Assembly (NCBI GenBank): GCA_025354985.1
Contig: JANXLU010000005.1
Location: forward strand, 1 to 64,000
Origin: Chloroflexota bacterium
GTDB lineage: Bacteria > Chloroflexota > Anaerolineae > J036 > Brachytrichaceae
Length of the DNA stretch: 64,000 nt
Reading direction: 5' to 3'
In this document: positions 1-64,000 of the stretch, in pieces
How the letters are laid out: every line of letters starts with the position of its first letter
Numbering within the stretch: position 1 is the stretch's first letter
Translations under genes and position numbers: made by a program
The notes under the pieces: model-generated
The model's input: only the letters and a program-made list of their open reading frames with translations
Told to the model about the DNA's origin: nothing
The model's database searches: none

Positions 1-66
1 GTGGCCAAGTGGTAAGGCGAGGGTCTGCAAAACCCTTATTCGTGGGTTCAATTCCCACCGTCGCCT
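1..66 (+). tRNA. tRNA-Cys (anticodon GCA), 5' end cut by window edge
   Basis: The first base is tRNA position 7, so about six acceptor-stem bases lie outside the window. The D arm is followed by an anticodon stem AGGGT/ACCCT with loop CTGCAAA, giving anticodon GCA (cysteine). The T stem GTGGG/CCCAC at 42-58 is perfect. The 3' acceptor strand CGTCGCC at 59-65 is followed by discriminator U66, the base expected for tRNA-Cys. CCA is not encoded. A very long perfect hairpin begins 12 bases downstream. Confidence 0.95.
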
Positions 67-78
67 CTCAAAAAATAG

Positions 79-129
79 CGACCTACTAAAACGCAAAACC
101 CTCGGAGGGTTTTGCGTTTTAGTAGGTCG
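79..129. terminator. Long perfect hairpin after tRNA-Cys, likely bidirectional terminator
   Basis: A perfect inverted repeat: 79-102 pairs with 106-129, a 24-bp stem with a three-base CGG loop. The upper part is a GC clamp (ACCCTC/GAGGGT) flanked by A and T runs that pair with each other. It would therefore look like a terminator from either strand. There is no extra U tract after the stem. It probably ends the tRNA-Cys transcript and insulates namZ. Confidence 0.7.
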
Positions 130-173
130 GCCATGTATACAAAATCTGGCATTCCACACTATATTTGGGTGCT

Positions 174-1334
174 ATGACAGTGGTTACCGGTCTCGACCTT
201 CTGATTCGCCGCCCGAAATCCCTCATCGGTCGCAAGATTGGGATTATTACAAATCAATCTGGTGTGACGCGAACACTCGTGGACACGGTTACTGCGCTAG
301 TGCAACTACCTGGAGTCGATGTTCGGGCTCTATTTGGACCGGAGCATGGCATACATGGAGCGGCGCATGACGGCGTTTCCGTAGATCAGACCCGCGATCC
401 AGGCACTGGCTTGCCAGTGTTTTCGCTGTATGGTCCCAAACTCCAGCCATCGTTACAAGATCTTGCAAATATTGATCTCCTGCTGTTTGATATTCAAGAC
501 GTGGGTTGTAGGTTTTATACCTATATCACCACGCTGTCCTATGCGATGGAGGCGGCCACGAGTCTTGGCATTCAACTGGTGGTACTTGACAGACCCAACC
601 CGATTGGTGGTTTGGTTGTCGAGGGACCGCTCCTCGCACCCGGAATCAGTTCCTTCGTAGGAAAACATCCAATCCCGCCGCGGCATGGATTTACGATTGG
701 TGAGTTTGCCCGCTGGTTGCAAGGTGAATACCTGCCTTCGTGCGACTTGCAAGTTGTGCCCATGCGTGGCTGGTTGCGGAGCATGTATTGGCAGGACACC
801 GGCCTGGATTGGGTCGCACCCTCGCCCAACATGCCCACACCCGACACCGCGGTGGTATATCCGGGCATGTGCCTGATCGAGGGTACAAATGTAAGCGAGG
901 GTCGCGGCACCGCCCATCCATTTGAAATCGTTGGCGCACCATGGGTGGATGGTCGCGCACTCGCCATAGATCTTAACCAGCGCCAACTTTCCGGAGTCAT
1001 TTTTCGGCCAACGATGTTTACACCAACCTATGGCAAACACAGGGATCAAATGTGCGAGGGAATCCAAGTCCATGTTGTTAATCGGCGCACATTCAAGGCG
1101 TTTGAAACCGGTTTGCATGTTATTGACGCCCTGCACCGTCGCCACCACCAAACGTTTGCGTTTCTCCCCTCTTCCTGGGAGGGTGCCAGGCCTCATTTCG
1201 ATTTGTTGACTGGCGATCAAGCAATCCGTGCTTCCTTATTGAATGGTCAACCCGTACATGACCTGGCGGCAGCCTGGAAAAATGAAGAGCGCCGCTTTGC
1301 AAAGCGGCGCTCTAAATACCTTTTATACGACTGA
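174..1334 (+). CDS. namZ: Exo-beta-N-acetylmuramidase NamZ-like (DUF1343) protein
   Basis: DUF1343 proteins of the NamZ type remove terminal N-acetylmuramic acid from peptidoglycan fragments, so the likely role is cell-wall recycling. Seen here: LFGPEHGIHG near residue 55, DIQDVGCRFYTY near 107, the VLDRPNPIGG segment, EGTNVSEGRG near 235, and the family's KYLLY-type C-terminal end. The length of 386 residues is normal. I chose ATG at 174; an in-frame TTG at 165 is possible, and neither has a clear ribosome binding site. No signal peptide is visible, unlike secreted Bacillus NamZ, so a cytoplasmic site is inferred. It stands alone, converging on clpC with 16 bases between them. The last codons contain a perfect 28-bp palindrome. 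Confidence 0.85.
   Translation: MTVVTGLDLLIRRPKSLIGRKIGIITNQSGVTRTLVDTVTALVQLPGVDVRALFGPEHGIHGAAHDGVSVDQTRDPGTGLPVFSLYGPKLQPSLQDLANIDLLLFDIQDVGCRFYTYITTLSYAMEAATSLGIQLVVLDRPNPIGGLVVEGPLLAPGISSFVGKHPIPPRHGFTIGEFARWLQGEYLPSCDLQVVPMRGWLRSMYWQDTGLDWVAPSPNMPTPDTAVVYPGMCLIEGTNVSEGRGTAHPFEIVGAPWVDGRALAIDLNQRQLSGVIFRPTMFTPTYGKHRDQMCEGIQVHVVNRRTFKAFETGLHVIDALHRRHHQTFAFLPSSWEGARPHFDLLTGDQAIRASLLNGQPVHDLAAAWKNEERRFAKRRSKYLLYD
1286..1313. terminator. 28-bp perfect palindrome inside the 3' end of namZ
   Basis: AGAGCGCCGCTTT at 1286-1298 and its exact complement at 1301-1313 surround a central GC. The GC-rich stem lies between the convergent namZ and clpC genes but is wholly inside namZ codons (residues ERRFAKRRS), just before the stop. 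Only a weak T-rich stretch (CCTTTTAT) follows on the plus strand. It is probably a shared terminator built into coding sequence. Confidence 0.55.
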
Positions 1335-1350
1335 TGCGACCGGCCGGTTC

Positions 1351-3858
1351 CTATGCGCCGACCGCGGCCGGCACCTCGACACGGGTGGTCACGAGGTCGG
1401 CTTTAACCTTCTCATCCCGAATCTCAAACTTAAGTCCGCGCGCTTCGTCATTTACGTCGGCCATGACGACATCGGCCGTGCCAAATTTGCCCTGAAGCAA
1501 CATCAGGCTAAGCGGCCCCTCTACATATTTCTGGATGGCACGCCGCAATGGTCGAGCTCCAAATACCGGGTCATAGCCCTGCTTCGCCAGCCACTTGCGC
1601 GCAGCCTCGGTCAGCTCCAGCGTGATGTGCTTCTCAGTTAATCGTCCGCGAACTTCGCGCAAATTTAACTCGACAATACGCTCAACATCACCAAGTGCCA
1701 GCGGCGAGAACGTAATAATCTCATCGATGCGATTTAAGAACTCCGGGCGAAACGCCTTCTTAAGAGCATCTTCGATCTTGCGAGCATCTGCAACGGCCGC
1801 AGTACCATCGGTCTCGCTCTTTACAAACCCGAGTGCGCCGCCCTTTTTTACAAATTCAGTGCCAAGGTTGCTGGTCATAATGATGACCGTATTGCTGAAG
1901 TTCACCACCCTGCCCTGACCATCGGTCAGCCGACCATCATCAAGCATTTGCAGTAATGCATTCCATACATCCGGGTGCGCCTTCTCGATTTCATCAAACA
2001 ACACCACCTGATAGGGTCGGCGACGAATCTTTTCCGTTAGTTGTCCACCCTCGTCATAGCCGACATAGCCGGGAGGTGCGCCATACAACCGGCTGACCGT
2101 GTGCGCTTCGCGATATTCACTCATATCCACGCGAACCAGCGCGGCTTCATCATCAAACATAAACCATGCCAATGCCTTGGCAAGTTCAGTCTTTCCGACG
2201 CCACTGCTTCCGAGGAAAATAAACGAGCCGATGGGTCGCTCCGGATCTTTTAAACCCGACCGAGCACGTCGAATAGCGTCGCTGATTGCATGAATGGCCT
2301 CATCCTGCCCGATTACGCGCTCATGCAGGCGCTCTTCCATCTGCAACAGCTTCTCGCTCTCGCTCTCCATCATCTGGGTGATCGGAATACCCGTCCATTG
2401 CGAAATAACGCCGGCTATATCCTCACTATCCACCACGTCATCAAGCTTGTTCTCTTTCTGCCATTCGGCACGCATATTCTCAAACTCACCCTGCAGCCGC
2501 AATCGGGTCACTTTGTATTCTGCCGCCTTCTGGTAGTCCTGCCTGGCTGCGGCATCCTCCTCCTGCACCTTCATCTTTTCAAGCTCGCCATTCTTGGCCT
2601 TTACTTCGGGCGGCATGGTGTAAAGTGCCACACGGACCTTTGCGCTGGACTCATCGATCAAGTCAATCGCCTTGTCCGGCAACCTCCGATCCGTTACATA
2701 CCGGTTGCTCAATAACACCGCTTGACGAATCGCTTCATCGCTTATGGTGACCTTGTGGTGCTGCTCATAACGGGCCTTGAGTCCATGCAGCATTAGTACG
2801 GTGTCTTCGGCCGACGGCTCGTCGACAAATACCGGTGCAAACCGGCGTTCCAACGCGCTGTCTTTTTCAATATATTTTCGATATTCGTCGAGCGTGGTCG
2901 CGCCTATGCACTGTAGTTCACCGCGCGCGAGCGCCGGCTTCATCATATTGCCCGCATCCATGCTGCCACCGGCGTTGCCAGCCCCCACCACCTGATGCAG
3001 CTCATCGATAAACAGAATGATTTCGCCATTTGATCGCAGCACTTCGTCCATGCACTGCTTCAACCGCTCTTCAAAGTCACCGCGAAAGCGCGAGCCCGCC
3101 ACCATACTCATCATGTCCAGCGCCACGACACGTCGGTTCAACAAGATGTCAGGGACGTCACCAATGATGATTTTTTGCGCCAGACCTTCCGCAATAGCCG
3201 TTTTGCCGACGCCGGCTTCACCTATCAACACCGGATTATTTTTGGTCCGCCGCGCAAGCACCTGAACCACGCGCAGAATCTCCTCATCTCGTCCGATCAC
3301 GGGATCGAGCTTCCCGTCACGCGCCATCTGCGTCAAGTCACGGCTGTATTTCTCAAGTGTTCGATACTTTGCCTCGGCCTGTCGATCAGTAACGCGCTGC
3401 CCACCCCGCAGTTCCTTTACAGCCTCTTGTAGCTTCTCGCGGGTAACCTTGGCGTCTGCCAGAATCCGCGCGGTGGGTGTATTTCGCTCACTAGCAATAG
3501 CCAGCAGCAAGTGCTCGGTAGAAATAAACTCGTCCTTTAGCAGCTTGGCCTCATCATTCGCCAGCTCGACAATTCGACGCGTGCGTGGTGTGATGAAAAC
3601 CTGGCCGGTGTTACCCGAACCGCCATAAATTTGCACGCGAGGCGAGGCCTTTAGCACGTCATCCAGCTTTCCCGAAACAACGGCTACATCAGCACCAACT
3701 TTCTCAAATAGTTGACCGGCAACGCCATCCTGCTGCTCCAACATGGCCAGCAACATGTGCTCGATGTCAATCTGACTGTGGTGATACCGTGACATTATTT
3801 CGAGCGCGCGCTGCGCCGCATCCTGCGCGCGTTCTGTAAAGCGATCAAAACTCAACAT
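1351..3858 (-). CDS. clpC: ATP-dependent Clp protease ATP-binding subunit ClpC
   Basis: A Hsp100 unfoldase that feeds proteins to ClpP. Domains in order: double Clp N repeat (about 1-145), first AAA+ module with Walker A GEAGVGKT at 213-220 and ILFIDELH Walker B, a short middle region with a UVR-like helix rather than the long ClpB coiled coil, then a second AAA+ module with GSSGVGKT and [12 protein letters not shown]. The loop GGALGFVKS carries an LGF tripeptide matching the ClpP-docking motif, so a proteolytic partner is expected. clpP lies at 52.5 kb in the same window. At 835 residues it is standard length. No CIRCE or CtsR box is visible upstream, but an inverted repeat lies at 3881-3902. 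Confidence 0.97.
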
Positions 3859-3880
3859 GGTTTGTTACCTATTTTCCTTG

Positions 3881-3902
3881 GTTGCCGCACTATCCCGGCA
3901 AC
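3881..3902. promoter_or_regulatory. Inverted repeat upstream of clpC
   Basis: GTTGCCG at 3881-3887 and CGGCAAC at 3896-3902 form a 7-bp inverted repeat with an 8-base spacer. It lies 23-44 bases upstream of the clpC start. It matches neither CIRCE nor the CtsR consensus I know. It could be an operator or a weak hairpin ending the upstream PHP transcript. Confidence 0.3.
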
Positions 3903-3962
3903 AAATTTAGTCCACTCTATCCAGCGGTTATTGGATTCCCGTTGGAAATGGCGGGCGGGCGC

Positions 3963-4772
3963 TCAGTCAATATCAACCAGCGTAACCTGTCGATGTTCAA
4001 ACGTCGCAAGCTTCAAAAATCCCGCGGCGCGCGCCATATCCAGCGCCGCGGAAATTCCTGCGCCCGTATGTTTGGGATTATGTGAGTCACTGCCAAGCGT
4101 CAGAATCGTGCCGCCCATCTCATGGAACCATTTCACGACTATGGCTGGTGGATTCGGATTTGCAAGACCGCGACGCAGGGCACTTGTGTTTATTTCTATG
4201 CCTTTGCCGCGAGCAATTACATGAGCCAATACGGGACGCACAACGTCCTCAAAATCTTCCACGTGATACTGAGCGTATACGTCGGGCGGGGCATATCGGG
4301 ACTGATAATCAATGTGCGCCAGGACGTCAAAATCCCCTTCCGCGGCCAGGGTTTGCAGCTCGAGGAAATAGGCCCGGTATGCCGCGTGCCAACCGCCAAA
4401 GGCATCCACCCAGTCTGCGATATAGCAATTGTGTTTCCCGTCCACCCAATGCAATGATCCCAGCACAAAGTCCCAATCGAACTTGTTCAACACGTAGCCC
4501 GCCCGCTCACTGAAAAAATGTGGTTCACTGACCTCAATTCCACTTCGGATGATCAGCTGCCTGCCAAACTGCTTGCGACACACTTCAATCTTTCGCAAAT
4601 AATCTTCGTGCCTAAAAAAGAATGAGGTGAAGTCCCCCGGGTTGTAATCTTCGTGCTCGGTAAAGGCAATCTGCTTGATGCCGGCGGCAATCGCCGCCCG
4701 GCATTGATCCTCCATGCTGCTTTCAGAATCGGCGGAAAAGTTTGTATGAGTGTGATAATCGTTAAACCACAT
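3963..4772 (-). CDS. PHP-domain phosphatase, histidinol-phosphatase-like (HisJ/HisK type)
   Basis: A 269-residue PHP-superfamily metal-dependent phosphoesterase. Metal ligands of the family are visible in order: DYHTHT at 5-10, FTEHED near 37, GIEVSEPH near 78, GSLHWVDG near 106, LAHIDY near 151, and GSDSH near 227. The closest recognisable subgroup is HisK-type histidinol-phosphate phosphatase of histidine synthesis. No his genes are adjacent, so the substrate is uncertain. Its ATG overlaps the fabF stop as TGATG, so translation is probably coupled to fabF. It is the last gene of the LON-plsX-fabF run. Confidence 0.8.
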   Translation of the reverse strand: MWFNDYHTHTNFSADSESSMEDQCRAAIAAGIKQIAFTEHEDYNPGDFTSFFFRHEDYLRKIEVCRKQFGRQLIIRSGIEVSEPHFFSERAGYVLNKFDWDFVLGSLHWVDGKHNCYIADWVDAFGGWHAAYRAYFLELQTLAAEGDFDVLAHIDYQSRYAPPDVYAQYHVEDFEDVVRPVLAHVIARGKGIEINTSALRRGLANPNPPAIVVKWFHEMGGTILTLGSDSHNPKHTGAGISAALDMARAAGFLKLATFEHRQVTLVDID

Positions 4773-6148
4773 CAGGCCACCCGTCCCAACGCAATCGTTG
4801 CGTTCTGACCTCCAAGTCCAAACGAATTTGAAAGTGCAATGTCAATCGAAGCCTTTCGCGCCACTTTGGGAACATAGTCCAGATCGCAGTCCACATCCGG
4901 GTTTTCGAGATTGATGGTCGGAGGAATAATCCCATTCTGGATCGTCAACACGGTGCTCATCGCCTCGATCGCACCGCTTGCCCCCATCGCATGACCCATC
5001 ATGCTCTTGATGCTGTTGACTGGAACACTGTAGGCGTGCCGCCCAAGCACGGACTTGATCGCACGCGTCTCAAGAGGATCGTTTGTTTGTGTGCCGGAAC
5101 CATGAGCGTTGACATATTGAACATCCTCGGGGCTGATCCGCGCGTCTTCGAGGGCCCATTCCATTGCCCGAATCGCGCCGCTTGCCGTGGGGTCCGGGAT
5201 TGCAATATGGTGGGCGTCGGATGACACTCCCATCCCCAGAACCTCCGCATATATCTTTGCGCCACGCGCCACCGCGTGCTCGTAATCCTCGACCATCAAC
5301 ACCGCTGCGCCCTCGGAATAGCAAAAGCCATCGCGCGTTACATCAAATGGGCGTGCAGCCTGTTCCGGCGTATCGTTGTATTTCGACGCAAGCACGCGCA
5401 TTAGGCTGAATGCGACCAATGCTCCGTCTATAAAAACGCTGTCAACACCACCTGCGAATACGACGTCGGCACGACCGCGCCGAATTAATTCGAGTGCGTC
5501 ACCAACCGTCTGGGTGCCACTTGCGCAGGCTGCGACTACGGTGCTTAGCGATCCCTTCGCATTGAAATACTTGCTGATGTGATGGCCAGGAGCGTTTGGA
5601 AGCGCCGCCGGCAAGCCAAATGGATTTACCTTGCGATACCCCAGCGTCTCATATTCCTTCATCGCGCCGTAGCTCATCTCGAAACCGCCAATCGCTGTAC
5701 CCATGATGACAGCAGTCCGTTCAGACCTGACGTCATGACCAATGCGAATACCGCTATCTCGAAGAGCCTCCTCCGCCGCACTGATCGCCAGGTGCGAGGC
5801 CCGGGCCATGCGACGCGACTCCTTTGGCTCAATCAGTTCACTGGGAACAAAACCCCGCACTTGGCCGGCGATCTTTACCGGAATTGTGCTAACGTCAAAT
5901 CCGGAAACTCGGGCAATCCCGCTTCGGCCATTGATCAGTCCATCCCACATCACCGGGACATTTAGACCCAGACAGGTGACCGCACCAAGGCCCGTGATGA
6001 CCGCGCGACGCTGTGAGTCACGCCGCACGATGAAATTTACCGGCGCGCCCACTTGACCGCGCCTGCGATATATACGTTCCCTCGCCGCACGCGCCACTCT
6101 ACCCAGACCGCTCCGCACCCGGCCAAATCTTTTTCTCTCATTCGCCAT
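4772..6148 (-). CDS. fabF: 3-oxoacyl-ACP synthase II (FabF/KAS II) with basic N-terminal extension
   Basis: Condensing enzyme of fatty-acid elongation. The conserved body begins at about residue 47 (RRAVITGLGAVT). The catalytic cysteine lies in VVAACASGTQ near 210, and the two histidines in NAHGSGTQTNDPLE and KSMMGHAMGASGAIEA, giving the Cys-His-His set of KAS I/II. The first 46 residues are an unusual arginine-rich segment (ERKRFGRVRSGLG and following) not found on standard FabF. An in-frame GTG near residue 40 would remove most of it, but neither start has a good ribosome binding site. It follows plsX by 23 bases and overlaps the PHP gene, a lipid-synthesis operon lacking fabD and acpP nearby. 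Confidence 0.92.
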   Translation of the reverse strand: MANERKRFGRVRSGLGRVARAARERIYRRRGQVGAPVNFIVRRDSQRRAVITGLGAVTCLGLNVPVMWDGLINGRSGIARVSGFDVSTIPVKIAGQVRGFVPSELIEPKESRRMARASHLAISAAEEALRDSGIRIGHDVRSERTAVIMGTAIGGFEMSYGAMKEYETLGYRKVNPFGLPAALPNAPGHHISKYFNAKGSLSTVVAACASGTQTVGDALELIRRGRADVVFAGGVDSVFIDGALVAFSLMRVLASKYNDTPEQAARPFDVTRDGFCYSEGAAVLMVEDYEHAVARGAKIYAEVLGMGVSSDAHHIAIPDPTASGAIRAMEWALEDARISPEDVQYVNAHGSGTQTNDPLETRAIKSVLGRHAYSVPVNSIKSMMGHAMGASGAIEAMSTVLTIQNGIIPPTINLENPDVDCDLDYVPKVARKASIDIALSNSFGLGGQNATIALGRVA

Positions 6149-6171
6149 TGTGTTCTACTTTTTCGGGCTGT

Positions 6172-7191
6172 CTATATCTGGCGTGACGGAGTGGCCACCG
6201 GCAGTGCTTGCAATCCGCGCTCAATTGTCTCCACAACACGCTGCTCGACATATCTGCCAGCCACCCTGATTGCGCTGCGTATTGCGCGTGCATTGCTCCG
6301 CCCATGACCTATAACCACCACACCGTCCACGCCCAACAGGGGCGCCCCGCCGACCTCTTCGTAATCAGTGCGTGCGCTCACCCGTGCCAGAGCGTCGCGG
6401 ATCAAGGCTCCACCCAGCTTGCTCTTTGCATCCCGCATCACTTCCTCTCGGATCATCCCCTTAAGGAAGCCACCCATGCCTTCCATTAACTTCAGCATCA
6501 CGTTCCCTGTGAACCCGTCTGTAACAAAGACATCCGCATACCCTTGTGGAACATGGCGGCCTTCTGCATTCCCAATAAAATTGATGCCCTTGGTTGCACG
6601 CAGCATTGCGTTGGCCTCTTGAACCAAAGTGGTGCCCTTTGTGTCCTCCTCACCATTCGAGATTAGCGCGACGGTTGGCTCGCGCACTCCCAACACCTTG
6701 TTGGAATAAACACTGCCCATCAGTGCAAATTGCACCAAATAATCAGCCTTTACTTCGGCGTTTGCGCCACAATCCAACATCAGGCTCCAACCCTTGAGTG
6801 TTGGAATCGCCGCAGTGATAGCCGGTCGGTGCACTCCTTTGATCCGCCCCAGGTTTAACAGTGACGCCGCCAGTCCCGCTCCGGTGTTGCCCATCGACAC
6901 AAACGCGTCCGCTTCGCCACGCTTCACCATGTTTATTCCGACCACGATCGAGCTGTCTTTCTTTGACTTGACGGCTTGGGCCGGATGCTCGTCCATTTCA
7001 ATGACCTCGGAAGCGTGCACGATCGGAATGATTAAACCCGCCGTAATTTGCTTGTTCAGCAGCGGCCGCAATAATTCCTGCCTGCCTACCAACACCACTT
7101 CATAGCCAAATTCTTTTGCCGCGACTACTGCAGCCTCCACGTTCGGCCCGGCGCCAAAATCACCCCCCATTGCGTCCAAAACAATCTTCAT
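6172..7191 (-). CDS. plsX: Phosphate acyltransferase PlsX
   Basis: PlsX converts acyl-ACP to acyl-phosphate at the start of phospholipid synthesis. The protein opens with MKIVLDAMGGDFGAGP, the family hallmark, and includes VSMGNTGAGLAAS near 98, MLDCGANAEVK near 139, NGEEDTKGT near 177 and VTDGFTGNVMLKLMEG near 218. The 339-residue length is typical. It sits 11 bases after the LON-domain gene and 23 before fabF, consistent with one transcript for membrane-lipid synthesis. Confidence 0.96.
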   Translation of the reverse strand: MKIVLDAMGGDFGAGPNVEAAVVAAKEFGYEVVLVGRQELLRPLLNKQITAGLIIPIVHASEVIEMDEHPAQAVKSKKDSSIVVGINMVKRGEADAFVSMGNTGAGLAASLLNLGRIKGVHRPAITAAIPTLKGWSLMLDCGANAEVKADYLVQFALMGSVYSNKVLGVREPTVALISNGEEDTKGTTLVQEANAMLRATKGINFIGNAEGRHVPQGYADVFVTDGFTGNVMLKLMEGMGGFLKGMIREEVMRDAKSKLGGALIRDALARVSARTDYEEVGGAPLLGVDGVVVIGHGRSNARAIRSAIRVAGRYVEQRVVETIERGLQALPVATPSRQI

Positions 7192-7202
7192 CTTTTACGC
7201 GC

Positions 7203-7949
7203 CTAATTTAATGAAAAAATCGAATCTTCCGTGTCCAACGGCGGCCGGATGGTCTTGCTCATGATGCCAAGAGTGAACAATTCGTCCTTGAGAATCTTGC
7301 TTTCTTTTCGCAATAGCTCGCTGACCGATTCAGTTGCAAGCAACTCCTGCTTGTCGTCCAAGGGCAGCTGCAGCGCAATGGCCACAAAAACGGCGATTCC
7401 GGCGCTTTCACGAGGGAATCGGTCAAACTTAAAGCGCACGCCACTGACATTGGACAGCAAACCAAGATACTTCTTCAACTGAGTGATGACGTCGCGACGC
7501 AGTTCTTTGCCAGGTTTAAGATCATTGCGAAACGGAAACAATATCGCCTCTCCCAACAGGTATCCCTCATCCGTCATATGCACGTCTTCGACAATAAATC
7601 GCTCAATGCCCACGATATTTATGTTAAGCCGGCCATCTGCAAGATGCTCAACGTCAGTTATATCCGCATATGTTCCCACCGAATATGGCTCACCGTCGCC
7701 TTCGTTAAGCAACACCACTCCGAAAGGAGATTTCTCATCAATGCACTTTTGAATCATCAACCGATATCGCGGTTCAAAGATATGCAGCGGTAGCGTTTGC
7801 CCCGGGAAAAGCACTACATTTAGCGGAAACAATGGCAGTTCAATCACTTCAGCTTCCATGGGTTGATTAGCATTCGATTGTAACCCGCGGGTCAACCATT
7901 CAAACATGTACAATTCGGCGCACTCCGCCACGGCATCATTTAGCCTCAC
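7203..7949 (-). CDS. LON substrate-binding (N-terminal) domain protein
   Basis: A stand-alone LON N-terminal domain without the ATPase or protease parts of Lon. The domain starts at IELPLFPLNVVLFPGQ (residue 36 on), followed by LHIFEPRYRLMIQ and GVVLLNEGDGEP, then a helical C-terminal half. Such proteins are widespread and poorly characterised; a role in protein quality control is only inferred. The 5' end is uncertain: GTG at 7949, ATG at 7907 and ATG at 7859 are all in frame, and the last begins right before the domain. It heads the plsX-fabF-PHP run and is divergent from lepB. Confidence 0.8.
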   Translation of the reverse strand: MRLNDAVAECAELYMFEWLTRGLQSNANQPMEAEVIELPLFPLNVVLFPGQTLPLHIFEPRYRLMIQKCIDEKSPFGVVLLNEGDGEPYSVGTYADITDVEHLADGRLNINIVGIERFIVEDVHMTDEGYLLGEAILFPFRNDLKPGKELRRDVITQLKKYLGLLSNVSGVRFKFDRFPRESAGIAVFVAIALQLPLDDKQELLATESVSELLRKESKILKDELFTLGIMSKTIRPPLDTEDSIFSLN

Positions 7950-8077
7950 AAGTCATGATGCTTGGCCGGGGCCACATACTGTGAAACGCCGGCGCCGGCG
8001 CCCCAAAAGTAATAGACACGATTAATTCCGAACAATCCGAAACCAATCTACCTCAGATTCCCGGGGCCAAACGCAGC

Positions 8078-8614
8078 TTGGGCAAAGTCGTGCTTCGAGA
8101 AATCATCGAGACGCTTATTCTGTTTGCGATCGTCATGGGCGTTTCGCGCGTGTTGATCGGCAATTACATGATAGAACAGACCAGTGCCGTCCCGAATTAC
8201 CTGCCGGGCGACCGCATCCTGGTTGACCAGCAAATTTATAAGTACACCGGCGGCCTTAAACGAGGCGATCTTATAGTTCTGGATGCTTCGGTATCCAAGG
8301 ATCGGTTGTTCAAGCGCATCATTGGCCTTCCTGGTGAGATGCTGGAAATTCGTGGGAACCAGGTTTTGATTAATGGCAAGGCGCTTCCCGAGCCGTATGT
8401 CACGCCAGAGCGCAATCAATCCAACCGATTTAGTATCAAACGGCAACTGGGACCAGATGAATATTGGGTGCAGGGCGACAATCGTGATGGCAGTCAGGAT
8501 TCCCGGGTATGGAATACCGGAATCAAGGCCAGCGAGGTTGTCGGTCGTGCGTGGTTGCGCTACTGGCCACTGGCAAAAATACAGTTGATCGGTGGCATCA
8601 CCTACCCACCCTAA
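8078..8614 (+). CDS. lepB: Signal peptidase I
   Basis: Membrane-anchored serine protease that removes signal peptides from exported proteins. One N-terminal membrane segment (about 9-28) precedes box B, where Ser36 lies in TSAVPNYLPGD. The usual SM dipeptide is SA here. Catalytic Lys79 lies in FKRIIGLPGE, and the later boxes GDNRDGSQDSRVW are intact. The reading frame stays open upstream to 7985 with no ATG, GTG or TTG before TTG 8078. I chose TTG 8078, but a longer N terminus from a rare ATT or ATA codon is possible. It converges on hrpB with a four-base overlap of stop codons. Confidence 0.85.
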   Translation: MGKVVLREIIETLILFAIVMGVSRVLIGNYMIEQTSAVPNYLPGDRILVDQQIYKYTGGLKRGDLIVLDASVSKDRLFKRIIGLPGEMLEIRGNQVLINGKALPEPYVTPERNQSNRFSIKRQLGPDEYWVQGDNRDGSQDSRVWNTGIKASEVVGRAWLRYWPLAKIQLIGGITYPP

Positions 8615-10845
8615 TCCAAAACTTCAGGCAGCAGCACATCCTGTTGCGCTGCTTCCCTGGCACTTGAGCACCCGCGCCAGCTCGATGCCAAAATTTCTAT
8701 CAGCTGTGCCTCGGTAAGTGCTCGCGCCTGAACGGTTTTGCGCACAGCAGGTGTAAATTTGGGGAATTGCGGTGCATGTTCATTGTGGGCAAGCAAATGC
8801 GCAAATTCCATGGCCAATACCCGGCCACTCGCCACAGGGTCCAGATCCCTGCACGACTCGGCACCAATCACCAGCGCCCCCAGCCGCATCACCCGTGCTG
8901 CGACAACGCGCCTATTCAATCGATCGTAAACGTGCTCGACTGCTTCAGCATAGCCCACTGGACGAAGCTCGGAAATCCATTCCGCTTTGATTCCACTGCA
9001 GCCGCCCAACAATATCAACGCATCACCATCACGTGTTTGAATTGAACGGATCTCACTTGCTACAACCAACGGGCTTAGTGAACGCTGTGCCCGCAAGGCA
9101 CTCTCATTGCGAAGCTCGGCGATCCTGCCATCCATCATTTCAAACTGATCGCTCCCACTGCTCAGCCGCGCCCCAACGCGGTCCAGATTGCCGGCAAGGT
9201 GAGAGCGAGCTATTTGTTCGACAACGTCAGCAGGCCGACGCGAGGCGGCGTCGCCAACCAAACGACGAAGCTGCGCCCACGTTCGCGCCACTTCCCTTGC
9301 AGCCCCGGCATTCACGCCATTTGCATAACACACCCTGAAATCAAATTCACATGCGGCAGCCAGCTCGAACGAGCGCCGCAACAACCCGTAATCGGACCGG
9401 GGATCGTCATTCAGCGCCGCACGTGCCTTCGTTCTTATCTTGTCAGAACGATCAATCCGCTGGAGCAAATCTCGGCCGCTTATGATGGCGACGAAAAGGG
9501 AAACCTCGGGAGCACAGCCGCGCACTTTGGCCTCAATCAACATCCGCGCGTGACGTGGATGCACTGGAAGGGCAAGCATGGCCAGCGCCAAATCGGTCAC
9601 AGCGTAACTGTCCGGCCCCAGACTGACCAGCGCACCCAGTGAAACCAGCAACCGGTCTGATTCCCTAATTTGGTCAGCGGAGGGCGCGTCGAGCCAGTCG
9701 AACCCAACGGCATCCGCGACACCCAGAGAGTGCAACAGCAGCACGGCCTCGGCCAAGTCGCCGCGTTGTGCTTCTGGAATGGATCGTTCGTTCCGCCTGG
9801 CGTGAGACCGCTCAGTCCAAAGACGGTGACACCAGCCTCGCTCCTGACGGCCGGCCCGACCCGCGCGTTGATCGGCGCTTGCGCGACTTATCGCTTCCAG
9901 ACGAAGCTCATTTATGCCGCGCGCCGGGTCGTAATGAGCAATCCGGGCCAGCCCGCTGTCAACCACATAAACGATACCCGGTATCGTCAGTGAGGTCTCA
10001 GCGACGTTGGTTGCCACGATCACCTTCCGGCTCCTGGAATCCAATTGGAACACGCGGTCCTGTTCCTGACTGCTCAACTCGCCATGCATCGGCAACAGCA
10101 GAATTGCCTGCGCGCCAGCCGCACGTGACGCCGTACGTCGCACCTCCCGAATCGTCTGCTCTATTTCGAACGCACCCGGCATAAAGACAAGCACATCACC
10201 GCGGTTGCCTTCCTCCAATACCCGGTTTACCTGAGCAGCTGCGCGCTCCCAAACGGGAGCATCGTCATCCCAGTCCGCATAGGTGACGGTCACTGGAAAC
10301 GCTCTGCCACCACTTTGCACCTGCGGGCAGCAACCCAGGTAACCCGCGACCGATCCCGCATCCAATGTTGCGCTCATCACCATAAGCAGCAGTTCAGGAC
10401 GCAGCTGTTGAAGTTGCTTGCACAGAGCGAGGGCCAGGTCGCTGTGCAAACTGCGTTCGTGAAATTCATCAAACAGAATTGCGCCCACGTTTCGCAGTTG
10501 TGGGTCGCTCTGCAACCATCTCAACAACATTCCTTCTGTCACGAACACGATACGCGTTGCGTCACTGGTTGACTCTTCAAACCGCACCTTGTATCCGACC
10601 AGTCCACCGAGCTGGCAGCCCATCTCATCAGCCACCCGCCTTGCCAGCGCACGCGCGGCCACTCGGCGTGGCTGCAAGACAACAATTTGCTTTTCTGCCG
10701 GCACCCGGTGAGCGGCCAATAACAGCTGACACAATTGGGTGGACTTGCCACTGCCTGTTGGAGCAATCAGGACCAAGCGGTTATGGGTGCTCCACAGCGA
10801 CCGCAATTGATCTGCCAGCTCGTGGATGGGAAGTTCAAGCTGCAT
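8611..10845 (-). CDS. hrpB: ATP-dependent helicase HrpB
   Basis: A DExH-box helicase of the HrpA/HrpB group. Motif I is APTGSGKSTQ near residue 29, motif II is DEFHERSL near 126 (DEFH is the HrpB signature), motif III is MSATLD, and motif VI is QRAGRAGRQERG near 330. A C-terminal region with HrpB-family segments follows. At 744 residues it is slightly shorter than the roughly 810 of Escherichia coli HrpB. The in vivo substrate of HrpB is not well known. It follows the DUF6062-like gene by 18 bases and ends overlapping the lepB stop (CTAA). Confidence 0.88.
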   Translation of the reverse strand: MQLELPIHELADQLRSLWSTHNRLVLIAPTGSGKSTQLCQLLLAAHRVPAEKQIVVLQPRRVAARALARRVADEMGCQLGGLVGYKVRFEESTSDATRIVFVTEGMLLRWLQSDPQLRNVGAILFDEFHERSLHSDLALALCKQLQQLRPELLLMVMSATLDAGSVAGYLGCCPQVQSGGRAFPVTVTYADWDDDAPVWERAAAQVNRVLEEGNRGDVLVFMPGAFEIEQTIREVRRTASRAAGAQAILLLPMHGELSSQEQDRVFQLDSRSRKVIVATNVAETSLTIPGIVYVVDSGLARIAHYDPARGINELRLEAISRASADQRAGRAGRQERGWCHRLWTERSHARRNERSIPEAQRGDLAEAVLLLHSLGVADAVGFDWLDAPSADQIRESDRLLVSLGALVSLGPDSYAVTDLALAMLALPVHPRHARMLIEAKVRGCAPEVSLFVAIISGRDLLQRIDRSDKIRTKARAALNDDPRSDYGLLRRSFELAAACEFDFRVCYANGVNAGAAREVARTWAQLRRLVGDAASRRPADVVEQIARSHLAGNLDRVGARLSSGSDQFEMMDGRIAELRNESALRAQRSLSPLVVASEIRSIQTRDGDALILLGGCSGIKAEWISELRPVGYAEAVEHVYDRLNRRVVAARVMRLGALVIGAESCRDLDPVASGRVLAMEFAHLLAHNEHAPQFPKFTPAVRKTVQARALTEAQLIEILASSWRGCSSAREAAQQDVLLPEVLD

Positions 10846-10863
10846 ATTTTCTTGCGCGAGCCA

Positions 10864-11547
10864 TCATCTACCGTCAGCATGGACAATCCGGCCACTGACC
10901 ATGCGCACGGCGCGCAAGGGCGAATCTGCTTCATCACCCATGGCCCGATTTCCATAAGACCCATTGCTTTGGCCGATAAATTGGATCAATTGATCCCGCA
11001 ACCGCGCCATCTTGGTCGTTTGAGCGATTGCAAACGCTTTCATATCTGCCGCCGCCACATGTGATAATTTCAACGCGCCATAAAAATGCGGCATGCATAC
11101 CCCATCGGAGGCGTCAAACGTCGCGGTCAATTCCGGATCCCGAAAAAGTGCCACCAGAGTGCTCAGGACAAACTGTTCGCGGTCCCGTTCAAACTCACAT
11201 AGCGTGCACGCGCGTTTGGGCCGCACCGACGCTGCACGGTCTCTGCGCCTCCAAAAAGTGGCGGTCCTGCCAACCGATTCCATCTCCCGCAATACGTCGT
11301 TCAGCACATCTTGATGCAAGATGGCAATGCCTTGCATCCGCGCAGGCGCCGGCAACATGCTGGCATGTAGTGAGCAAAAGCCCCTACTTCGGCGGATGTC
11401 TTCACGGCGTGCAACATTTGTAATATTTTCGTAGAAGAAGGAATCGATATTTTCGCGAACGTAGCGGTCACTCAGCCGGCACGCCGCGCAACCTGGTTGG
11501 CGAAGCGCTTCGAGTAGATCAAAATACGTGCTAGTTTTGAGTGGCAT
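10864..11547 (-). CDS. DUF6062-like cysteine/histidine-rich protein
   Basis: A 227-residue soluble protein of unknown function, best matching what I know of DUF6062. It has a repeated metal-ligand-like pattern: CAAC near 19-22, FCSLH near 57, CTLC near 117, and VCMPHF near 152. This looks like two copies of a CxxC...CxxH module, so zinc or another metal is inferred. No catalytic motif is recognised. It lies between the unknown gene at 11565 and hrpB on the same strand, with gaps of 17 and 18 bases, so co-transcription is likely. Confidence 0.6.
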   Translation of the reverse strand: MPLKTSTYFDLLEALRQPGCAACRLSDRYVRENIDSFFYENITNVARREDIRRSRGFCSLHASMLPAPARMQGIAILHQDVLNDVLREMESVGRTATFWRRRDRAASVRPKRACTLCEFERDREQFVLSTLVALFRDPELTATFDASDGVCMPHFYGALKLSHVAAADMKAFAIAQTTKMARLRDQLIQFIGQSNGSYGNRAMGDEADSPLRAVRMVSGRIVHADGR

Positions 11548-11564
11548 TTCAAATCAGTCAGTTG

Positions 11565-12311
11565 TTACAACGCTGCATAAAGCGCGTGAATCGAGGCCAA
11601 AATTACCGCCGCGAACTTTTTGGCGCTGCCGCGTATCGCACTGCGGTCCAACCAGACCTCGTCACGCTGAATCATGGAATGAATCGTCGCGGATTGTACG
11701 TGCAAGGTCTCGGCAAACTCGCGGAGCGCGGCCATCCCGGCTCCATCAAGCGAAGCAGTCCGGAATATGCTTAGCCACTCTTCGCTGGATCGTGCGCCCA
11801 TGATTGGCGGCCCAATTTTCGCGGTGTGGAACAGCGCCCCCGCGGCCGTCGCAAGCGCCGGGTCGCCATGGCCGCCGAAACAATAGTCCAGCACGATGTA
11901 TTTCAACCCGTCGTCTACATTGGCAGGCAGTGCAGCCTGCAGGTCACTGGACCGGCCGCGCAAATCAATAAGTCGATATGGCTGGCCAATTTGAATCGGT
12001 TCACACGCGCGTACCGCAACGATTTCAGTCGGGTGATTGATATGGTGGGCCCGGGCCACAGTCACGCATGGCAACCCGAGCACGCGGCACGCCAGATAAT
12101 TTGCCCGAGCTGCCACAGCACGCTCACCCACCTCAAGGTAAAACATCGCTTTGGGAGATTCACTTAACGTTGTAGGAAACCCGGCGCCGAACGCGGCCAG
12201 TGCTGTTTGACCACTGGACTCGGCAATATCGGCGACAAAATAATCTGCAAGCTCGACCACACCGAAGTCACCGGTCGGCCATTTCCACGTGGTGGCAGTA
12301 TGGCTTGCCAC
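11565..12311 (-). CDS. Conserved-looking protein of unknown function downstream of homoserine dehydrogenase
   Basis: A 248-residue protein I do not recognise. It has no signal peptide or membrane span. Glycine-rich and acidic segments such as LDYCFGGHGD near 145 and FGAGFPTTLS near 43 suggest a globular enzyme, and HHINHPTEI near 95 is rich in possible ligand residues. No known nucleotide-binding or hydrolase motif fits. It begins one base after the homoserine dehydrogenase stop, so the two are very likely translated together, which hints at a role near aspartate-family amino-acid metabolism. That link is inference from position only. Confidence 0.65.
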   Translation of the reverse strand: MASHTATTWKWPTGDFGVVELADYFVADIAESSGQTALAAFGAGFPTTLSESPKAMFYLEVGERAVAARANYLACRVLGLPCVTVARAHHINHPTEIVAVRACEPIQIGQPYRLIDLRGRSSDLQAALPANVDDGLKYIVLDYCFGGHGDPALATAAGALFHTAKIGPPIMGARSSEEWLSIFRTASLDGAGMAALREFAETLHVQSATIHSMIQRDEVWLDRSAIRGSAKKFAAVILASIHALYAAL

Positions 12312-12312
12312 G

Positions 12313-13356
12313 TCAATGTCCCACAGAAATGTTGATCACGTCTCGCAGCATTGCCGCGCTAGAGCCGCCAGGTCCGGTTTCACGTGCAATAAGCGTGATG
12401 CGTTCGTAAAGATCACTTTCATATTGAACACCCATCTCTGCACCGGTAAGCTGACCAAAGGAGTGTGAAATCGAAAGCGGGGTGGGCGCAACGCCCAGAC
12501 GATAGCGTGAACCATCCCACTCGGCTGTGGCGAGAAGACTCATACGCTCGCCAACCACGCGGGCCGCGCGCGCCTCGTTTGCGGTGTTGCCGTCGATGCC
12601 GGCTATGCTAACGTCGGCCAGCGAACAGGGTTGGCGCAAGACCGTATTGGTAATTATCACGAGCTTACAAGCTGCATCCCAGCCTTCCACATCCAACTTT
12701 GGATCAGTTTCAGCGATTCCAAGTCTTTGTGCTTCCTGCACCGCAGTTTCATAGGTTTGACCACCCGCCATCATTTCCAGAATAATCTGTGTCGTGGCAT
12801 TCAGTACCGCCTCAACGCGCATAATATGTGCACACGGCATGTCATATACGCCTACGTTGATAGTCGGCATGGCGCCGCCGACTGTGGCGCTAAAACGCAA
12901 CATTGGTTTGCGTTTATCCGTCCAATCACTCAGTGACGCCAGCTCATTGAAATGCAGGGCAAGGGGTCCTTTGTTCGCAGTCACGACCGGGAACCCTCTG
13001 GAAAGGGCGAGCTTTGTGAGTGTGTAGCCCGGATCACCGCCTTCCAGGTTCACGGGCGTTGCATCCAACAACATGTCAACCGATTCGCCAAGGTCTTGAT
13101 ACACGCTGGCAAGATCGGCGCCCACGTGCGTTCCTCGGATGGACGCCAGACTCAGCCTGGCCTTTTTCGCCCGGATAACCGAGGGTATATCAACGCCCTC
13201 CGGTGACGTGAGACTACCGGATGAATCCGAAACACCCACGCACTTCAGGGCGAGATCATATCGTTCGGCGAGAATCCGCTCTCGCGCTGAGACGATCTCC
13301 AGAAACGAGCGCCCAATATTTCCCAAGCCCGCAAGAAAGTATCGATAGGTCTTCAT
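12313..13356 (-). CDS. hom: Homoserine dehydrogenase, monofunctional and without ACT domain
   Basis: NAD(P)-dependent reduction of aspartate semialdehyde to homoserine, leading to threonine and methionine. The N-terminal Rossmann motif is GLGNIGR near 11. TANKGPLA near 128 and SATVGGAMPTI near 155 follow, then the catalytic-domain pattern GIAETDPKLDVEGWDAACKL near 215, with the conserved Asp and Lys. At 347 residues it lacks the C-terminal ACT regulatory domain of longer homologues, so threonine feedback through that domain is not expected. It heads the run hom / unknown / DUF6062-like / hrpB and is divergent from the HAD gene at 13418, with 61 bases between. Confidence 0.88.
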   Translation of the reverse strand: MKTYRYFLAGLGNIGRSFLEIVSARERILAERYDLALKCVGVSDSSGSLTSPEGVDIPSVIRAKKARLSLASIRGTHVGADLASVYQDLGESVDMLLDATPVNLEGGDPGYTLTKLALSRGFPVVTANKGPLALHFNELASLSDWTDKRKPMLRFSATVGGAMPTINVGVYDMPCAHIMRVEAVLNATTQIILEMMAGGQTYETAVQEAQRLGIAETDPKLDVEGWDAACKLVIITNTVLRQPCSLADVSIAGIDGNTANEARAARVVGERMSLLATAEWDGSRYRLGVAPTPLSISHSFGQLTGAEMGVQYESDLYERITLIARETGPGGSSAAMLRDVINISVGH

Positions 13357-13417
13357 GACGATGCATCAATGTTAACGCAAGCGGACGCCTTCCGCGTTTC
13401 CGATTAGCATTGGGGGC

Positions 13418-14125
13418 GTGAATAATTGTCGATACAAAGCAGTTTTATTTGACCTGGATGGAACGCTCCGCGCAAGCCTGCCGGAAGGCTTTGAAATCTT
13501 CGTTGAATTCGCCCACCGCGTCGGGGTGGCCCTTGATAGTGACCAAGCGCGCGCGGTTGAACGCGCGGCCCACCGCTACTGGGCAGGCGGTCCACAAGTT
13601 GATGCCGATTTGGCACGGTTTGATACGCGTGGATTTTGGGTCAACTACAACCACTTACTCCTGGATGAAGTGCAGGCAAATCACACCACGGATCACGCCC
13701 ACCAGATCCAGGACCTTTTCGACACCGTATACGATCCGCAAGATGCCGTATATGTTGACAGCTACCACGTTCTGGGCACGCTGCGGGGACGCGGTGTAAA
13801 GGTCGGACTTGTGAGCAACCGCGAGGAGCCACTTGATCCGTATGTTGAAAAGATCAACTTGCGACCCTACTTTGACTTTACATTAAGTGGGGGACAAGCA
13901 GGATGCTACAAACCGTCGCCCGGAATTTTCGAGGCTGCGCTCAAGTTGGCTGGAGATGTGCCGCCGGCTGAAGCACTTTACGTCGGTGACAATTACTATG
14001 CCGACGTCGTTGGCGCCCAAAATGCCGGGCTTTCGGCAATTCTGGTGGATCCGCGTAACGCTTTCGCCGGCTTCCATGACCGCCGGGTCCGGCATCTCCG
14101 GGATATTTTGCCCCAAATTCTATGA
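13418..14125 (+). CDS. HAD-superfamily hydrolase (phosphatase-like)
   Basis: A 235-residue HAD subfamily I hydrolase. Motif I is LFDLDGTLR near 11-19, motif II is VSNREE near 131, the motif III lysine is in CYKPSP near 164, and motif IV is VGDNYYADVVGA near 190. A helical cap lies between motifs I and II. The pattern resembles phosphoglycolate phosphatase and related small-molecule phosphatases; the substrate is unknown. The GTG start sits just behind a run of G residues. Its stop overlaps the next gene's ATG (ATGA), so the pair is coupled. Confidence 0.85.
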   Translation: MNNCRYKAVLFDLDGTLRASLPEGFEIFVEFAHRVGVALDSDQARAVERAAHRYWAGGPQVDADLARFDTRGFWVNYNHLLLDEVQANHTTDHAHQIQDLFDTVYDPQDAVYVDSYHVLGTLRGRGVKVGLVSNREEPLDPYVEKINLRPYFDFTLSGGQAGCYKPSPGIFEAALKLAGDVPPAEALYVGDNYYADVVGAQNAGLSAILVDPRNAFAGFHDRRVRHLRDILPQIL

Positions 14126-15606
14126 TGAAGAAATCAGCTGTTGCGGTCCTTGCAGTGGGATGCATGTTGTGCACCGTGGCGACGATGATGACGACGCTTG
14201 TGGGTGGGACCCTGGGTTACTTGCTGACACAGACGCAGGCGACTGATTCGGCATCACTTGCTCCGACAGCGCGCCTCGTCGCCCCCTCAGCGACAGCCAT
14301 TCCAGCCCTGCCCAAACCGACTTCGCCAGGCGCCACGGATGATAGATCTGCAACGCCATATGTTCCGACCGCCCAGTCCCCGGCGCTTGTTGAAACCCGC
14401 ATCCGTCCAACCGCGACTCTGCAAGCTACCGCAACTGCTGCACCGGTGTCACGGGAGACAACACTAAGGCAGGCGCGAATTTTCGATAAGCTTTGGAATG
14501 CAGTGAACGACAAGTATGTCTACCCCGACTTCCACGGCGTGGACTGGTTGGCAGCCCGGCAGCGCATTAATAGCCTGATCAACACCGGAATATCTGATGC
14601 CGCGTTCTATGACGCGATGCATGCCCTAATCGATGGGCTTAAGGACGACCACAGTCATTTCGAATCACCGTCCGAATCCAACGCTGATGACAGCCGCCGC
14701 ACCGGATCCGGATCGTATGTCGGGATTGGTATCACGACCGATGTCAACGATGCGCAGCACTACGTATATATTTTGCAGGTAAAGCCAGGGAGTCCCGCCG
14801 AAAAAGCAGGACTTCTGCCGCATGACCACTTCGTTGAGATTGAAGGAAGCCCCTCCGTTGACGCGTCCGGCATGCCCGCAATCCAAAAGTTGAGAGGACC
14901 GGACGGCGAAACGGTAACGGTAAAAGTCCAAACGCCCGGCCAACCATCACGGACCGTGACTATCCAGCGCGGTCAAGTCAAAAACGGTGCTACGGTAGAG
15001 TATCGAATGCTACCCGGCGAAAAAAAGATCGGATACATTTTTTTACCCACATTCGCCGAAGACAACATCCAGCAGAAAGTTCGGGATGCGCTGCGCAGCC
15101 TGATGAAGAGCGGCGGCGGCATGCTCGACGGACTAATCGTTGATGTCAGACTAAACGGTGGCGGGCAATTTCGCGAGTTATCCGGGATTGAAGGCATGTT
15201 TGCAAAAGGTCGGCTCGGCAGGCTGGCCACGCGATCAAACGCCACCACCTCACAGTTCACTGTCCGAGCGGAAAGCATTGGCAACAGCCAGACGGTTCCA
15301 CTAATTGTGCTGACCAGTAGGAGCACAGCCAGCGCAGCCGAGGTATTTGCCGGTTCTCTGCAGGCTGCTGGTCGGGCAAAGCTTGGCGGAGCCAAGAGCA
15401 GCGGCAATATCGAAGCGCTATTTTCAATTCCATTTGAAGATGGTTCGGTTTTGTGGCTGGCGGAGGAGGCATTTCAGCTTCAGGATGGGCGCAGTTGGGA
15501 AGGCGTTGGATTGATCCCCGACGTACCTGTCACTGCGGAATGGGACGAATTTACGGGCAACGCCGATCCTGTCATCGATGCGGCGGCCCGAGAGCTTTCC
15601 CGCTAA
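14122..15606 (+). CDS. S41-family (C-terminal processing) peptidase relative lacking the catalytic lysine
   Basis: A 494-residue exported or membrane-anchored protein. A hydrophobic N-terminal segment (8-35) is followed by a Pro/Thr/Ala-rich linker to about 110, a helical region with DDHSHF near 175-180, a PDZ domain (about 190-285) and the S41 core. The serine aligns with Ser404 in STASAAEVF. The lysine found 25 residues later in CtpA/Prc (FGK) is Asn429 here (SSGNIE). A tricorn-like use of His177, Ser404 and a glutamate is possible, or the protein may be inactive. The C-terminal EGVGLIPDVPV is typical of the family. It is coupled to the HAD gene upstream. Confidence 0.82.
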   Translation: MMKKSAVAVLAVGCMLCTVATMMTTLVGGTLGYLLTQTQATDSASLAPTARLVAPSATAIPALPKPTSPGATDDRSATPYVPTAQSPALVETRIRPTATLQATATAAPVSRETTLRQARIFDKLWNAVNDKYVYPDFHGVDWLAARQRINSLINTGISDAAFYDAMHALIDGLKDDHSHFESPSESNADDSRRTGSGSYVGIGITTDVNDAQHYVYILQVKPGSPAEKAGLLPHDHFVEIEGSPSVDASGMPAIQKLRGPDGETVTVKVQTPGQPSRTVTIQRGQVKNGATVEYRMLPGEKKIGYIFLPTFAEDNIQQKVRDALRSLMKSGGGMLDGLIVDVRLNGGGQFRELSGIEGMFAKGRLGRLATRSNATTSQFTVRAESIGNSQTVPLIVLTSRSTASAAEVFAGSLQAAGRAKLGGAKSSGNIEALFSIPFEDGSVLWLAEEAFQLQDGRSWEGVGLIPDVPVTAEWDEFTGNADPVIDAAARELSR

Positions 15607-15613
15607 TCGCCAA

Positions 15614-16285
15614 ATGGTGATGTCGTCTCCCCGCGCGCGGCTGGTCGGCTATGGCTTGTGCTCTATAGCAGCCATGTTTTGGTCTGGAACGTCTCCCCTG
15701 ATTGGGCTGCTGTTGAAACAGTACCACATCACGCCCGTGGGTCTTGCATTGTGGCGCGACCTTTTCGCAGCCATCGCCTTAATCTCGATTGTGATGGTCA
15801 CCCGGCCGGCATTTCTCGGAGTGCCGCGGCGACAATTTTTCAGCCTTGCCCTGGTCGGCGTATTTGGCATTGGGCTGTATCACAGCCACAGTCAGTTCAG
15901 TCACCGCCCTCACCTACGTTTTTGGATTTGGCACACTTGCATTGGCTCTTGTCGCGCTTGCATTAGCCCCGGAGGTGTTCACGCCCGCCTATTCGGTTAA
16001 CGAATGGTTGTTGCTGGCATTCCTTGCGATCATTCCAACCCTGGGTGGTTACGCGCTGTTTACGCTGGGTCTACATTTCGTTCCCGCCAAAACCGCGGGC
16101 CTCATAGCGGTTACCGAGCTCCTGTGGGCATCCATCCTTTCATACTTTCTTTTGGTGAAATACTGCAGCCGCTGCAAGTGGTCGGCTGTGGATTCGTGCT
16201 CATTCCATCAATCCTCGCAAATGTACAATCCGGCACAAGCCCCGCGCATCAGGCTGCCAAGACCGAAGCCGCGGCGGAATACTGA
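15614..16285 (+). pseudogene. Decayed EamA/DMT-family drug-metabolite transporter
   Basis: Fragments of a ten-helix EamA transporter lie in three frames. From ATG 15614 the first four helices read normally to GVFGIGLYH near 15890. The sequence then continues in another frame with SSVTALTYVFGFG, which in homologues follows TM6. The middle of the protein is therefore missing and the frame changes at the joint. A second shift near 16150 separates LLWASILSYFLL from GEILQPLQVVGCG, breaking the conserved LGE motif across frames. The stop at 16283 overlaps the next ATG. Two lesions make a functional carrier unlikely, though assembly error cannot be excluded. Confidence 0.75.
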
Positions 16286-17169
16286 TGCCAAATATTTGTG
16301 ACTACGAGGGTTCGGATTACCAGAAACGGTTTTGGGGAAATGCAGACCGAACCTACGAAGATGCCGTTGAACGTGCCGCGCTCAAGCGGCTGTTGCCCGC
16401 AACAGGGTCACGTCTGATCGAATTTGGCGCCGGATTCGGTCGTCTTGCCGAGTTGTATGCAGGCTACCGCGAGGTCGTGCTGTTCGATTATTCCCGCTCC
16501 CTGCTTGAGGAGGCCCGGCAACGCTGGGGATCAGATGACCGCTTCAAGTTCGTGGTGGGCAATTTATATGAACTTCCATTTGCCCCGGGCATTTTTGACT
16601 CGGCCACAATGATCAGGGTCATTCATCATATTTCCGACGTGCCAAAAGCGCTTGCACAGATTCGTAATACGCTTCATCCTGGCGCCACGTTCATCATGGA
16701 GTTTGCCAACAAGCGCAACCTAAAGGCAATGGTTCGCCATGCCTTTGGGTCAAACGGATGGTCTCCGTATGCCGATGCTCCGGTGGAGTTTGCCACGCTA
16801 AACTTTGACTTTCACCCGCGTTGGATGATTCAACAACTGCGCGCGGCGCACTTTGAAGTGACAAAGACCGTGCCGCTAAGTCACTTGCGCTCACGTGCTC
16901 TTAAGCGGACCCTGCCCGTGGGTGCAATGATCGCTGTCGATGGCGCCCTCCAGCGCGTGCCGCTACTCATATCACCAAGCGTGTTCTCAGTCAACCGCGT
17001 TCCCGGACTGCGCACTGCCGTCACATTCGAAGTGCCGTTCGAAGCCAGTTTACGAGCCCCGGTTTCCGGCGCTCCGCTGCGTCGGGAAGGCAATTTTCTA
17101 CTGTCTGATGCCGATGGCACGCGGTGGCACGCAGATGGAAATTTATACAACCTCAAGGAGGCAGTTTGA
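16285..17169 (+). CDS. Class I SAM-dependent methyltransferase with cysteine-less Trm112-like tail
   Basis: A 294-residue protein with methyltransferase motif I IEFGAGFGRLAE near 46, acidic VVLFDYSRS for motif II, and IRVIHHISDVPKAL after the central strand. The substrate is not evident. The C-terminal 40 residues (LRAPVSGAPL...GNLYNLKE) follow the layout of the small zinc domain of Trm112/UPF0434 proteins, but all the cysteines are replaced. Start ATG overlaps the stop of the decayed transporter (TGATG). Its own stop overlaps the next gene the same way. Confidence 0.8.
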   Translation: MPNICDYEGSDYQKRFWGNADRTYEDAVERAALKRLLPATGSRLIEFGAGFGRLAELYAGYREVVLFDYSRSLLEEARQRWGSDDRFKFVVGNLYELPFAPGIFDSATMIRVIHHISDVPKALAQIRNTLHPGATFIMEFANKRNLKAMVRHAFGSNGWSPYADAPVEFATLNFDFHPRWMIQQLRAAHFEVTKTVPLSHLRSRALKRTLPVGAMIAVDGALQRVPLLISPSVFSVNRVPGLRTAVTFEVPFEASLRAPVSGAPLRREGNFLLSDADGTRWHADGNLYNLKEAV

Positions 17170-17804
17170 TGCTAACCACCATTTTTTTTGACCTCGATGA
17201 CACGTTATACCCCCGCCGTGACGGCCTGATGCAACAGGTAGGCGCCCGCATACAGTCGTTTGCGGAAACACGTTTTGGGATGAGCGCGCCGCAGGCAAGC
17301 GCCCAACGCAAACGGTGGCGGGAGAAATACGGTACGGCATTACGGGGCATGACCGAAGAGGGCTACGCGTTTGACCTGGAAGACTTTTTCTCATATGTCC
17401 ATGATGTTCCGCTGGATCATGTCAAACCTGATCCCCGCGTTCGGGAAATGCTGCTGGGGCTGCCGTTGCGACGGGCGATTCTCACCAACGCCGACGATAA
17501 ACATGCGGCCCGCATTCTGAGTCACCTCGGCATAGCAGATTGCTTTGAACGCGTGATTCACATAAAGTCTCTTGGACTGATCAACAAACCCCATCCGGAA
17601 GCCTACAAGAAAGCCTTTGCAATGCTCGGCGTAACCGCCAACGAATCCGCACTTGTCGAGGATTCAGCCGTAAACACAAGGACGGCCAAAGCACTCGGCA
17701 TGACCACAATTTTGGTTGATTGTCCACCATCTGGCGACGCGGACTGGTTCATCTCCGAGGTTTGGCAGGTCGGTGACATACTTAAGACCTTTGTGCAGCC
17801 GTAG
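17169..17804 (+). CDS. HAD hydrolase, pyrimidine 5'-nucleotidase-like (SDT1 group)
   Basis: A 211-residue HAD protein starting IFFDLDDTLYPRRDGL, the DLDDTLY form typical of the yeast Sdt1/pyrimidine 5'-nucleotidase group. Motif II is ILTNADDKHA near 99, the lysine is in INKPHPEAYKKA near 138, and motif IV is LVEDSAVNTRTA near 160. ATG 17169 is chosen because AAGGAGG at 17156-17162 gives one of the best ribosome binding sites in the window. It also overlaps the previous stop as TGATG. Dephosphorylation of a nucleoside monophosphate is likely but the exact substrate is inferred. Confidence 0.85.
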   Translation: MLTTIFFDLDDTLYPRRDGLMQQVGARIQSFAETRFGMSAPQASAQRKRWREKYGTALRGMTEEGYAFDLEDFFSYVHDVPLDHVKPDPRVREMLLGLPLRRAILTNADDKHAARILSHLGIADCFERVIHIKSLGLINKPHPEAYKKAFAMLGVTANESALVEDSAVNTRTAKALGMTTILVDCPPSGDADWFISEVWQVGDILKTFVQP

Positions 17805-17829
17805 GCCGGGACAGTACAATCTACGCCCC

Positions 17830-19071
17830 ATGACTACCAACGGAACAACCGCGTTTGTCGCGTCGACCATGCCCATTCGCGTCAGCGCCCGAACACGCAA
17901 GGTCGCAGCCAGCGCGACCCAGGCGTTGGAAGTCAAGGTTGCGGAGATGCGCGAGGCAGGCCAAACTGTTATTTCGTTTGGTGCGGGTGAGCCGGATTTT
18001 CCCACCCCGACTGTCATTAAGGATCAGGGGCATGAGGCCATCACAACCAACCTTACCAAATATACGCCGGCTGGCGGAACAATTGCGCTACGCCGAGCCA
18101 TAGCTGCGCGCTTAAAAGAACAAACTGAGTTTGACTACAGGTACAACCAGCTTGTCGTCACGAATGGCGGCAAGGAAGCGTTGTATCTGGCGCTCATGGC
18201 ACTCTGTGACGCCGGTGATGAGGTTATTGTGCCCGCGCCATACTGGGTCAGCTATCCTGAAATGGTCAAACTGTCTGACGCCACGCCAGTGATCATTTCT
18301 ACGGGAATCGAAACCGGCTTTAAGGTCACTCGTGCGATGCTGGATGCTCACACTACGCCGAAAACACGCGCCATTCTCTTGTGTTCGCCGAGCAACCCAA
18401 CCGGGGCTGTTTACACCCGGTCGGAATTGGAAATGATTGCCGATTGGATGCGCTCAAACCAGGCCATAGTCATTACGGACGAACTATACGACAACATCGT
18501 GTATGACGACAAATATGTCCGCTGGCTTGAGGCGGCACCGGATCTCATCGAGCGCACAATCATTGTCAACGGTCTGAGTAAAAGTGTAGCCATGACCGGC
18601 TGGCGCATCGGATTCGCCGCCAGCGCGAGAGACGAATACGCCCGGGCGATGCAAAAGGTTCAAAGCCACAGCACGTCGCATCCATCCAGCGTTAGCCAGC
18701 ATGCCGCGCTCAAAGCTTATACAACCGACCTGAGCGCTGAAATCGGGGCAATGGTTGCCTCGTTCAAACAGCGGCGGGGCGCGATTGTCGCAGCACTAAA
18801 CAATATACCCGGAGTGGTGTGCGCGTTGCCACCTGGAGCCTTTTATGTATTCCCGGACGTGCGGGGTCTATTTGGAAAACCACTCGCGAGTGGTGCGGTG
18901 CTTCACACGAGCCAGGAAGTATCAATGTATCTGCTGGAAACTGCCAAGGTAGCAGTAACCCACGGCGAGGCCTTTGGAGCACCCGGGTACATACGGCTCA
19001 GTTATGCGACCAGCCAGGAAATTATCAACGAGGGTGTCCGCCGAATGGCTACGGCACTTAGGATCGCTTAA
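17830..19071 (+). CDS. Pyridoxal-phosphate aminotransferase, aspartate aminotransferase-like (class I)
   Basis: A 413-residue fold-type I aminotransferase of the I-gamma AspC type found in many bacteria. Visible: SFGAGEPDFPTP near 57, KYTPAGG near 77, the NPTGAVY segment near 193, the YDNIVYDD aspartate/tyrosine strand, and the PLP lysine in GLSKSVAMTGWRIG near 255. Aspartate-oxoglutarate transamination is the likely reaction, though related enzymes use aromatic or prephenate substrates. ATG 17830 is chosen because upstream codons overlap the previous gene and are not family-like. Its TAA overlaps the ATG of a REP-transposase relative (TAATG). Confidence 0.88.
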   Translation: MTTNGTTAFVASTMPIRVSARTRKVAASATQALEVKVAEMREAGQTVISFGAGEPDFPTPTVIKDQGHEAITTNLTKYTPAGGTIALRRAIAARLKEQTEFDYRYNQLVVTNGGKEALYLALMALCDAGDEVIVPAPYWVSYPEMVKLSDATPVIISTGIETGFKVTRAMLDAHTTPKTRAILLCSPSNPTGAVYTRSELEMIADWMRSNQAIVITDELYDNIVYDDKYVRWLEAAPDLIERTIIVNGLSKSVAMTGWRIGFAASARDEYARAMQKVQSHSTSHPSSVSQHAALKAYTTDLSAEIGAMVASFKQRRGAIVAALNNIPGVVCALPPGAFYVFPDVRGLFGKPLASGAVLHTSQEVSMYLLETAKVAVTHGEAFGAPGYIRLSYATSQEIINEGVRRMATALRIA

Positions 19072-19607
19072 TGTCAACCAAGTCGCCGTTTCCCAGGCAT
19101 CGTCGACCCTATGAAGAGCGTCCGACGCACAATACGTCCGTTGCCGGTCGCTACTTTATTACCCTCGTGACGGTCGACCAACAAAACCTGTTTGTATCGC
19201 GCGCCGCCGTTGACGCCTTGGCTGCGAGCTGGACTGGTCTAAAGCAACATTACAAAGGGCTGTCTCTCGGATCTTTTGTTGCCATGCCAAATCATGTGCA
19301 CGGTATTCTGACCATCCTGCCGGGAGGAGCTCGGCATGCCAGAGGCGCGGATCAGGCATCTGCAGCCGCAAAAGCCAAGGCGATGGGCCGCAGCCTGCCA
19401 CGTATTGGTCTGCCACAGATTCTCGGCGTTTTCAAATCAGAAACCGCCCGTGCGGTAAATCAGATGCGTTCAACGGACGAGGCGCCGGTATGGACAGAAA
19501 TAATTCAGGATCATGTCATTCTCGATAACCGCGAGCTAAAGGCGCTCGAACAACATATAGCGAACAACGTTGCCGGCTGGCCGGATGACGAATACTTCAC
19601 ACCATAA
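19071..19607 (+). CDS. REP-associated (Y1/HUH) transposase-like protein without the catalytic tyrosine
   Basis: A 178-residue Y1_Tnp-fold protein of the RAYT (TnpA_REP) group. The strand GRYFITLVT and the HUH motif AMPNHVHGIL (His75, His77) are intact. In relatives the catalytic tyrosine precedes an (E/D)H pair in a NYYEHIIR-like helix. Here that helix reads WTEIIQDHVILDN, with Ile145 and Gln146, so no tyrosine is available. It is fused by TAATG to the aminotransferase stop, an unusual position for a mobile gene. No REP palindromes or target duplications are seen beside it. It may be a domesticated DNA-binding protein or a decayed transposase. Confidence 0.8.
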   Translation: MSTKSPFPRHRRPYEERPTHNTSVAGRYFITLVTVDQQNLFVSRAAVDALAASWTGLKQHYKGLSLGSFVAMPNHVHGILTILPGGARHARGADQASAAAKAKAMGRSLPRIGLPQILGVFKSETARAVNQMRSTDEAPVWTEIIQDHVILDNRELKALEQHIANNVAGWPDDEYFTP

Positions 19608-19699
19608 GTTCACAATTTTCGCTGCACTGTGGCCAACCCGGTTGGACGGTCGGGTAATGCAGTAATTTGGCTTGTTCTTCTGCCGCTATCATCGGCGCC

Positions 19700-19969
19700 A
19701 TGTGCCGCAATATCAAACCGTTGAACAACTTTGAGCCGCCCGCCACTGACGAAGAAATTCACCAAGCCGCGCTGCAATTTGTCCGCAAGATTAGCGGCAC
19801 GGTCCGACCGAGCGCGGGCAATCAGATGAATTTTGATCAGGCTGTTGAAGATATATCCCTCATCTCCGCCCGCCTGATTCGCGGACTGATTACTCAAGCA
19901 CCCGCGCGCAACCGCGAGGTCGAGGGTGCCAAGGCTCGCGCGCGCAACACCGTCCGATTTGGCAGATGA
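19700..19969 (+). CDS. DUF2277 family small protein
   Basis: An 89-residue protein beginning MCRNIKPLNNFEPPATDEEI, an almost invariant opening of DUF2277. It is followed by AALQFVRKISG and a charged C-terminal half. The family is common in actinobacteria and Chloroflexi and has no assigned function; the conserved Cys2 is a notable feature. The ATG at 19700 is set by the family N terminus. It is monocistronic, 92 bases after the transposase relative, and converges on the acyl-CoA dehydrogenase with 66 bases between. Confidence 0.85.
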   Translation: MCRNIKPLNNFEPPATDEEIHQAALQFVRKISGTVRPSAGNQMNFDQAVEDISLISARLIRGLITQAPARNREVEGAKARARNTVRFGR

Positions 19970-20035
19970 TATGAAACCAGGCGCCGGTAACATGTGAGCA
20001 GCCAGTCAAGGCCCTAATCACTTGCCTGTGGATTC

Positions 20036-21826
20036 TCAATACCAATCATTAGCCATATCGAGTGCGCCTGGCGCGCCACACACGACCGTCTGCGCAAGGC
20101 CCGCCGCAGCGCTCAATACATGGTCACTATAGAACCTTGCCGTCACAATCTTGGCCTTGTAAAAATTCTCACTACGTCCGGCATCAATCTCTGTCTGCGC
20201 GATCATGGCCGCACGCGCGAGTTGCCACCCACCTGCGACGATACCCAGCAATTCAAGAAAAGGCACTGCACCGACAGAAACTGCCGTGGCGTCCGCGCCA
20301 AACTGCGCGGCAATATACGTGCCCGCCCGCCTAACCGCGCGGACGCCGTCCGCCAAGGCGGCGCGGATTGCCGCAAAGTGGTCGCCGTCAAACTTAGCAA
20401 GTTCGGCGGCGACCGTGTCAATTTCATCCAGTACAGCAAATAAGGTGGCTCCACTCTCGCGACCTATTTTTCGACCGATCAAATCGTTGGCTTGAATTCC
20501 GGTTGTCCCTTCATAGATTGTCGCAATACGCGCGTCGCGAAAATATTGAGCGGCGCCGGTCTCCTCTATATATCCCATCCCGCCATGAACTTGAATGCCC
20601 AGCGATGTGATTTGCTGACCATTTTCGGTAAACCAACCCTTTACAACCGGGATCATCAAATCAACAAACTGTTGATTCTGCTTTCGAATCGCGGCATCCG
20701 GATGTCGAATAGCAAAATCGTGTCGGGCCGCAACAACGTAGGCCAGAGAACGCATAGCTTCAATTTTGCTCCGCATCATCAACAACATCCGTTTCACATC
20801 CGGGTGATGAATAATTGTGACCGATTCCTTCCCACCCGTCAAGCTCCTGCTCTGTACGCGGGTGCGCGCGTATGCGCGAGCCTTTTGATAGGCGGCCTCC
20901 GAGATGCCCAGCCCCTCCAGGCCGACCGAAAATCGCGCACTATTCATCATGATGAACATATATTCCAAGCCGCGATTCTCTTCACCAACCAGGTAACCCA
21001 GTGCACCACCCTTGTCGCCGTAGCTCATCGAGCACGTCGGACTGGCATGAATTCCCAACTTGTGTTCAATCCCAGTGCATACAACGTCGTTCGGTTCACC
21101 GAGCTGACCGCTTGTTGAAACCAGTATTTTGGGGACCAGGAACATGCTTATTCCGCGCACTCCCGCCGGTGCAGTTGGAGTGCGCGCCAGCACGAGGTGA
21201 ATAATGTTTTCCGTCCAATCCTGTTCACCATACGTGATGAAGATTTTTTGGCCCACGATGCGATAGGTCCCATCTGCTTGCGGTGTAGCCCGCGTGCGGA
21301 TAAGACTGAGGTCGGTCCCTGCTTGTGGCTCGGTGAGGTTCATGGTGCCGGCCCAAGTTCCAGCGATCATTTTGGGCAGAAACTGATGCTTTAGCGGCTC
21401 GCTCGCGCACAACGTTAGTGCTTCTATGGCGCCGACCGTTAGCAACGGGGCAAGAGAGAACGACAAGTTTGCCGAGCGCCACATTTCCTGCACTGCCGCG
21501 ACAATTAACTTTGGCATTCCCTGCCCGCCAAATTCGGGGTCACACCCCAATCCATTCCATCCCGCCGCCACATACTGCTGATAGGCGTCCTTAAATCCAG
21601 CGGGCGTAGCAACGCGGTAATCGACCCACTGTGCACCCTCGCGATCACCGGTGTGGTTTAGTGGAGACAGCACCTTGGAGGCGAATCTCCCTGATTCTTG
21701 TAAAACGGCGTCTGCGAACTCGGCTGTAACCTCCTCGCAACCCGGGAGATTTTGCACGTCATCCAAACCGGACAACCGGGTCAGACAAAAGAGTTGATCT
21801 TTAAGCGGTGCTGCGTAAATATCCAT
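20036..21826 (-). CDS. Acyl-CoA dehydrogenase, long form with C-terminal extension (DmdC/FadE5-like)
   Basis: A 596-residue flavoprotein of the long acyl-CoA dehydrogenase branch that includes FadE5 and DmdC, catalysing alpha-beta dehydrogenation of an acyl-CoA. The FAD/substrate segment MNLTEPQAGTDLSLIRT lies near 160, the FITYGEQDW strand near 195, and the base is Glu in TIYEGTTGIQANDLIGRKI near 437. The last 130 residues form the extra helical domain of this branch. The substrate chain cannot be read from sequence. It lies 23 bases after the response regulator on the same strand. Confidence 0.9.
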   Translation of the reverse strand: MDIYAAPLKDQLFCLTRLSGLDDVQNLPGCEEVTAEFADAVLQESGRFASKVLSPLNHTGDREGAQWVDYRVATPAGFKDAYQQYVAAGWNGLGCDPEFGGQGMPKLIVAAVQEMWRSANLSFSLAPLLTVGAIEALTLCASEPLKHQFLPKMIAGTWAGTMNLTEPQAGTDLSLIRTRATPQADGTYRIVGQKIFITYGEQDWTENIIHLVLARTPTAPAGVRGISMFLVPKILVSTSGQLGEPNDVVCTGIEHKLGIHASPTCSMSYGDKGGALGYLVGEENRGLEYMFIMMNSARFSVGLEGLGISEAAYQKARAYARTRVQSRSLTGGKESVTIIHHPDVKRMLLMMRSKIEAMRSLAYVVAARHDFAIRHPDAAIRKQNQQFVDLMIPVVKGWFTENGQQITSLGIQVHGGMGYIEETGAAQYFRDARIATIYEGTTGIQANDLIGRKIGRESGATLFAVLDEIDTVAAELAKFDGDHFAAIRAALADGVRAVRRAGTYIAAQFGADATAVSVGAVPFLELLGIVAGGWQLARAAMIAQTEIDAGRSENFYKAKIVTARFYSDHVLSAAAGLAQTVVCGAPGALDMANDWY

Positions 21827-21849
21827 GAAAAATCTCCAACGAAGCTAGT

Positions 21850-22275
21850 TCATTGAATCCATTTGGCCATCATTTCACGCATGGCATCCTGGCTGACCGG
21901 TTTGGCCAGATAATCATCCATACCGGCTGCAAGACACAATTCCCGATCGCCTTCCATAACGTTGGCAGTCATGGCAATAATCGGCGTCCGCCCCTCTTTG
22001 CCAGTCTCCTCAACCCGGCGAATTTCCTGGGTGGCCGCGTAACCATCCATAACCGGCATGTTGCAATCCATCAAGATCAGGCTAAACCGTGCCCCCGGCT
22101 GCATAAATGCAGCGACACATTCGCGGCCGTTTAGCACCGCCAATGTCACATAGCCCAACCGGCTAAGCTGGATTTCCGCTACTTTGCGATTGGCAAGGTT
22201 ATCCTCGGCGAGCAAAATTAATCCGTGCGGGTTCCGGTGTGCTTCGCCACTATCCATCGTTGAATAAACTTCCAT
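21850..22275 (-). CDS. Single-domain response regulator (CheY-like receiver)
   Basis: A 141-residue receiver domain without an output domain. The acidic pair is AEDN near 23-25, the phosphoacceptor Asp is in LMDCNMPVMDG near 70, followed by AMTAN (Thr) near 103 and the conserved Lys in AKPVS near 125. The DCNMPVMDG pattern is common in receivers linked to hybrid histidine kinases. No kinase is adjacent. It lies 72 bases after topA. A 20-residue tail precedes the domain, and Met7 is an alternative start. Confidence 0.9.
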   Translation of the reverse strand: MEVYSTMDSGEAHRNPHGLILLAEDNLANRKVAEIQLSRLGYVTLAVLNGRECVAAFMQPGARFSLILMDCNMPVMDGYAATQEIRRVEETGKEGRTPIIAMTANVMEGDRELCLAAGMDDYLAKPVSQDAMREMMAKWIQ

Positions 22276-22347
22276 CTAAGCCAACCTAGAGCACTGTTAG
22301 GCCAAAGTGACAATTAGCGCGCTAACGTCTGATAAACGATTGTAGCT

Positions 22348-24882
22348 TCAATCGGCTGTATCCGGTAGATCTATTACAGTCTCGCAAACTAGGCATTTGG
22401 CACGACCTTTGCCAGCCTCCACCATCAGACCTCCATCACCGTTTGGGCACTTAACGTTCGCCAACGGCTTGTTCCACGTGGTGAAATCGCAGGCTGGATA
22501 GTTCGCGCAACCATAGAAAACGCGCTTGCCCTTTTTCATTCGTTTCTCCACCAGCATGCCGCCATCTTTGGGGCAACACACGCCCGGCAGACCAATTTGT
22601 TCCGTGTGCCGGCACTTTGGGAATCGATTGCAACCGATAAATTTTCCAAACCGGCTCTGTCGATAAATTAGCTGACCTTCACCACACGTTGGGCATGTGC
22701 GCCCGACCAGTTCGATCTTGCGCTCAATTGGCACGATCGTCACACCAGCTATCTTCACAGCATCGCGAAAGGGATCAAAGAATTCATGCAAAACCGGCAC
22801 CCATTCCCGTTGTGCGGTTTCGATCCGATCCAGATCTTCTTCAACGTGTGCCGTAAAACCGACGTCAATATATCGGGCGAAGTTGCCCACTAACATGTCA
22901 TTGACCTGAAATCCCAGCTCGGTGGGGCGAAGCTGTTTGCCCTCTCGATATACGTAATCGCGGCTCTGGATCACCGTCATGATGCTGGCATATGTACTTG
23001 GACGACCGATGCCCTCCTCCTCCAGCCGACGAATTAGGCTCGCCTCCGTATACCTTGGCGGAGGTTGCGTAAAGTGCTGACCCGGAAGCAGTCTCACAAG
23101 ATCAAGTGGCTCGCCGGACGCCAACTCGGGCAGACGCTTGTCCGAAGCATCCTCCACCGATTCATCTCCCTCATCGTGTCCCTCTTCGTAAACCTTGAGA
23201 AATCCGGCAAATTTGATAATCGATCCACTGGCACGAAACAAATACTCCGACCCGGAGGTAAGGGCCATCGTCGCCTGGTCGGTGCCAGAAGCCGCGGCAT
23301 GCGAATCCGGAATCGCTTCAACGTCAACCACCGTTACGTCAAAGATGGCGTTATCCATCTGGCTCGCAACAAATCGCTTCCAAATGAGGTCATAGGTGCG
23401 CAGCTGATCTTTGTCAAGGTATTGCTTCAGTGACTCCGGTGTTCGCAACACACTCGTCGGGCGAATAGCTTCATGTGCTTCCTGGGCGTTCTTTGACCTG
23501 GTTACATATGTTGGCGACTCGACCGGCAAAAACGATTCGCCATACCGTTCGGCGATGAAGACGCGCGCTTCCGCCTGTGCGCTGGTTGCCACGTTTACCG
23601 AATCCGTGCGCATATATGTGATCAGCCCGATGGTGCCCTCGCCAACGTCCATGCCTTCATACAATTGTTGTGCTGCACTCATCGTGCGCCGAGCATTGAA
23701 TCCAAGTTTTCGGCTTGCCTCCTGCTGAAGCGTGCTCGTGGTGAATGGTGCCGCGGGCTTACGTTGGCGTTCCTTTCGATCCACCTTGAGCACCTGATAG
23801 CTTGACCCTTCGAGTGCCCGCACGATTCCGGTTGCGTCGGTTTCATTTTTTAAGTCCGGGTCCTGACCGCGGACCTTATGCAGCTTGGCAATGAACGAAT
23901 TTACACCTTTCGCCTTTGCAGAGGCGCCAAGGGTCTCGGCCACGCCTTGTTCCGCCAAAATCTTGGCAAGCTCGGCTTCCAACGACCAATATTCCACAGG
24001 GATGAACGCTAAAATGTCGCGTTCACGCTCGCACACCAACCGCAATGCCACACTCTGAACACGTCCGGCGCTAAGCCCTTTTCGCCCCATCTTCTCCCGC
24101 AACAACGGACTAAGCGTATATCCCACCAACCGATCGAGGATTCGGCGGGCCTGTTGCGAGTTTACGAGGTTTATGTCGACATCTCTCGGATGCTTAAAGG
24201 CCTCATCAATGGCGTGCGGCGTGATTTCGTGGAACTCGACCCGCCTGATGGGCTTGCCTTCGATTTCCTTGTTAAGGGCATGTTGCAGGTGCCAACTGAT
24301 GGCCTCACCCTCCCGATCCGGATCGGTTGCCAGCCAGATTTCGCGTGCGTCACGTGCAACCAGTTGCAGCTCCTTTACCGTCTTCTTCTTCGCCATCGGA
24401 ATGACATACGTCGGCGCAAAATCATTGTCAATATCCACACCCAGCCGATTCTTTGGCAGGTCGCGAATGTGTCCTACGCTGGGCCGAACGTTAAATCCCT
24501 TGCCGAGGAACTTGCCAATTGTTCGAGCCTTGGTTGGGGATTCAACGATGACCAGTGGCACGCCTGTTCGGGTTTGTACTCGATTGGCGGCCGGTCTGGA
24601 TCCTGACGGCTTCTTTATTGTCGCGCTCGTTTCCGATCCGCCCGCACTGACTTTGGCTACCTTGCGTATTTTGGGCTCCCCTGCAGGTTTTGCAACCCGC
24701 GGAACCCGGACCACCACGGGTGGTGTTAACGAGGCGTGTGCCTCAGTTCGCCCCATTTTGAAGAGTTTGTTGCCACACACGGTACAGAATCCGGACGTGA
24801 CCGGTGACCCGTTCGCAAAAAAGGTGGCTTTTTCATCGCGCATGGCGCGCTTTAGGCGGCAATTAAAACAATATGCTTCCAT
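22348..24882 (-). CDS. topA: DNA topoisomerase I with N-terminal DUF5679 zinc module
   Basis: Type IA topoisomerase that relaxes negative supercoils. Residues 1-45 (AYCFNCRLKRAM ... GFCTVCGNKLFKMG) form a DUF5679-type four-cysteine module, followed by a basic linker to about 108. The core begins PLVIVESPTKARTIGKFLG (Toprim), with DPDREGEA near 185 and the active tyrosine in ITYMRTDSV. C-terminal zinc fingers follow: CPTCGEG...CNRFPKC, CCPKDGG...CANYPAC, and a third (CPNGDGG...CLVC) that has lost its second cysteine. At 844 residues it is typical apart from the N-terminal module. No partner gene is adjacent. Confidence 0.95.
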   Translation of the reverse strand: MEAYCFNCRLKRAMRDEKATFFANGSPVTSGFCTVCGNKLFKMGRTEAHASLTPPVVVRVPRVAKPAGEPKIRKVAKVSAGGSETSATIKKPSGSRPAANRVQTRTGVPLVIVESPTKARTIGKFLGKGFNVRPSVGHIRDLPKNRLGVDIDNDFAPTYVIPMAKKKTVKELQLVARDAREIWLATDPDREGEAISWHLQHALNKEIEGKPIRRVEFHEITPHAIDEAFKHPRDVDINLVNSQQARRILDRLVGYTLSPLLREKMGRKGLSAGRVQSVALRLVCERERDILAFIPVEYWSLEAELAKILAEQGVAETLGASAKAKGVNSFIAKLHKVRGQDPDLKNETDATGIVRALEGSSYQVLKVDRKERQRKPAAPFTTSTLQQEASRKLGFNARRTMSAAQQLYEGMDVGEGTIGLITYMRTDSVNVATSAQAEARVFIAERYGESFLPVESPTYVTRSKNAQEAHEAIRPTSVLRTPESLKQYLDKDQLRTYDLIWKRFVASQMDNAIFDVTVVDVEAIPDSHAAASGTDQATMALTSGSEYLFRASGSIIKFAGFLKVYEEGHDEGDESVEDASDKRLPELASGEPLDLVRLLPGQHFTQPPPRYTEASLIRRLEEEGIGRPSTYASIMTVIQSRDYVYREGKQLRPTELGFQVNDMLVGNFARYIDVGFTAHVEEDLDRIETAQREWVPVLHEFFDPFRDAVKIAGVTIVPIERKIELVGRTCPTCGEGQLIYRQSRFGKFIGCNRFPKCRHTEQIGLPGVCCPKDGGMLVEKRMKKGKRVFYGCANYPACDFTTWNKPLANVKCPNGDGGLMVEAGKGRAKCLVCETVIDLPDTAD

Positions 24883-24965
24883 GGTTCATGGTGCGGTCCA
24901 CACGGTGACACATGGGCTTGCAAGGTGTCAACAGCGCAGCGTTGTCAGCACGCACAACCCGCAAC

Positions 24966-26045
24966 TTATTTCAAAAACTGAAGAATCCGGTCGCGAAATT
25001 GCGACACGCTGAATTGTTCGGCGTGATCCCGGATTGCGTCGGGCGCGAATGTTACCTCAGCCATCCTTTGAATTGCATGAGCGAGGGATTGTGCCGTTGG
25101 CTGGTGAAACAAAATTCCGGTCCGTCCGTCAATTACGGTGTCCAATGCACCTCCGGCCCCAAACGCGACTACCGGCTTACCGGCAGCCATGGCTTGAATG
25201 GGCGCAATCCCAAAATCTTCCTCGCCTGGAAAGATAAATGCCTTGCAGCCGGCCAGCAATGTGATGAGCTCACCATCGCTTACCCGGCCGAGACAGTGCA
25301 CCGTTGGTCCGGACATGCCTTTCAGCCGGTCACTGTCGCGTCCGCTGCCTGCAATAACCAATTCGATGCCCAGCTTATTGCATGCCTCTATAGCAAGATC
25401 CACCCGCTTATACGGCAGTAGCCGCGACACAATCAACAAGTAATTGCCCGCACGGCCGGTCTCGGTCGGCCTGAACTTATTAGTATCCACGGGCGGGTAA
25501 ATCAGTTCCGAATCTCGACCATAGCAGCGTGTGATGCGCTCTTTCACCGTACTGCTTATCGCAGCAAACTTTGTCACAACCTGGGCCGCTGCTCGTTCCC
25601 AGCGGCGCAGACCAATATTGAGCATGCGCAGAATGGGCAGCGCGGCAGCCGGGATGCGCTCCCGCGCACGGTAGGTCTCAAAATCGTAGGTGAATCGGGT
25701 AGGCGTTAGGCAAAAGCAAATGTTTCTGGCACCCTTTCCGGCCCGTGCACCAATGCAAAAGGCACTCTTGTTGCTCAATAACACGTCGTATTCGTCGGGA
25801 ATCCGCCTGCTCGCCCAAAGTGCGGCAAAAATCGGCATGTAGCGTTGATGCTTGCGATAGACGTCCGGCAATCTGTCCATCCACGAAGCGCGAATATCCC
25901 AGCGCTGCCAGGAGGCTGGCATGCGCATGCGATCATAGATACTGGTATAAACCGGAGAAGCGGGATAGAGGCTGTGCAGAACCTCCAGAACATCCTCTGC
26001 GCCGCCGATCTGGTTGAGCCAGTCGTGCACAAGCGCCAACTTCAT
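24966..26045 (-). CDS. Glycosyltransferase family 4
   Basis: A 359-residue GT-B glycosyltransferase. The N terminus ALVHDWLNQIGGAEDVL is typical of GT4 enzymes that build surface glycans. In the C-terminal half are SRLLPYKRVDLAIEA near 205 and the donor-binding E-x7-E region FPGEEDFGIAPIQAMAAGKP near 270. It is cytoplasmic or peripheral to the membrane; sugar and acceptor are unknown. It starts three bases after the SCP2 gene ends and precedes topA by 83 bases. It probably adds a sugar to the polysaccharide made by the gmd/manC/Wzz genes elsewhere in the window. Confidence 0.88.
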   Translation of the reverse strand: MKLALVHDWLNQIGGAEDVLEVLHSLYPASPVYTSIYDRMRMPASWQRWDIRASWMDRLPDVYRKHQRYMPIFAALWASRRIPDEYDVLLSNKSAFCIGARAGKGARNICFCLTPTRFTYDFETYRARERIPAAALPILRMLNIGLRRWERAAAQVVTKFAAISSTVKERITRCYGRDSELIYPPVDTNKFRPTETGRAGNYLLIVSRLLPYKRVDLAIEACNKLGIELVIAGSGRDSDRLKGMSGPTVHCLGRVSDGELITLLAGCKAFIFPGEEDFGIAPIQAMAAGKPVVAFGAGGALDTVIDGRTGILFHQPTAQSLAHAIQRMAEVTFAPDAIRDHAEQFSVSQFRDRILQFLK

Positions 26046-26048
26046 GGA

Positions 26049-26381
26049 TTACCGGGTCGCCAAACCCGCGACAAACATGCTTTGAAAGCGCATCATCAGA
26101 CCCAGATCGCCTGAAACACGCAGCTTCCCATTCATAAACGCCGCGGTTGAATCCAGCGTGCCGGCCAGGATATCCATCCAATCCTTGGATGCCACCTCCA
26201 CGGTGGCATTTGGCTGGTCTGCATGCCCTGTTACAAGCTTCGCCGCGCCATCCTTTATCATGATGTGATAGTCACCCCCATCGATTCCGGTTAGCTTCAT
26301 TTGCACCGTCGCGTCTATTCCTTTGGCCTTGCTGGCATCAAAGTGCCTGACCATTTCCGACAATCCTTCCTGTGACGTCAT
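26049..26381 (-). CDS. SCP2 sterol-carrier domain protein
   Basis: A 110-residue single-domain SCP2 protein, a fold that binds hydrophobic ligands such as acyl chains or sterols. The family pattern is visible: IDATVQMKLTGIDGGDYHIMIKDG, then ATVEVASKDWMDILAGTLDSTAAFMNGKLRVSGD split across residues 58-92, and a final helix. No enzyme domain is attached. It is 3 bases upstream of the glycosyltransferase on the same strand and divergent from the beta-lactamase-fold gene at 26427. Ligand and role are unknown. Confidence 0.85.
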   Translation of the reverse strand: MTSQEGLSEMVRHFDASKAKGIDATVQMKLTGIDGGDYHIMIKDGAAKLVTGHADQPNATVEVASKDWMDILAGTLDSTAAFMNGKLRVSGDLGLMMRFQSMFVAGLATR

Positions 26382-26426
26382 TGTGTTTTCCTCTGAAAAT
26401 GATTGTACCTGCTAGAATCTCTCGCG

Positions 26427-27917
26427 ATGAAACGACGTTCCAGCGGGGGTTCTATCGCCGCGACGCTGGTGATTCTTGCAGGCGTGGCCCTGGCTTTTGG
26501 ATTTTTAGTCGGCATTGTGACGTTTGGCCGGACCCGAAATCTGCTGCCTCGCAATGTATATATTGGTGCTGTCAATGTTGGCGGGCTGACCATCGACCAG
26601 GCAATTACGCGCACCGTTTCAGCTCTGAACGAGCCTGTTATTTTGCGGTTCAAGAATCAGGTAGTGCCCATGGAACCCGAAAAAATTGACTTTGTGGTCA
26701 ATGACGCTGTTGCGCGCGTCGCACTGCAACAATTGATCGCAAAACAACAGCCCGTGGCCATGTTCCCTGGCTGGCTTGGCGAGCAGGTGAGCGGGAGGCA
26801 ACCCACCCGCACCCAGCTGGACGTCCCCTTTAACTATTCCGAATTCAAGCTGTCCACTTTTATTGCCGGTGTGTCGCAGCAGATCAGCAAGGCAATTGTC
26901 CCGGCCACAACTGCTAATGGCGCTTTGGTCGCGGCACAGGACGGTCTGGCCCTGGACGCTAGCGAAACTGCCAGGCTTGTTCTGCGCGCGCTTGAATCCC
27001 CCAATGATCGGCTCGTCGACCTACCCGTCGACATCCTGCCTGCGGACGGTCATTCGATAAAGGCTCTGTCACTGGTTCTTGCCGCCACTTTGAAATCGTT
27101 TGACGACACACCCGGAAATGTCAGTGCGGTTTACCTAAAGGACCTTCAAACAGGCGAAGAGGTGGCTATAAATGCCGACCTAAGTTTTTCATCGGGCGGT
27201 TGGTTGCGGCTGGCGGTCGCGCTCGAAGCCACGAGAAGCGTGGACCCCGCTTCTCGAAGTGCATTGCAAAGCCAACTGACTGGAGCGCTCATCAGTGGCA
27301 GCGACTCCGCGGCAAATGAATTGCTGAGGGCGATCGGCGTGGGGAGTATCGAAACCGGTATCAACCAGACCAATGCCGTTCTGCATAAGTTGGGTCTGCT
27401 AAGCACCTTCATTTCCGCACCTTGGGGCGCTGCAGCGGACCCAGTCACGTTTATGACCCCCGGAAACGCACGCAGTGAGGTTGCCGGCGTGCGCCTGTCG
27501 CCCCAAGCGCAAGCCACGCCGTCCGAAATCGGACTAATACTTGAAACTATTGATCAGTGTGCACGCAGCGGGTCAGGCGCACTTGCAGTCGTTTTTACCA
27601 ATAACATCGCCCGGCAGCAGTGCGAAGCACTGTTGTCCACGGTTATCCAAAACCCGGCCAATACGCTTCTGGGAGCAGGCAGCGGCGCAACTGTGCTTCA
27701 TCGCCAATCCTGGACAGATGATACGCACGCTGATGCCGCCCTTGTTCGATCGCCGGGCGGCGCATATATTATTGTGGTGGCACTGCACGGCAAGTCGCTT
27801 GCCTGGAACACGTCCGCCACACTGTTTACCACGCTGGCCCGCCTGACATATCAGTATTTTAACGACGGGAAAACGCCTCCGGCTGTCAATCCTGGCCCGC
27901 TTCCTCCACCACAATAG
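26427..27917 (+). CDS. Membrane-anchored class A beta-lactamase-fold protein lacking SxxK (pseudoenzyme)
   Basis: A 496-residue protein with one N-terminal membrane span (10-33), a VanW/YoaR-type domain (NVYIGAVNVGGLTIDQA near 43), and a C-terminal beta-lactamase-like domain from about 230. In related serine hydrolases the active site reads FxxxSxxK; here the aligned stretch FSSGGWLRLAVALEA has Gly258 and Arg261 in place of Ser and Lys. The SDN-like loop SDSAAN (292-297) remains. Catalysis by the usual mechanism is therefore not possible. A peptidoglycan-sensing or binding role is inferred. ATG 26427 starts at MKRRSS before the membrane span. Divergent SCP2 lies 45 bases upstream. Confidence 0.8.
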   Translation: MKRRSSGGSIAATLVILAGVALAFGFLVGIVTFGRTRNLLPRNVYIGAVNVGGLTIDQAITRTVSALNEPVILRFKNQVVPMEPEKIDFVVNDAVARVALQQLIAKQQPVAMFPGWLGEQVSGRQPTRTQLDVPFNYSEFKLSTFIAGVSQQISKAIVPATTANGALVAAQDGLALDASETARLVLRALESPNDRLVDLPVDILPADGHSIKALSLVLAATLKSFDDTPGNVSAVYLKDLQTGEEVAINADLSFSSGGWLRLAVALEATRSVDPASRSALQSQLTGALISGSDSAANELLRAIGVGSIETGINQTNAVLHKLGLLSTFISAPWGAAADPVTFMTPGNARSEVAGVRLSPQAQATPSEIGLILETIDQCARSGSGALAVVFTNNIARQQCEALLSTVIQNPANTLLGAGSGATVLHRQSWTDDTHADAALVRSPGGAYIIVVALHGKSLAWNTSATLFTTLARLTYQYFNDGKTPPAVNPGPLPPPQ

Positions 27918-27943
27918 CAAACCGAGTGCATATTGTGCTCGGC

Positions 27944-27949
27944 TATAAT
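27944..27949 (+). promoter_or_regulatory. -10 box of tRNA-Ser promoter
   Basis: A perfect TATAAT lies 16 bases before the mature 5' end of tRNA-Ser. A convincing -35 hexamer is not visible at the usual spacing. The tRNA-Leu gene has the same TATAAT with the same 16-base gap. Confidence 0.6.
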
Positions 27950-27965
27950 CGTTTTGTTTCAAATT

Positions 27966-28054
27966 GGAGAGATGCCAGAGTGGTTGAATGGGACGGTCTC
28001 GAAAACCGTTGTGGGGCGTATGCTTCACCGTGAGTTCGAATCTCACTCTCTCCG
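27966..28054 (+). tRNA. tRNA-Ser (anticodon CGA)
   Basis: The acceptor stem GGAGAGA (27966-27972) pairs with TCTCTCC (28047-28053), and discriminator G is at 28054, as expected for serine. The anticodon stem ACGGT/ACCGT encloses CTCGAAA, giving CGA at 28000-28002. A long variable arm, typical of class II tRNA, precedes the perfect T stem GTGAG/CTCAC with TTCGAAT loop. CCA is not encoded. Confidence 0.96.
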
Positions 28055-28068
28055 TATGCTGGGCATAC
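28054..28068 (+). terminator. Short hairpin directly after tRNA-Ser
   Basis: GTATGC at 28054-28059 pairs with GCATAC at 28063-28068 around TGG. It begins at the tRNA discriminator base and lacks a following U tract. It may stop transcription weakly or aid 3' processing. Confidence 0.35.
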
Positions 28069-28138
28069 AGAAACGCCACAGCAAAGTTTTCAGCGCGGCT
28101 ACGTACGGTTCACCTATGACCGACTGGATGGGCATCTA

Positions 28139-28702
28139 ATGTCAGCGCGATGCGTAGATTGTTTGAACGAAGCAATTGAACGGTGCGAAGTTACCGGAGT
28201 ACCGCTTTGCGCGGGATGCTTATGGTACGCCGATGACGGCCGCCGAATCAGCGAACGCGAGGCTCGTAAACTTCAGGATCACGGTACCGAAGTATTTTCC
28301 CCGCAACTCTACCTGCAACAGCTTGGCACGGCGGCACGACTGCCCAGTCTGCCAGAGGCACACTATACAAATACCAGGTTTAGCAACGGCAATGACTTGG
28401 TGGCTACGCTTGCCGCAATAACGGGTCTGATCAGCATGGCATCCTGCTTTGGGATAGGTCTTGCTATTTGTGCCGCCCCCCTTCCGTTGATGCCACTTAT
28501 TCTTGGCGGGGTTGGACTTGCGGGTTCCAGAAATGCCGCACGACCTGAGCAGGCGCGTTTCCTTTCCTGGATAGGCGTTGCGGGTGGCGCCGGTTTTCTC
28601 TCAGTCGTGTTGCTGTTTGTGATTGGAGCAGCCGCGTTTGGCACAAAATTGATCATGCCATGGTCGCCACTCGCACTCGGCACCCCCACATTTGGGCCGT
28701 AG
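28139..28702 (+). CDS. Hypothetical membrane protein with N-terminal cysteine cluster
   Basis: A 187-residue protein I cannot name. The first 30 residues carry CVDC, a further Cys16, and CAGC, a small zinc-ribbon or B-box-like pattern. Two hydrophobic segments follow (about 85-125 and 143-165), resembling the two-helix DUF4190-type layout, with a PEQARFLSW polar loop between. The topology suggests a cytoplasmic zinc module tethered to the membrane. It lies between tRNA-Ser and the GDP-deoxysugar genes, 28 bases before the reductase gene, with no clear functional link. Confidence 0.65.
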   Translation: MSARCVDCLNEAIERCEVTGVPLCAGCLWYADDGRRISEREARKLQDHGTEVFSPQLYLQQLGTAARLPSLPEAHYTNTRFSNGNDLVATLAAITGLISMASCFGIGLAICAAPLPLMPLILGGVGLAGSRNAARPEQARFLSWIGVAGGAGFLSVVLLFVIGAAAFGTKLIMPWSPLALGTPTFGP

Positions 28703-28730
28703 CCTATGGTAATCTTGTTGCGCTGAACCT

Positions 28731-29720
28731 ATGCGCGTACTCATCACCGGCATGAGCGGATTTGCAGGGTCCCACCTGCGCACGTTGCTGCTCGAACAAA
28801 CCCACTGGACGCTATTCGGTCTGTCCAGGGTGGCGCCAACAAAACGATCAAGTGCCCGCGAAAATTGGTGGCAAATGGATTTGCTGGATGCTGACGCTGT
28901 TCGCCGATTTATGCAATATGAACGGCCCGATATCGTCATCCATCTTGCTGGCCAAAGCCATGTGCCAACAAGCTGGTCAAACCCTTGGCAAACGTTTGAA
29001 ACAAACGTCCGCGGTCAGCTCAATCTTTTTGAGGCAATTCTTGCCGCGAAGCTTACTCCCCGGATCCTCATTGTTACGTCAAATGAAGTTTATGGCGCTC
29101 CCGAATCAACTGGCAGCGTGCCGTTTACAGAGAATCGTCCGACCCGGCCGAACAATCCGTACGCGGTTAGCAAGGTCGCGGCTGACGCCATGGCACTGCA
29201 ATATCGTCTTAGTCACGAGCTGGATATTGTTATAGCCCGGCCATTCAATCACTGCGGCCCAGGTCAGGCCGCGCGCTTCGTTTTGCCCACGTTTGCCAGG
29301 CAGATTGCGGAAATTGAGGCGGGCCAAAAGGCACCGCTGATCCAGGTTGGGAATATGTCGGCGCAACGCGACTTCACCGACGTTCGGGACGTCGCTAAGG
29401 GCTACCTGGGCCTTATTAAATCCGGTCGTGCCGGTGAGCCTTATAACGTCTGCAGCGGCGTGCCCAGGAGCATTCAGTCGTTATTTGATTTGATGCTATC
29501 CATGAGCCCAGTACATATAACAACAGAAACTGACCCAACCAAGCTTCGTCAGGTCGACACACCGGTGAGCTACGGAGACAACGGCAAAATTCGCATGGAA
29601 ACCGGGTGGCATCCGTCCATACCAATCGATCAAACCGTGCGGGATATATTAAGCGAATGGCGTGACAGGATACGGATCGGAACCCATACTCAATTCGGTC
29701 CGCGCCTCACGCAGTCATAG
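28731..29720 (+). CDS. NAD-dependent sugar epimerase/dehydratase, probable GDP-6-deoxy-4-keto-mannose reductase
   Basis: A 329-residue extended SDR protein. The cofactor motif is GMSGFAGSHL near 7, the catalytic Ser lies in TSNEVYGAPES and the Tyr/Lys in NPYAVSKVAAD near 144. The GQSHVPTSW and RPFNHCGPGQ segments are typical of enzymes acting on GDP-mannose-derived sugars. Lying six bases before gmd, it most likely reduces the Gmd product to GDP-D-rhamnose (Rmd activity), but it could be another 4-keto-sugar reductase. It is cytoplasmic. Confidence 0.82.
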   Translation: MRVLITGMSGFAGSHLRTLLLEQTHWTLFGLSRVAPTKRSSARENWWQMDLLDADAVRRFMQYERPDIVIHLAGQSHVPTSWSNPWQTFETNVRGQLNLFEAILAAKLTPRILIVTSNEVYGAPESTGSVPFTENRPTRPNNPYAVSKVAADAMALQYRLSHELDIVIARPFNHCGPGQAARFVLPTFARQIAEIEAGQKAPLIQVGNMSAQRDFTDVRDVAKGYLGLIKSGRAGEPYNVCSGVPRSIQSLFDLMLSMSPVHITTETDPTKLRQVDTPVSYGDNGKIRMETGWHPSIPIDQTVRDILSEWRDRIRIGTHTQFGPRLTQS

Positions 29721-31704
<1,984 letters not shown>

Positions 31705-31708
<4 letters not shown>

Positions 31709-33120
31709 ATGAAATCAAATTTGGAACCGATGGCTGGCGCGGTCGCATGGCCGATGACTACACCTTTGACAACGTGCGGCGCGCTTCCCAGGGATTTTCA
31801 AGCTGGGTGTTGCAAACATATGGCACGGGCAAGAGCGTGGTCATCGGACACGACAAACGCTTCCAAAGTGAGGACTTTGCTGCAGCGGCAGCTGAGGTTT
31901 TGGCGGGCAACGGCATTAAGGTGTTTCTGACCAATGGGGCCACCCCCACGCCAGTCATTGCATATGCAACCCCGGCCAGCCAATCCGTGGGCGCCATCAA
32001 CATAACCGCCAGTCACAACCCACCGCAGGACAACGGCTTTAAGGTTCGCAACCATACCGGCGGTGCAATCGACCCGGCCGGACTTGCCACGATTGAACGT
32101 GGAATTCCGGCCATGGACGGCGTCAGATTGCAGGATTTTGACAAGGCGGTTGCGGCCGGAATGATTGAGAAGTTTGACGCCAGCACGAAATACCTCGCCA
32201 ACTTGAAGAAGCTGCTTGACGTTGGTTCAATCAAGCGTGCCGGATTGCACATTGTGATGGACGCCATGTGGGGAAATGGCGCGGGTTGGCTGCCGCGGAT
32301 CATCGGCGGCGCAGCCACACGGATCACTGAAATTCATAATGAGCGCAATCCGATATTTCCCGAAATGAACCGACCCGAACCAATCCCGCCAAACGTCAAC
32401 GTCGGCCTAAAAACAGGATTGTTGCAAGGCGCAAATTGCATTTGCATTACCGATGGCGATGCGGATCGGTGTGGTTTTGGAGACGAACACGGGCACTTTA
32501 TTAACCAGCTGCAGGTGTTTGGACTGCTCGCACTATATTTGTTGGAAACCCGCGGGCAGCGCGGCGCAATTGTCAAAACATTGAGCACGACGTCAATGCT
32601 GGATAAGCTGGGTGCGTTGTACAAGGTGCCGGTCTACGAAACAGGCGTTGGATTCAAATATGTAGCGCCAAAAATGACCGAAACCGATGCCATGATTGGC
32701 GGTGAGGAAAGCGGCGGATTTGCGTTCCGCGGCAATGTGCCGGAGCGTGACGGCATCCTGGCCAACCTCTATCTGCTTGACTTTATGGTCAAGACCGGAA
32801 AAACTCCCAGTGAGCTCATTGATCTCTTGTTTTCCAAGGTGGGCCCACACTATTACGATCGCATTGATACCCGATGCACACCGGATCAACGCGAAGCAGT
32901 GCGCGCACGGCTGAACACAGTTCAACCTGAGACCATCGGCGGGATAAAGGTTACAGGCAAGGACATGACGGACGGCTATAAGTTTTTGCTTGCGGGTGGT
33001 GGGTGGGCGCTTGTGCGTATGAGCGGTACCGAACCCATCATTCGCGTTTATTGCGAGGTCACAAAAAAAGTGCAGGTCAAGCGCGTGCTGGCTGACTGCG
33101 TTAAAGTTGCCGGGTTATAA
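31705..33120 (+). CDS. Alpha-D-phosphohexomutase (phosphoglucomutase/phosphomannomutase)
   Basis: A 471-residue phosphohexomutase that interconverts hexose 1- and 6-phosphates. The N terminus KFGTDGWRG, the phosphoserine loop [12 protein letters not shown] near 98, the metal loop DGDADRCG near 248, the sugar-selective GEESGGF near 333 and the phosphate-binding [12 protein letters not shown] near 445 are all present. The order suits a PGM/PMM enzyme feeding mannose-1-phosphate to ManC. ATG 31705 overlaps the previous stop (ATGA), and the motif position supports this start. Confidence 0.92.
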
Positions 33121-33127
33121 CGGAGGA

Positions 33128-33940
33128 ATGTTTTTTGATACCCACGCACACTTGGATACCCCGGTCTTTGACTCCGACCGAAACGAGGTATTCGAACGCG
33201 CACAATCCGCCGGAGTAACCAGATTTGTCAATCCCGCATTCGACACGGTGTCGAGCGCACGCGCCTGCGCATTGGCTGAAACGCGACCAAACGTTTGGGC
33301 GGCGGTTGGGGTGCACCCAAACGACGCGGACTCGGTGATCAAAAATGAAGGGTGTTTGTGTGATATTTTTCGGCTGGCCAGTATGCCAAAGGTGGTGGCC
33401 ATTGGCGAAATCGGTCTGGACTATCACTGGGATACGTCGCCCCGACAAGTCCAATCGAATGTATTTATTGAGCAACTTTCAATCGCTCGAAAAACAAATC
33501 TACCCGTGATCATCCATTGCCGCAATGGCGTGAGCACCACCACGGACAATGCGCTGGAGGACCTGCTGGCGATACTATTTGATCGACCCTGGCTCGAAAG
33601 CAGGGTGCTTTTGCATTCGTTTGCCGGTGATCTAGATCAGGCACGGCGTGCCATCGGTCGCGGGTATATGCTTGGATTAGGCGGCCCCTTGACGTACCCA
33701 AAGAGTTTGTTTACGCGTGATGTGGCTCAATATGTACCGCTTGAGTACATAGTTCTTGAAACGGATGCGCCATACCTGCCGCCTCAGAAGGTACGTGGCA
33801 AACGAAATGAACCGTCGTATATGCCCGCCGTTGCGGAAAAAATATCCGAATTGCGAGCGATTGACATCGAGGAAGTTGCTCGGGTGACGACCGAAAACGC
33901 CCTGCGCTTCTTTGGAATCGGTGACGGTCTGGTGCTTTAA
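33128..33940 (+). CDS. TatD-family metal-dependent hydrolase
   Basis: A 270-residue TatD DNase-family TIM-barrel enzyme. Metal ligands are seen in FFDTHAHLD near 3-9, the GEIGLDYH segment near 98, IIHCRNG near 135, LLHSFAGD near 165 and LETDAPYLPP near 217. Family members show 3'-5' exonuclease activity and D-amino-acid tRNA deacylation has been proposed for some. ATG 33128 follows GGAGG at 33122-33126; an upstream TTG lies inside the previous gene. It continues the gmd-to-polyprenyl-synthase run. Confidence 0.9.
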   Translation: MFFDTHAHLDTPVFDSDRNEVFERAQSAGVTRFVNPAFDTVSSARACALAETRPNVWAAVGVHPNDADSVIKNEGCLCDIFRLASMPKVVAIGEIGLDYHWDTSPRQVQSNVFIEQLSIARKTNLPVIIHCRNGVSTTTDNALEDLLAILFDRPWLESRVLLHSFAGDLDQARRAIGRGYMLGLGGPLTYPKSLFTRDVAQYVPLEYIVLETDAPYLPPQKVRGKRNEPSYMPAVAEKISELRAIDIEEVARVTTENALRFFGIGDGLVL

Positions 33941-33967
33941 AATCTACTGGAACGTCAGCTGCACATC

Positions 33968-34948
33968 TTGACAAACGAAAGCACCACACACCACGCTCAT
34001 GCTCTGGTAGCCAGCCAGCTCGCCGCAGTCGAAGAGGCCCTGCTTAATTTGCCGGACATCCAACCACCTGCGCTACGCAAAGCCGTGGAAACGATTGTCG
34101 CAAGTGGCGGAAAGCGCCAGCGACCCATAATGACTCTGTTGGTTGCCGGAATGTTTGGCAATCTAAACGAGCGCAAGGTCATTGATGTTGCGGCCGCGGT
34201 GGAAATGCTCCATACCGCCACATTGGTCCATGATGACCTAATAGATGGCTCGCTCGTTCGCCGGGGAACAGCCACCTTAAATGCTGCGTGGACGCCCGCG
34301 GCGACGGTGCTGACCGGTGACTATCTGTTTGCATTTGCCGCAGGGCTGGCCTCGCGAGCCAACAATGTTCAGGTGATGACCATATTTGCCGACACCCTCG
34401 GCGTGGTTGTCGCCGGCGAGCTCCGTCAGGCCTTTACCGATTGGGAACGCCGCAGCACACGTGAAGACTATGCCAAGCGCATATATGCCAAAACAGCCAG
34501 CATGTTCGTCCTGGCCGTAACCGAGGGTGGCGTGATTAGCGGCGCCAGTGAGCAGCACATAGAAGCGCTGCGGCAGTTTGGAACATTTTATGGCAACGCG
34601 TTCCAGATTATGGACGACGTACTGGATTTCACTGGCGATCAAGCAACCGTTGGCAAACCTGTGGGCAGTGACTTAAGACATGGGCTGATAACGCTCCCGA
34701 CCATTGTCTTCCTTGAGCAGAACGGCAAAAACTCCATGATGAATTGCGCACTCAAAGGCGAGTGCACCAATCTGGAATATGACGCGATTGTTGACATGAT
34801 TCGCAAGAGCGACGCCATCAGCATCAGCATCAACGAAGCCGCGATTCAGACGCATCGCGCTCGTCGCGCGTTGGAAATTTTTCCAGATTCGCCCTATCGT
34901 GCGGCCCTGCTGGAGCTTACCGATCTGGCGGTTTCGCGGAAGCTGTAA
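33968..34948 (+). CDS. Polyprenyl (trans-isoprenyl) diphosphate synthase
   Basis: A 326-residue all-helical prenyltransferase that extends allylic diphosphates with isopentenyl diphosphate. GGKRQRPIM near 48 binds the homoallylic substrate. The first aspartate-rich motif is LVHDDLIDGS near 88 and the second QIMDDVLDFTGD near 217. Small residues before the first motif (TATLVHDD) suggest a long product such as the quinone side chain or a C40-C50 prenyl chain. The TTG start is inferred because no ATG precedes the family N terminus. The last 32 bases overlap the convergent mobA gene. Confidence 0.88.
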   Translation: MTNESTTHHAHALVASQLAAVEEALLNLPDIQPPALRKAVETIVASGGKRQRPIMTLLVAGMFGNLNERKVIDVAAAVEMLHTATLVHDDLIDGSLVRRGTATLNAAWTPAATVLTGDYLFAFAAGLASRANNVQVMTIFADTLGVVVAGELRQAFTDWERRSTREDYAKRIYAKTASMFVLAVTEGGVISGASEQHIEALRQFGTFYGNAFQIMDDVLDFTGDQATVGKPVGSDLRHGLITLPTIVFLEQNGKNSMMNCALKGECTNLEYDAIVDMIRKSDAISISINEAAIQTHRARRALEIFPDSPYRAALLELTDLAVSRKL

Positions 34949-35558
34949 CCAAGCTGCTCATCGCTTGTTGAAACTCCTCCGGTGTGTCAGCGCTCTTGAT
35001 CCACCGCGCGTCATAATTGCGAACAAGCTTGACATTATCGGACGCATGCAAGATCTTCATCATTGAGTTGGCGCCAGCTGAAAACGCACTCGGCAACCCG
35101 CGCATAAATTCCGCTTCGTAAATAGTTACAAGTGGTTCCGGTCGGCCGGTTTCGGAATTGACAAAGGCAGTTGCCAGGCACTGAGAATTCCGTTCCGTTA
35201 ACAAACACTTCACCGTTGACCGGTCAAGGAACGGCAGGTCACAGCTAACCACCAACCATGCATGCCCCGGGTGGTGTTCTATCGCGCTCAACAGCGCACC
35301 CATTGGCCCGCAGTTCAGATACGGTAGTTCATCGACGATGACTTCAATGGCTTCGGCCGGTTCCACAATCTGTCCCGGTCGTATCGATACAAACACCCTG
35401 CGGCAAAATTCACCCAGCAAAGTCGAAAGCCACGTGCGCTGAGTACGACCGTGATACTTCAACATGCCTTTGTCACAGCCCATACGCTCACTCTTCCCGC
35501 CGGCAAGGATAAGACCAACTAGATCTGGCTGGTTTGAGTTGTGGGTTGTTCCTGGCAT
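34917..35558 (-). CDS. mobA: Molybdenum cofactor guanylyltransferase MobA-like
   Basis: A 213-residue nucleotidyltransferase starting GLILAGGKSERMGCDKGML, which fits the MobA signature LAGGxSxRMGxDK. Asp in VVSCDLPFLD near 105 is the metal ligand, and EPLVTIYEAE follows near 147. The likely reaction attaches GMP to molybdopterin. Start ATG at 35558 leaves only 11 bases to the divergent DUF1028 start. A regulator with a PBP-like domain used in molybdate-type sensing lies beyond DUF1028. The 3' end overlaps the polyprenyl synthase on the other strand by 32 bases. Confidence 0.82.
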   Translation of the reverse strand: MPGTTHNSNQPDLVGLILAGGKSERMGCDKGMLKYHGRTQRTWLSTLLGEFCRRVFVSIRPGQIVEPAEAIEVIVDELPYLNCGPMGALLSAIEHHPGHAWLVVSCDLPFLDRSTVKCLLTERNSQCLATAFVNSETGRPEPLVTIYEAEFMRGLPSAFSAGANSMMKILHASDNVKLVRNYDARWIKSADTPEEFQQAMSSLVTASAKPPDR

Positions 35559-35569
35559 ATGATGGTCAG

Positions 35570-36454
35570 ATGTATTGTGCCACCTTTTCCATTGTCGCCT
35601 TTGACAGTGAAACAAATAGCTGGGGCGTGGCGGTCGCCAGCAAATTTCTCGCAGTTGGCGCGTATGTCCCTTATGCCCAGGCCGAAGCCGGCGCAATCGC
35701 CACGCAGGCGCAGGTGCATATAAATTATGGTGCTAGTGGTCTGGCGCGCCTACGTGATGGCATGAGCGCGCACGACGTATTACACTACCTCGTTGCCGGA
35801 GATAGCAGCAGCGAGAACCGGCAGGTGGGAATTGTTGATCGCGTCGGTGGTTCTGTAAGCCACACTGGACATCGCTGCCTGCCATGGGCTGGCGGAGTGA
35901 CCGGTCAAGGGTTTGCAATTCAAGGCAATGTCTTATCCGGCCCACACGTCATCGCGGCAATGTACGATGCGTTTGTCGCCAGCAGCAGGTCATTCGCAAA
36001 CCGCCTGCTAGCGGCACTCGCGGCGGGAGATCTCGCGGGCGGTGACCGCCGCGGCAAGCAGAGCGCGGCGATCCTCATCGTACAGGCCGGTGCAGGTTAT
36101 GGGGGCAACAATGATCGTTGGCTGGACCTCCGCGTTGACGACAGTCAACATCCGATTCCAAAGCTGGCCCAACTTGTGACCCTGCACGATCTCTACTTCG
36201 GAAAATCGACTGCACCCGACAAATTGCCACTCTCCGGCAGTGTGTTGACGGAACTCCAAGAATTGTTACGAGCGCAGGGCTATGTGCCCCACGCACCAAG
36301 TAACACTTACGATGCAGAAACGGCGCAGGCTCTGAGAGCCTTTACCGGGACGGAAAACTTGGAGGAGCGGATTGACCTGGAAGATGCGCTGATCGATAAG
36401 CCCGCACTTGAATACCTGCGGTCAAAATTCAGCATACCTCCAACACTGTCCTAA
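35570..36454 (+). CDS. DUF1028 protein with C-terminal peptidoglycan-binding-like domain
   Basis: A 294-residue DUF1028 protein, a fold related to Ntn hydrolases. The family opening ATFSIVAFDSETNSWGVAVAS starts at residue 4, followed by GAIATQAQVHINYG near 43 and GVTGQGFAIQGNVL near 112. The last 80 residues (LTELQELLRAQGY...AQALRAFTG) match the peptidoglycan-binding-like domain often attached to DUF1028. Function is not known; hydrolysis of an amide has been suggested from the fold. ATG 35570 matches the family start. It ends with a four-base stop overlap (CTAA) against the GntR gene. Confidence 0.85.
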   Translation: MYCATFSIVAFDSETNSWGVAVASKFLAVGAYVPYAQAEAGAIATQAQVHINYGASGLARLRDGMSAHDVLHYLVAGDSSSENRQVGIVDRVGGSVSHTGHRCLPWAGGVTGQGFAIQGNVLSGPHVIAAMYDAFVASSRSFANRLLAALAAGDLAGGDRRGKQSAAILIVQAGAGYGGNNDRWLDLRVDDSQHPIPKLAQLVTLHDLYFGKSTAPDKLPLSGSVLTELQELLRAQGYVPHAPSNTYDAETAQALRAFTGTENLEERIDLEDALIDKPALEYLRSKFSIPPTLS

Positions 36455-37503
36455 GCCACACGAACGGATCCACACTGTCCCAAGTCATATCCGCCAAGCG
36501 CGGCGGCTGCTTGCTTAAATCTGGCCGATTGAATGACATCCAACATTGGCACTAAGAATTCGCTCGCGCGCGGCATTACCAATTCAAACCGATCCAATCT
36601 CAGTGGCACAAAATCCAGCCCACGGGCGCGCGCATGAGACTCAGCCCCGATTGCGACATCCACCTGCCCTATCAAAAGCTGGTGGATGGCTTCAGAGGTG
36701 GTGACAGCCTCATCGGCATATCCGGTCAATTGCCGGGCCTGCATGCCGTTTGCAGCCATCAGTTGGTCAATCAGCCCCCTGGCTCCCGACCCGATCGGTC
36801 GGTTGATAAATCTGACACCACGGCGCGCAAGATCAGTGAGCGCATGCAAACGTTTGGGATTGGCTGCCGCCAAAATCAGACCCTGAGACCGCGACGCCAT
36901 GGTTAGCAGTACCATGGCCTGGCCCGGCAACACCTGTCGAACAAATGACAAGTTATAGTCATTTGTCCGTGGATCATAAAGGTGCGCCGCCGCGAAGTGG
37001 GCTTCGCCCCGGCCCAGCGCGATCAGCCCAGCCATGCTACCCACGGCGGCAAACTCAATCCCAAGATTGCCGTTCAATTGTTGACACTGTGCAAGGGCCA
37101 ATTCAAGACATAGATCATGGCTGCCGAAACCGATCCATTGACGAATCGAAGATTTATACAGACCGCTTTCACGCTGCCAATTTGCGCGCTGCGCTGTAAA
37201 CGAAGCCTCCACTTCGGCCAACGTATACCCCCGCGTCAGGGTTTCACCGATCATCCGGGCGACTATCACGCGCAGTTCCGCAGCCCGAATATCGCGCTGC
37301 TTTCCGGGCAGGCCGAGGTGCGCTATGCGCGTGCCTTGCCCGCTCCGGCCATCAATCAGACCACCTTCACGGAGCAATTGGTATGCGCGGTGCACCGTGT
37401 TCTGGTTGATGCCCAACTCAACAGCCAGCGCTCGCACGCTCGGCAACACATCACCGCTGTGCAGCGCACCGCGTGCAATCAAGTCCCCGACACCGGACAC
37501 CAA
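36451..37503 (-). CDS. GntR-type HTH regulator fused to a PBP-like ligand domain
   Basis: A transcription factor with an N-terminal GntR winged helix (VLPSVRALAVELGINQNTVHRAYQLL in residues 19-44) and a C-terminal periplasmic-binding-protein-like domain (GSMAGLIALGRGEAHFAAAHL near 153) of the PF12727 type, seen in regulators of molybdate or tungstate functions. mobA is two genes away, which fits, but the ligand is not proven. TTG 37503 is the first usual start. However, the expected GntR opening RPIYQQL lies upstream in the same open frame, so the true start may be a rare ATT at 37554 or CTG at 37545. An inverted repeat with a TATAAT box lies just upstream, suggesting autoregulation. Confidence 0.8.
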   Translation of the reverse strand: MVSGVGDLIARGALHSGDVLPSVRALAVELGINQNTVHRAYQLLREGGLIDGRSGQGTRIAHLGLPGKQRDIRAAELRVIVARMIGETLTRGYTLAEVEASFTAQRANWQRESGLYKSSIRQWIGFGSHDLCLELALAQCQQLNGNLGIEFAAVGSMAGLIALGRGEAHFAAAHLYDPRTNDYNLSFVRQVLPGQAMVLLTMASRSQGLILAAANPKRLHALTDLARRGVRFINRPIGSGARGLIDQLMAANGMQARQLTGYADEAVTTSEAIHQLLIGQVDVAIGAESHARARGLDFVPLRLDRFELVMPRASEFLVPMLDVIQSARFKQAAAALGGYDLGQCGSVRVA

Positions 37504-37559
37504 CTGCTGATAAATTGGCCTTGCGCTGCTGCGGTCAATCCGCAGACCAAGAATATTGT

Positions 37560-37582
37560 TTGTTATAGAACAATTATAACAA
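37560..37582. promoter_or_regulatory. Probable autoregulatory operator of the GntR-type gene
   Basis: TTGTTATA at 37560-37567 and TATAACAA at 37575-37582 form a perfect 8-bp inverted repeat with a 7-base spacer. On the minus strand it contains TATAAT (complement of 37573-37578), a likely -10 box for the GntR gene. Binding there would block transcription. It also lies 107 bases before rpsP, so it might affect that promoter too. Confidence 0.5.
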
Positions 37583-37688
37583 TAGCAAACGTCGGTACGT
37601 TAGAATTGAGTATTCCAGGCAGGATTGAAATCGAAATGCTCGTCGTCCTATTGCCTGAACAGGTTGAAAATTCAAAGGAGAAAGTATT

Positions 37689-38081
37689 ATGGTTCGTATT
37701 CGACTACGCCGCATGGGCAGCGCCCATCAGCCCATCTATCGCATTGTGGTGGCAGACAAGGAAAGTCCGCGCGATGGCGCCTTTATTGAGATCGTTGGCA
37801 CATATAACCCGCGCACTGAGCCCGAAACCGTAAAAGTTGCAGAGGAGCGCATCTGGCATTGGATCAAAGTCGGCGCGCAGCCCAGCGACAGCGTCTCCCA
37901 AATCTTGAAGAAGACTGGCACGCTTGCGCGGTACGCGCGCTTCGCCAAGGGTGAAGCCAAGGAAGGACTTCTGGTTGAAGCCGGCGCCCAGCTCAGTGCA
38001 GCCGAGGCCATCAGCCCCAAGACCCGTATCGGCCGGATTGCAAAAGCGCGCACCACACCGTTCATGAAAAAGAAGGAATAG
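37689..38081 (+). CDS. rpsP: 30S ribosomal protein S16
   Basis: The N terminus VRIRLRRMGSAHQPIYRIVVADKES and GTYNPRTEP are characteristic of bS16, a small-subunit assembly protein. At 130 residues it is longer than the usual 80-90 because of a basic C-terminal tail (GRIAKARTTPFMKKKE) seen in several phyla. The ribosome binding site AAAGGAG at 37674-37680 is eight bases before ATG. It heads the run rpsP-khpA-rimM-dprA-manC-wzz-wzz-cpsD. Confidence 0.97.
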   Translation: MVRIRLRRMGSAHQPIYRIVVADKESPRDGAFIEIVGTYNPRTEPETVKVAEERIWHWIKVGAQPSDSVSQILKKTGTLARYARFAKGEAKEGLLVEAGAQLSAAEAISPKTRIGRIAKARTTPFMKKKE

Positions 38082-38136
38082 ACAAACCATCCAATTGAAA
38101 CTAAAGGAAGCTAAAAGAAGCTAAAATAACTGATGC

Positions 38137-38364
38137 ATGAGAGAGTTAATCGAATTTATCGCCCATGGCATGGTGGACAATCATGAGGCCGTCGTCGTCG
38201 AGGAGCGCATTGATCGCGGCACGCCCGTCTATCACCTGTTTGTTGCCGAAAACGAAACCGGTCGCGTGATTGGTCGAGACGGCAAAGTGGCCAATGGGAT
38301 TCGCATCCTGATGGAATGCAGCGTACATGCGGGCAGCCGCACGCCCGTTCTGAAGGTCATGTAA
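38137..38364 (+). CDS. khpA: KH-domain RNA-binding protein KhpA (YlqC family)
   Basis: A 75-residue single KH domain with the GXXG loop in VIGRDGKVANGIR near 47. KhpA, usually with KhpB, binds many RNAs and affects cell elongation in Gram-positive bacteria. The usual position between rpsP and rimM is kept. The upstream leader contains two direct GAAGCTAAA copies, one of which gives an AGGAAG ribosome-binding-like stretch. An overlapping ATG four bases upstream is out of frame. Confidence 0.92.
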   Translation: MRELIEFIAHGMVDNHEAVVVEERIDRGTPVYHLFVAENETGRVIGRDGKVANGIRILMECSVHAGSRTPVLKVM

Positions 38365-38398
38365 TCTGGCAGCAAAACAATTAACCGGGCGCACACGG

Positions 38399-38887
38399 AT
38401 GATTGAGGTTGGCAAAATTGTCAGACCGCATGGCGTGCGCGGCGAAATCAAAGTTCGTATACCCGACGAGTTGATCGAGATGGCGCCGGGCATGACCGAG
38501 GTGTTGCTTGCAGGAGAATCATCGGCTCGGAAAGTGATGGCAAGCCGGGTGCATCAGGGTGCCTGGCTGCTGAAACTCGAAGGCGTGGAAACCCGGAACC
38601 TATCCGAATCATTGCGCGGCAAATCCGTGTCAGTTCTTGAATCCGAGTTGCCACGCTCCAGCGCGGAGTCCATCCTGCCGACCGAGCTCCTGGGCATGCA
38701 AGTTCAAGACAATGACGGAAACCTGCTCGGGTACTTGACAGAGGTGCTGGCAACCGGCAGTAATGATGTTTACGTGGTCACCAGACCAAACGGGCGCGAA
38801 CTCCTGTTGCCCGCACTGCAAAGCGTGGTGCACGATATCAACGGCGATTCCCGAATTATCAAGGTCACCATACCGGATGGGCTCTGA
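38399..38887 (+). CDS. rimM: Ribosome maturation factor RimM
   Basis: A 162-residue RimM that helps 30S head assembly by binding S19. The N-terminal half starts EVGKIVRPHGVRGEIKV, the family signature. The C-terminal PRC-barrel includes LLGMQVQDNDGNLLGYLTEV near 97 and ELLLPALQSVVHDIN near 137. trmD, which usually follows, is absent; instead dprA starts inside the last 11 bases of rimM. Confidence 0.95.
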   Translation: MIEVGKIVRPHGVRGEIKVRIPDELIEMAPGMTEVLLAGESSARKVMASRVHQGAWLLKLEGVETRNLSESLRGKSVSVLESELPRSSAESILPTELLGMQVQDNDGNLLGYLTEVLATGSNDVYVVTRPNGRELLLPALQSVVHDINGDSRIIKVTIPDGL

Positions 38888-39977
38888 AGACAAGGCCTAT
38901 TTTCTAGCTTTCGCCCGAGTACGGGGAGTCGGTCCCGCCCGACTCCGCAAACTCCGCGAAAGGTTCGACACGCTCGCATCGGCCTGGAAGGCTCCAAACC
39001 AAGAGCTGCATGCCTCAGGACTGGACGAAAAAACCGTCGCATCTTTGGTTGAAACCAGAAAATTTGTCGACCCTGAAAAGGAGCTTGTCAACCTTGAGAA
39101 AAGCGGCTCGCGTGCAATCACATGGGACGATGCGGAGTATCCAAACCTGTTGCGTGAAGTTGACAATCCGCCCTGCGTTCTATGGATTAACGGCGCGTTT
39201 GTGGACCGGGATGCGTTGGCTGTAGCAATAGTTGGAACGCGCGGGCCAAGCATGTATGGCAAGGATGTCGCGGCTAAATTTGCCACTCAGCTTGCCGAGA
39301 ACGGCATCTCGATTGTAAGCGGATTGGCGCGAGGTATCGATGCCACAGCTCACGAAGCGGCGCTGCAGGCGGGCGGCAGAACCATTGCGGTGCTCGGTTC
39401 GGGTGTTGACGTCATCTATCCGCCGGAAAACCGTCGCCTTGCGTCCCAAATCCAAGAGAGGGGCGCCGTAATCTCCGAATACCCGCTTGGAACCAAACCA
39501 GATGCTATGAATTTTCCGCCACGCAACCGGATTATCAGTGGATTGAGCCTTGCGGTGTTGGTCGTGGAGGCCGATGAAAAAAGCGGTGCTCTGATCACCA
39601 CGGGCTATGCGGCAGAACAAGGCCGGGATGTGTTTTCGATTCCCGGCAATATCTTCTCCAAAACCAGTCGTGGCACCAACAAGCTGATTCAGCAAGGCGC
39701 GAAACTTGTGACCCGCATAGAGGACATATTGGATGACCTTAATTTGGGTATGGTGGCCTCGCATGCAGAAGCGCAATCAACGATACCAATTGGTGACTCT
39801 GAAACAGAGCAGGCGATTTTGGCCGCACTTTCGGGTGAACCCGTGCAAATCGATGATTTAATCAGGCAGACAAAAATTTCGGCGGACGAAATAAACACAG
39901 CCCTGACACTCCTTGAACTAAAGGGGTTTGTTCGAAGGACGTTGGGCAATAGCTACGCTCTCGGCAGAAAACCATAA
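38877..39977 (+). CDS. dprA: DNA-processing protein DprA
   Basis: DprA loads RecA on incoming single-stranded DNA during natural transformation. The 366-residue protein has an N-terminal helix-hairpin-helix part (ARVRGVGPARLRKL near 11), the Rossmann-like core (VAIVGTRGPSMYG near 108, VSGLARGIDATAHEAAL near 140, AVLGSGVDVIYPPEN near 165, SEYPLG near 193, FPPRNRIISGLS near 205) and a C-terminal winged helix. ATG 38877 overlaps rimM by 11 bases. Other competence genes are not in the window. Confidence 0.95.
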   Translation: MGSEDKAYFLAFARVRGVGPARLRKLRERFDTLASAWKAPNQELHASGLDEKTVASLVETRKFVDPEKELVNLEKSGSRAITWDDAEYPNLLREVDNPPCVLWINGAFVDRDALAVAIVGTRGPSMYGKDVAAKFATQLAENGISIVSGLARGIDATAHEAALQAGGRTIAVLGSGVDVIYPPENRRLASQIQERGAVISEYPLGTKPDAMNFPPRNRIISGLSLAVLVVEADEKSGALITTGYAAEQGRDVFSIPGNIFSKTSRGTNKLIQQGAKLVTRIEDILDDLNLGMVASHAEAQSTIPIGDSETEQAILAALSGEPVQIDDLIRQTKISADEINTALTLLELKGFVRRTLGNSYALGRKP

Positions 39978-39983
39978 TATTCC

Positions 39984-41060
39984 ATGTTTCACGCTTTAGT
40001 CATGGCTGGAGGTAGCGGAACGCGGCTGTGGCCACTCAGCCGCACCACCGTCCCCAAACAAGCTCTGGCGCTCACTGGTGATCGCACAATGTTTCAGACC
40101 ACGGTCGAGCGTCTTCACCCTCTCATATTGCCCGCCAATGTTCACGTAGTGACCAACGCCGCGATGGCCCCGTTATTTCGCGAACAAATGCCAGCGATAC
40201 CTGAGCGAAATTACATCATTGAACCTTATGCCAATGACAGCGGCCCGGCTGCTGCGCTTGGCCTGACCCACATTCACCAAGTTGACCCGGAGGCAGTGGT
40301 CGCCATACTTGCGGCAGATCACTATATTTCTGACGTTGCCGGCTTTCTCGCCGTACTGGATTGGGCGCAGCACCCGGCCAAAGCCGGCTTCATCACCACG
40401 CTTGGCATTCAACCCACTTCGCCCTCCACTGGCTTCGGCTACGTTGAACGCGGGCCAAAGTTGGACGCTTTCAGCTCAGATGCCTGCTCCGTCTTTACCG
40501 CAAATGGATTCCGCGAAAAACCGTCCGCAGACGTTGCGCTGGCATACGTGCTTGGTGGTGCGCACTTCTGGAACAGTGGGATGTTTATCGTGACCACAGC
40601 CACTGGTTTGCAAGAATTCGCGCGACAGCAGCCACAATTTTCTGCAGCGCTGGGTCGCCTTCAGCTGGCAATTGACACGCCCGGCTATAACGAGGCGCTG
40701 CTCGAGGCCTGGGCGTGTGCGCCGCGCAAGAGTCTCGATTTTGCAATAATGGAACACGCCGAAAAAGTCGCGGTTATACCCATGAACGTAGGATGGAGCG
40801 ATATCGGCTCCTGGGCCAGTCTGCTCGACATTCTGGATGCGGATGACCATGGCAACGTCATACTGGGAGACCACATCGCGATAGACACACGCGACTCACT
40901 TGTGCTCGGGCATCAACGGGTCATCGCCACCATCGGTGTAACTGACTTAATCGTAGTCGACACGCCGGATGCGTTGCTGATCTGCGCACGCGACCGCGTG
41001 CAGGACGTTAAGCAAGTCGTAGAGAAACTAAAGGCAAGCGGTCGGTCACACATCGTTTAG
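39984..41060 (+). CDS. manC: Mannose-1-phosphate guanylyltransferase
   Basis: Makes GDP-mannose from mannose-1-phosphate and GTP. The N-terminal nucleotide loop ALVMAGGSGTRLWPLSR and VPKQAL are diagnostic. ILAADHYISD near 111 carries the metal Asp, and GFGYVERG and GFREKPSADVA follow near 152 and 174. WNSGMFI near 194 and VGWSDIGSWASL near 272 complete the set. At 358 residues it lacks the C-terminal isomerase domain of bifunctional ManC. It supplies gmd at 29.7 kb. It starts six bases after dprA and leads the exopolysaccharide genes. Confidence 0.95.
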   Translation: MFHALVMAGGSGTRLWPLSRTTVPKQALALTGDRTMFQTTVERLHPLILPANVHVVTNAAMAPLFREQMPAIPERNYIIEPYANDSGPAAALGLTHIHQVDPEAVVAILAADHYISDVAGFLAVLDWAQHPAKAGFITTLGIQPTSPSTGFGYVERGPKLDAFSSDACSVFTANGFREKPSADVALAYVLGGAHFWNSGMFIVTTATGLQEFARQQPQFSAALGRLQLAIDTPGYNEALLEAWACAPRKSLDFAIMEHAEKVAVIPMNVGWSDIGSWASLLDILDADDHGNVILGDHIAIDTRDSLVLGHQRVIATIGVTDLIVVDTPDALLICARDRVQDVKQVVEKLKASGRSHIV

Positions 41061-41081
41061 ACCCGCTGTTGGCCGTGGATA

Positions 41082-41774
41082 ATGACACTTATGCCAGTTG
41101 TCGACTATCTGTTGGTGCTGCTCCGCCGCTGGTGGCTGGTTGTGCTGCCAGTAATCGCGGTGATTGGGCTTACGATCGCGACGTACGCGGCTCCAGGCAC
41201 GGCTTGGCAATCAAAAATGAGCCTGCAAATCGGACTTCCACCCGAGCCAAGCCTGAGCGAATATAGTTATGACGGTCACTACAACTGGTTGGCGAGCGAA
41301 TATCTGACCCGCGGAATAGCAGATTTGCTCAACACCAGCGTATTTGCGGAAAATGTGGCCGCACGGCTGACAGCCGCCGGACTAACCATTAGCGCGGGTC
41401 AGGTTCAAGCTGCAATTGCGCGTGACTATCGTGGAACGCTGGTGACAGTTTTTGTCACCGATAACGATCCAGCCATCGTTACGCAGATGTCCGATGCCAT
41501 AACCGCAGACCTGGCCACCAATGCATCACAATACTTCCCACAATTGCGCAACAGTAAGACGGCACCCTTTCAGCGCCTGGATAAACCCGCCCCTTACCCA
41601 ATTGCCACTAATTTACGAAATCGATTCGAAATACCGGCACGCCTGTTGATCGCACTATTGGCTGGCATTGTGCTGGCTCTGACCGCCCACCTGTTTGATC
41701 CGGTTGTTCATGGGAGGCGTGAACTGGGCCGTGTCGGACTTTCGGTCATGGGTGAAATTCCCAAAGCAAAATAA
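41082..41774 (+). CDS. Wzz/CapA-like polysaccharide chain-length protein (copy 1)
   Basis: A 230-residue membrane protein with two hydrophobic segments (about 8-34 and 188-208) around an extracytoplasmic region, the layout of Wzz/PCP proteins that set polysaccharide chain length. The N terminus VVDYLLVLLRRWWLVVLPV is typical. The C-terminal GLSVMGEIPK resembles the segment before the kinase part of BY-kinases. A second paralogue follows after 3 bases, and the pair may form a mixed oligomer. ATG 41091 is an alternative start. Confidence 0.82.
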   Translation: MTLMPVVDYLLVLLRRWWLVVLPVIAVIGLTIATYAAPGTAWQSKMSLQIGLPPEPSLSEYSYDGHYNWLASEYLTRGIADLLNTSVFAENVAARLTAAGLTISAGQVQAAIARDYRGTLVTVFVTDNDPAIVTQMSDAITADLATNASQYFPQLRNSKTAPFQRLDKPAPYPIATNLRNRFEIPARLLIALLAGIVLALTAHLFDPVVHGRRELGRVGLSVMGEIPKAK

Positions 41775-41777
41775 CGT

Positions 41778-42425
41778 ATGGACTTGACACAATATCTGGA
41801 AATCGCCCGTCGCAGATGGTGGGTGGTCGTTCTGGCCACCTTTGCGGCGGCCCTGGCGGCACTGTTGTTTGGCAGGGTGCAAACGCCAATCTACAAGAGC
41901 ACCATGGAACTGATTATCCAACCGGGCCGCGCGGACTTTGGGCTTCAGCAGTCCGCCAAAAATCTAACGGCAGCCTATCGAAGCATCATATTTACCAAAC
42001 GCAACGCCGCCACGATTGATGCCGATTTGGCGCTTGATCTCGGAGCCGAGCGCATTTACGGTAACACCAATATGGGTGAGGATGCCGCACGCAATGCCGT
42101 CATCATCGAGGTTAAGGATTATGACGGCGAGCGGGCAAACAGGGTGGCCAAGCGCTGGGCGGAATTGTTTGCCGAGTTTCGCAACAAGGAAAATTCAAAG
42201 CAACGGCGTGAAGACCGCGTGGATGCCGTGCTTGGCGACGAGCCCACCTTCTCGCAAGATTACCCGCGGACACGCACCTATGTTGCCGGAGCGGCCGTGC
42301 TGGGCGCACTATTGGGGCTTCTGATTGTTGTCGTCCTTGAACTCGCACAAGCCAACGTGTTGCGTGGCAGGACTGAAGTACAGAGAACCCTGGACATTCC
42401 CGTCATCGGCAACATACCGGCATAA
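41778..42425 (+). CDS. Wzz/CapA-like polysaccharide chain-length protein (copy 2)
   Basis: A 215-residue paralogue of the preceding gene: N-terminal DLTQYLEIARRRWWVVVLATF with one membrane span, an extracytoplasmic helical region (AAYRSIIFTKRNAATIDADL), a second span near 168-190, and a cytoplasmic end RTLDIPVIGNIPA that matches the juxtamembrane activator segment of CapA-type proteins. It lies eight bases before the CpsD-like gene, so membrane adaptor and soluble ATPase-like partner are encoded together. Confidence 0.85.
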   Translation: MDLTQYLEIARRRWWVVVLATFAAALAALLFGRVQTPIYKSTMELIIQPGRADFGLQQSAKNLTAAYRSIIFTKRNAATIDADLALDLGAERIYGNTNMGEDAARNAVIIEVKDYDGERANRVAKRWAELFAEFRNKENSKQRREDRVDAVLGDEPTFSQDYPRTRTYVAGAAVLGALLGLLIVVVLELAQANVLRGRTEVQRTLDIPVIGNIPA

Positions 42426-42433
42426 CCTTTTTC

Positions 42434-43048
42434 ATGAATCTGATCACGCTTAACAATCCGCTTTCCGTCGCCTCAGAGGCGTATCGCAGTTTGCGCACAA
42501 ACTTGTTCTTTTCCGGGCTTGAGCAACCATTCAAAACGTTGCTACTGGTGGCACCGAGTTCGGTTGAACACAAGGGGATTGCCCTGGCAAATCTTGCGGT
42601 TGTGCTCGCCCAGGCGGATCGCCGGGTCATTGCCGTGGACGCAGATTTTCGCTCACCGGAATTGCATACTATTTTTGGGTTGGCAAACGATCGCGGTCTT
42701 AGTTCGGCGCTCGCTTCGGATCGCGCAGCTATTAATCTGCAAAGTACCAGCGTAGCCAATCTGAGCATACTCACAAGCGGCCCAGCGCCTGCTGTTCCAA
42801 GTGATGCACTGTATGGAAAGCGAATGGCCGCGGTCTCAGAAGCACTAAAGCAGCAGGCTGAGTTGATTCTGTTCAACTGTCCGCCAACAGACCAGGCGAG
42901 TGACGCGGGCATACTCGCAACAATCTGCGATGTGGCAATGATCGTCGTTTGCAACGGCAGAACGAGACGCGAAGCTGCACAAGCCGCCCGCGAACTGATG
43001 ACTCGGGCACATACGCGACTGCTTGGTGCCATGCTGCTAAACGACTAA
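42434..43048 (+). CDS. CpsD/CapB-like ATPase homologue with degenerate P-loop
   Basis: A 204-residue relative of bacterial tyrosine kinases that control capsule export. The entry segment NPLSVASEAYRSLRTNLFFS is strongly conserved, and Walker A' VIAVDADFRSPELHTIFGL near 65 is intact. The Walker A loop, normally PGEGKST, reads PSSVEHKGIALANLA at 41-55: the glycines and the Ser/Thr are gone, although Lys47 remains. The tyrosine cluster at the C terminus is missing, and the protein ends at MLLND. It is therefore unlikely to be an active kinase and may only bridge the two Wzz-like proteins. Confidence 0.82.
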   Translation: MNLITLNNPLSVASEAYRSLRTNLFFSGLEQPFKTLLLVAPSSVEHKGIALANLAVVLAQADRRVIAVDADFRSPELHTIFGLANDRGLSSALASDRAAINLQSTSVANLSILTSGPAPAVPSDALYGKRMAAVSEALKQQAELILFNCPPTDQASDAGILATICDVAMIVVCNGRTRREAAQAARELMTRAHTRLLGAMLLND

Positions 43049-43115
43049 ATATCCGTGTAACATCCTTGGGTTATAGTACGCGTAAGAGCCTGCGATATGG
43101 TGTCGTTTGGTCATG

Positions 43116-43135
43116 ACCGGTTAGTAGTAACCGGT
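43116..43135. terminator. Hairpin between the exopolysaccharide run and the thioredoxin gene
   Basis: ACCGGTTA at 43116-43123 pairs with TAACCGGT at 43128-43135 around GTAG. It is followed by TTGAGTTTTG, a weak T-rich stretch. It may end the manC-wzz-cpsD transcript or act as an operator for the selenoprotein-like gene 24 bases downstream. Confidence 0.4.
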
Positions 43136-43159
43136 TGAGTTTTGCTCAGAAAGGCTAGT

Positions 43160-43660
43160 ATGAAGATTTCCTTTACATTAGTAAGCGCGCTTGCCGCTTT
43201 TATTTTGACCGCATGCGCTGGGTCACCCGTGCCCAATCAGCCGGAGGTTGCCAAACCTGTTCGTGAAGTGGCTACAACTCAAGCGGTGGTCCGGCAGCCA
43301 GCTGACGTACCCACTGCGGCACGGGCAGTAGCTGTGCCTGTTCTCGCGGTTCAGCCCGATCAGGCGATCGTCACATCCAAACCCGTCTTTGTAGATTTCT
43401 TTGCGGTGTGGTGAACAGTCTGCCAAGCCATGAAACCTACCGTGAGTAGGTTGGAAGCAGAATACGCCGGTCGGGTCGAATTCAAATCCGTCGACATTGA
43501 CATCGCGGACAACACGCCCTTAAAACGCCAGTTGCACTTTATTGGTCAGCCCCAGTTTGTTATTACGGGCGCCAAGTCGCAAATTTTAAGCTCGCGAAAC
43601 AGTTATCAGCAATACACGACACTGAAACAGGATATAGAGGCGGCACTGGCAGCGCCCTAG
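43160..43660 (+). CDS. Lipoprotein thioredoxin-like predicted selenoprotein (in-frame TGA at U-x-x-C)
   Basis: Read through TGA 43412-43414, this is a 166-residue exported thioredoxin. A lipoprotein signal (hydrophobic stretch, lipobox LTAC near 19-22) and a Pro/Val/Thr-rich linker lead to the fold: PVFVDFFAVW, then position 85 encoded by TGA, then TVCQAMKPTVSRLEAEY. The motif is therefore W-U-T-V-C, with selenocysteine where thioredoxins have the first, attacking cysteine. The cis-proline is in FIGQPQFVI, and no other stop interrupts the domain. A hairpin 26 bases after the TGA fits a bacterial SECIS. ATG 43160 follows AGAAAGG. If TGA is a true stop, this is instead a nonsense-mutated pseudogene. 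No sel genes are in the window. Confidence 0.7.
43434..43452 (+). promoter_or_regulatory. Candidate bacterial SECIS hairpin
   Basis: AACCTAC at 43434-43440 pairs perfectly with GTAGGTT at 43446-43452 around the loop CGTGA. The loop begins 26 bases after the TGA at 43412-43414 and has G in its second position followed by U. Known bacterial SECIS hairpins lie about 16-37 bases after the UGA and carry a G at the start of the loop. CC at 43428-43429 can extend the stem to GG 43453-43454 across a bulge. Confidence 0.6.
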
Positions 43661-43681
43661 CACGGTTAAAATTTAGGTTCA

Positions 43682-44836
43682 ATGCCAGTCAACCGTGCCA
43701 GTTCTCTCAGGTCGAACGCCGCTAATGGTCCAACGTCGAGGGATTCGTTTTTGTCCCGTCGATCATTCCTGCGAATTGCGGGCTTGGGGGCATCTCGGTC
43801 CATACTCCCGGCGATCATCCCACCCGGCCGCCCGCCGGTTGGCGGACTGTTAAATCAGGTTGACGCAGCGCCAGTGTCGAATGCCACTACACGCGATGTT
43901 ATGGGTTTTGCCCGTGCCGTGCGTTGGGGTGTTCCGGTCTATGCAGATCCGTCGTGGGCAAAGCCAACTGGTTATCAAATGTATGCTGACGATTTATTGC
44001 CGATATTTGGTGAAGTGCAGTCCAAGGTCGGTTCGTCCTATAACACGTTGTGGTACGAAGTGCAAGGTGGGTTTGTCCACAGCGCATTTATTCAACCAAC
44101 GCAATGGCATGAAAACATACCCGTTGCAACCTTTGATTCCGCCGGATTTTGGGCCCAAGTAACTGTTCCATTTACCGATGCGCTTACCGCGCCCTCCATC
44201 AATGCCGCGCGAACCAAATATCGCTACTATTTCGACACTGTCTATAAGGTCACCGATGTGCTTCGCGCGGAAGGGCTCACTTGGTACAAAATCGAGGACG
44301 AGGAATTTCCCGCCGATTACTTTGTCCGAGCAGAACATCTGCGCGCGTTGGACGCCGAAGATTTTCAGCCACTGTCACCCGAGATCGATCCGGCTGAAAA
44401 AAAGCTGGTTGTCAATATTGCCCAACAACGTGTGACCGCATTTGAACGAGGTCGAGAGGTTTTTTCAGCCCGCACCGCAACAGGTCACAAATTTGACGAC
44501 AAGCGCGACTTCCATACGCCGGGAGGCAGGTACACGATCTTCCGCAAAACACCCACCCAACATATGCATGGCGGAAAATTAGGCGAGGATGACTACTTTG
44601 ATTTGCCGGGCATCCCGTGGGTAAGTTACTTTACAGGCAGCGGCATTGCATTCCATGGCGCTTATTGGCACAATGACTATGGCGTGACCAGAAGCCACGG
44701 ATGCGTAAACCTGGCTCCGCAAAATGCACGCTGGATTTGGCGCTGGAGCCTGCCGGACAACGATCTCAGCGTGCGCTACACGCTCACCGCCGGTACGCAG
44801 TCGGGTACCCGTGTCGACGTGATAGGCGCGAGTTAG
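43682..44836 (+). CDS. L,D-transpeptidase (YkuD domain) with Tat-type signal
   Basis: A 384-residue exported peptidoglycan cross-linking enzyme. The N terminus contains SRRSFLRIAG near 25, a good twin-arginine motif before a hydrophobic segment. An SH3-like N-terminal part is followed by the YkuD domain from about 236 (KKLVVNIAQQRVTAFERG). The active site has the His in FHGAYWHNDYG and the SHGCVNL cysteine near 338-344, at family spacing. It starts 21 bases after the thioredoxin-like gene and may be oxidised or protected outside the cell with it. It ends with a TTAG stop overlap against the convergent nuclease gene. Confidence 0.93.
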   Translation: MPVNRASSLRSNAANGPTSRDSFLSRRSFLRIAGLGASRSILPAIIPPGRPPVGGLLNQVDAAPVSNATTRDVMGFARAVRWGVPVYADPSWAKPTGYQMYADDLLPIFGEVQSKVGSSYNTLWYEVQGGFVHSAFIQPTQWHENIPVATFDSAGFWAQVTVPFTDALTAPSINAARTKYRYYFDTVYKVTDVLRAEGLTWYKIEDEEFPADYFVRAEHLRALDAEDFQPLSPEIDPAEKKLVVNIAQQRVTAFERGREVFSARTATGHKFDDKRDFHTPGGRYTIFRKTPTQHMHGGKLGEDDYFDLPGIPWVSYFTGSGIAFHGAYWHNDYGVTRSHGCVNLAPQNARWIWRWSLPDNDLSVRYTLTAGTQSGTRVDVIGAS

Positions 44837-46221
44837 AGTTCAAAGCCCTGGCCCTTCGCCGGGATCGTTACATCTTTTATGCCAAGGTCATGAAATCCTT
44901 CGGCCAATGCAGTTGCTGCATCCATTTCTGCATGCACAATAAATACCTTGCGCAGATTCTTAACCTGCGGCGTTACCCATTTCAGCAAATCATTGCGGTC
45001 TGCGTGTCCTGAAAAGCCGTTCAGTTGCCGCACCTCGGCACGAACCTGAAACTCATCTCCCAAAATACGCACCGTGGGCACCTTGTCAATTAGCCTGCGG
45101 CCAAGCGTATTTGGAGCCTGAAAACTAACAAGCAACACCATGTTTTTCGGGTCGCTTATGACATTTCGCAAGTGATGCAGCACGCGACCAGCCTCGCACA
45201 TCCCACTGGCGCTGATGATCACGCACGGGCCGTGAACGTCATTTAGAGCCTTGCTCTCGTCCACCGTACGCACATATTTCAGGCGACTAAACCCAAATGC
45301 ATTCCCATCGGGATCATTATGGAGCAAAGCATTGGTTTCGGTATCAAAACATTCGGGATGCGCACGAAACACCTCAGTGACGTTAACCGCCAATGGGCTG
45401 TCAACATACACCGGAACGTTTGGCAGGGCTCCACGCTGTACGAGTTCGTTTAGAAAATATACAACCTCCTGTGTGCGCCCTACGGCAAACGCCGGTATGA
45501 CAATCTTGCCACCTCGGCGGACGGTATCCTGGATGGCCGTGAGCAGGGCCGGCGCCGCGGTTTCGATTGGTTCATGAAGTCGGTTGCCATAGGTGCCTTC
45601 AATCACCAGAACTTCGGCATCCGGCATCGGCGCGGGATCACGCAAAATAGGCAGACCGACCCGCCCCAAGTCCCCGCTAAAGCACATTCGAACGGTGCGT
45701 CCACCTTCGCTTAGTTCAAGCAATTCATGGGCCGAGCCAAGCATGTGCCCGGCCTCGGAAAACGTCGCGCGGACGCTTGACGTTACTGCAAACGGCCGGT
45801 CAAAATCGCGGTTGGAAAATTGGTTAAGGGACCGGGTCGCTTCCATCTGCGTGTATATGGGCAGGACAGTTGGCCTGGCGCCCCGCTTGTTCATAAAGGC
45901 CGCGTCGCTCTCTTGAATATGAGCGCTGTCCAACAGCATATTTTTGCACAAGTCACTGGTTGCGCTCGTGGCAAATATGCGTCCACCAAAGCCGCTCTTG
46001 ACCAAATTTGGAATATTACCGGTATGGTCAATGTGACCGTGGCTCAGCACCATGGCCTCGATCCGATCGGCCGAAAACGGCAGGACTCTGTTAATTGAAT
46101 CGGCATCGGAACGCCTGCCTTGAAACAGCCCGCAGTCGAGCAATACCTGGCTTCCGCCCACCTCCAACAAATGCTGTGAACCCGTGACGGTTTGCGCGGC
46201 GCCCCAGAACGATATGTGCAT
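44833..46221 (-). CDS. MBL-fold beta-CASP RNA exonuclease (CPSF73-like)
   Basis: A 462-residue metallo-beta-lactamase/beta-CASP nuclease. Metal ligands: SHGHIDHTG near 60-68, SEAGHMLGSAHELL near 154, FSGDLGR near 180. Beta-CASP motifs: VIEGTYGNRLH near 205, AFAVGRTQEVVYFL near 245, ISASGMCEAGRVLHHL near 340, and NGFSGHADRNDLLKW near 405. Bacterial relatives degrade or process RNA. It is monocistronic, and divergent from the DUF151 gene by 35 bases. Confidence 0.93.
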   Translation of the reverse strand: MHISFWGAAQTVTGSQHLLEVGGSQVLLDCGLFQGRRSDADSINRVLPFSADRIEAMVLSHGHIDHTGNIPNLVKSGFGGRIFATSATSDLCKNMLLDSAHIQESDAAFMNKRGARPTVLPIYTQMEATRSLNQFSNRDFDRPFAVTSSVRATFSEAGHMLGSAHELLELSEGGRTVRMCFSGDLGRVGLPILRDPAPMPDAEVLVIEGTYGNRLHEPIETAAPALLTAIQDTVRRGGKIVIPAFAVGRTQEVVYFLNELVQRGALPNVPVYVDSPLAVNVTEVFRAHPECFDTETNALLHNDPDGNAFGFSRLKYVRTVDESKALNDVHGPCVIISASGMCEAGRVLHHLRNVISDPKNMVLLVSFQAPNTLGRRLIDKVPTVRILGDEFQVRAEVRQLNGFSGHADRNDLLKWVTPQVKNLRKVFIVHAEMDAATALAEGFHDLGIKDVTIPAKGQGFEL

Positions 46222-46256
46222 GTCGTGAGTATAATCTTTTAAAGGCCCACAACTCT

Positions 46257-46754
46257 ATGGTCGAAGTAAAAGTTGAAAATATCCGCGTGAGTTTGATGTC
46301 ACAGCAACATGTTGTGATACTCAAGGACTTGGATAGCAACCGTTATCTGGCGGTGTGGATTGGACGCTATGAAGCGGAGGCCATCCGTCTTGCGCTCGAT
46401 GGCGAGACACCACCGCGCCCACTAACCCACGATCTGGCGCTAAAAATGGTGACTGACCTCGGAGCAAAGGTAAGCCGCGTGATTATTAGCGATATCTATC
46501 AGGATACGTTTTATGCGCGCGTTGAGCTAATTGGATCGGATGGCAAAAAGCTTTCGATTGATTCGCGCTCGTCCGATGCGGTTGCCGTGGCTGTTCGCGC
46601 CAAATGCGCCATTTTTGTTGATGACGATGTCATGACCAAGGCGTCAGTGCTTCCGGATGAAACCGATGAAACGGGCGAGGAAGAGGACTTGGGCGCGTTC
46701 GGTGACTTTATCGGTTCGATAGACACGGATGACCTCGACAAGGACGCGGGTTAG
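46257..46754 (+). CDS. Bifunctional nuclease family (DUF151) protein
   Basis: A 165-residue DUF151/BFN protein. The family core is visible as VVILKDLDSNRYLAVWIGRYEAEAI in residues 19-43, PRPLTHDLALKMV near 53, and LSIDSRSSDAVAVAVRAKCAIFV near 96. Plant and actinobacterial members have been reported to act on DNA and RNA; function in this group is unclear. The last 40 residues are very acidic (DETDETGEEEDLG). It lies 25 bases before a glycosyltransferase gene. Confidence 0.9.
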   Translation: MVEVKVENIRVSLMSQQHVVILKDLDSNRYLAVWIGRYEAEAIRLALDGETPPRPLTHDLALKMVTDLGAKVSRVIISDIYQDTFYARVELIGSDGKKLSIDSRSSDAVAVAVRAKCAIFVDDDVMTKASVLPDETDETGEEEDLGAFGDFIGSIDTDDLDKDAG

Positions 46755-46779
46755 GCGTTTGCGCCAACCTTGACGCGCC

Positions 46780-48225
46780 GTGCTCGTATTTATTCATACG
46801 ATCGCGTCCATCGCGCTTGCGATCTACGCCGCACATGAAGGCGCACTACTTCTGCTCTTTCTTCGTTATCGGCTGCGGCAAACCACGATAGCCCCGAGCA
46901 CATTGGAAGGCGTGTATCTTCCGGCAGTCACGGTCCAAATCCCACTATTCAATGAAGGAGAGGTAACGCGGCGCGTCATAGCGGCAGTATGTTCGTTGTC
47001 CTATCCGGCTTCCTTGCTTCAAGTCCAGGTTCTAGATGACTCCACCGATTGCACCAAGGACGTTGCATGTGCCGAAGTCAGCCGGTTTCGATCCCAGGGG
47101 ATCGACGTAACGCACATACATCGCGCCCAACGCACGGGATTCAAGGCGGGCGCCATGAGAAACGGCCTCCATAGTGCCACTGGCGAATTCATTGGCGTGT
47201 TTGATGCAGATTTTGCACCGGCCCCCGACTGGTTGCTACGCGCGCTTCCATACTTTAAATGCGATACGCTTCCGTCACCTACCGGACGCCACTGCGAAAT
47301 TGGCTTTGTGCAGACGTGTTGGGATTTTTCGAATCGTCAGGCCAGTGCCATCACGCGTGCAGAGTCCATGATGTTGGATATGCATTTCAAGATCGAGCAA
47401 CCGGCGCGAAGTGCATCCGGGTTGCTCATGAACTTCAACGGTTCGGGTGGACTGTGGCGGCGCGCATGCATCGACAGCTCGGGAGGCTGGCAGACCGACA
47501 CGCTTGCGGAAGATCTCGACTTAAGCTATCGCTCGCTGCTAATGGGTTGGCGGGCATGCTATGTCACGGCGATACCAGCGCCGGGAGAAGTCGTACCAAA
47601 TTTTTCGGCGTTCAAATCTCAACAGCGCCGTTGGTCACGTGGCAGTGCCCAGAACTTTAAAAAGCTGGCCGGACGCGTGCTGCAGGCTCCAATTCCGCCA
47701 CTCAAGCGGATTGCAGGATTGCTGCACCTGAGTGGATATCTGATACATGCATTCCTTTTGATCCTGACCATTACCGTGCCTCTGACGGCACTCCTACCAA
47801 CCGGCAGCATTCCCTGGTGGCTCGGAATTTTCTCCCTCAGTGGCGCGCTTCCCATGATCACCATGTTTGCCGCCCATGCCGAACGGCGACGCTCGCTTTC
47901 CAGTTTCCTAGCCGACGTTCCCATGGCAATCATGATTGGCGTAGGGATGTCTGTGAGCAACACAGTAGGTTGGCTTGAAGGGCTGATTAGCAGATCAACC
48001 GGTGAGTGGATTCAATCGCCCAAAGGGCAGACGTTGGACAGACGCGACTCCACCCCGGCTTTGACCGTGGACCCTTTAATCTTGATCGAGCTTGTTGTGG
48101 GTCTGTATTCCCTGGCGGCGGCGGTTTATCTTGGCAGTCTCGGCATTTGGATTTCTGCCGGCTCGTGTGCAATTTACGCATCAGGATTTTTAGGCGTGGT
48201 TGCACTGCAGGCGGCGCGTCGTTGA
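46780..48225 (+). CDS. Membrane glycosyltransferase family 2 (processive, CslA/cellulose-synthase-like)
   Basis: A 481-residue integral membrane GT2. One N-terminal span, then the GT-A domain with VQIPLFNEGEVTRRV near 52, LDDSTDCT near 86, the DxD motif FDADFAPAPDW near 144, the acceptor EDLDLSYR near 246 and QQRRWSRGSAQN near 283, which is the Q-x-x-R-W processivity motif. Four C-terminal spans follow. This layout fits a synthase that both polymerises and exports a beta-linked glucan or glucomannan. The GTG start is chosen because no ATG precedes the first span. A Clp-type ATPase follows 13 bases later. Confidence 0.88.
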   Translation: MLVFIHTIASIALAIYAAHEGALLLLFLRYRLRQTTIAPSTLEGVYLPAVTVQIPLFNEGEVTRRVIAAVCSLSYPASLLQVQVLDDSTDCTKDVACAEVSRFRSQGIDVTHIHRAQRTGFKAGAMRNGLHSATGEFIGVFDADFAPAPDWLLRALPYFKCDTLPSPTGRHCEIGFVQTCWDFSNRQASAITRAESMMLDMHFKIEQPARSASGLLMNFNGSGGLWRRACIDSSGGWQTDTLAEDLDLSYRSLLMGWRACYVTAIPAPGEVVPNFSAFKSQQRRWSRGSAQNFKKLAGRVLQAPIPPLKRIAGLLHLSGYLIHAFLLILTITVPLTALLPTGSIPWWLGIFSLSGALPMITMFAAHAERRRSLSSFLADVPMAIMIGVGMSVSNTVGWLEGLISRSTGEWIQSPKGQTLDRRDSTPALTVDPLILIELVVGLYSLAAAVYLGSLGIWISAGSCAIYASGFLGVVALQAARR

Positions 48226-48238
48226 TAATTAGACGCAC

Positions 48239-50476
48239 ATGGCTTCACTTAACCAAGATCTGCTTGATGGCAACACGCGCACATCCCTAAGCAGAGCGGC
48301 GGACATCATGCGCTCGTTCGCCAAGGGCGTACTGATGCCTGAAGCAACGTTACTTGCGTTATTGCGCATGCCCGACAGCACGGCTTACCGAGCCCTGACG
48401 AGACTGAGTGTAAGCAGTGCCTTCGCACTTCGATCACTTGAAAACGAAGTGGAAACCCAACTGCGTTCGCGTATCGGACGCGGTGCAAACTTTACCTTTC
48501 TCACCGATGCCAACGTGCCCGTCGAACTTACTGACGAGATGCTGATTGTTCTCGATGAAGCCCGTTCTATCGCGATGGCAAGTGGCGAGATTTATATCGG
48601 CACGGAAGATTTACTAGGGGCGATGGCCCAACCCGGCGTTAGCACAGCGGGGCTGCTTCAGAAGCGCGGTGTTACGCCGGCGACCATCTCGGCACTTGTT
48701 ACAGATGGGCGGGTTAGCAAGCGCACCACACTTGCCAATTGGGTCGCCCAAGCGCAGCGTGGTCAACTACCACCACTTTTTCCGCGCGAAGCCCTTCTGC
48801 GCGAGCTTCTTTCCATCCTAAGCCTGTCGGCTGACCGACATATATTTCTTGTCGGTTCACCCGGATGCGGGCGCCGAAGCCTGGCCCAATCTCTGGCCTT
48901 GATGCTCGTAAATGGTGCAGGATCAAGTCAAACAGCCGGTATGCCAGGATCCGGCTCGGTAACAGGTCTAAAGCCACCCGCATTGACCGCCATCATTGAA
49001 GTTAGTGACATTGCATGGTTGGATAACCCAACTTCCGCTCTGCAGGTTGGGCTGCGCCAGGCTCAGGGAGGTGTTCTATTCGTAAGCAACATTCATCGCT
49101 TTTTTGCACGGGATCCGCGCCTGGACGCGGCCAGCAAGGAGCTTCTCAAGCTGTTTGCAGATGACGCGTCGGGCGTCATCGTGATCGGCACCACCACGGA
49201 TCAAGACTATACGGAACGTATCAAGGATAACGCGATCCTATCGCAGCATTCACATACCTTGCGGGTGCCGGCGGCGTCTACTGATGAGTGCGTCAAGATG
49301 CTTACTGCCCTGCGCGCGCAGTTTGAACGGGACTATGACGTGCATGTTGATGACAGCGCCATCAAGTCCGCAGCAACGCTCGCGGGTCGGTTTATTGGAG
49401 ATTCACCTCTGCCTGGCTCCGCCACTGCCGTATTGAACCGCGCATGCGCCGTGGCACGTGGATCAACCCTGCCCGCCGCCGCAAGGACGGTAATCGACAG
49501 CGATGACGTTACCCTGGCGATTTCAATCATGACCGGCATACCCGCGTCCAAGCTGGGTAGCGACGAGCGCACAAAGTATGCTGCAATGACTCAAACCCTT
49601 GAAAAGCGCATAATCGGCCAGGACGATGCCGTAATCGCCCTCAGCCGAGCAGTAAAGGCTGCCCGCATCGGGCTTAAGGATCCAAAGCGACCGATTGGCT
49701 CATTTCTCTTTCTTGGCCCAAGTGGCACTGGTAAAACTGAAACTGCCCGTGCTTTGGCCGAGTTTATGTTTGGCAGCGAGGATCAGCTGATTGCGCTCGA
49801 CATGACCGAGTATCAGAAGGATGACACCATTAACCGGCTTATTGGTTCACCACCTGGCTATATAGGATCTGAAAGTGGCGGGCAGCTTACCGAAAAGGTG
49901 CTGAAAACACCGTATGCAGTCGTGCTCTTCGATGAGGTTGAAAAAGCCCATCCGAGAATCCTGGACATATTGCTCCAGATTATGGAAGAAGGCCGCCTAA
50001 CCGATGGCAAAGGACGGGTCGCAAACTTCTCCGAGACCGTCGTATTGCTGACCAGCAACCTGGGGGCGCAATTCCTAAACGATCCATCACTTGGCTCAAG
50101 CGCTGCGGAGATGGCAATGGGTGAGGTGCGGGGCTTTTTTCGACCCGAATTTCTAAATCGGCTGGACGACATCATCATGTTCAAGCCGCTCGGTCCGGAC
50201 TCGCTCGCGACCATCTTGAATCTTATGATTCAAATGGAATCGAAAATGGCTGCGGACCGGGGAATCACCATGGACGTTACCCCTGCGGCGCGAGCTTGGA
50301 TGCTGAGCCAAAACGAACATCCGGAGTGGGGAGCCCGGCCGCTGAGAAGGATTCTGCAGCGCAATGTGCGCGACCGACTTGCCGACTTCCTGCTTACCCA
50401 GGAAGCACCGCCACCCCGAATTTCCGTGGATGCAAATAAGGCCGGCAGTGCGCTTGAATTTAAGGTCCTATCATAA
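48239..50476 (+). CDS. Clp-type AAA+ ATPase with degenerate D1 and no middle domain
   Basis: A 745-residue double-AAA+ protein related to ClpA/ClpC. The N domain (1-160) is divergent. In the first AAA+ module the Walker A reads GSPGCGRRS (206-214), with Arg for Lys, and the Walker B LFVSNIH (280-286) has lost both acidic residues, so this module cannot hydrolyse ATP. The second module is intact: GPSGTGKT at 493-500, VVLFDEVEKAHP near 561, sensor TSNLGAQF and GARPLRR. The UVR or coiled-coil middle domain is missing, and the ClpP-docking LGF loop seen in ClpC is absent (LNDPSLGSS). An unfoldase that does not use ClpP is likely. Confidence 0.88.
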   Translation: MASLNQDLLDGNTRTSLSRAADIMRSFAKGVLMPEATLLALLRMPDSTAYRALTRLSVSSAFALRSLENEVETQLRSRIGRGANFTFLTDANVPVELTDEMLIVLDEARSIAMASGEIYIGTEDLLGAMAQPGVSTAGLLQKRGVTPATISALVTDGRVSKRTTLANWVAQAQRGQLPPLFPREALLRELLSILSLSADRHIFLVGSPGCGRRSLAQSLALMLVNGAGSSQTAGMPGSGSVTGLKPPALTAIIEVSDIAWLDNPTSALQVGLRQAQGGVLFVSNIHRFFARDPRLDAASKELLKLFADDASGVIVIGTTTDQDYTERIKDNAILSQHSHTLRVPAASTDECVKMLTALRAQFERDYDVHVDDSAIKSAATLAGRFIGDSPLPGSATAVLNRACAVARGSTLPAAARTVIDSDDVTLAISIMTGIPASKLGSDERTKYAAMTQTLEKRIIGQDDAVIALSRAVKAARIGLKDPKRPIGSFLFLGPSGTGKTETARALAEFMFGSEDQLIALDMTEYQKDDTINRLIGSPPGYIGSESGGQLTEKVLKTPYAVVLFDEVEKAHPRILDILLQIMEEGRLTDGKGRVANFSETVVLLTSNLGAQFLNDPSLGSSAAEMAMGEVRGFFRPEFLNRLDDIIMFKPLGPDSLATILNLMIQMESKMAADRGITMDVTPAARAWMLSQNEHPEWGARPLRRILQRNVRDRLADFLLTQEAPPPRISVDANKAGSALEFKVLS

Positions 50477-50512
50477 ATCGATCGTCTGGGGCTAATGTCA
50501 CCACTGAAGGCG

Positions 50513-50875
50513 CTACGCACATGTGGCCGGCGACTGTATCCATTTGCCGGCTTGCAAAACATAGCACGTGCAATAGTCGGCAGTGTGCTCAATCCGCAAA
50601 CCGCCACGCAATCTTAGAAAGTAAAAATTGTTGCGTACACACGTATTTGCCGGGGATGCAGCGCCCGGTGAATCAACAACCGGCGTCGTGTATGCAACTC
50701 CAAAATTACGATTGTCCTTGACCATCCATAATCTGGCCTCGCGCGTTGGGTCGCCGGCACCCATCGTAATTCCGTCGGAAAAGGCAAGAAATGTGAGCAA
50801 TCCCATGATCAGTGGCGTGGCAATCGCCGCAAACGATAGGACACCAATCATTACGCGCTCAACCCACAGCCGCAT
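50513..50875 (-). CDS. Small exported or membrane-anchored protein of unknown function
   Basis: A 120-residue protein with a single N-terminal hydrophobic segment (about 9-31), a possible signal anchor, followed by a polar domain with four cysteines (TCVRNN, YCTCYV, and a final ATCA). The cysteines suggest disulfides outside the cell. No family is recognised. ATG 50873-50875 is chosen because an upstream extension of the frame runs through tRNA-Leu and cannot be coding. It converges on the Clp-type gene with 36 bases between. Confidence 0.6.
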   Translation of the reverse strand: MRLWVERVMIGVLSFAAIATPLIMGLLTFLAFSDGITMGAGDPTREARLWMVKDNRNFGVAYTTPVVDSPGAASPANTCVRNNFYFLRLRGGLRIEHTADYCTCYVLQAGKWIQSPATCA

Positions 50876-50905
50876 AACAACAGTATATGCCACATACCTA
50901 AACGG

Positions 50906-50911
50906 TATAAT
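50906..50911 (+). promoter_or_regulatory. -10 box of tRNA-Leu promoter
   Basis: TATAAT lies 16 bases before the mature 5' end of tRNA-Leu, the same spacing as at tRNA-Ser. No clear -35 element is visible. Confidence 0.55.
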
Positions 50912-50927
50912 TCCGTGCTTACTTTTC

Positions 50928-51009
50928 GGGGATGTGTCGAAATTGGCAGACGAGCATGACTTAGGATCATGTGCCGCAAGGCGTGCGGGTTCAAGTCCCA
51001 CCATCCCCA
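50928..51009 (+). tRNA. tRNA-Leu (anticodon UAG)
   Basis: The acceptor stem GGGGATG (50928-50934) pairs with CATCCCC (51002-51008), followed by discriminator A. The anticodon stem CATGA/TCATG encloses CTTAGGA, giving anticodon TAG for CUN leucine codons. A short variable arm (TGCCGCAAGGCG) is present. The T stem GCGGG/CCCAC has one C-A mismatch (50986 with 51000). CCA is not encoded. Confidence 0.93.
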
Positions 51010-51013
51010 TCAC

Positions 51014-51058
51014 GTCAACAACAACCTGCCGCGCCGTGCGCGGCAGGTTGTTGTTGAC
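51014..51058. terminator. Long perfect hairpin after tRNA-Leu
   Basis: 51014-51034 is perfectly complementary to 51038-51058, a 21-bp stem with a three-base CGT loop. It starts four bases after the tRNA and ends 25 bases before tig. There is no U tract, as with the hairpin after tRNA-Cys. It probably terminates or processes the tRNA transcript and separates it from tig. Confidence 0.65.
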
Positions 51059-51083
51059 TACGCAATAAAGCAATTTTCTGATT

Positions 51084-52442
51084 ATGAACGTTACAAGCGA
51101 ACTACTGGAATCACATGAAGCACGTCTAACCATCGATGTACAGCCCGCCGAACTCGCTGCCGCTCAGCGCGTGGTGACGGCCACCATATCCAAGGACTTT
51201 AAATTTCCGGGCTTTCGGCCGGGAAAAGTGCCCATGAGTATGGTGGTGCAGGCAGTGGGCGCCGAAGCATTTAACCGCGAAGTGGCGGACGAACTCGCAA
51301 AAAAGCTGTATCCACAAGCCGTTGATCAGTCCGAGATAAACCCGTACGGACCCGGTTCACTCGAGGAGCTCAAACTTGATCCTCCCCAATTGATTGCCCG
51401 TGTGCCACTGATGCCGGTGGTTGATTTGAAAGATTACAAAACTATTCGCCTACCCTACGAGGAGCCTGTGGTTACAGCCGATGAAATCCAGGCTCAGTTG
51501 GAAAGCATTCAATCTGAAAATGCCATTGTGCGGGCTGCTGAACGCCCGGCACTGCCGGGCGACTTTGTCGAAGGCAAAGTGGTCGCGTACAACGAAGACA
51601 ATGAGGCTCTTTTTGACCTTGAGGAAAAGGAATTTGTCCTCGACCCAGAAATGGAAGAAGCCATGCATCTACCCGGTTTGCTCGCGCACATCGTGGGCAT
51701 GTCCGCAGGAGAGTCCAAGACCATGCCGATGATTGTGGGTGAAACAGAAGAGGACGAAAACCTGCGCGGCAAGGAAGTTCGGGTAGAAATGTCCGTGGAC
51801 CGGGTGAACACGCGCGAGCTGCCCGCTATTGACGATGCATTGGCGCAGACCGTTGGCACCTATCAGTCGCTTGACGAGCTCAAGCAGCGCATTTCAAGCC
51901 AATTGCACGACTATAAGCGCACCCAGTCACTCAAGGCATATGGCGACCAGGCCATTGCGGCATTTGGCAGCTTAAGCAGCATAACGCTTCCTCCGGGATA
52001 CATGGATGACCGGTTGGGCGAATCAATTACCGAGTTGAAAGAGCGGGTGAAGCGCGAGGACAAAATTGATTTCTCGGATTGGCTAAAACTCAACGGACTT
52101 ACAGATGAGACCATGCGCGAGGAGATGCGCAAAACCGTTGAACCGCAGGCGATGACCAACCTCGTATTGGGTGGCGTGCGAAATTCGGAAAAAATTGAAA
52201 TATCAAAAGTTGAGCTTGACGCCGCGCTTGAACGCCAGGTAGAACTTGCTCAAGCCAGTGGCGTGGATTTGAAAAAGATAGTCCAGTCAAGCGGATATCA
52301 GCAGAATCTTGTCAACCGACTCATGACAGACAAAGTGGTCGCACGGATCATAGATATTGCCCAGGGCAAGGCTGTTGACCTGCCACCAAGCAACGACCCC
52401 GTGGCGGAAATTGTCCCGTCAGATGTCTCCGCCGCCGCGTAA
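51084..52442 (+). CDS. tig: Trigger factor
   Basis: Ribosome-bound chaperone and prolyl isomerase. The ribosome-docking loop is GFRPGKVP near 44-51. The PPIase-like part (about 150-240) includes GDFVEGKVVAYNED, and the C-terminal arms run from 255 to 430. It is acidic overall and 452 residues long, which is standard. It precedes clpP by 94 bases in the usual tig-clpP order, but clpX is not next. Confidence 0.95.
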   Translation: MNVTSELLESHEARLTIDVQPAELAAAQRVVTATISKDFKFPGFRPGKVPMSMVVQAVGAEAFNREVADELAKKLYPQAVDQSEINPYGPGSLEELKLDPPQLIARVPLMPVVDLKDYKTIRLPYEEPVVTADEIQAQLESIQSENAIVRAAERPALPGDFVEGKVVAYNEDNEALFDLEEKEFVLDPEMEEAMHLPGLLAHIVGMSAGESKTMPMIVGETEEDENLRGKEVRVEMSVDRVNTRELPAIDDALAQTVGTYQSLDELKQRISSQLHDYKRTQSLKAYGDQAIAAFGSLSSITLPPGYMDDRLGESITELKERVKREDKIDFSDWLKLNGLTDETMREEMRKTVEPQAMTNLVLGGVRNSEKIEISKVELDAALERQVELAQASGVDLKKIVQSSGYQQNLVNRLMTDKVVARIIDIAQGKAVDLPPSNDPVAEIVPSDVSAAA

Positions 52443-52536
52443 ATATGGTCGTAACGAATGCTTGCCGACGCTCCAATACACGTCTAACTGTGAGAGCCTA
52501 AACTGACCGGAATTCTTAGAGATAAACGAGGTAAAA

Positions 52537-53190
52537 ATGAATAATACTCAAAACGTATTGCCAATGGTCATCGAAAACGACGGTCGGGTGGAGCGCGCCT
52601 TCGATATCTATTCACTGCTTTATAAGAACCGGATCGTGTATTTGGGAACTGCCATCAACGATCAAGTAGCCAATGCAATTGTGGCCCAATTGTTGTTGCT
52701 GGATCAGCAGGATAACGAAAAAGACATTCTGCTGTATATCAATTCACCAGGTGGCCAGGTATATTCCGGACTCGCCATATATGACGCGATGCAAAGCATC
52801 AGCGCCCCTGTGAGCACGGTGGCGGTTGGCATGACCGCCAGTTTTGGCACTCTGCTGTTGCTTGCAGGTACCAAGGGCAAGCGCTATGCGCTGCCAAACG
52901 CGACCATACACATGCATCAGCCATTGGGTGGCGCACAAGGCCAGGCCAGCGACATTGAAATCCAAGCCCGCGAAGTACTGCGCCTAAAAGCGCTGCTGAA
53001 TGGCGTGTTTATGGCTCATACCAATATGTCTGAAGCCGATGTGACCAAATACACCGATCGAGATACCTATGTCACACCCCAACAGGCGCTTGAGCTTGGA
53101 ATTATTGACCGGATATCGCCAATGAACGAAGCCAAGATGAAGTCGTTGGCTCGAACGCCTGCGGGATTGTTGACCGCAAAGGTTGAATAG
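52537..53190 (+). CDS. clpP: ATP-dependent Clp protease proteolytic subunit
   Basis: A 217-residue serine peptidase that forms the tetradecameric barrel served by ClpC or ClpX. The active Ser lies in GMTASFGTLLLLAG near 107 (usual GMAASMGA), the His in IHMHQPLGG near 128, and the Asp in DRDTYVTPQQALELG near 180. NSPGGQVYSGLAIYD near 69 is typical. The ribosome binding site GAGG lies seven bases before ATG. It ends with a strong bidirectional terminator shared with the small gene on the other strand. Confidence 0.95.
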   Translation: MNNTQNVLPMVIENDGRVERAFDIYSLLYKNRIVYLGTAINDQVANAIVAQLLLLDQQDNEKDILLYINSPGGQVYSGLAIYDAMQSISAPVSTVAVGMTASFGTLLLLAGTKGKRYALPNATIHMHQPLGGAQGQASDIEIQAREVLRLKALLNGVFMAHTNMSEADVTKYTDRDTYVTPQQALELGIIDRISPMNEAKMKSLARTPAGLLTAKVE

Positions 53191-53200
53191 ACAGGCCAGC

Positions 53201-53243
53201 AAAAAAGCCCCGGACACATCATAATGTGTCCGGGGCTTTTTTT
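53201..53243. terminator. Bidirectional intrinsic terminator between clpP and the Flp-like gene
   Basis: AGCCCCGGACACAT at 53206-53219 pairs with ATGTGTCCGGGGCT at 53224-53237 around CATA. It is preceded by a run of A from 53201 and followed by seven T residues (53237-53243), so it works on both strands. Confidence 0.93.
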
Positions 53244-53244
53244 G

Positions 53245-53391
53245 TTAGGACGCGACCAGTTTGCTCAAAAACTCGGTAATCTGTGGGCCAAGCAGAACCA
53301 GGATCACCGTAAGCACCACAGCAAACAGGATGAGTATAAGTGCAAAATCTATAACGCTGCCGCGTCCATTTTCTCCGGATGGGGGTCGCAT
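53245..53391 (-). CDS. Small Flp-pilin-like protein
   Basis: A 48-residue protein with a basic/polar N-terminal stretch (RPPSGENGRG) and one long hydrophobic helix reading SVIDFALILILFAVVLTVILVLLGPQI in two halves. This resembles Flp/TadA-system pilins, whose processed helix usually begins with VEYALI. Here IDFALI replaces it. No tad secretion genes are in the window. The ATG at 53391 is 38 bases from the divergent pyrG GTG. The stop TAA is next to the shared terminator, which supports a real transcript. Another single-span protein is possible. Confidence 0.6.
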   Translation of the reverse strand: MRPPSGENGRGSVIDFALILILFAVVLTVILVLLGPQITEFLSKLVAS

Positions 53392-53428
53392 ATCTCAAAT
53401 TCTATACCCGGTGATAAGATTGAGTTCC

Positions 53429-55072
53429 GTGACCACAAAATACATATTCTGCACCGGCGGTGTAGTGAGTTCGGTGGGCAAGGGCGTCACGGCGGCTGCG
53501 ATTGGCCGGGTGCTGAAGTCCCGAGGCCTGCGCATCGCGATCGCCAAACTTGACCCTTATCTAAACGTTGACCCGGGAACCATGTCTCCTTTCCAACATG
53601 GCGAGGTTTTTGTAACCGAGGATGGCGCGGAAACCGATCTCGATCTCGGACACTATGAGCGGTTTATCGATGAAAACCTTGGCAAGTCATGCAACTTCAC
53701 AACCGGACAGGTTTACAACGAAGTGCTGCAAAAAGAGCGTCACGGTGACTATCTCGGAAAGACGATCCAGGTAGTACCACACGTCACCGGCGAAATCAAG
53801 CGGCGCATCGCATTGGTTACCAGGGACAAGCCCGCAGATGTCGTGATAGTTGAAGTCGGTGGCACGGTAGGAGACATCGAAGCCATGCCCTTCCTGGAAG
53901 CCATTCGCCAAATGCGTCGCGATATCGGGCGGGATAACACGCTGTATATGCACGTCACCTTCCTGCCCAAAGTGGGCGCGACGGGTGAGCTAAAGACCAA
54001 ACCCACGCAGCACAGCGTAAAAGAGCTGCGAAATGCCGGCATTATTCCGGATGCCATCATCGCCCGTAGCGACGAGCCTGTGGACGAGGAATTATGCGAA
54101 AAAATTGGGCTTTTCTGTGACGTTGATCAGCGCGCTGTGCTTCCGATGCCGACCGTGTCGAATCTGTATGAGGTGCCCCTAAGAATTCAGGAATCAAAGT
54201 TTGATGAGTTTATTTGCGAACGTCTCGGAATTCAGACTGGTCCGGCGGATATGACGGACTGGCGAAAAATGGTAAACGTGATGCGCTCACCACGTCCATC
54301 GCTACCCGTCGCAATTGTAGGCAAGTATGTGGAGCTTCACGATGCGTATATCAGCGTGCGCGAGGCACTATATCACGCGGGCATATCGCATGACCACACG
54401 GTAAAGGTGGATTGGATCAGCAGTGAGGACCTCGAGCGCGGCAAGCGTCAGGAAACATTAAAGCGACTTGAGTCTGCATCGGGCATTATTGTGCCCGGTG
54501 GGTTCGGCGAACGCGGAATCGAGGGGATGATCCATGCTGCAACCTATGCACGCCAGAATCTGGTGCCATATCTCGGACTTTGTCTCGGCATGCAAGTCAT
54601 GTGCATCGAGCTTGCCCGCCTGGCACTTGGCACGGATCAGGCGAACAGCACCGAAGTCAATCCATCGGTTGAGCATCCCGTGATTGACCTCATGCATGAC
54701 CAGCGATACATCAGCGAAATTGGCGGGACCATGCGACTTGGCACCTTCCCATGCGTATTGACGCCCGGGACCCGGGCTTACGCTGCCTATGCCAAAGCCG
54801 GGCAAGTGGATGGTTCACCGGCGACGATACAGGAACGGCATCGCCATCGATGGGAGTTTAACAACCAGTATCGAAAGGTATTGACCGATGCTGGATTGGT
54901 GATAAGCGGATTGAGTCCGACCGGTACGCTCGTAGAAATAAGCGAGTTGCGTGATCATCCATTCATGATGGGAAGCCAGTTCCACCCGGAGTTCAAGAGT
55001 CGCCCCACCCGACCCCATCCGATGTTTAACTCGTTTATTGAGGCCTGTATAGCTTCAGAGCGCACGGCGTGA
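53429..55072 (+). CDS. pyrG: CTP synthase
   Basis: Amidates UTP to CTP with glutamine. The N-terminal synthetase domain begins KYIFCTGGVVSSVGKGVTAAA, followed by KLDPYLNVDPGTMSP near 42 and EVGGTVGDIEAMPFLE near 143. The glutamine amidotransferase domain has PGGFGERG near 355 and the nucleophile in YLGLCLGMQVM near 387, with the His/Glu pair in SQFHPEFKSRP near 520. The GTG 53429 start matches the family N terminus; earlier codons run through the divergent small gene. At 547 residues it is normal. Confidence 0.97.
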   Translation: MTTKYIFCTGGVVSSVGKGVTAAAIGRVLKSRGLRIAIAKLDPYLNVDPGTMSPFQHGEVFVTEDGAETDLDLGHYERFIDENLGKSCNFTTGQVYNEVLQKERHGDYLGKTIQVVPHVTGEIKRRIALVTRDKPADVVIVEVGGTVGDIEAMPFLEAIRQMRRDIGRDNTLYMHVTFLPKVGATGELKTKPTQHSVKELRNAGIIPDAIIARSDEPVDEELCEKIGLFCDVDQRAVLPMPTVSNLYEVPLRIQESKFDEFICERLGIQTGPADMTDWRKMVNVMRSPRPSLPVAIVGKYVELHDAYISVREALYHAGISHDHTVKVDWISSEDLERGKRQETLKRLESASGIIVPGGFGERGIEGMIHAATYARQNLVPYLGLCLGMQVMCIELARLALGTDQANSTEVNPSVEHPVIDLMHDQRYISEIGGTMRLGTFPCVLTPGTRAYAAYAKAGQVDGSPATIQERHRHRWEFNNQYRKVLTDAGLVISGLSPTGTLVEISELRDHPFMMGSQFHPEFKSRPTRPHPMFNSFIEACIASERTA

Positions 55073-55090
55073 TCGCCCGGTTCTTCAAGG

Positions 55091-55122
55091 CGTGTCGCCA
55101 TGCAGGACTGCAAGGCGACACG
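55091..55122. terminator. Hairpin between convergent pyrG and HMG-CoA reductase genes
   Basis: CGTGTCGCC at 55091-55099 pairs with GGCGACACG at 55114-55122, with a single A-A mismatch and an inner TGCA/TGCA extension. It is followed by GTTTCA on the plus strand and preceded by CCTTGAA on the other. It likely serves both genes. Confidence 0.6.
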
Positions 55123-55124
55123 TT

Positions 55125-56453
55125 TCACGACATGCGTGCCGCGAGCCCCGTGCGCAGCTGTTCGGCTCGACCAGGTTTGATGTTTTTTTCACTAATCATT
55201 TGATCGGCGATCAGGTTGATTTCGTCGCCGCGCGCTCCGGCAGCCATGGCAACCTGGCGCGCGTGCAAGGCCATGTGTCCGGGCTGGATTCCTTCATCAC
55301 ACAAAGCACGTAAGGCAGCCAGGTTTTGCGCAAGACCAACGCAAACGGCGATTTCAGCCAATTGGCGGGCGGTTGAAACCTTAAGCAATTTCAACGAAAA
55401 ATGTGCGGTTGGGTGCACCTTGGTTGCGCCACCTACGATTCCAACTGCAATCGGTAATTCGATTTCACCGGCCAAGTCTCCATTTTTCCGAGCCCGCCAC
55501 CGGGTAAGGCTACGATATACACCGCTGCGGGCAGCCCACGCGTGCGCCGCCGCCTCGACGGCGCGCCAATCATTGCCAGTGGCCAAAGTCACCGCGTCAA
55601 TACCGTTCATCACACCCTTGTTATGGGTCACGGCCCGGTAGGTATCGTTTTCTGCAAATAGAGACGCTTCTTCAATCCGCTTTACCAGTCCAGTGGGCTG
55701 ATTTGACCCAGGTTTAGACTGCAACGCCGCGGCTGGAACAATACAATGCGCCCGCGCCCTGCGATCAACACAATAGTTGCTGAGAATACCCAGATTGACG
55801 CGGCCGGCCGTCAAGCGGGCTATTTCCGGTGCAACGGCTTCACACACTGTGTTAACCATATTTGCCCCCATTGCATCACCGCAATCCAAGTGGACATGCA
55901 CGATCAGGAAAGCCAATGAGCCAGTACGTGGGCCCGATTCAAGCGACAGGGACCCTGTATCATCCGCAAGTGCAACTTCGCGCCAGGTAAGATCGACCAC
56001 ACGACCATGTCCGCGATTCGTTGAACGACCATCATCATTGAGCCGGGCAATCAAGCCATCGCGAGCGTTGGTCAGCAATTCAAATGCGCGTGGCATATTT
56101 GGCACGTCCACGACCTGAATCTGGCCGATCATCAGCGACTCCGTGCTTGTGGCAACAAATCCACCTCCAGAACGAACCAAGCGGGCCCCGTAGCCGCACG
56201 CAGCAATTACACTTGGTTCTTCCGTTACCATTGGCACACGCACATCTCGCCCGTTGATCAGAAAATTCTCGGCGATTCCAAGTGGCAGTGCGTGCAGCCC
56301 GACCACATTCTCAGACATATGGTTCGCCATGCTCAAGCTAAGTCCCGAACGCATTTCGGCCACTTCCTGTTCCGACAACCCCAAGGCTCCGAGTCGGTCC
56401 TCAACGGGCAAATCCCTAAGGCGTGGCATATTTGGCGCAGCAACTGCGGTCAT
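55125..56453 (-). CDS. Hydroxymethylglutaryl-CoA reductase, class II (degradative type)
   Basis: A 442-residue class II HMG-CoA reductase. MSENVVGLHALPLGIAENFLING lies near 45, the catalytic Glu in VTEEPSVIAACGYGARL near 75, ATGNDWRAVEAAAHA near 285, DCGDAMGANMVNTVCEAV near 195, and the catalytic His in GHMALHARQVAMAAG near 400. Enzymes of this class run either toward mevalonate (some bacteria) or in its degradation. No other mevalonate gene is visible here, so direction is open. Met at 56453 follows the glycosyltransferase stop by seven bases. Confidence 0.92.
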   Translation of the reverse strand: MTAVAAPNMPRLRDLPVEDRLGALGLSEQEVAEMRSGLSLSMANHMSENVVGLHALPLGIAENFLINGRDVRVPMVTEEPSVIAACGYGARLVRSGGGFVATSTESLMIGQIQVVDVPNMPRAFELLTNARDGLIARLNDDGRSTNRGHGRVVDLTWREVALADDTGSLSLESGPRTGSLAFLIVHVHLDCGDAMGANMVNTVCEAVAPEIARLTAGRVNLGILSNYCVDRRARAHCIVPAAALQSKPGSNQPTGLVKRIEEASLFAENDTYRAVTHNKGVMNGIDAVTLATGNDWRAVEAAAHAWAARSGVYRSLTRWRARKNGDLAGEIELPIAVGIVGGATKVHPTAHFSLKLLKVSTARQLAEIAVCVGLAQNLAALRALCDEGIQPGHMALHARQVAMAAGARGDEINLIADQMISEKNIKPGRAEQLRTGLAARMS

Positions 56454-56460
56454 GCTCCAA

Positions 56461-57621
56461 TTATCCGTGGAACAACACCCGATCGTAGACATCCAACAGC
56501 TGTTGCGCAGATTTCTCCCAGGTAAACCGCGCGGCCCGATTCAAACCCGCGGCTATTTGTGCCGAGCGCCAGTCAACATCTGACCAGGCCATATTTAGTG
56601 CACCCGCGAGACTGTTCACATCCATGGGCGCTACCTGCAACCCCACCGGACCCATGACTTCGGGCAATGACGAACGATCACTGGAAATCACTGGCGTGCC
56701 GCACGCCATGGCCTCCAACAACGGGAGTCCAAACCCTTCGTACACGGAAGGAAACGCAAACACGCGCGCTTGCCGATAGAGCGCGGGCAAATCCGCTTCG
56801 TCAACAAATCCGGTAAAGCGGACCCGCCGTTCCAAACCCAGGTTGTTAACTTCGTGTTGCACCTCGTCATAAAGCCAACCCTTACCACCCGCGATTACCA
56901 ACTGTGACGAAGTATCGGCCTGAGAAGCAAAGGCGCGCACAAGGCTAATATGGTTCTTACGACGCTGCATGGTTCCGACGGCCAATACATACGGTCGATC
57001 ATCGAAGCCATATTTCGCCCCCAGTTGGGCTCGTTCTACGCCATCTGTACCGACCGATGACGGCCTGAAGCGTGAAGAAACGCCGCAATAAATCACCGTA
57101 ATCTTGGATTCTGGAATTGCATATAAATCGGTCAAATCGCGTGCGGTTGCGATCGAATCCGCAATTACGTGAGTCGCTTGGCGCGCCGACTTGGGCACCA
57201 CTTTTCGCAAAAACGCGAGCAAGCTGGGCACGGTGGAATCAGGATCACGCTCAAACGTCAGGTCATGAACCGTCACCACCGATTTGGTCGCAACCGGAAG
57301 CGGCGGAAGTACAAAATCAGTGGCATGATAGAGATCGCAAGCAGATCCTGCAAACCAGGTGACAGGCACTGGAATTCCCGCGCGGAACCACAACCGAAAG
57401 AGGTTGCGATCATCCAACGGAGCAATTGTTAGCGGGTGATCTGCCTGAAACTCACGCAGTTGGGTGCGGCCACCAGCGGATGCCGGCCGCCCCATGCAAA
57501 AATACTGTAGGTGGTGGCGGGTTTGCAATTGACCCAATACGCCAATCGTCTCGCGTGTGAGACGCCCAATTCCCGCAGACTGATGAAAGGCCGATGTGAC
57601 GTCAATCGTGATCCGCGCCAT
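56461..57621 (-). CDS. Glycosyltransferase family 4 (second copy type)
   Basis: A 386-residue GT-B enzyme with SAGIGRLTRETI near 15, ATDFVLPPLP near 97, VGTMQRRKNHISLVRAF near 215 and the donor-site E-x7-E in FPSVYEGFGLPLLEAMACGTPVI near 285. It resembles mannosyltransferases of surface glycans. It is a different subgroup from the GT4 at 24966. It lies between gtrA (12 bases) and the HMG-CoA reductase gene. Confidence 0.88.
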   Translation of the reverse strand: MARITIDVTSAFHQSAGIGRLTRETIGVLGQLQTRHHLQYFCMGRPASAGGRTQLREFQADHPLTIAPLDDRNLFRLWFRAGIPVPVTWFAGSACDLYHATDFVLPPLPVATKSVVTVHDLTFERDPDSTVPSLLAFLRKVVPKSARQATHVIADSIATARDLTDLYAIPESKITVIYCGVSSRFRPSSVGTDGVERAQLGAKYGFDDRPYVLAVGTMQRRKNHISLVRAFASQADTSSQLVIAGGKGWLYDEVQHEVNNLGLERRVRFTGFVDEADLPALYRQARVFAFPSVYEGFGLPLLEAMACGTPVISSDRSSLPEVMGPVGLQVAPMDVNSLAGALNMAWSDVDWRSAQIAAGLNRAARFTWEKSAQQLLDVYDRVLFHG

Positions 57622-57633
57622 TTCGTGCAGGTC

Positions 57634-58143
57634 TTACAACGCGCTCTCGACGGCATCATCCGGATCCGGGATGGAATCTGCTCCGGCACCGATCGCACCA
57701 ATATTTCGGAATGTCACCATCCGATTTACGACAAAGTTCCAAATCATAACGATTACTGCCCCTACGCCCTTTGTGAAGTTCAAACCAAGGGTGCCCGCCA
57801 GCATTGGGTTGGAAATCAAGATCCCTTTGAACACAGATGTAAATGGTGCTTCAAAGAAATAGAAAATCGCCTCGTTAATCAGCAACCCGAACGCGTTGAC
57901 AATCATAAAAATGGGAAGTTGCCGGCGCTTCTTGACTGCGCGGGTCTCTGGATAGACCCAGCGCCTATTCCAGTAGAAATTGCTCAACGCCGCAACCACG
58001 AAACCGGCGGCCACCGCGACTGGCGTGGACACATTCGCCAGCTTGAGCACATTTAGAACGGTCACGTCGATGATCAACCCGCTAAAGCCGACCACGGCAA
58101 ACTTGGCAAAGCGACGGGCCTCAGTTTTTGGTTGCATGAGCAT
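57634..58143 (-). CDS. GtrA-family membrane protein
   Basis: A 169-residue four-helix GtrA protein. The N-terminal ARRFAKFAVVGFSGLIID is characteristic, followed by the ALSNFYWNRRWVYP loop near 65 and a second helix pair ending NFVVNRMVTFRN. GtrA proteins are linked to flipping of lipid-linked sugars and are often paired with glycosyltransferases, as here. The start at 58143 (MLMQPK) overlaps the S9 peptidase end by 23 bases; ATG 58137 is also possible. Confidence 0.9.
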   Translation of the reverse strand: MLMQPKTEARRFAKFAVVGFSGLIIDVTVLNVLKLANVSTPVAVAAGFVVAALSNFYWNRRWVYPETRAVKKRRQLPIFMIVNAFGLLINEAIFYFFEAPFTSVFKGILISNPMLAGTLGLNFTKGVGAVIVMIWNFVVNRMVTFRNIGAIGAGADSIPDPDDAVESAL

Positions 58144-60172
58144 ACTTTTCGAACCAGCCCAGAATTCGTGTGATTCGCTCCACCCTGTGCTTGGGCTCTC
58201 CACTTCGCGACAGGTCATGGCCTTCGCGCGGCCATCGCACCAATTCCACGATCTTTCCAGCCGTCCGCAACGCGGTAAACAGCTCTTCAGCTTGTGAAAT
58301 TGGCACGCGAAAGTCCTGCTCGCTGTGCTCAAGAAGCAATGGCGTTGCGATGTCCCGGGCATATGCAATCGGAGACATACGCCAGAGGTACTCAACGTCG
58401 TCCCAGGGAGTCACTCCACTCATTTCGCGATCAAAGAAAAATGGGAGATCGCTCGTATTTCTGGCGCTTATAAAGTTATAGACACCCCGCTGTGCGACTG
58501 CCGCCGCAAAGCGGTGATCGACACCCACGATCATTGCCGTCATATACCCACCGTAGCTTCCCCCGGTGACATACAAACGTCTCTCGTCAACGTTGCCACC
58601 CGCTATAACGTGTTCAAGACCACGCAAAATATCGGCCATGGGTCCGGCGTCCCAATCAGACCGATTGGCATGGTAGAACTCATCGCCGTAGCCTTCGCTG
58701 CCACGCGGATTACAAAAGAACACAATATATCCGGCATTGGCCATTGCCTGCACCTCATGCCACAAGCTCTCAAACGACGGGCCCCACATGGCATGCGGTC
58801 CGCCATGGATATTCAACACGAGCGGATATTTCGACTCCTGACTAAATCCTGGTGGCTTCACCACCCAACCTTGAATACTTCGACCGTCAGACTCGAACTG
58901 AATCGTCTCGCTTGGACAAACCAGATGAGCGGAAACAAATGGTTCGTTGGGCGCGTACAGCACGCGCTCACGACCATCCGGATTGAGTTGGCGCAATGAC
59001 AGGAATGAATCCGGGTGTGTGCACACGTAGATCACGAGGCCCGAGGCACTCACGGCAAACGCGTTGGTGGATTGATCGCCACAATCCACGTTTACACCTG
59101 GAAGTGTGAGCGTGGTCGCGGAACCGTCGGCGACGTACACCTTGCGGAGGGGAAAATCACCACCGGCCAACTCCACGACGTAGATGTGGTTCGAATCCGG
59201 GCTCCATGCCCACGTCGCAAGTGCCCCGCTAAAAATTGCGCGCGAAGCTGCATGATCGTCCTTGAGACTCCGAATGACCAGCTGGCTTCTCGATCTTGAA
59301 GCCTCATTTTCATCATATCTTATAAATGCAAGCCACTCCCCATTAGGCGACACCTTCGGCTGCCCAGTTGTGTATCCAGCCTCACTCAAACGAACAACGC
59401 TGCGGTCTGCAGTCGCACGTAACAAAACGACGTCCACGAGGCGAAACAGCTCACCTTTTTCAACATCGCGCGATGCCGCCGAATAAACACGAGTGCCATC
59501 CGGCGACCAAGACGGGGCGGCAAAGCCAACATCTCCATCCGAAATCCGCTGCGGCACAGACAACGGCGCGCCCGCATCCACCACCGACGCGAGATAAATG
59601 TGCCGTGTGCGGTCCTCAAAATACGTCGTACCAGTTCGAAACGGAGATGTCCTTATGACCCGCGGGTCCTGCTTATTAGCGGGAATGCCGCCTTTGGCTG
59701 CCTGACCCGTGGATGGTCCGTCCGGGCCTGGGTTGTCCTCGCGGTCTCGTTCTTCTTTATCAACAATGGCTCCAAATACAATCCGGTCACCGGTCGGTGA
59801 CCACTCAAAAGAACTGACGCCATTTGGATGTGCAGTAATCGGATAGGCCTCACCGGGCCGGTTGACCGGCAGCACATAGACCTGGGCTTTTTCGCCACGC
59901 ACACTTATGAACGCAAGCTGCTTGCCGTCCGCCGACCATCGCGGTGATCCATCCTTTGGACCAAAGGTAACTGGATATGGCGCGTCATCACCCGCCAAAT
60001 CCTTCATCCATAATGCCTTTACATAGACGTTTTTGGCTGCATTTATATGAGACCGCACAAAGACAACACGCCGTTCGTCCGGCGAAATTTGCGGATCGGC
60101 CAGGGACACCAATTCTGTCAAATGTTCAGGTGTTATCGGTGCTCGTTGAAGTGGTGGCGTGATTTCAGGCAT
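58121..60172 (-). CDS. S9-family prolyl oligopeptidase-type acylaminoacyl peptidase
   Basis: A 683-residue serine peptidase with an N-terminal beta-propeller (WD40-like PD40 repeats such as PRWSADGKQLAFIS and PSWSPDGTRVYSA) and a C-terminal alpha/beta hydrolase. The nucleophile lies in VTGGSYGGYMTAM near 540, the Asp in HSEQDFRVP near 622, the His in WPREGHDLSRSG near 654. HGGPHAMWG near 457 forms the oxyanion hole. No signal peptide, so it is likely cytoplasmic. ATG 60172 is chosen; it overlaps the upstream stop by eight bases, and an earlier start would overlap more. Confidence 0.92.
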   Translation of the reverse strand: MPEITPPLQRAPITPEHLTELVSLADPQISPDERRVVFVRSHINAAKNVYVKALWMKDLAGDDAPYPVTFGPKDGSPRWSADGKQLAFISVRGEKAQVYVLPVNRPGEAYPITAHPNGVSSFEWSPTGDRIVFGAIVDKEERDREDNPGPDGPSTGQAAKGGIPANKQDPRVIRTSPFRTGTTYFEDRTRHIYLASVVDAGAPLSVPQRISDGDVGFAAPSWSPDGTRVYSAASRDVEKGELFRLVDVVLLRATADRSVVRLSEAGYTTGQPKVSPNGEWLAFIRYDENEASRSRSQLVIRSLKDDHAASRAIFSGALATWAWSPDSNHIYVVELAGGDFPLRKVYVADGSATTLTLPGVNVDCGDQSTNAFAVSASGLVIYVCTHPDSFLSLRQLNPDGRERVLYAPNEPFVSAHLVCPSETIQFESDGRSIQGWVVKPPGFSQESKYPLVLNIHGGPHAMWGPSFESLWHEVQAMANAGYIVFFCNPRGSEGYGDEFYHANRSDWDAGPMADILRGLEHVIAGGNVDERRLYVTGGSYGGYMTAMIVGVDHRFAAAVAQRGVYNFISARNTSDLPFFFDREMSGVTPWDDVEYLWRMSPIAYARDIATPLLLEHSEQDFRVPISQAEELFTALRTAGKIVELVRWPREGHDLSRSGEPKHRVERITRILGWFEKYAHATKN

Positions 60173-61001
60173 GTTGTCCCACAATTCTACCGGGCACATC
60201 CCTTTGGCGGGCGGCCTCATACAGCAGGATCGCCGCAGATGTCGCCACGTTCAGGCTGTTTACCCGACCTCGCATAGGGATACTCACATGCTCGCCATCC
60301 AGGCCCAGCCACTCCCTACCCAACCCGTGTTTTTCTTCACCAACCACCAGCGCGACCCCGCCGGTTAGGTCCGTCTCGATGTACGATTTATTTGCCGCGG
60401 GGCTGGCGGTAATTATGCGAATTCGTAGGGCTGCCAGCCAATTTTGTGCCAGCGGTGCGGAGCATACTGCAACTTGAACGACAAATACTGCACCCTTGCT
60501 TGCACGAATGACATTCGGATTTGCCAAATCGGTGGCAGGATCGCAACAAATGACTGCAGAAACACCAACTGCATCCGCAGTTCGCAACATCGCGCCCAAA
60601 TTTCCGGGTTTCTCAACTGAATCAATCACGAGTATCACTGGATTGTCGGTAACCGTTATGGCATTCAATGAAAAGGATGGCTGTTCAAAAACGCCTAGCA
60701 ACCCGTCCGAGCCGGTTCCGCGATACGCACATTTTGCAAACGCGCCTTCTCCCAATTCAATCAAGTCAGCTCCGGCCAATTCTGCTTCACGCAGCAAGGT
60801 GCGTGCCCGGGCATCCTCACCTCCAAACAGCTTTGGACAGAAGTACAAAGCTATCGGTTTTATGCGCGAAGACAACGCTACGGCCAGCTCGTCATTGCCT
60901 TCCACCAGCATCCGGCTCTGGTCGTTGCGCTCCTTGCGGTCCCGCAACGCCGCCACAGCCTTTATGCGGGGATTGGCAGTGCTGGTAATGATGGCGGTCA
61001 C
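60165..61001 (-). CDS. SpoU/TrmH-family RNA 2'-O-methyltransferase
   Basis: A 278-residue SPOUT methyltransferase that methylates ribose in rRNA or tRNA. The N-terminal substrate-binding domain (NPRIKAVAALRDRKERNDQS) is followed by three SPOUT motifs: EKPGNLGAMLRTADAVGV near 129, VVGEEKHGLG near 223, and IPMRGRVNSLNVATSAAI near 240. The Arg and knot residues are intact. RNA target is unknown. It is the first gene of the minus-strand run to the HMG-CoA reductase and is divergent from the DtxR gene by 61 bases. Confidence 0.92.
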   Translation of the reverse strand: MTAIITSTANPRIKAVAALRDRKERNDQSRMLVEGNDELAVALSSRIKPIALYFCPKLFGGEDARARTLLREAELAGADLIELGEGAFAKCAYRGTGSDGLLGVFEQPSFSLNAITVTDNPVILVIDSVEKPGNLGAMLRTADAVGVSAVICCDPATDLANPNVIRASKGAVFVVQVAVCSAPLAQNWLAALRIRIITASPAANKSYIETDLTGGVALVVGEEKHGLGREWLGLDGEHVSIPMRGRVNSLNVATSAAILLYEAARQRDVPGRIVGQHA

Positions 61002-61062
61002 ATAATTGATTGTACGAGACTCAGCACTTCGTCAGCCAACTGCATGATAATTTGTCCACGTC

Positions 61063-61797
61063 ATGAATGAATTGGCAGCTTTGCGCCGCGAAGGCGCCAA
61101 ATCCAGTAAAGCAACCCCGGGCGCCGCGGATTTCTTGCGTGAAACGTATCTGGAAAGCGAAGCACATGGGCGGGTCGTGTTACGTGAACTTGCCCAGCGA
61201 CTCGGCGTCAGCGCGCCGGCCATTAGCCGCATGGCACAGCGACTGGTGCAAAAGGGCTACCTTAAGCGCGAAGGCGCATGCGGTCTCGAGCTGCACGAAA
61301 GCGGCCGGCGGGTTGCGCTAAAGAGCCTTCGCAAAACCCGCATATTTGAAGTCTATCTCGTTCAAGAACTGGGCTATTCGTGGGATCAGGTGTTCCCGCT
61401 GGCCGTGTCAAGCAGTCATCATCTGGATGACGAGTTGATCGAACGCATGTGGATCAAGCTAAACAAGCCACTTCGTTGCCCGCATGGTGATGCCATTCCG
61501 ACCCGCGACGGTCACATGGAGCAAATTGAAAGCGTGCGATTGAGCGACGCAACGGCGGGTACACAAGGCACGTTATCGCATGTTGCAAGCCACGATCCCG
61601 AACTGCTGCGGTATCTCACCACGTTGGGTTTGCTGCCGGGTCTGCCAATTCAAATCGTTTCCCGCGCGCCGTTCGGCGGACCAATTCGCGTTCGAGTTCA
61701 GGTCGGAGACGCACCCAAAAAATTTGAAAACGAGCATGTTATCGGCAAAGAACTTGCGGGGGTAATAAATATTTCAATTGCGCCGGGCAAGTCCTGA
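61063..61797 (+). CDS. DtxR/MntR-family metal-dependent regulator with FeoA-like domain
   Basis: A 244-residue iron- or manganese-dependent repressor. The winged helix (RVVLRELAQRLGVSAPAISRMAQRLVQKGYL near 37-67) is followed by the metal/dimer domain with EVYLVQELGYSWDQV and HHLDDELIERMWIKLN near 118-135. A C-terminal SH3-like FeoA domain (HVASHDPELLRYLTTLGLLPGLPI from about 175) completes the long DtxR form. The metal ligand set cannot be fixed by eye. A cobalamin riboswitch follows the gene after about 60 bases. Confidence 0.9.
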   Translation: MNELAALRREGAKSSKATPGAADFLRETYLESEAHGRVVLRELAQRLGVSAPAISRMAQRLVQKGYLKREGACGLELHESGRRVALKSLRKTRIFEVYLVQELGYSWDQVFPLAVSSSHHLDDELIERMWIKLNKPLRCPHGDAIPTRDGHMEQIESVRLSDATAGTQGTLSHVASHDPELLRYLTTLGLLPGLPIQIVSRAPFGGPIRVRVQVGDAPKKFENEHVIGKELAGVINISIAPGKS

Positions 61798-61856
61798 ATT
61801 GAAACCGTGCTCGCATGAAGGTGATGTGAGCTATACTCTTCGTCACAACTTAATAT

Positions 61857-62025
61857 TGTTTAGGTGACCCGGTGTCTCGTAAAAGAGACTCAAAGGCTCG
61901 GAAGCCAGGGCTTAAAGGTGGAATCCAGTGCCGCGCGACACCGCGCAAAGTCTGGAACTGTGCCGCAACTGTATTTATGCGCACTAAAAACGCGCGTAAG
62001 AGTCAGGATACCTGCCTAATGAACG
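61857..62025 (+). ncRNA. Cobalamin (AdoCbl-class) riboswitch
   Basis: The conserved elements occur in order: TTTAGGTGACCCGGTG at about 61859, TTAAAGGTGGAATCCAGTG at about 61912, GTGCCGCAACTGTA near 61960 and the B12 box AGTCAGGATACCTGCC at 62001-62016. Their order and spacing match cobalamin riboswitches. The leader continues with a short open frame and an intrinsic terminator at 62121-62152 before the alpha/alpha-toroid gene. Control of the two secreted proteins by vitamin B12 is therefore expected. Confidence 0.93.
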
Positions 62026-62057
62026 CAGCAGCCCTTCTCGGGATCAAGGAGGAATTT

Positions 62058-62075
62058 ATGAGTCAAGCACCATAG
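62058..62075 (+). CDS. Five-residue leader ORF (MSQAP) after the riboswitch
   Basis: ATG 62058 is preceded by AAGGAGGAA at an ideal distance and reads M-S-Q-A-P before TAG. Its ribosome binding site is among the best in the window, which suggests a real translated leader or the relic of a lost first gene. It ends 46 bases before the terminator hairpin. Confidence 0.35.
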   Translation: MSQAP

Positions 62076-62120
62076 CAGTCGTTTGGTGTCGCTAGCGGAT
62101 TTTTGTCTTTTAAACCAGAT

Positions 62121-62152
62121 CCCGGTTTTCCTTTTGGAGGCCGGGTTTTTTA
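62121..62152 (+). terminator. Intrinsic terminator, likely riboswitch expression platform
   Basis: CCCGG at 62121-62125 pairs with CCGGG at 62141-62145, with inner TCC/GGA pairs around TTTT, followed by six T residues and ATTG. It lies between the riboswitch and ATG 62166, so premature termination when cobalamin is bound is the likely mode. Confidence 0.75.
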
Positions 62153-62165
62153 TTGCATAGCTCAC

Positions 62166-63239
62166 ATGAACAAAATCAAACATGCCCAGCCAGCCACATT
62201 GGCGGGTCTGACATTTATTCTGGCTCTGTCGCTGACCACTCCTGCATCCGGGTTGTCCACTTCACCAGCTGTTTCGCCCGCGTCAACTGCGGCTAACGCG
62301 GCGATGAATTACCTTCGTGCGAGCCAGATCAGTGATGGCACCATCCTGCTTTTTGGTGGCGCCGGCTCCACAAGCGCGATTGGGGATATTGCGGACGATC
62401 TGTTTGCCATCCGAGCCGTTGGAATTGCACCCGCCACGGTGGTAACCACGTCCGGCAAAACAATACTAAGCCCGCTATCGACCATAACGGCCACACGTTA
62501 CATTTCGGGAAATATTGGCGGGATTGGTAAATTATCTTTAGCCGTTGCCGCAGCAGATCTTGATCCCCGAGCATTTGACGGCCTCGACTTGGTCGTCAGC
62601 ATGACTCTGGCATACAGTTCCGCCACCGGTTCGTTTGATGACACTAATACGTGGTATCAGGCATTGGCGATGATGGGTATGGCTGCAGCCGGTGAACAAA
62701 TACCGATAACTGCGACTCGAAACCTGGCCGGACGAATTACCGGATCCGGTGGCTTTGGATATGATGCCGCCTCTGGTGCGGATACAAACACAACTGGTTT
62801 GGTGCTCGAGGCTCTTGTCTGCGGTGGCTACCCGATCACCTCGACCGAGGTCTTGAGTGCGCTTGCGTATCTCAAATCAGTGCAGCATGGTGACGCTGGA
62901 TTTGGCAATGGCTTTTCGAGCGATAGCGACATCAACAGTAGTGCCATTGTGATTCAAGGAATTCTTGCCGCAAAAACCGATCCCACGGGTTCCGCATGGC
63001 AGATTGCCAGCAGCAATCCAATCAGCTATCTGCTTTCAGCAGTGCAACCTGACAGTGGGATATATATCGTTACATCCGCCTACAAGGCTTCGCAGACGGC
63101 GGCTGCAATTCCAGCACTCATGTCGCGAACACTTCCGTTTTCCAGCCGGGCGGTTTACGTGCGCAGAGTTGCCGCAAACCAGGCCCTATATTTTCCTTAT
63201 AACCAGCATCGGATTACGCTGCCATTGATAAAAAAATGA
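62166..63239 (+). CDS. Secreted alpha/alpha-toroid protein, transcobalamin alpha-domain-like
   Basis: A 357-residue exported protein with a signal peptide (residues 1-34, cleavage near PASGLS). The body carries repeats of the squalene-cyclase/prenyltransferase toroid: AMNYLRASQISDG near 47, a middle repeat with GGFGYDAASGADTNTTGLVLEAL near 200, and ALAYLKSVQHGDAGFGNGF with DINSSAIVIQGIL near 240-280. In the intrinsic factor/transcobalamin family a similar alpha6/alpha6 barrel binds cobalamin together with a beta domain. Regulation by the cobalamin riboswitch and the neighbouring gene fit a B12-binding surface protein. An enzymatic role is not supported. Confidence 0.75.
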   Translation: MNKIKHAQPATLAGLTFILALSLTTPASGLSTSPAVSPASTAANAAMNYLRASQISDGTILLFGGAGSTSAIGDIADDLFAIRAVGIAPATVVTTSGKTILSPLSTITATRYISGNIGGIGKLSLAVAAADLDPRAFDGLDLVVSMTLAYSSATGSFDDTNTWYQALAMMGMAAAGEQIPITATRNLAGRITGSGGFGYDAASGADTNTTGLVLEALVCGGYPITSTEVLSALAYLKSVQHGDAGFGNGFSSDSDINSSAIVIQGILAAKTDPTGSAWQIASSNPISYLLSAVQPDSGIYIVTSAYKASQTAAAIPALMSRTLPFSSRAVYVRRVAANQALYFPYNQHRITLPLIKK

Positions 63240-63254
63240 CAAGGGAGACAGAAA

Positions 63255-63314
63255 ATGACTGCCAATCCCAATAGTACCGACAATATGTTGCATCAGTATG
63301 GTTCTACTTGCTAA
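63255..63314 (+). CDS. Possible 19-residue ORF overlapping the next gene's start
   Basis: ATG 63255 follows AAGGGAGACAGAA and reads MTANPNSTDNMLHQYGSTC before TAA at 63312. It overlaps ATG 63298 of the next gene in another frame. It could couple translation of that gene, or a small frameshift may have split a longer N terminus. Confidence 0.3.
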   Translation: MTANPNSTDNMLHQYGSTC

Positions 63315-64000
63315 GAATACGCGCTGGGTCGTTTTGGCGTTGGTTGGGATGCTGTTTGGCGTAATGACAATCATCCTTGCCTCCGACAATAGCGCTCGTG
63401 CCCAATCGGCAAATCGAGCGGGACTCGTCGTTCGATTTGGGGATGGCCACTCCGAGGCAACCTGCGTAAACTTTGCCGAGCCATCCATCACCGGTTATGA
63501 GTTACTGCGCCGGTCCGGTCAGCCCATTAGCGCGGACCTGAGTAACGGCATGGGCGTGGCCATATGCAAAATCGGGTCGGATGGCTGCAGTTTTCCCGCG
63601 CAAGATTGCTTTTGCAAGTTTGTCACCGAGCAGTCCTACTGGAGTTATTGGACCATGAGGGCAGGCAACTGGGCGTATCAAAGCGCGGGTGCCAGCGGGG
63701 TCCCAGTAAAAAATGGCGATATTCAGGGCTGGTCATGGGCACGCGGAACGCAAACGGGGCCAGCGGCGAACAAGCCGCCCGTGATTGCATTGGATCAGAT
63801 TTGTGGGGTGACATCTGCGACGTTCGTTCCGAACACCTCGACTCCAACGCGGACAGCGACCGCGTCACCCGCGCCGCCAGAGCCGATCATCGGCGGAGGT
63901 GGTGTGCCATTGCCCACGGTTACCCCGATCACACCACAGCCGGCCGCCTCTGCAACCCAAATTGCACAGGTCCCCACCCCTTCCGTAACGGGGTCGCCAA
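63298..64000 (+). CDS. Secreted protein with DUF4430/transcobalamin-beta-like domain (partial)
   Basis: The frame is open to the window edge, giving at least 234 residues. A signal peptide or anchor (8-28, then SARAQSA) leads to a domain with RAGLVVRFGDGHSEATCVNF, an ITGYELLRRSG helix, GVAICKIGSDGC, CFC, and a tryptophan-rich end (SYWSYWTMRAGNWAY...GDIQGWSWARG) as in the DUF4430 fold of transcobalamin and intrinsic factor. Six cysteines may form disulfides outside the cell. After about residue 175 comes a Pro/Thr-rich linker that probably leads to a cell-surface anchor beyond the window. It lies 58 bases after the toroid gene under the same riboswitch. ATG 63298 lacks a good ribosome binding site. 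Confidence 0.78.
   Translation, partial: MVLLAKNTRWVVLALVGMLFGVMTIILASDNSARAQSANRAGLVVRFGDGHSEATCVNFAEPSITGYELLRRSGQPISADLSNGMGVAICKIGSDGCSFPAQDCFCKFVTEQSYWSYWTMRAGNWAYQSAGASGVPVKNGDIQGWSWARGTQTGPAANKPPVIALDQICGVTSATFVPNTSTPTRTATASPAPPEPIIGGGGVPLPTVTPITPQPAASATQIAQVPTPSVTGSP

Follow-up and report, generated by a model that had tools for sequence, protein, structure and literature searches.

A predicted selenocysteine-containing lipoprotein thioredoxin encoded beside an L,D-transpeptidase in a Chloroflexota bacterium

A thioredoxin gene with an in-frame TGA

The window, the whole 64,000-nucleotide stretch of DNA analysed here, contains a thioredoxin gene in which a TGA stands in place of the first active-site cysteine, and we asked whether this codon ends the protein or is read as selenocysteine (Sec). 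The features that bear on this question are:

43114..43137 (+): terminator-like hairpin, separating the thioredoxin gene from the polysaccharide gene upstream
43148..43154 (+): ribosome-binding-like AGAAAGG, 5 nt upstream of the thioredoxin ATG (from sequence)
43160..43660 (+): predicted lipoprotein Sec-thioredoxin gene, 166 aa including U85; ATG at 43160, TAG at 43658-43660 (from sequence, profile match and homologues)
43160..43216 (+): signal peptide to the lipobox LTA-C19 (from sequence); C19 is invariant in 11 aligned full-length homologues
43412..43414 (+): TGA, predicted selenocysteine U85, position 1 of UxxC (from homologue codons)
43421..43423 (+): TGC, C88, the second (resolving) active-site cysteine, invariant in the alignment
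43434..43452 (+): bacterial SECIS hairpin, 7 bp (stem 43434-43440 / 43446-43452), loop CGTGA at 43441-43445
43682..44836 (+): exported YkuD L,D-transpeptidase, candidate partner (Pfam YkuD, 1.3e-22), beginning 21 nt downstream of the thioredoxin gene

An initial annotation of this DNA had placed the TGA at the first cysteine of a thioredoxin CxxC site, and had described a lipobox, a ribosome binding site and a fold that continues in the same frame to the cis-proline and the end of the gene. We recovered each of these elements. The TGA is the sole one in frame within the ORF, in the context FFAVW-U-TVC, and the encoded protein consists of a signal peptide, the lipobox, a Pro/Ala/Val-rich linker and a thioredoxin domain. 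With the TGA read as a residue, Pfam Thioredoxin (PF00085) matches residues 68-158 at 3.6e-13, scoring 49.8 bits against a gathering score of 23.5; no curated NCBIfam model scored the protein above its cut-off. U85, C88 and the cis-proline P131 (in QPQ, same frame) are all invariant in the aligned homologues, to which the overall identity is only 27-48%. An AlphaFold model of the domain has block-mean pLDDT values of 93-99, and a Foldseek search with it returned thioredoxins from the PDB. Judged by these sequence features, the thioredoxin is probably a lipoprotein, predicted to be anchored to the cytoplasmic membrane on its outer side. The hairpin at 43114..43137 suggests that the thioredoxin and ykuD genes form a separate transcription unit; two terminator-like hairpins were found in the region, where 0.7 would be expected by chance.

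Evidence for selenocysteine at U85

In bacterial selenoproteins, the in-frame UGA stands where homologues carry a cysteine codon. We surveyed 28 genomes of the same bacterial family, in which G000 is the genome that carries the window, and found TGA at the U85 codon in 18 homologues (G000, G001, G002, G003, G005, G006, G008, G010, G012, G013, G017, G019, G020, G021, G023, G041, G042 and G043, that of G019 ending at a contig edge). Elsewhere in the class, G170, G424 and G429, which belong to other families, contribute three more TGA homologues. The initial annotation had asked whether homologues carry Cys, and some do: the codon is TGC or TGT in G004, G007, G015 and G016, where SelA and SelB fall below their cut-offs. 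Cys is also found in more divergent homologues of two genomes that are trait-positive by SelB, G014 and G018. A Cys-requiring pattern search of genome contigs returned only generic Cys thioredoxins and no homologues of the window gene. Codons 3' of the TGA are under purifying selection, with dN/dS of 0.01-0.27 in 11 of 12 pairs; the remaining pair is identical.

G015 is, with good tree support, the sister of the Sec-bearing G010; it has TGC at the site and six of the seven hairpin pairs, and ykuD still adjoins the gene. The simplest reading is a recent Sec-to-Cys replacement following loss of the Sec trait, which, with its decaying SECIS relic, makes this genome a natural experiment. When Sec trait and Sec codon were compared in pairs on the tree, two independent pairs had support and each agreed with expectation, but two are too few to reach significance.

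Bacterial SECIS elements are constrained to a loop of 3-9 nt, a stem of 4-16 bp, a G in the first two loop positions, a distance of 16-37 nt from the UGA and an energy of at most -7.5 kcal/mol (PMC13188914). The window hairpin lies within all of these limits: its 5-nt loop, CGUGA, has U after the G at position 2 and lies 26 nt from the UGA, its stem is 7 bp, and it folds at -9.5 kcal/mol over 36 nt. Its coordinates agree with the perfect 7-bp stem and CGTGA loop, 26 bases past the TGA, that had been proposed for it. Folding energy alone is not decisive for the hairpin. A 59-nt segment folds at -15.1 kcal/mol, and 15 of 200 shuffles are as stable (z -1.58); energy relative to synonymous recodings separates Sec from Cys homologues poorly.

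The pairing pattern is more telling and, unlike energy, sets Sec and Cys homologues apart. When the window gene is recoded synonymously, all seven pairs form in just 0.68% of cases; among relatives, they are complete in 17 of the 18 family homologues (six of seven in G005), and the nine Cys homologues or paralogues all fall short of seven. Hairpin cells are paired in 99.1% of cases across 17 sequences and in 97.1% across 21. In the larger set, four of the seven stem pairs have changed on both sides, a number that, taken alone, is not above that in shuffles. The covariation score for these 21 sequences is 0.529 against 0.231 in shuffles that ignore the relatedness of the sequences, none of 500 shuffles reaches it, and versions of the hairpin slid along the alignment score at most 0.092. 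Because so few recodings pair fully, and because relatives carry compensatory changes, we conclude that the hairpin is not a product of chance.

Sec insertion also depends on dedicated machinery, and the initial annotation had held that absence of selB or tRNA-Sec would speak against it. Both are present in the genome, as are selA and selD, all over their cut-offs. The tRNA-Sec scores 65.3 bits (Rfam cut-off 47) and is called by ARAGORN as tRNA-SeC(tca), with anticodon TCA; SelB scores 317 bits (cut-off 242) and SelA 510 bits (cut-off 268); SelD is above its curated cut-off and has an in-frame TGA of its own, at CAGUAGK. The tRNA-Sec score is a less clean criterion across genomes, as long tRNAs, probably tRNA-Ser, also score in controls and in G004, G007 and G016, and thus our Sec-trait calls rest on SelA and SelB. 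SelA is absent or fragmentary in G001 and in the 67%-complete G012, gaps that we put down to incomplete assemblies.

Could the TGA be read in some other way? Were it a real stop, the locus would be a pseudogene or two ORFs of which the N-terminal part alone is made, and translation table 11 does split the frame into ORFs 43142-43414 and 43430-43660. We consider this very improbable, given that the same TGA is kept in 18 family homologues, that purifying selection extends over 74 codons past it together with the invariant cis-proline, and that a truncated protein would lack both the resolving cysteine and the greater part of the fold. Homologues that all end at the TGA had been named as a contrary outcome; instead, they run on under selection. 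Even less credible is a reassignment of TGA in this organism, for example to Trp. In a single gene, an open frame with TGA as a residue would look identical under that scheme, but the conserved neighbour genes at 38399-38887 and 46780-48225 still use TGA as their stop, so the code has not changed here. Where the Sec trait is missing, homologues have Cys at the site and never Trp, and the TCA-anticodon tRNA is tRNA-Sec.

A sequencing or assembly error in place of TGC or TGT, which would have shown in reads, might be entertained for a draft assembly of 98 contigs. It is as far-fetched as reassignment, since TGA occurs independently in 18 separately assembled family genomes, with the SECIS hairpin alongside. 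On homologues, neighbour stops, tRNA-Sec and hairpin, we rejected all three of these alternatives. Collectively, the sequence data make it very highly probable that the window gene is a genuine selenoprotein gene, with Sec predicted at U85.

Proposed chemistry and role

In the mechanism that we propose, the SECIS hairpin immediately 3' of UGA85 would be bound by SelB, which would deliver Sec-tRNA to the UGA. The resulting thioredoxin, held by a lipid anchor to the outside of the cytoplasmic membrane, would have W-U-T-V-C as its active site. Thioredoxin chemistry assigns attack to the first active-site residue and resolution to the second; by this rule, the selenolate would be the attacking nucleophile and C88 would resolve. 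The protein would most likely reduce oxidised cysteines of exported proteins, with electrons arriving via a CcdA-type membrane carrier. A CcdA-like protein in the same genome scores near the Pfam cut-off (29.7 against 27.1 as a protein, 20.8 in a genome scan), and its gene adjoins a CcmC-like gene. The CcdA-like carriers L206 (1677-2471, same genome), L208 and L209 look circularly permuted, with GW[S/T]PCIGP in the first helix and SFASPCVLPL in the last, an order inverted relative to L202 and L203.

Which exported proteins might be served? The initial annotation had inferred a surface selenoredoxin that protects neighbouring cell-wall enzymes. The window's YkuD protein contains just one cysteine, the catalytic C341 in SHGC (relatives have one or two more), and its adjacency to the thioredoxin is kept in three genera (G000, G010, G015, G006 and G012), with Sec and Cys versions of the thioredoxin both. 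Because of this adjacency and the single catalytic Cys, the proposed role in cell-wall enzyme protection gains support and can be called plausible. Were the thioredoxin a dedicated selenium-based repair partner for cell-wall cross-linking, keeping that cysteine reduced, this lineage would rely in part on selenium to remodel its wall. YkuD is absent beside the thioredoxin in the same-genus genomes G001-G003 and in the checked genomes of genera g6 and g3, and so is not the sole substrate. As a single substrate, the best candidate is the catalytic cysteine of the neighbouring transpeptidase, and we hold only tentatively that serving it might be the dedicated job of the thioredoxin.

We lean somewhat towards a different account of the role, under which the selenoprotein has a general job unrelated to the L,D-transpeptidase: reduction of apocytochrome c or other exported thiols, as for ResA or CcmG, or peroxide defence. 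Many relatives keep the thioredoxin with no adjoining ykuD, the CcdA-like gene lies next to a CcmC-like gene, and the genome encodes another Sec-thioredoxin lipoprotein away from the window, along with five YkuD genes. A general job sits less easily with a pairing kept across three genera for Sec and Cys versions, and with a YkuD protein whose one cysteine is the catalytic one.

Relation to known selenoproteins

Among the selenoprotein families with experimental verification is Sec thioredoxin (PF00085, UxxC; PMC13188914, Table 1), which is also listed in PMC1794560 and PMC1088965, in line with the initial annotation, which had called UxxC thioredoxins a known class. The window protein shares with this family the thioredoxin fold and one Sec at the first CxxC position, but also has a lipobox, followed by a long Pro/Ala/Val-rich linker, with predicted anchoring outside the membrane. 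A limited search of open papers found no description of a lipoprotein form. The class is thus known, and what appears new here is the predicted surface lipoprotein form. Table 1 of PMC13188914 also has thiol:disulfide interchange, DsbG-like and TlpA-like selenoproteins, which likewise combine a redox function with a Sec-containing active-site motif and are named after exported families; these fall under PF13098, NF041057 and cd02966, whereas the window protein scores best with PF00085.

The proposed job, keeping single catalytic cysteines of exported enzymes reduced, is shared with E. coli DsbG/DsbC and DsbD, and DsbG shields periplasmic single-cysteine proteins from sulfenylation (PMC4460558). 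The window protein differs in being a thioredoxin-type Sec lipoprotein that lacks a dimerisation domain and whose function is predicted. YbiS is reportedly a DsbG substrate (Depuydt 2009); our literature search on DsbG with YbiS found no usable text on the transpeptidase substrate.

Standard annotation would split the gene at the UGA and lose the protein, here and in no fewer than 17 related genomes. Lipoprotein thioredoxins of this lineage use Sec repeatedly, one form with two Sec residues, so that the reason for preferring selenium outside the cell becomes a directly testable question.

Several further thioredoxins with in-frame TGA were seen. The second Sec-thioredoxin lipoprotein of the window's own genome (L055, G000:C36:13943-14335, minus strand) has the motif ADTUEHC and the same hairpin with six of seven pairs. 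Genus g6 has a lipoprotein thioredoxin with TGA at both active-site positions (LFYAQGUGPU), a predicted double-Sec protein conserved in four genomes: L058 (G013), L185 (G023), L186 (G021) and L187 (G020). L056 (G003:C153) and L057 (G002:C408) are proteins of ~550 aa with an in-frame TGA in a C-terminal thioredoxin domain (FYADWUEAC) and a weaker SECIS hairpin; by eye, they resemble glucose/sorbosone dehydrogenase. L059 (G033:C54), from another family of the class, is a membrane-anchored thioredoxin with an in-frame TGA (HADWUITC). Elsewhere in the window, a cobalamin riboswitch at 61845-62033 scores above the Rfam cut-off.
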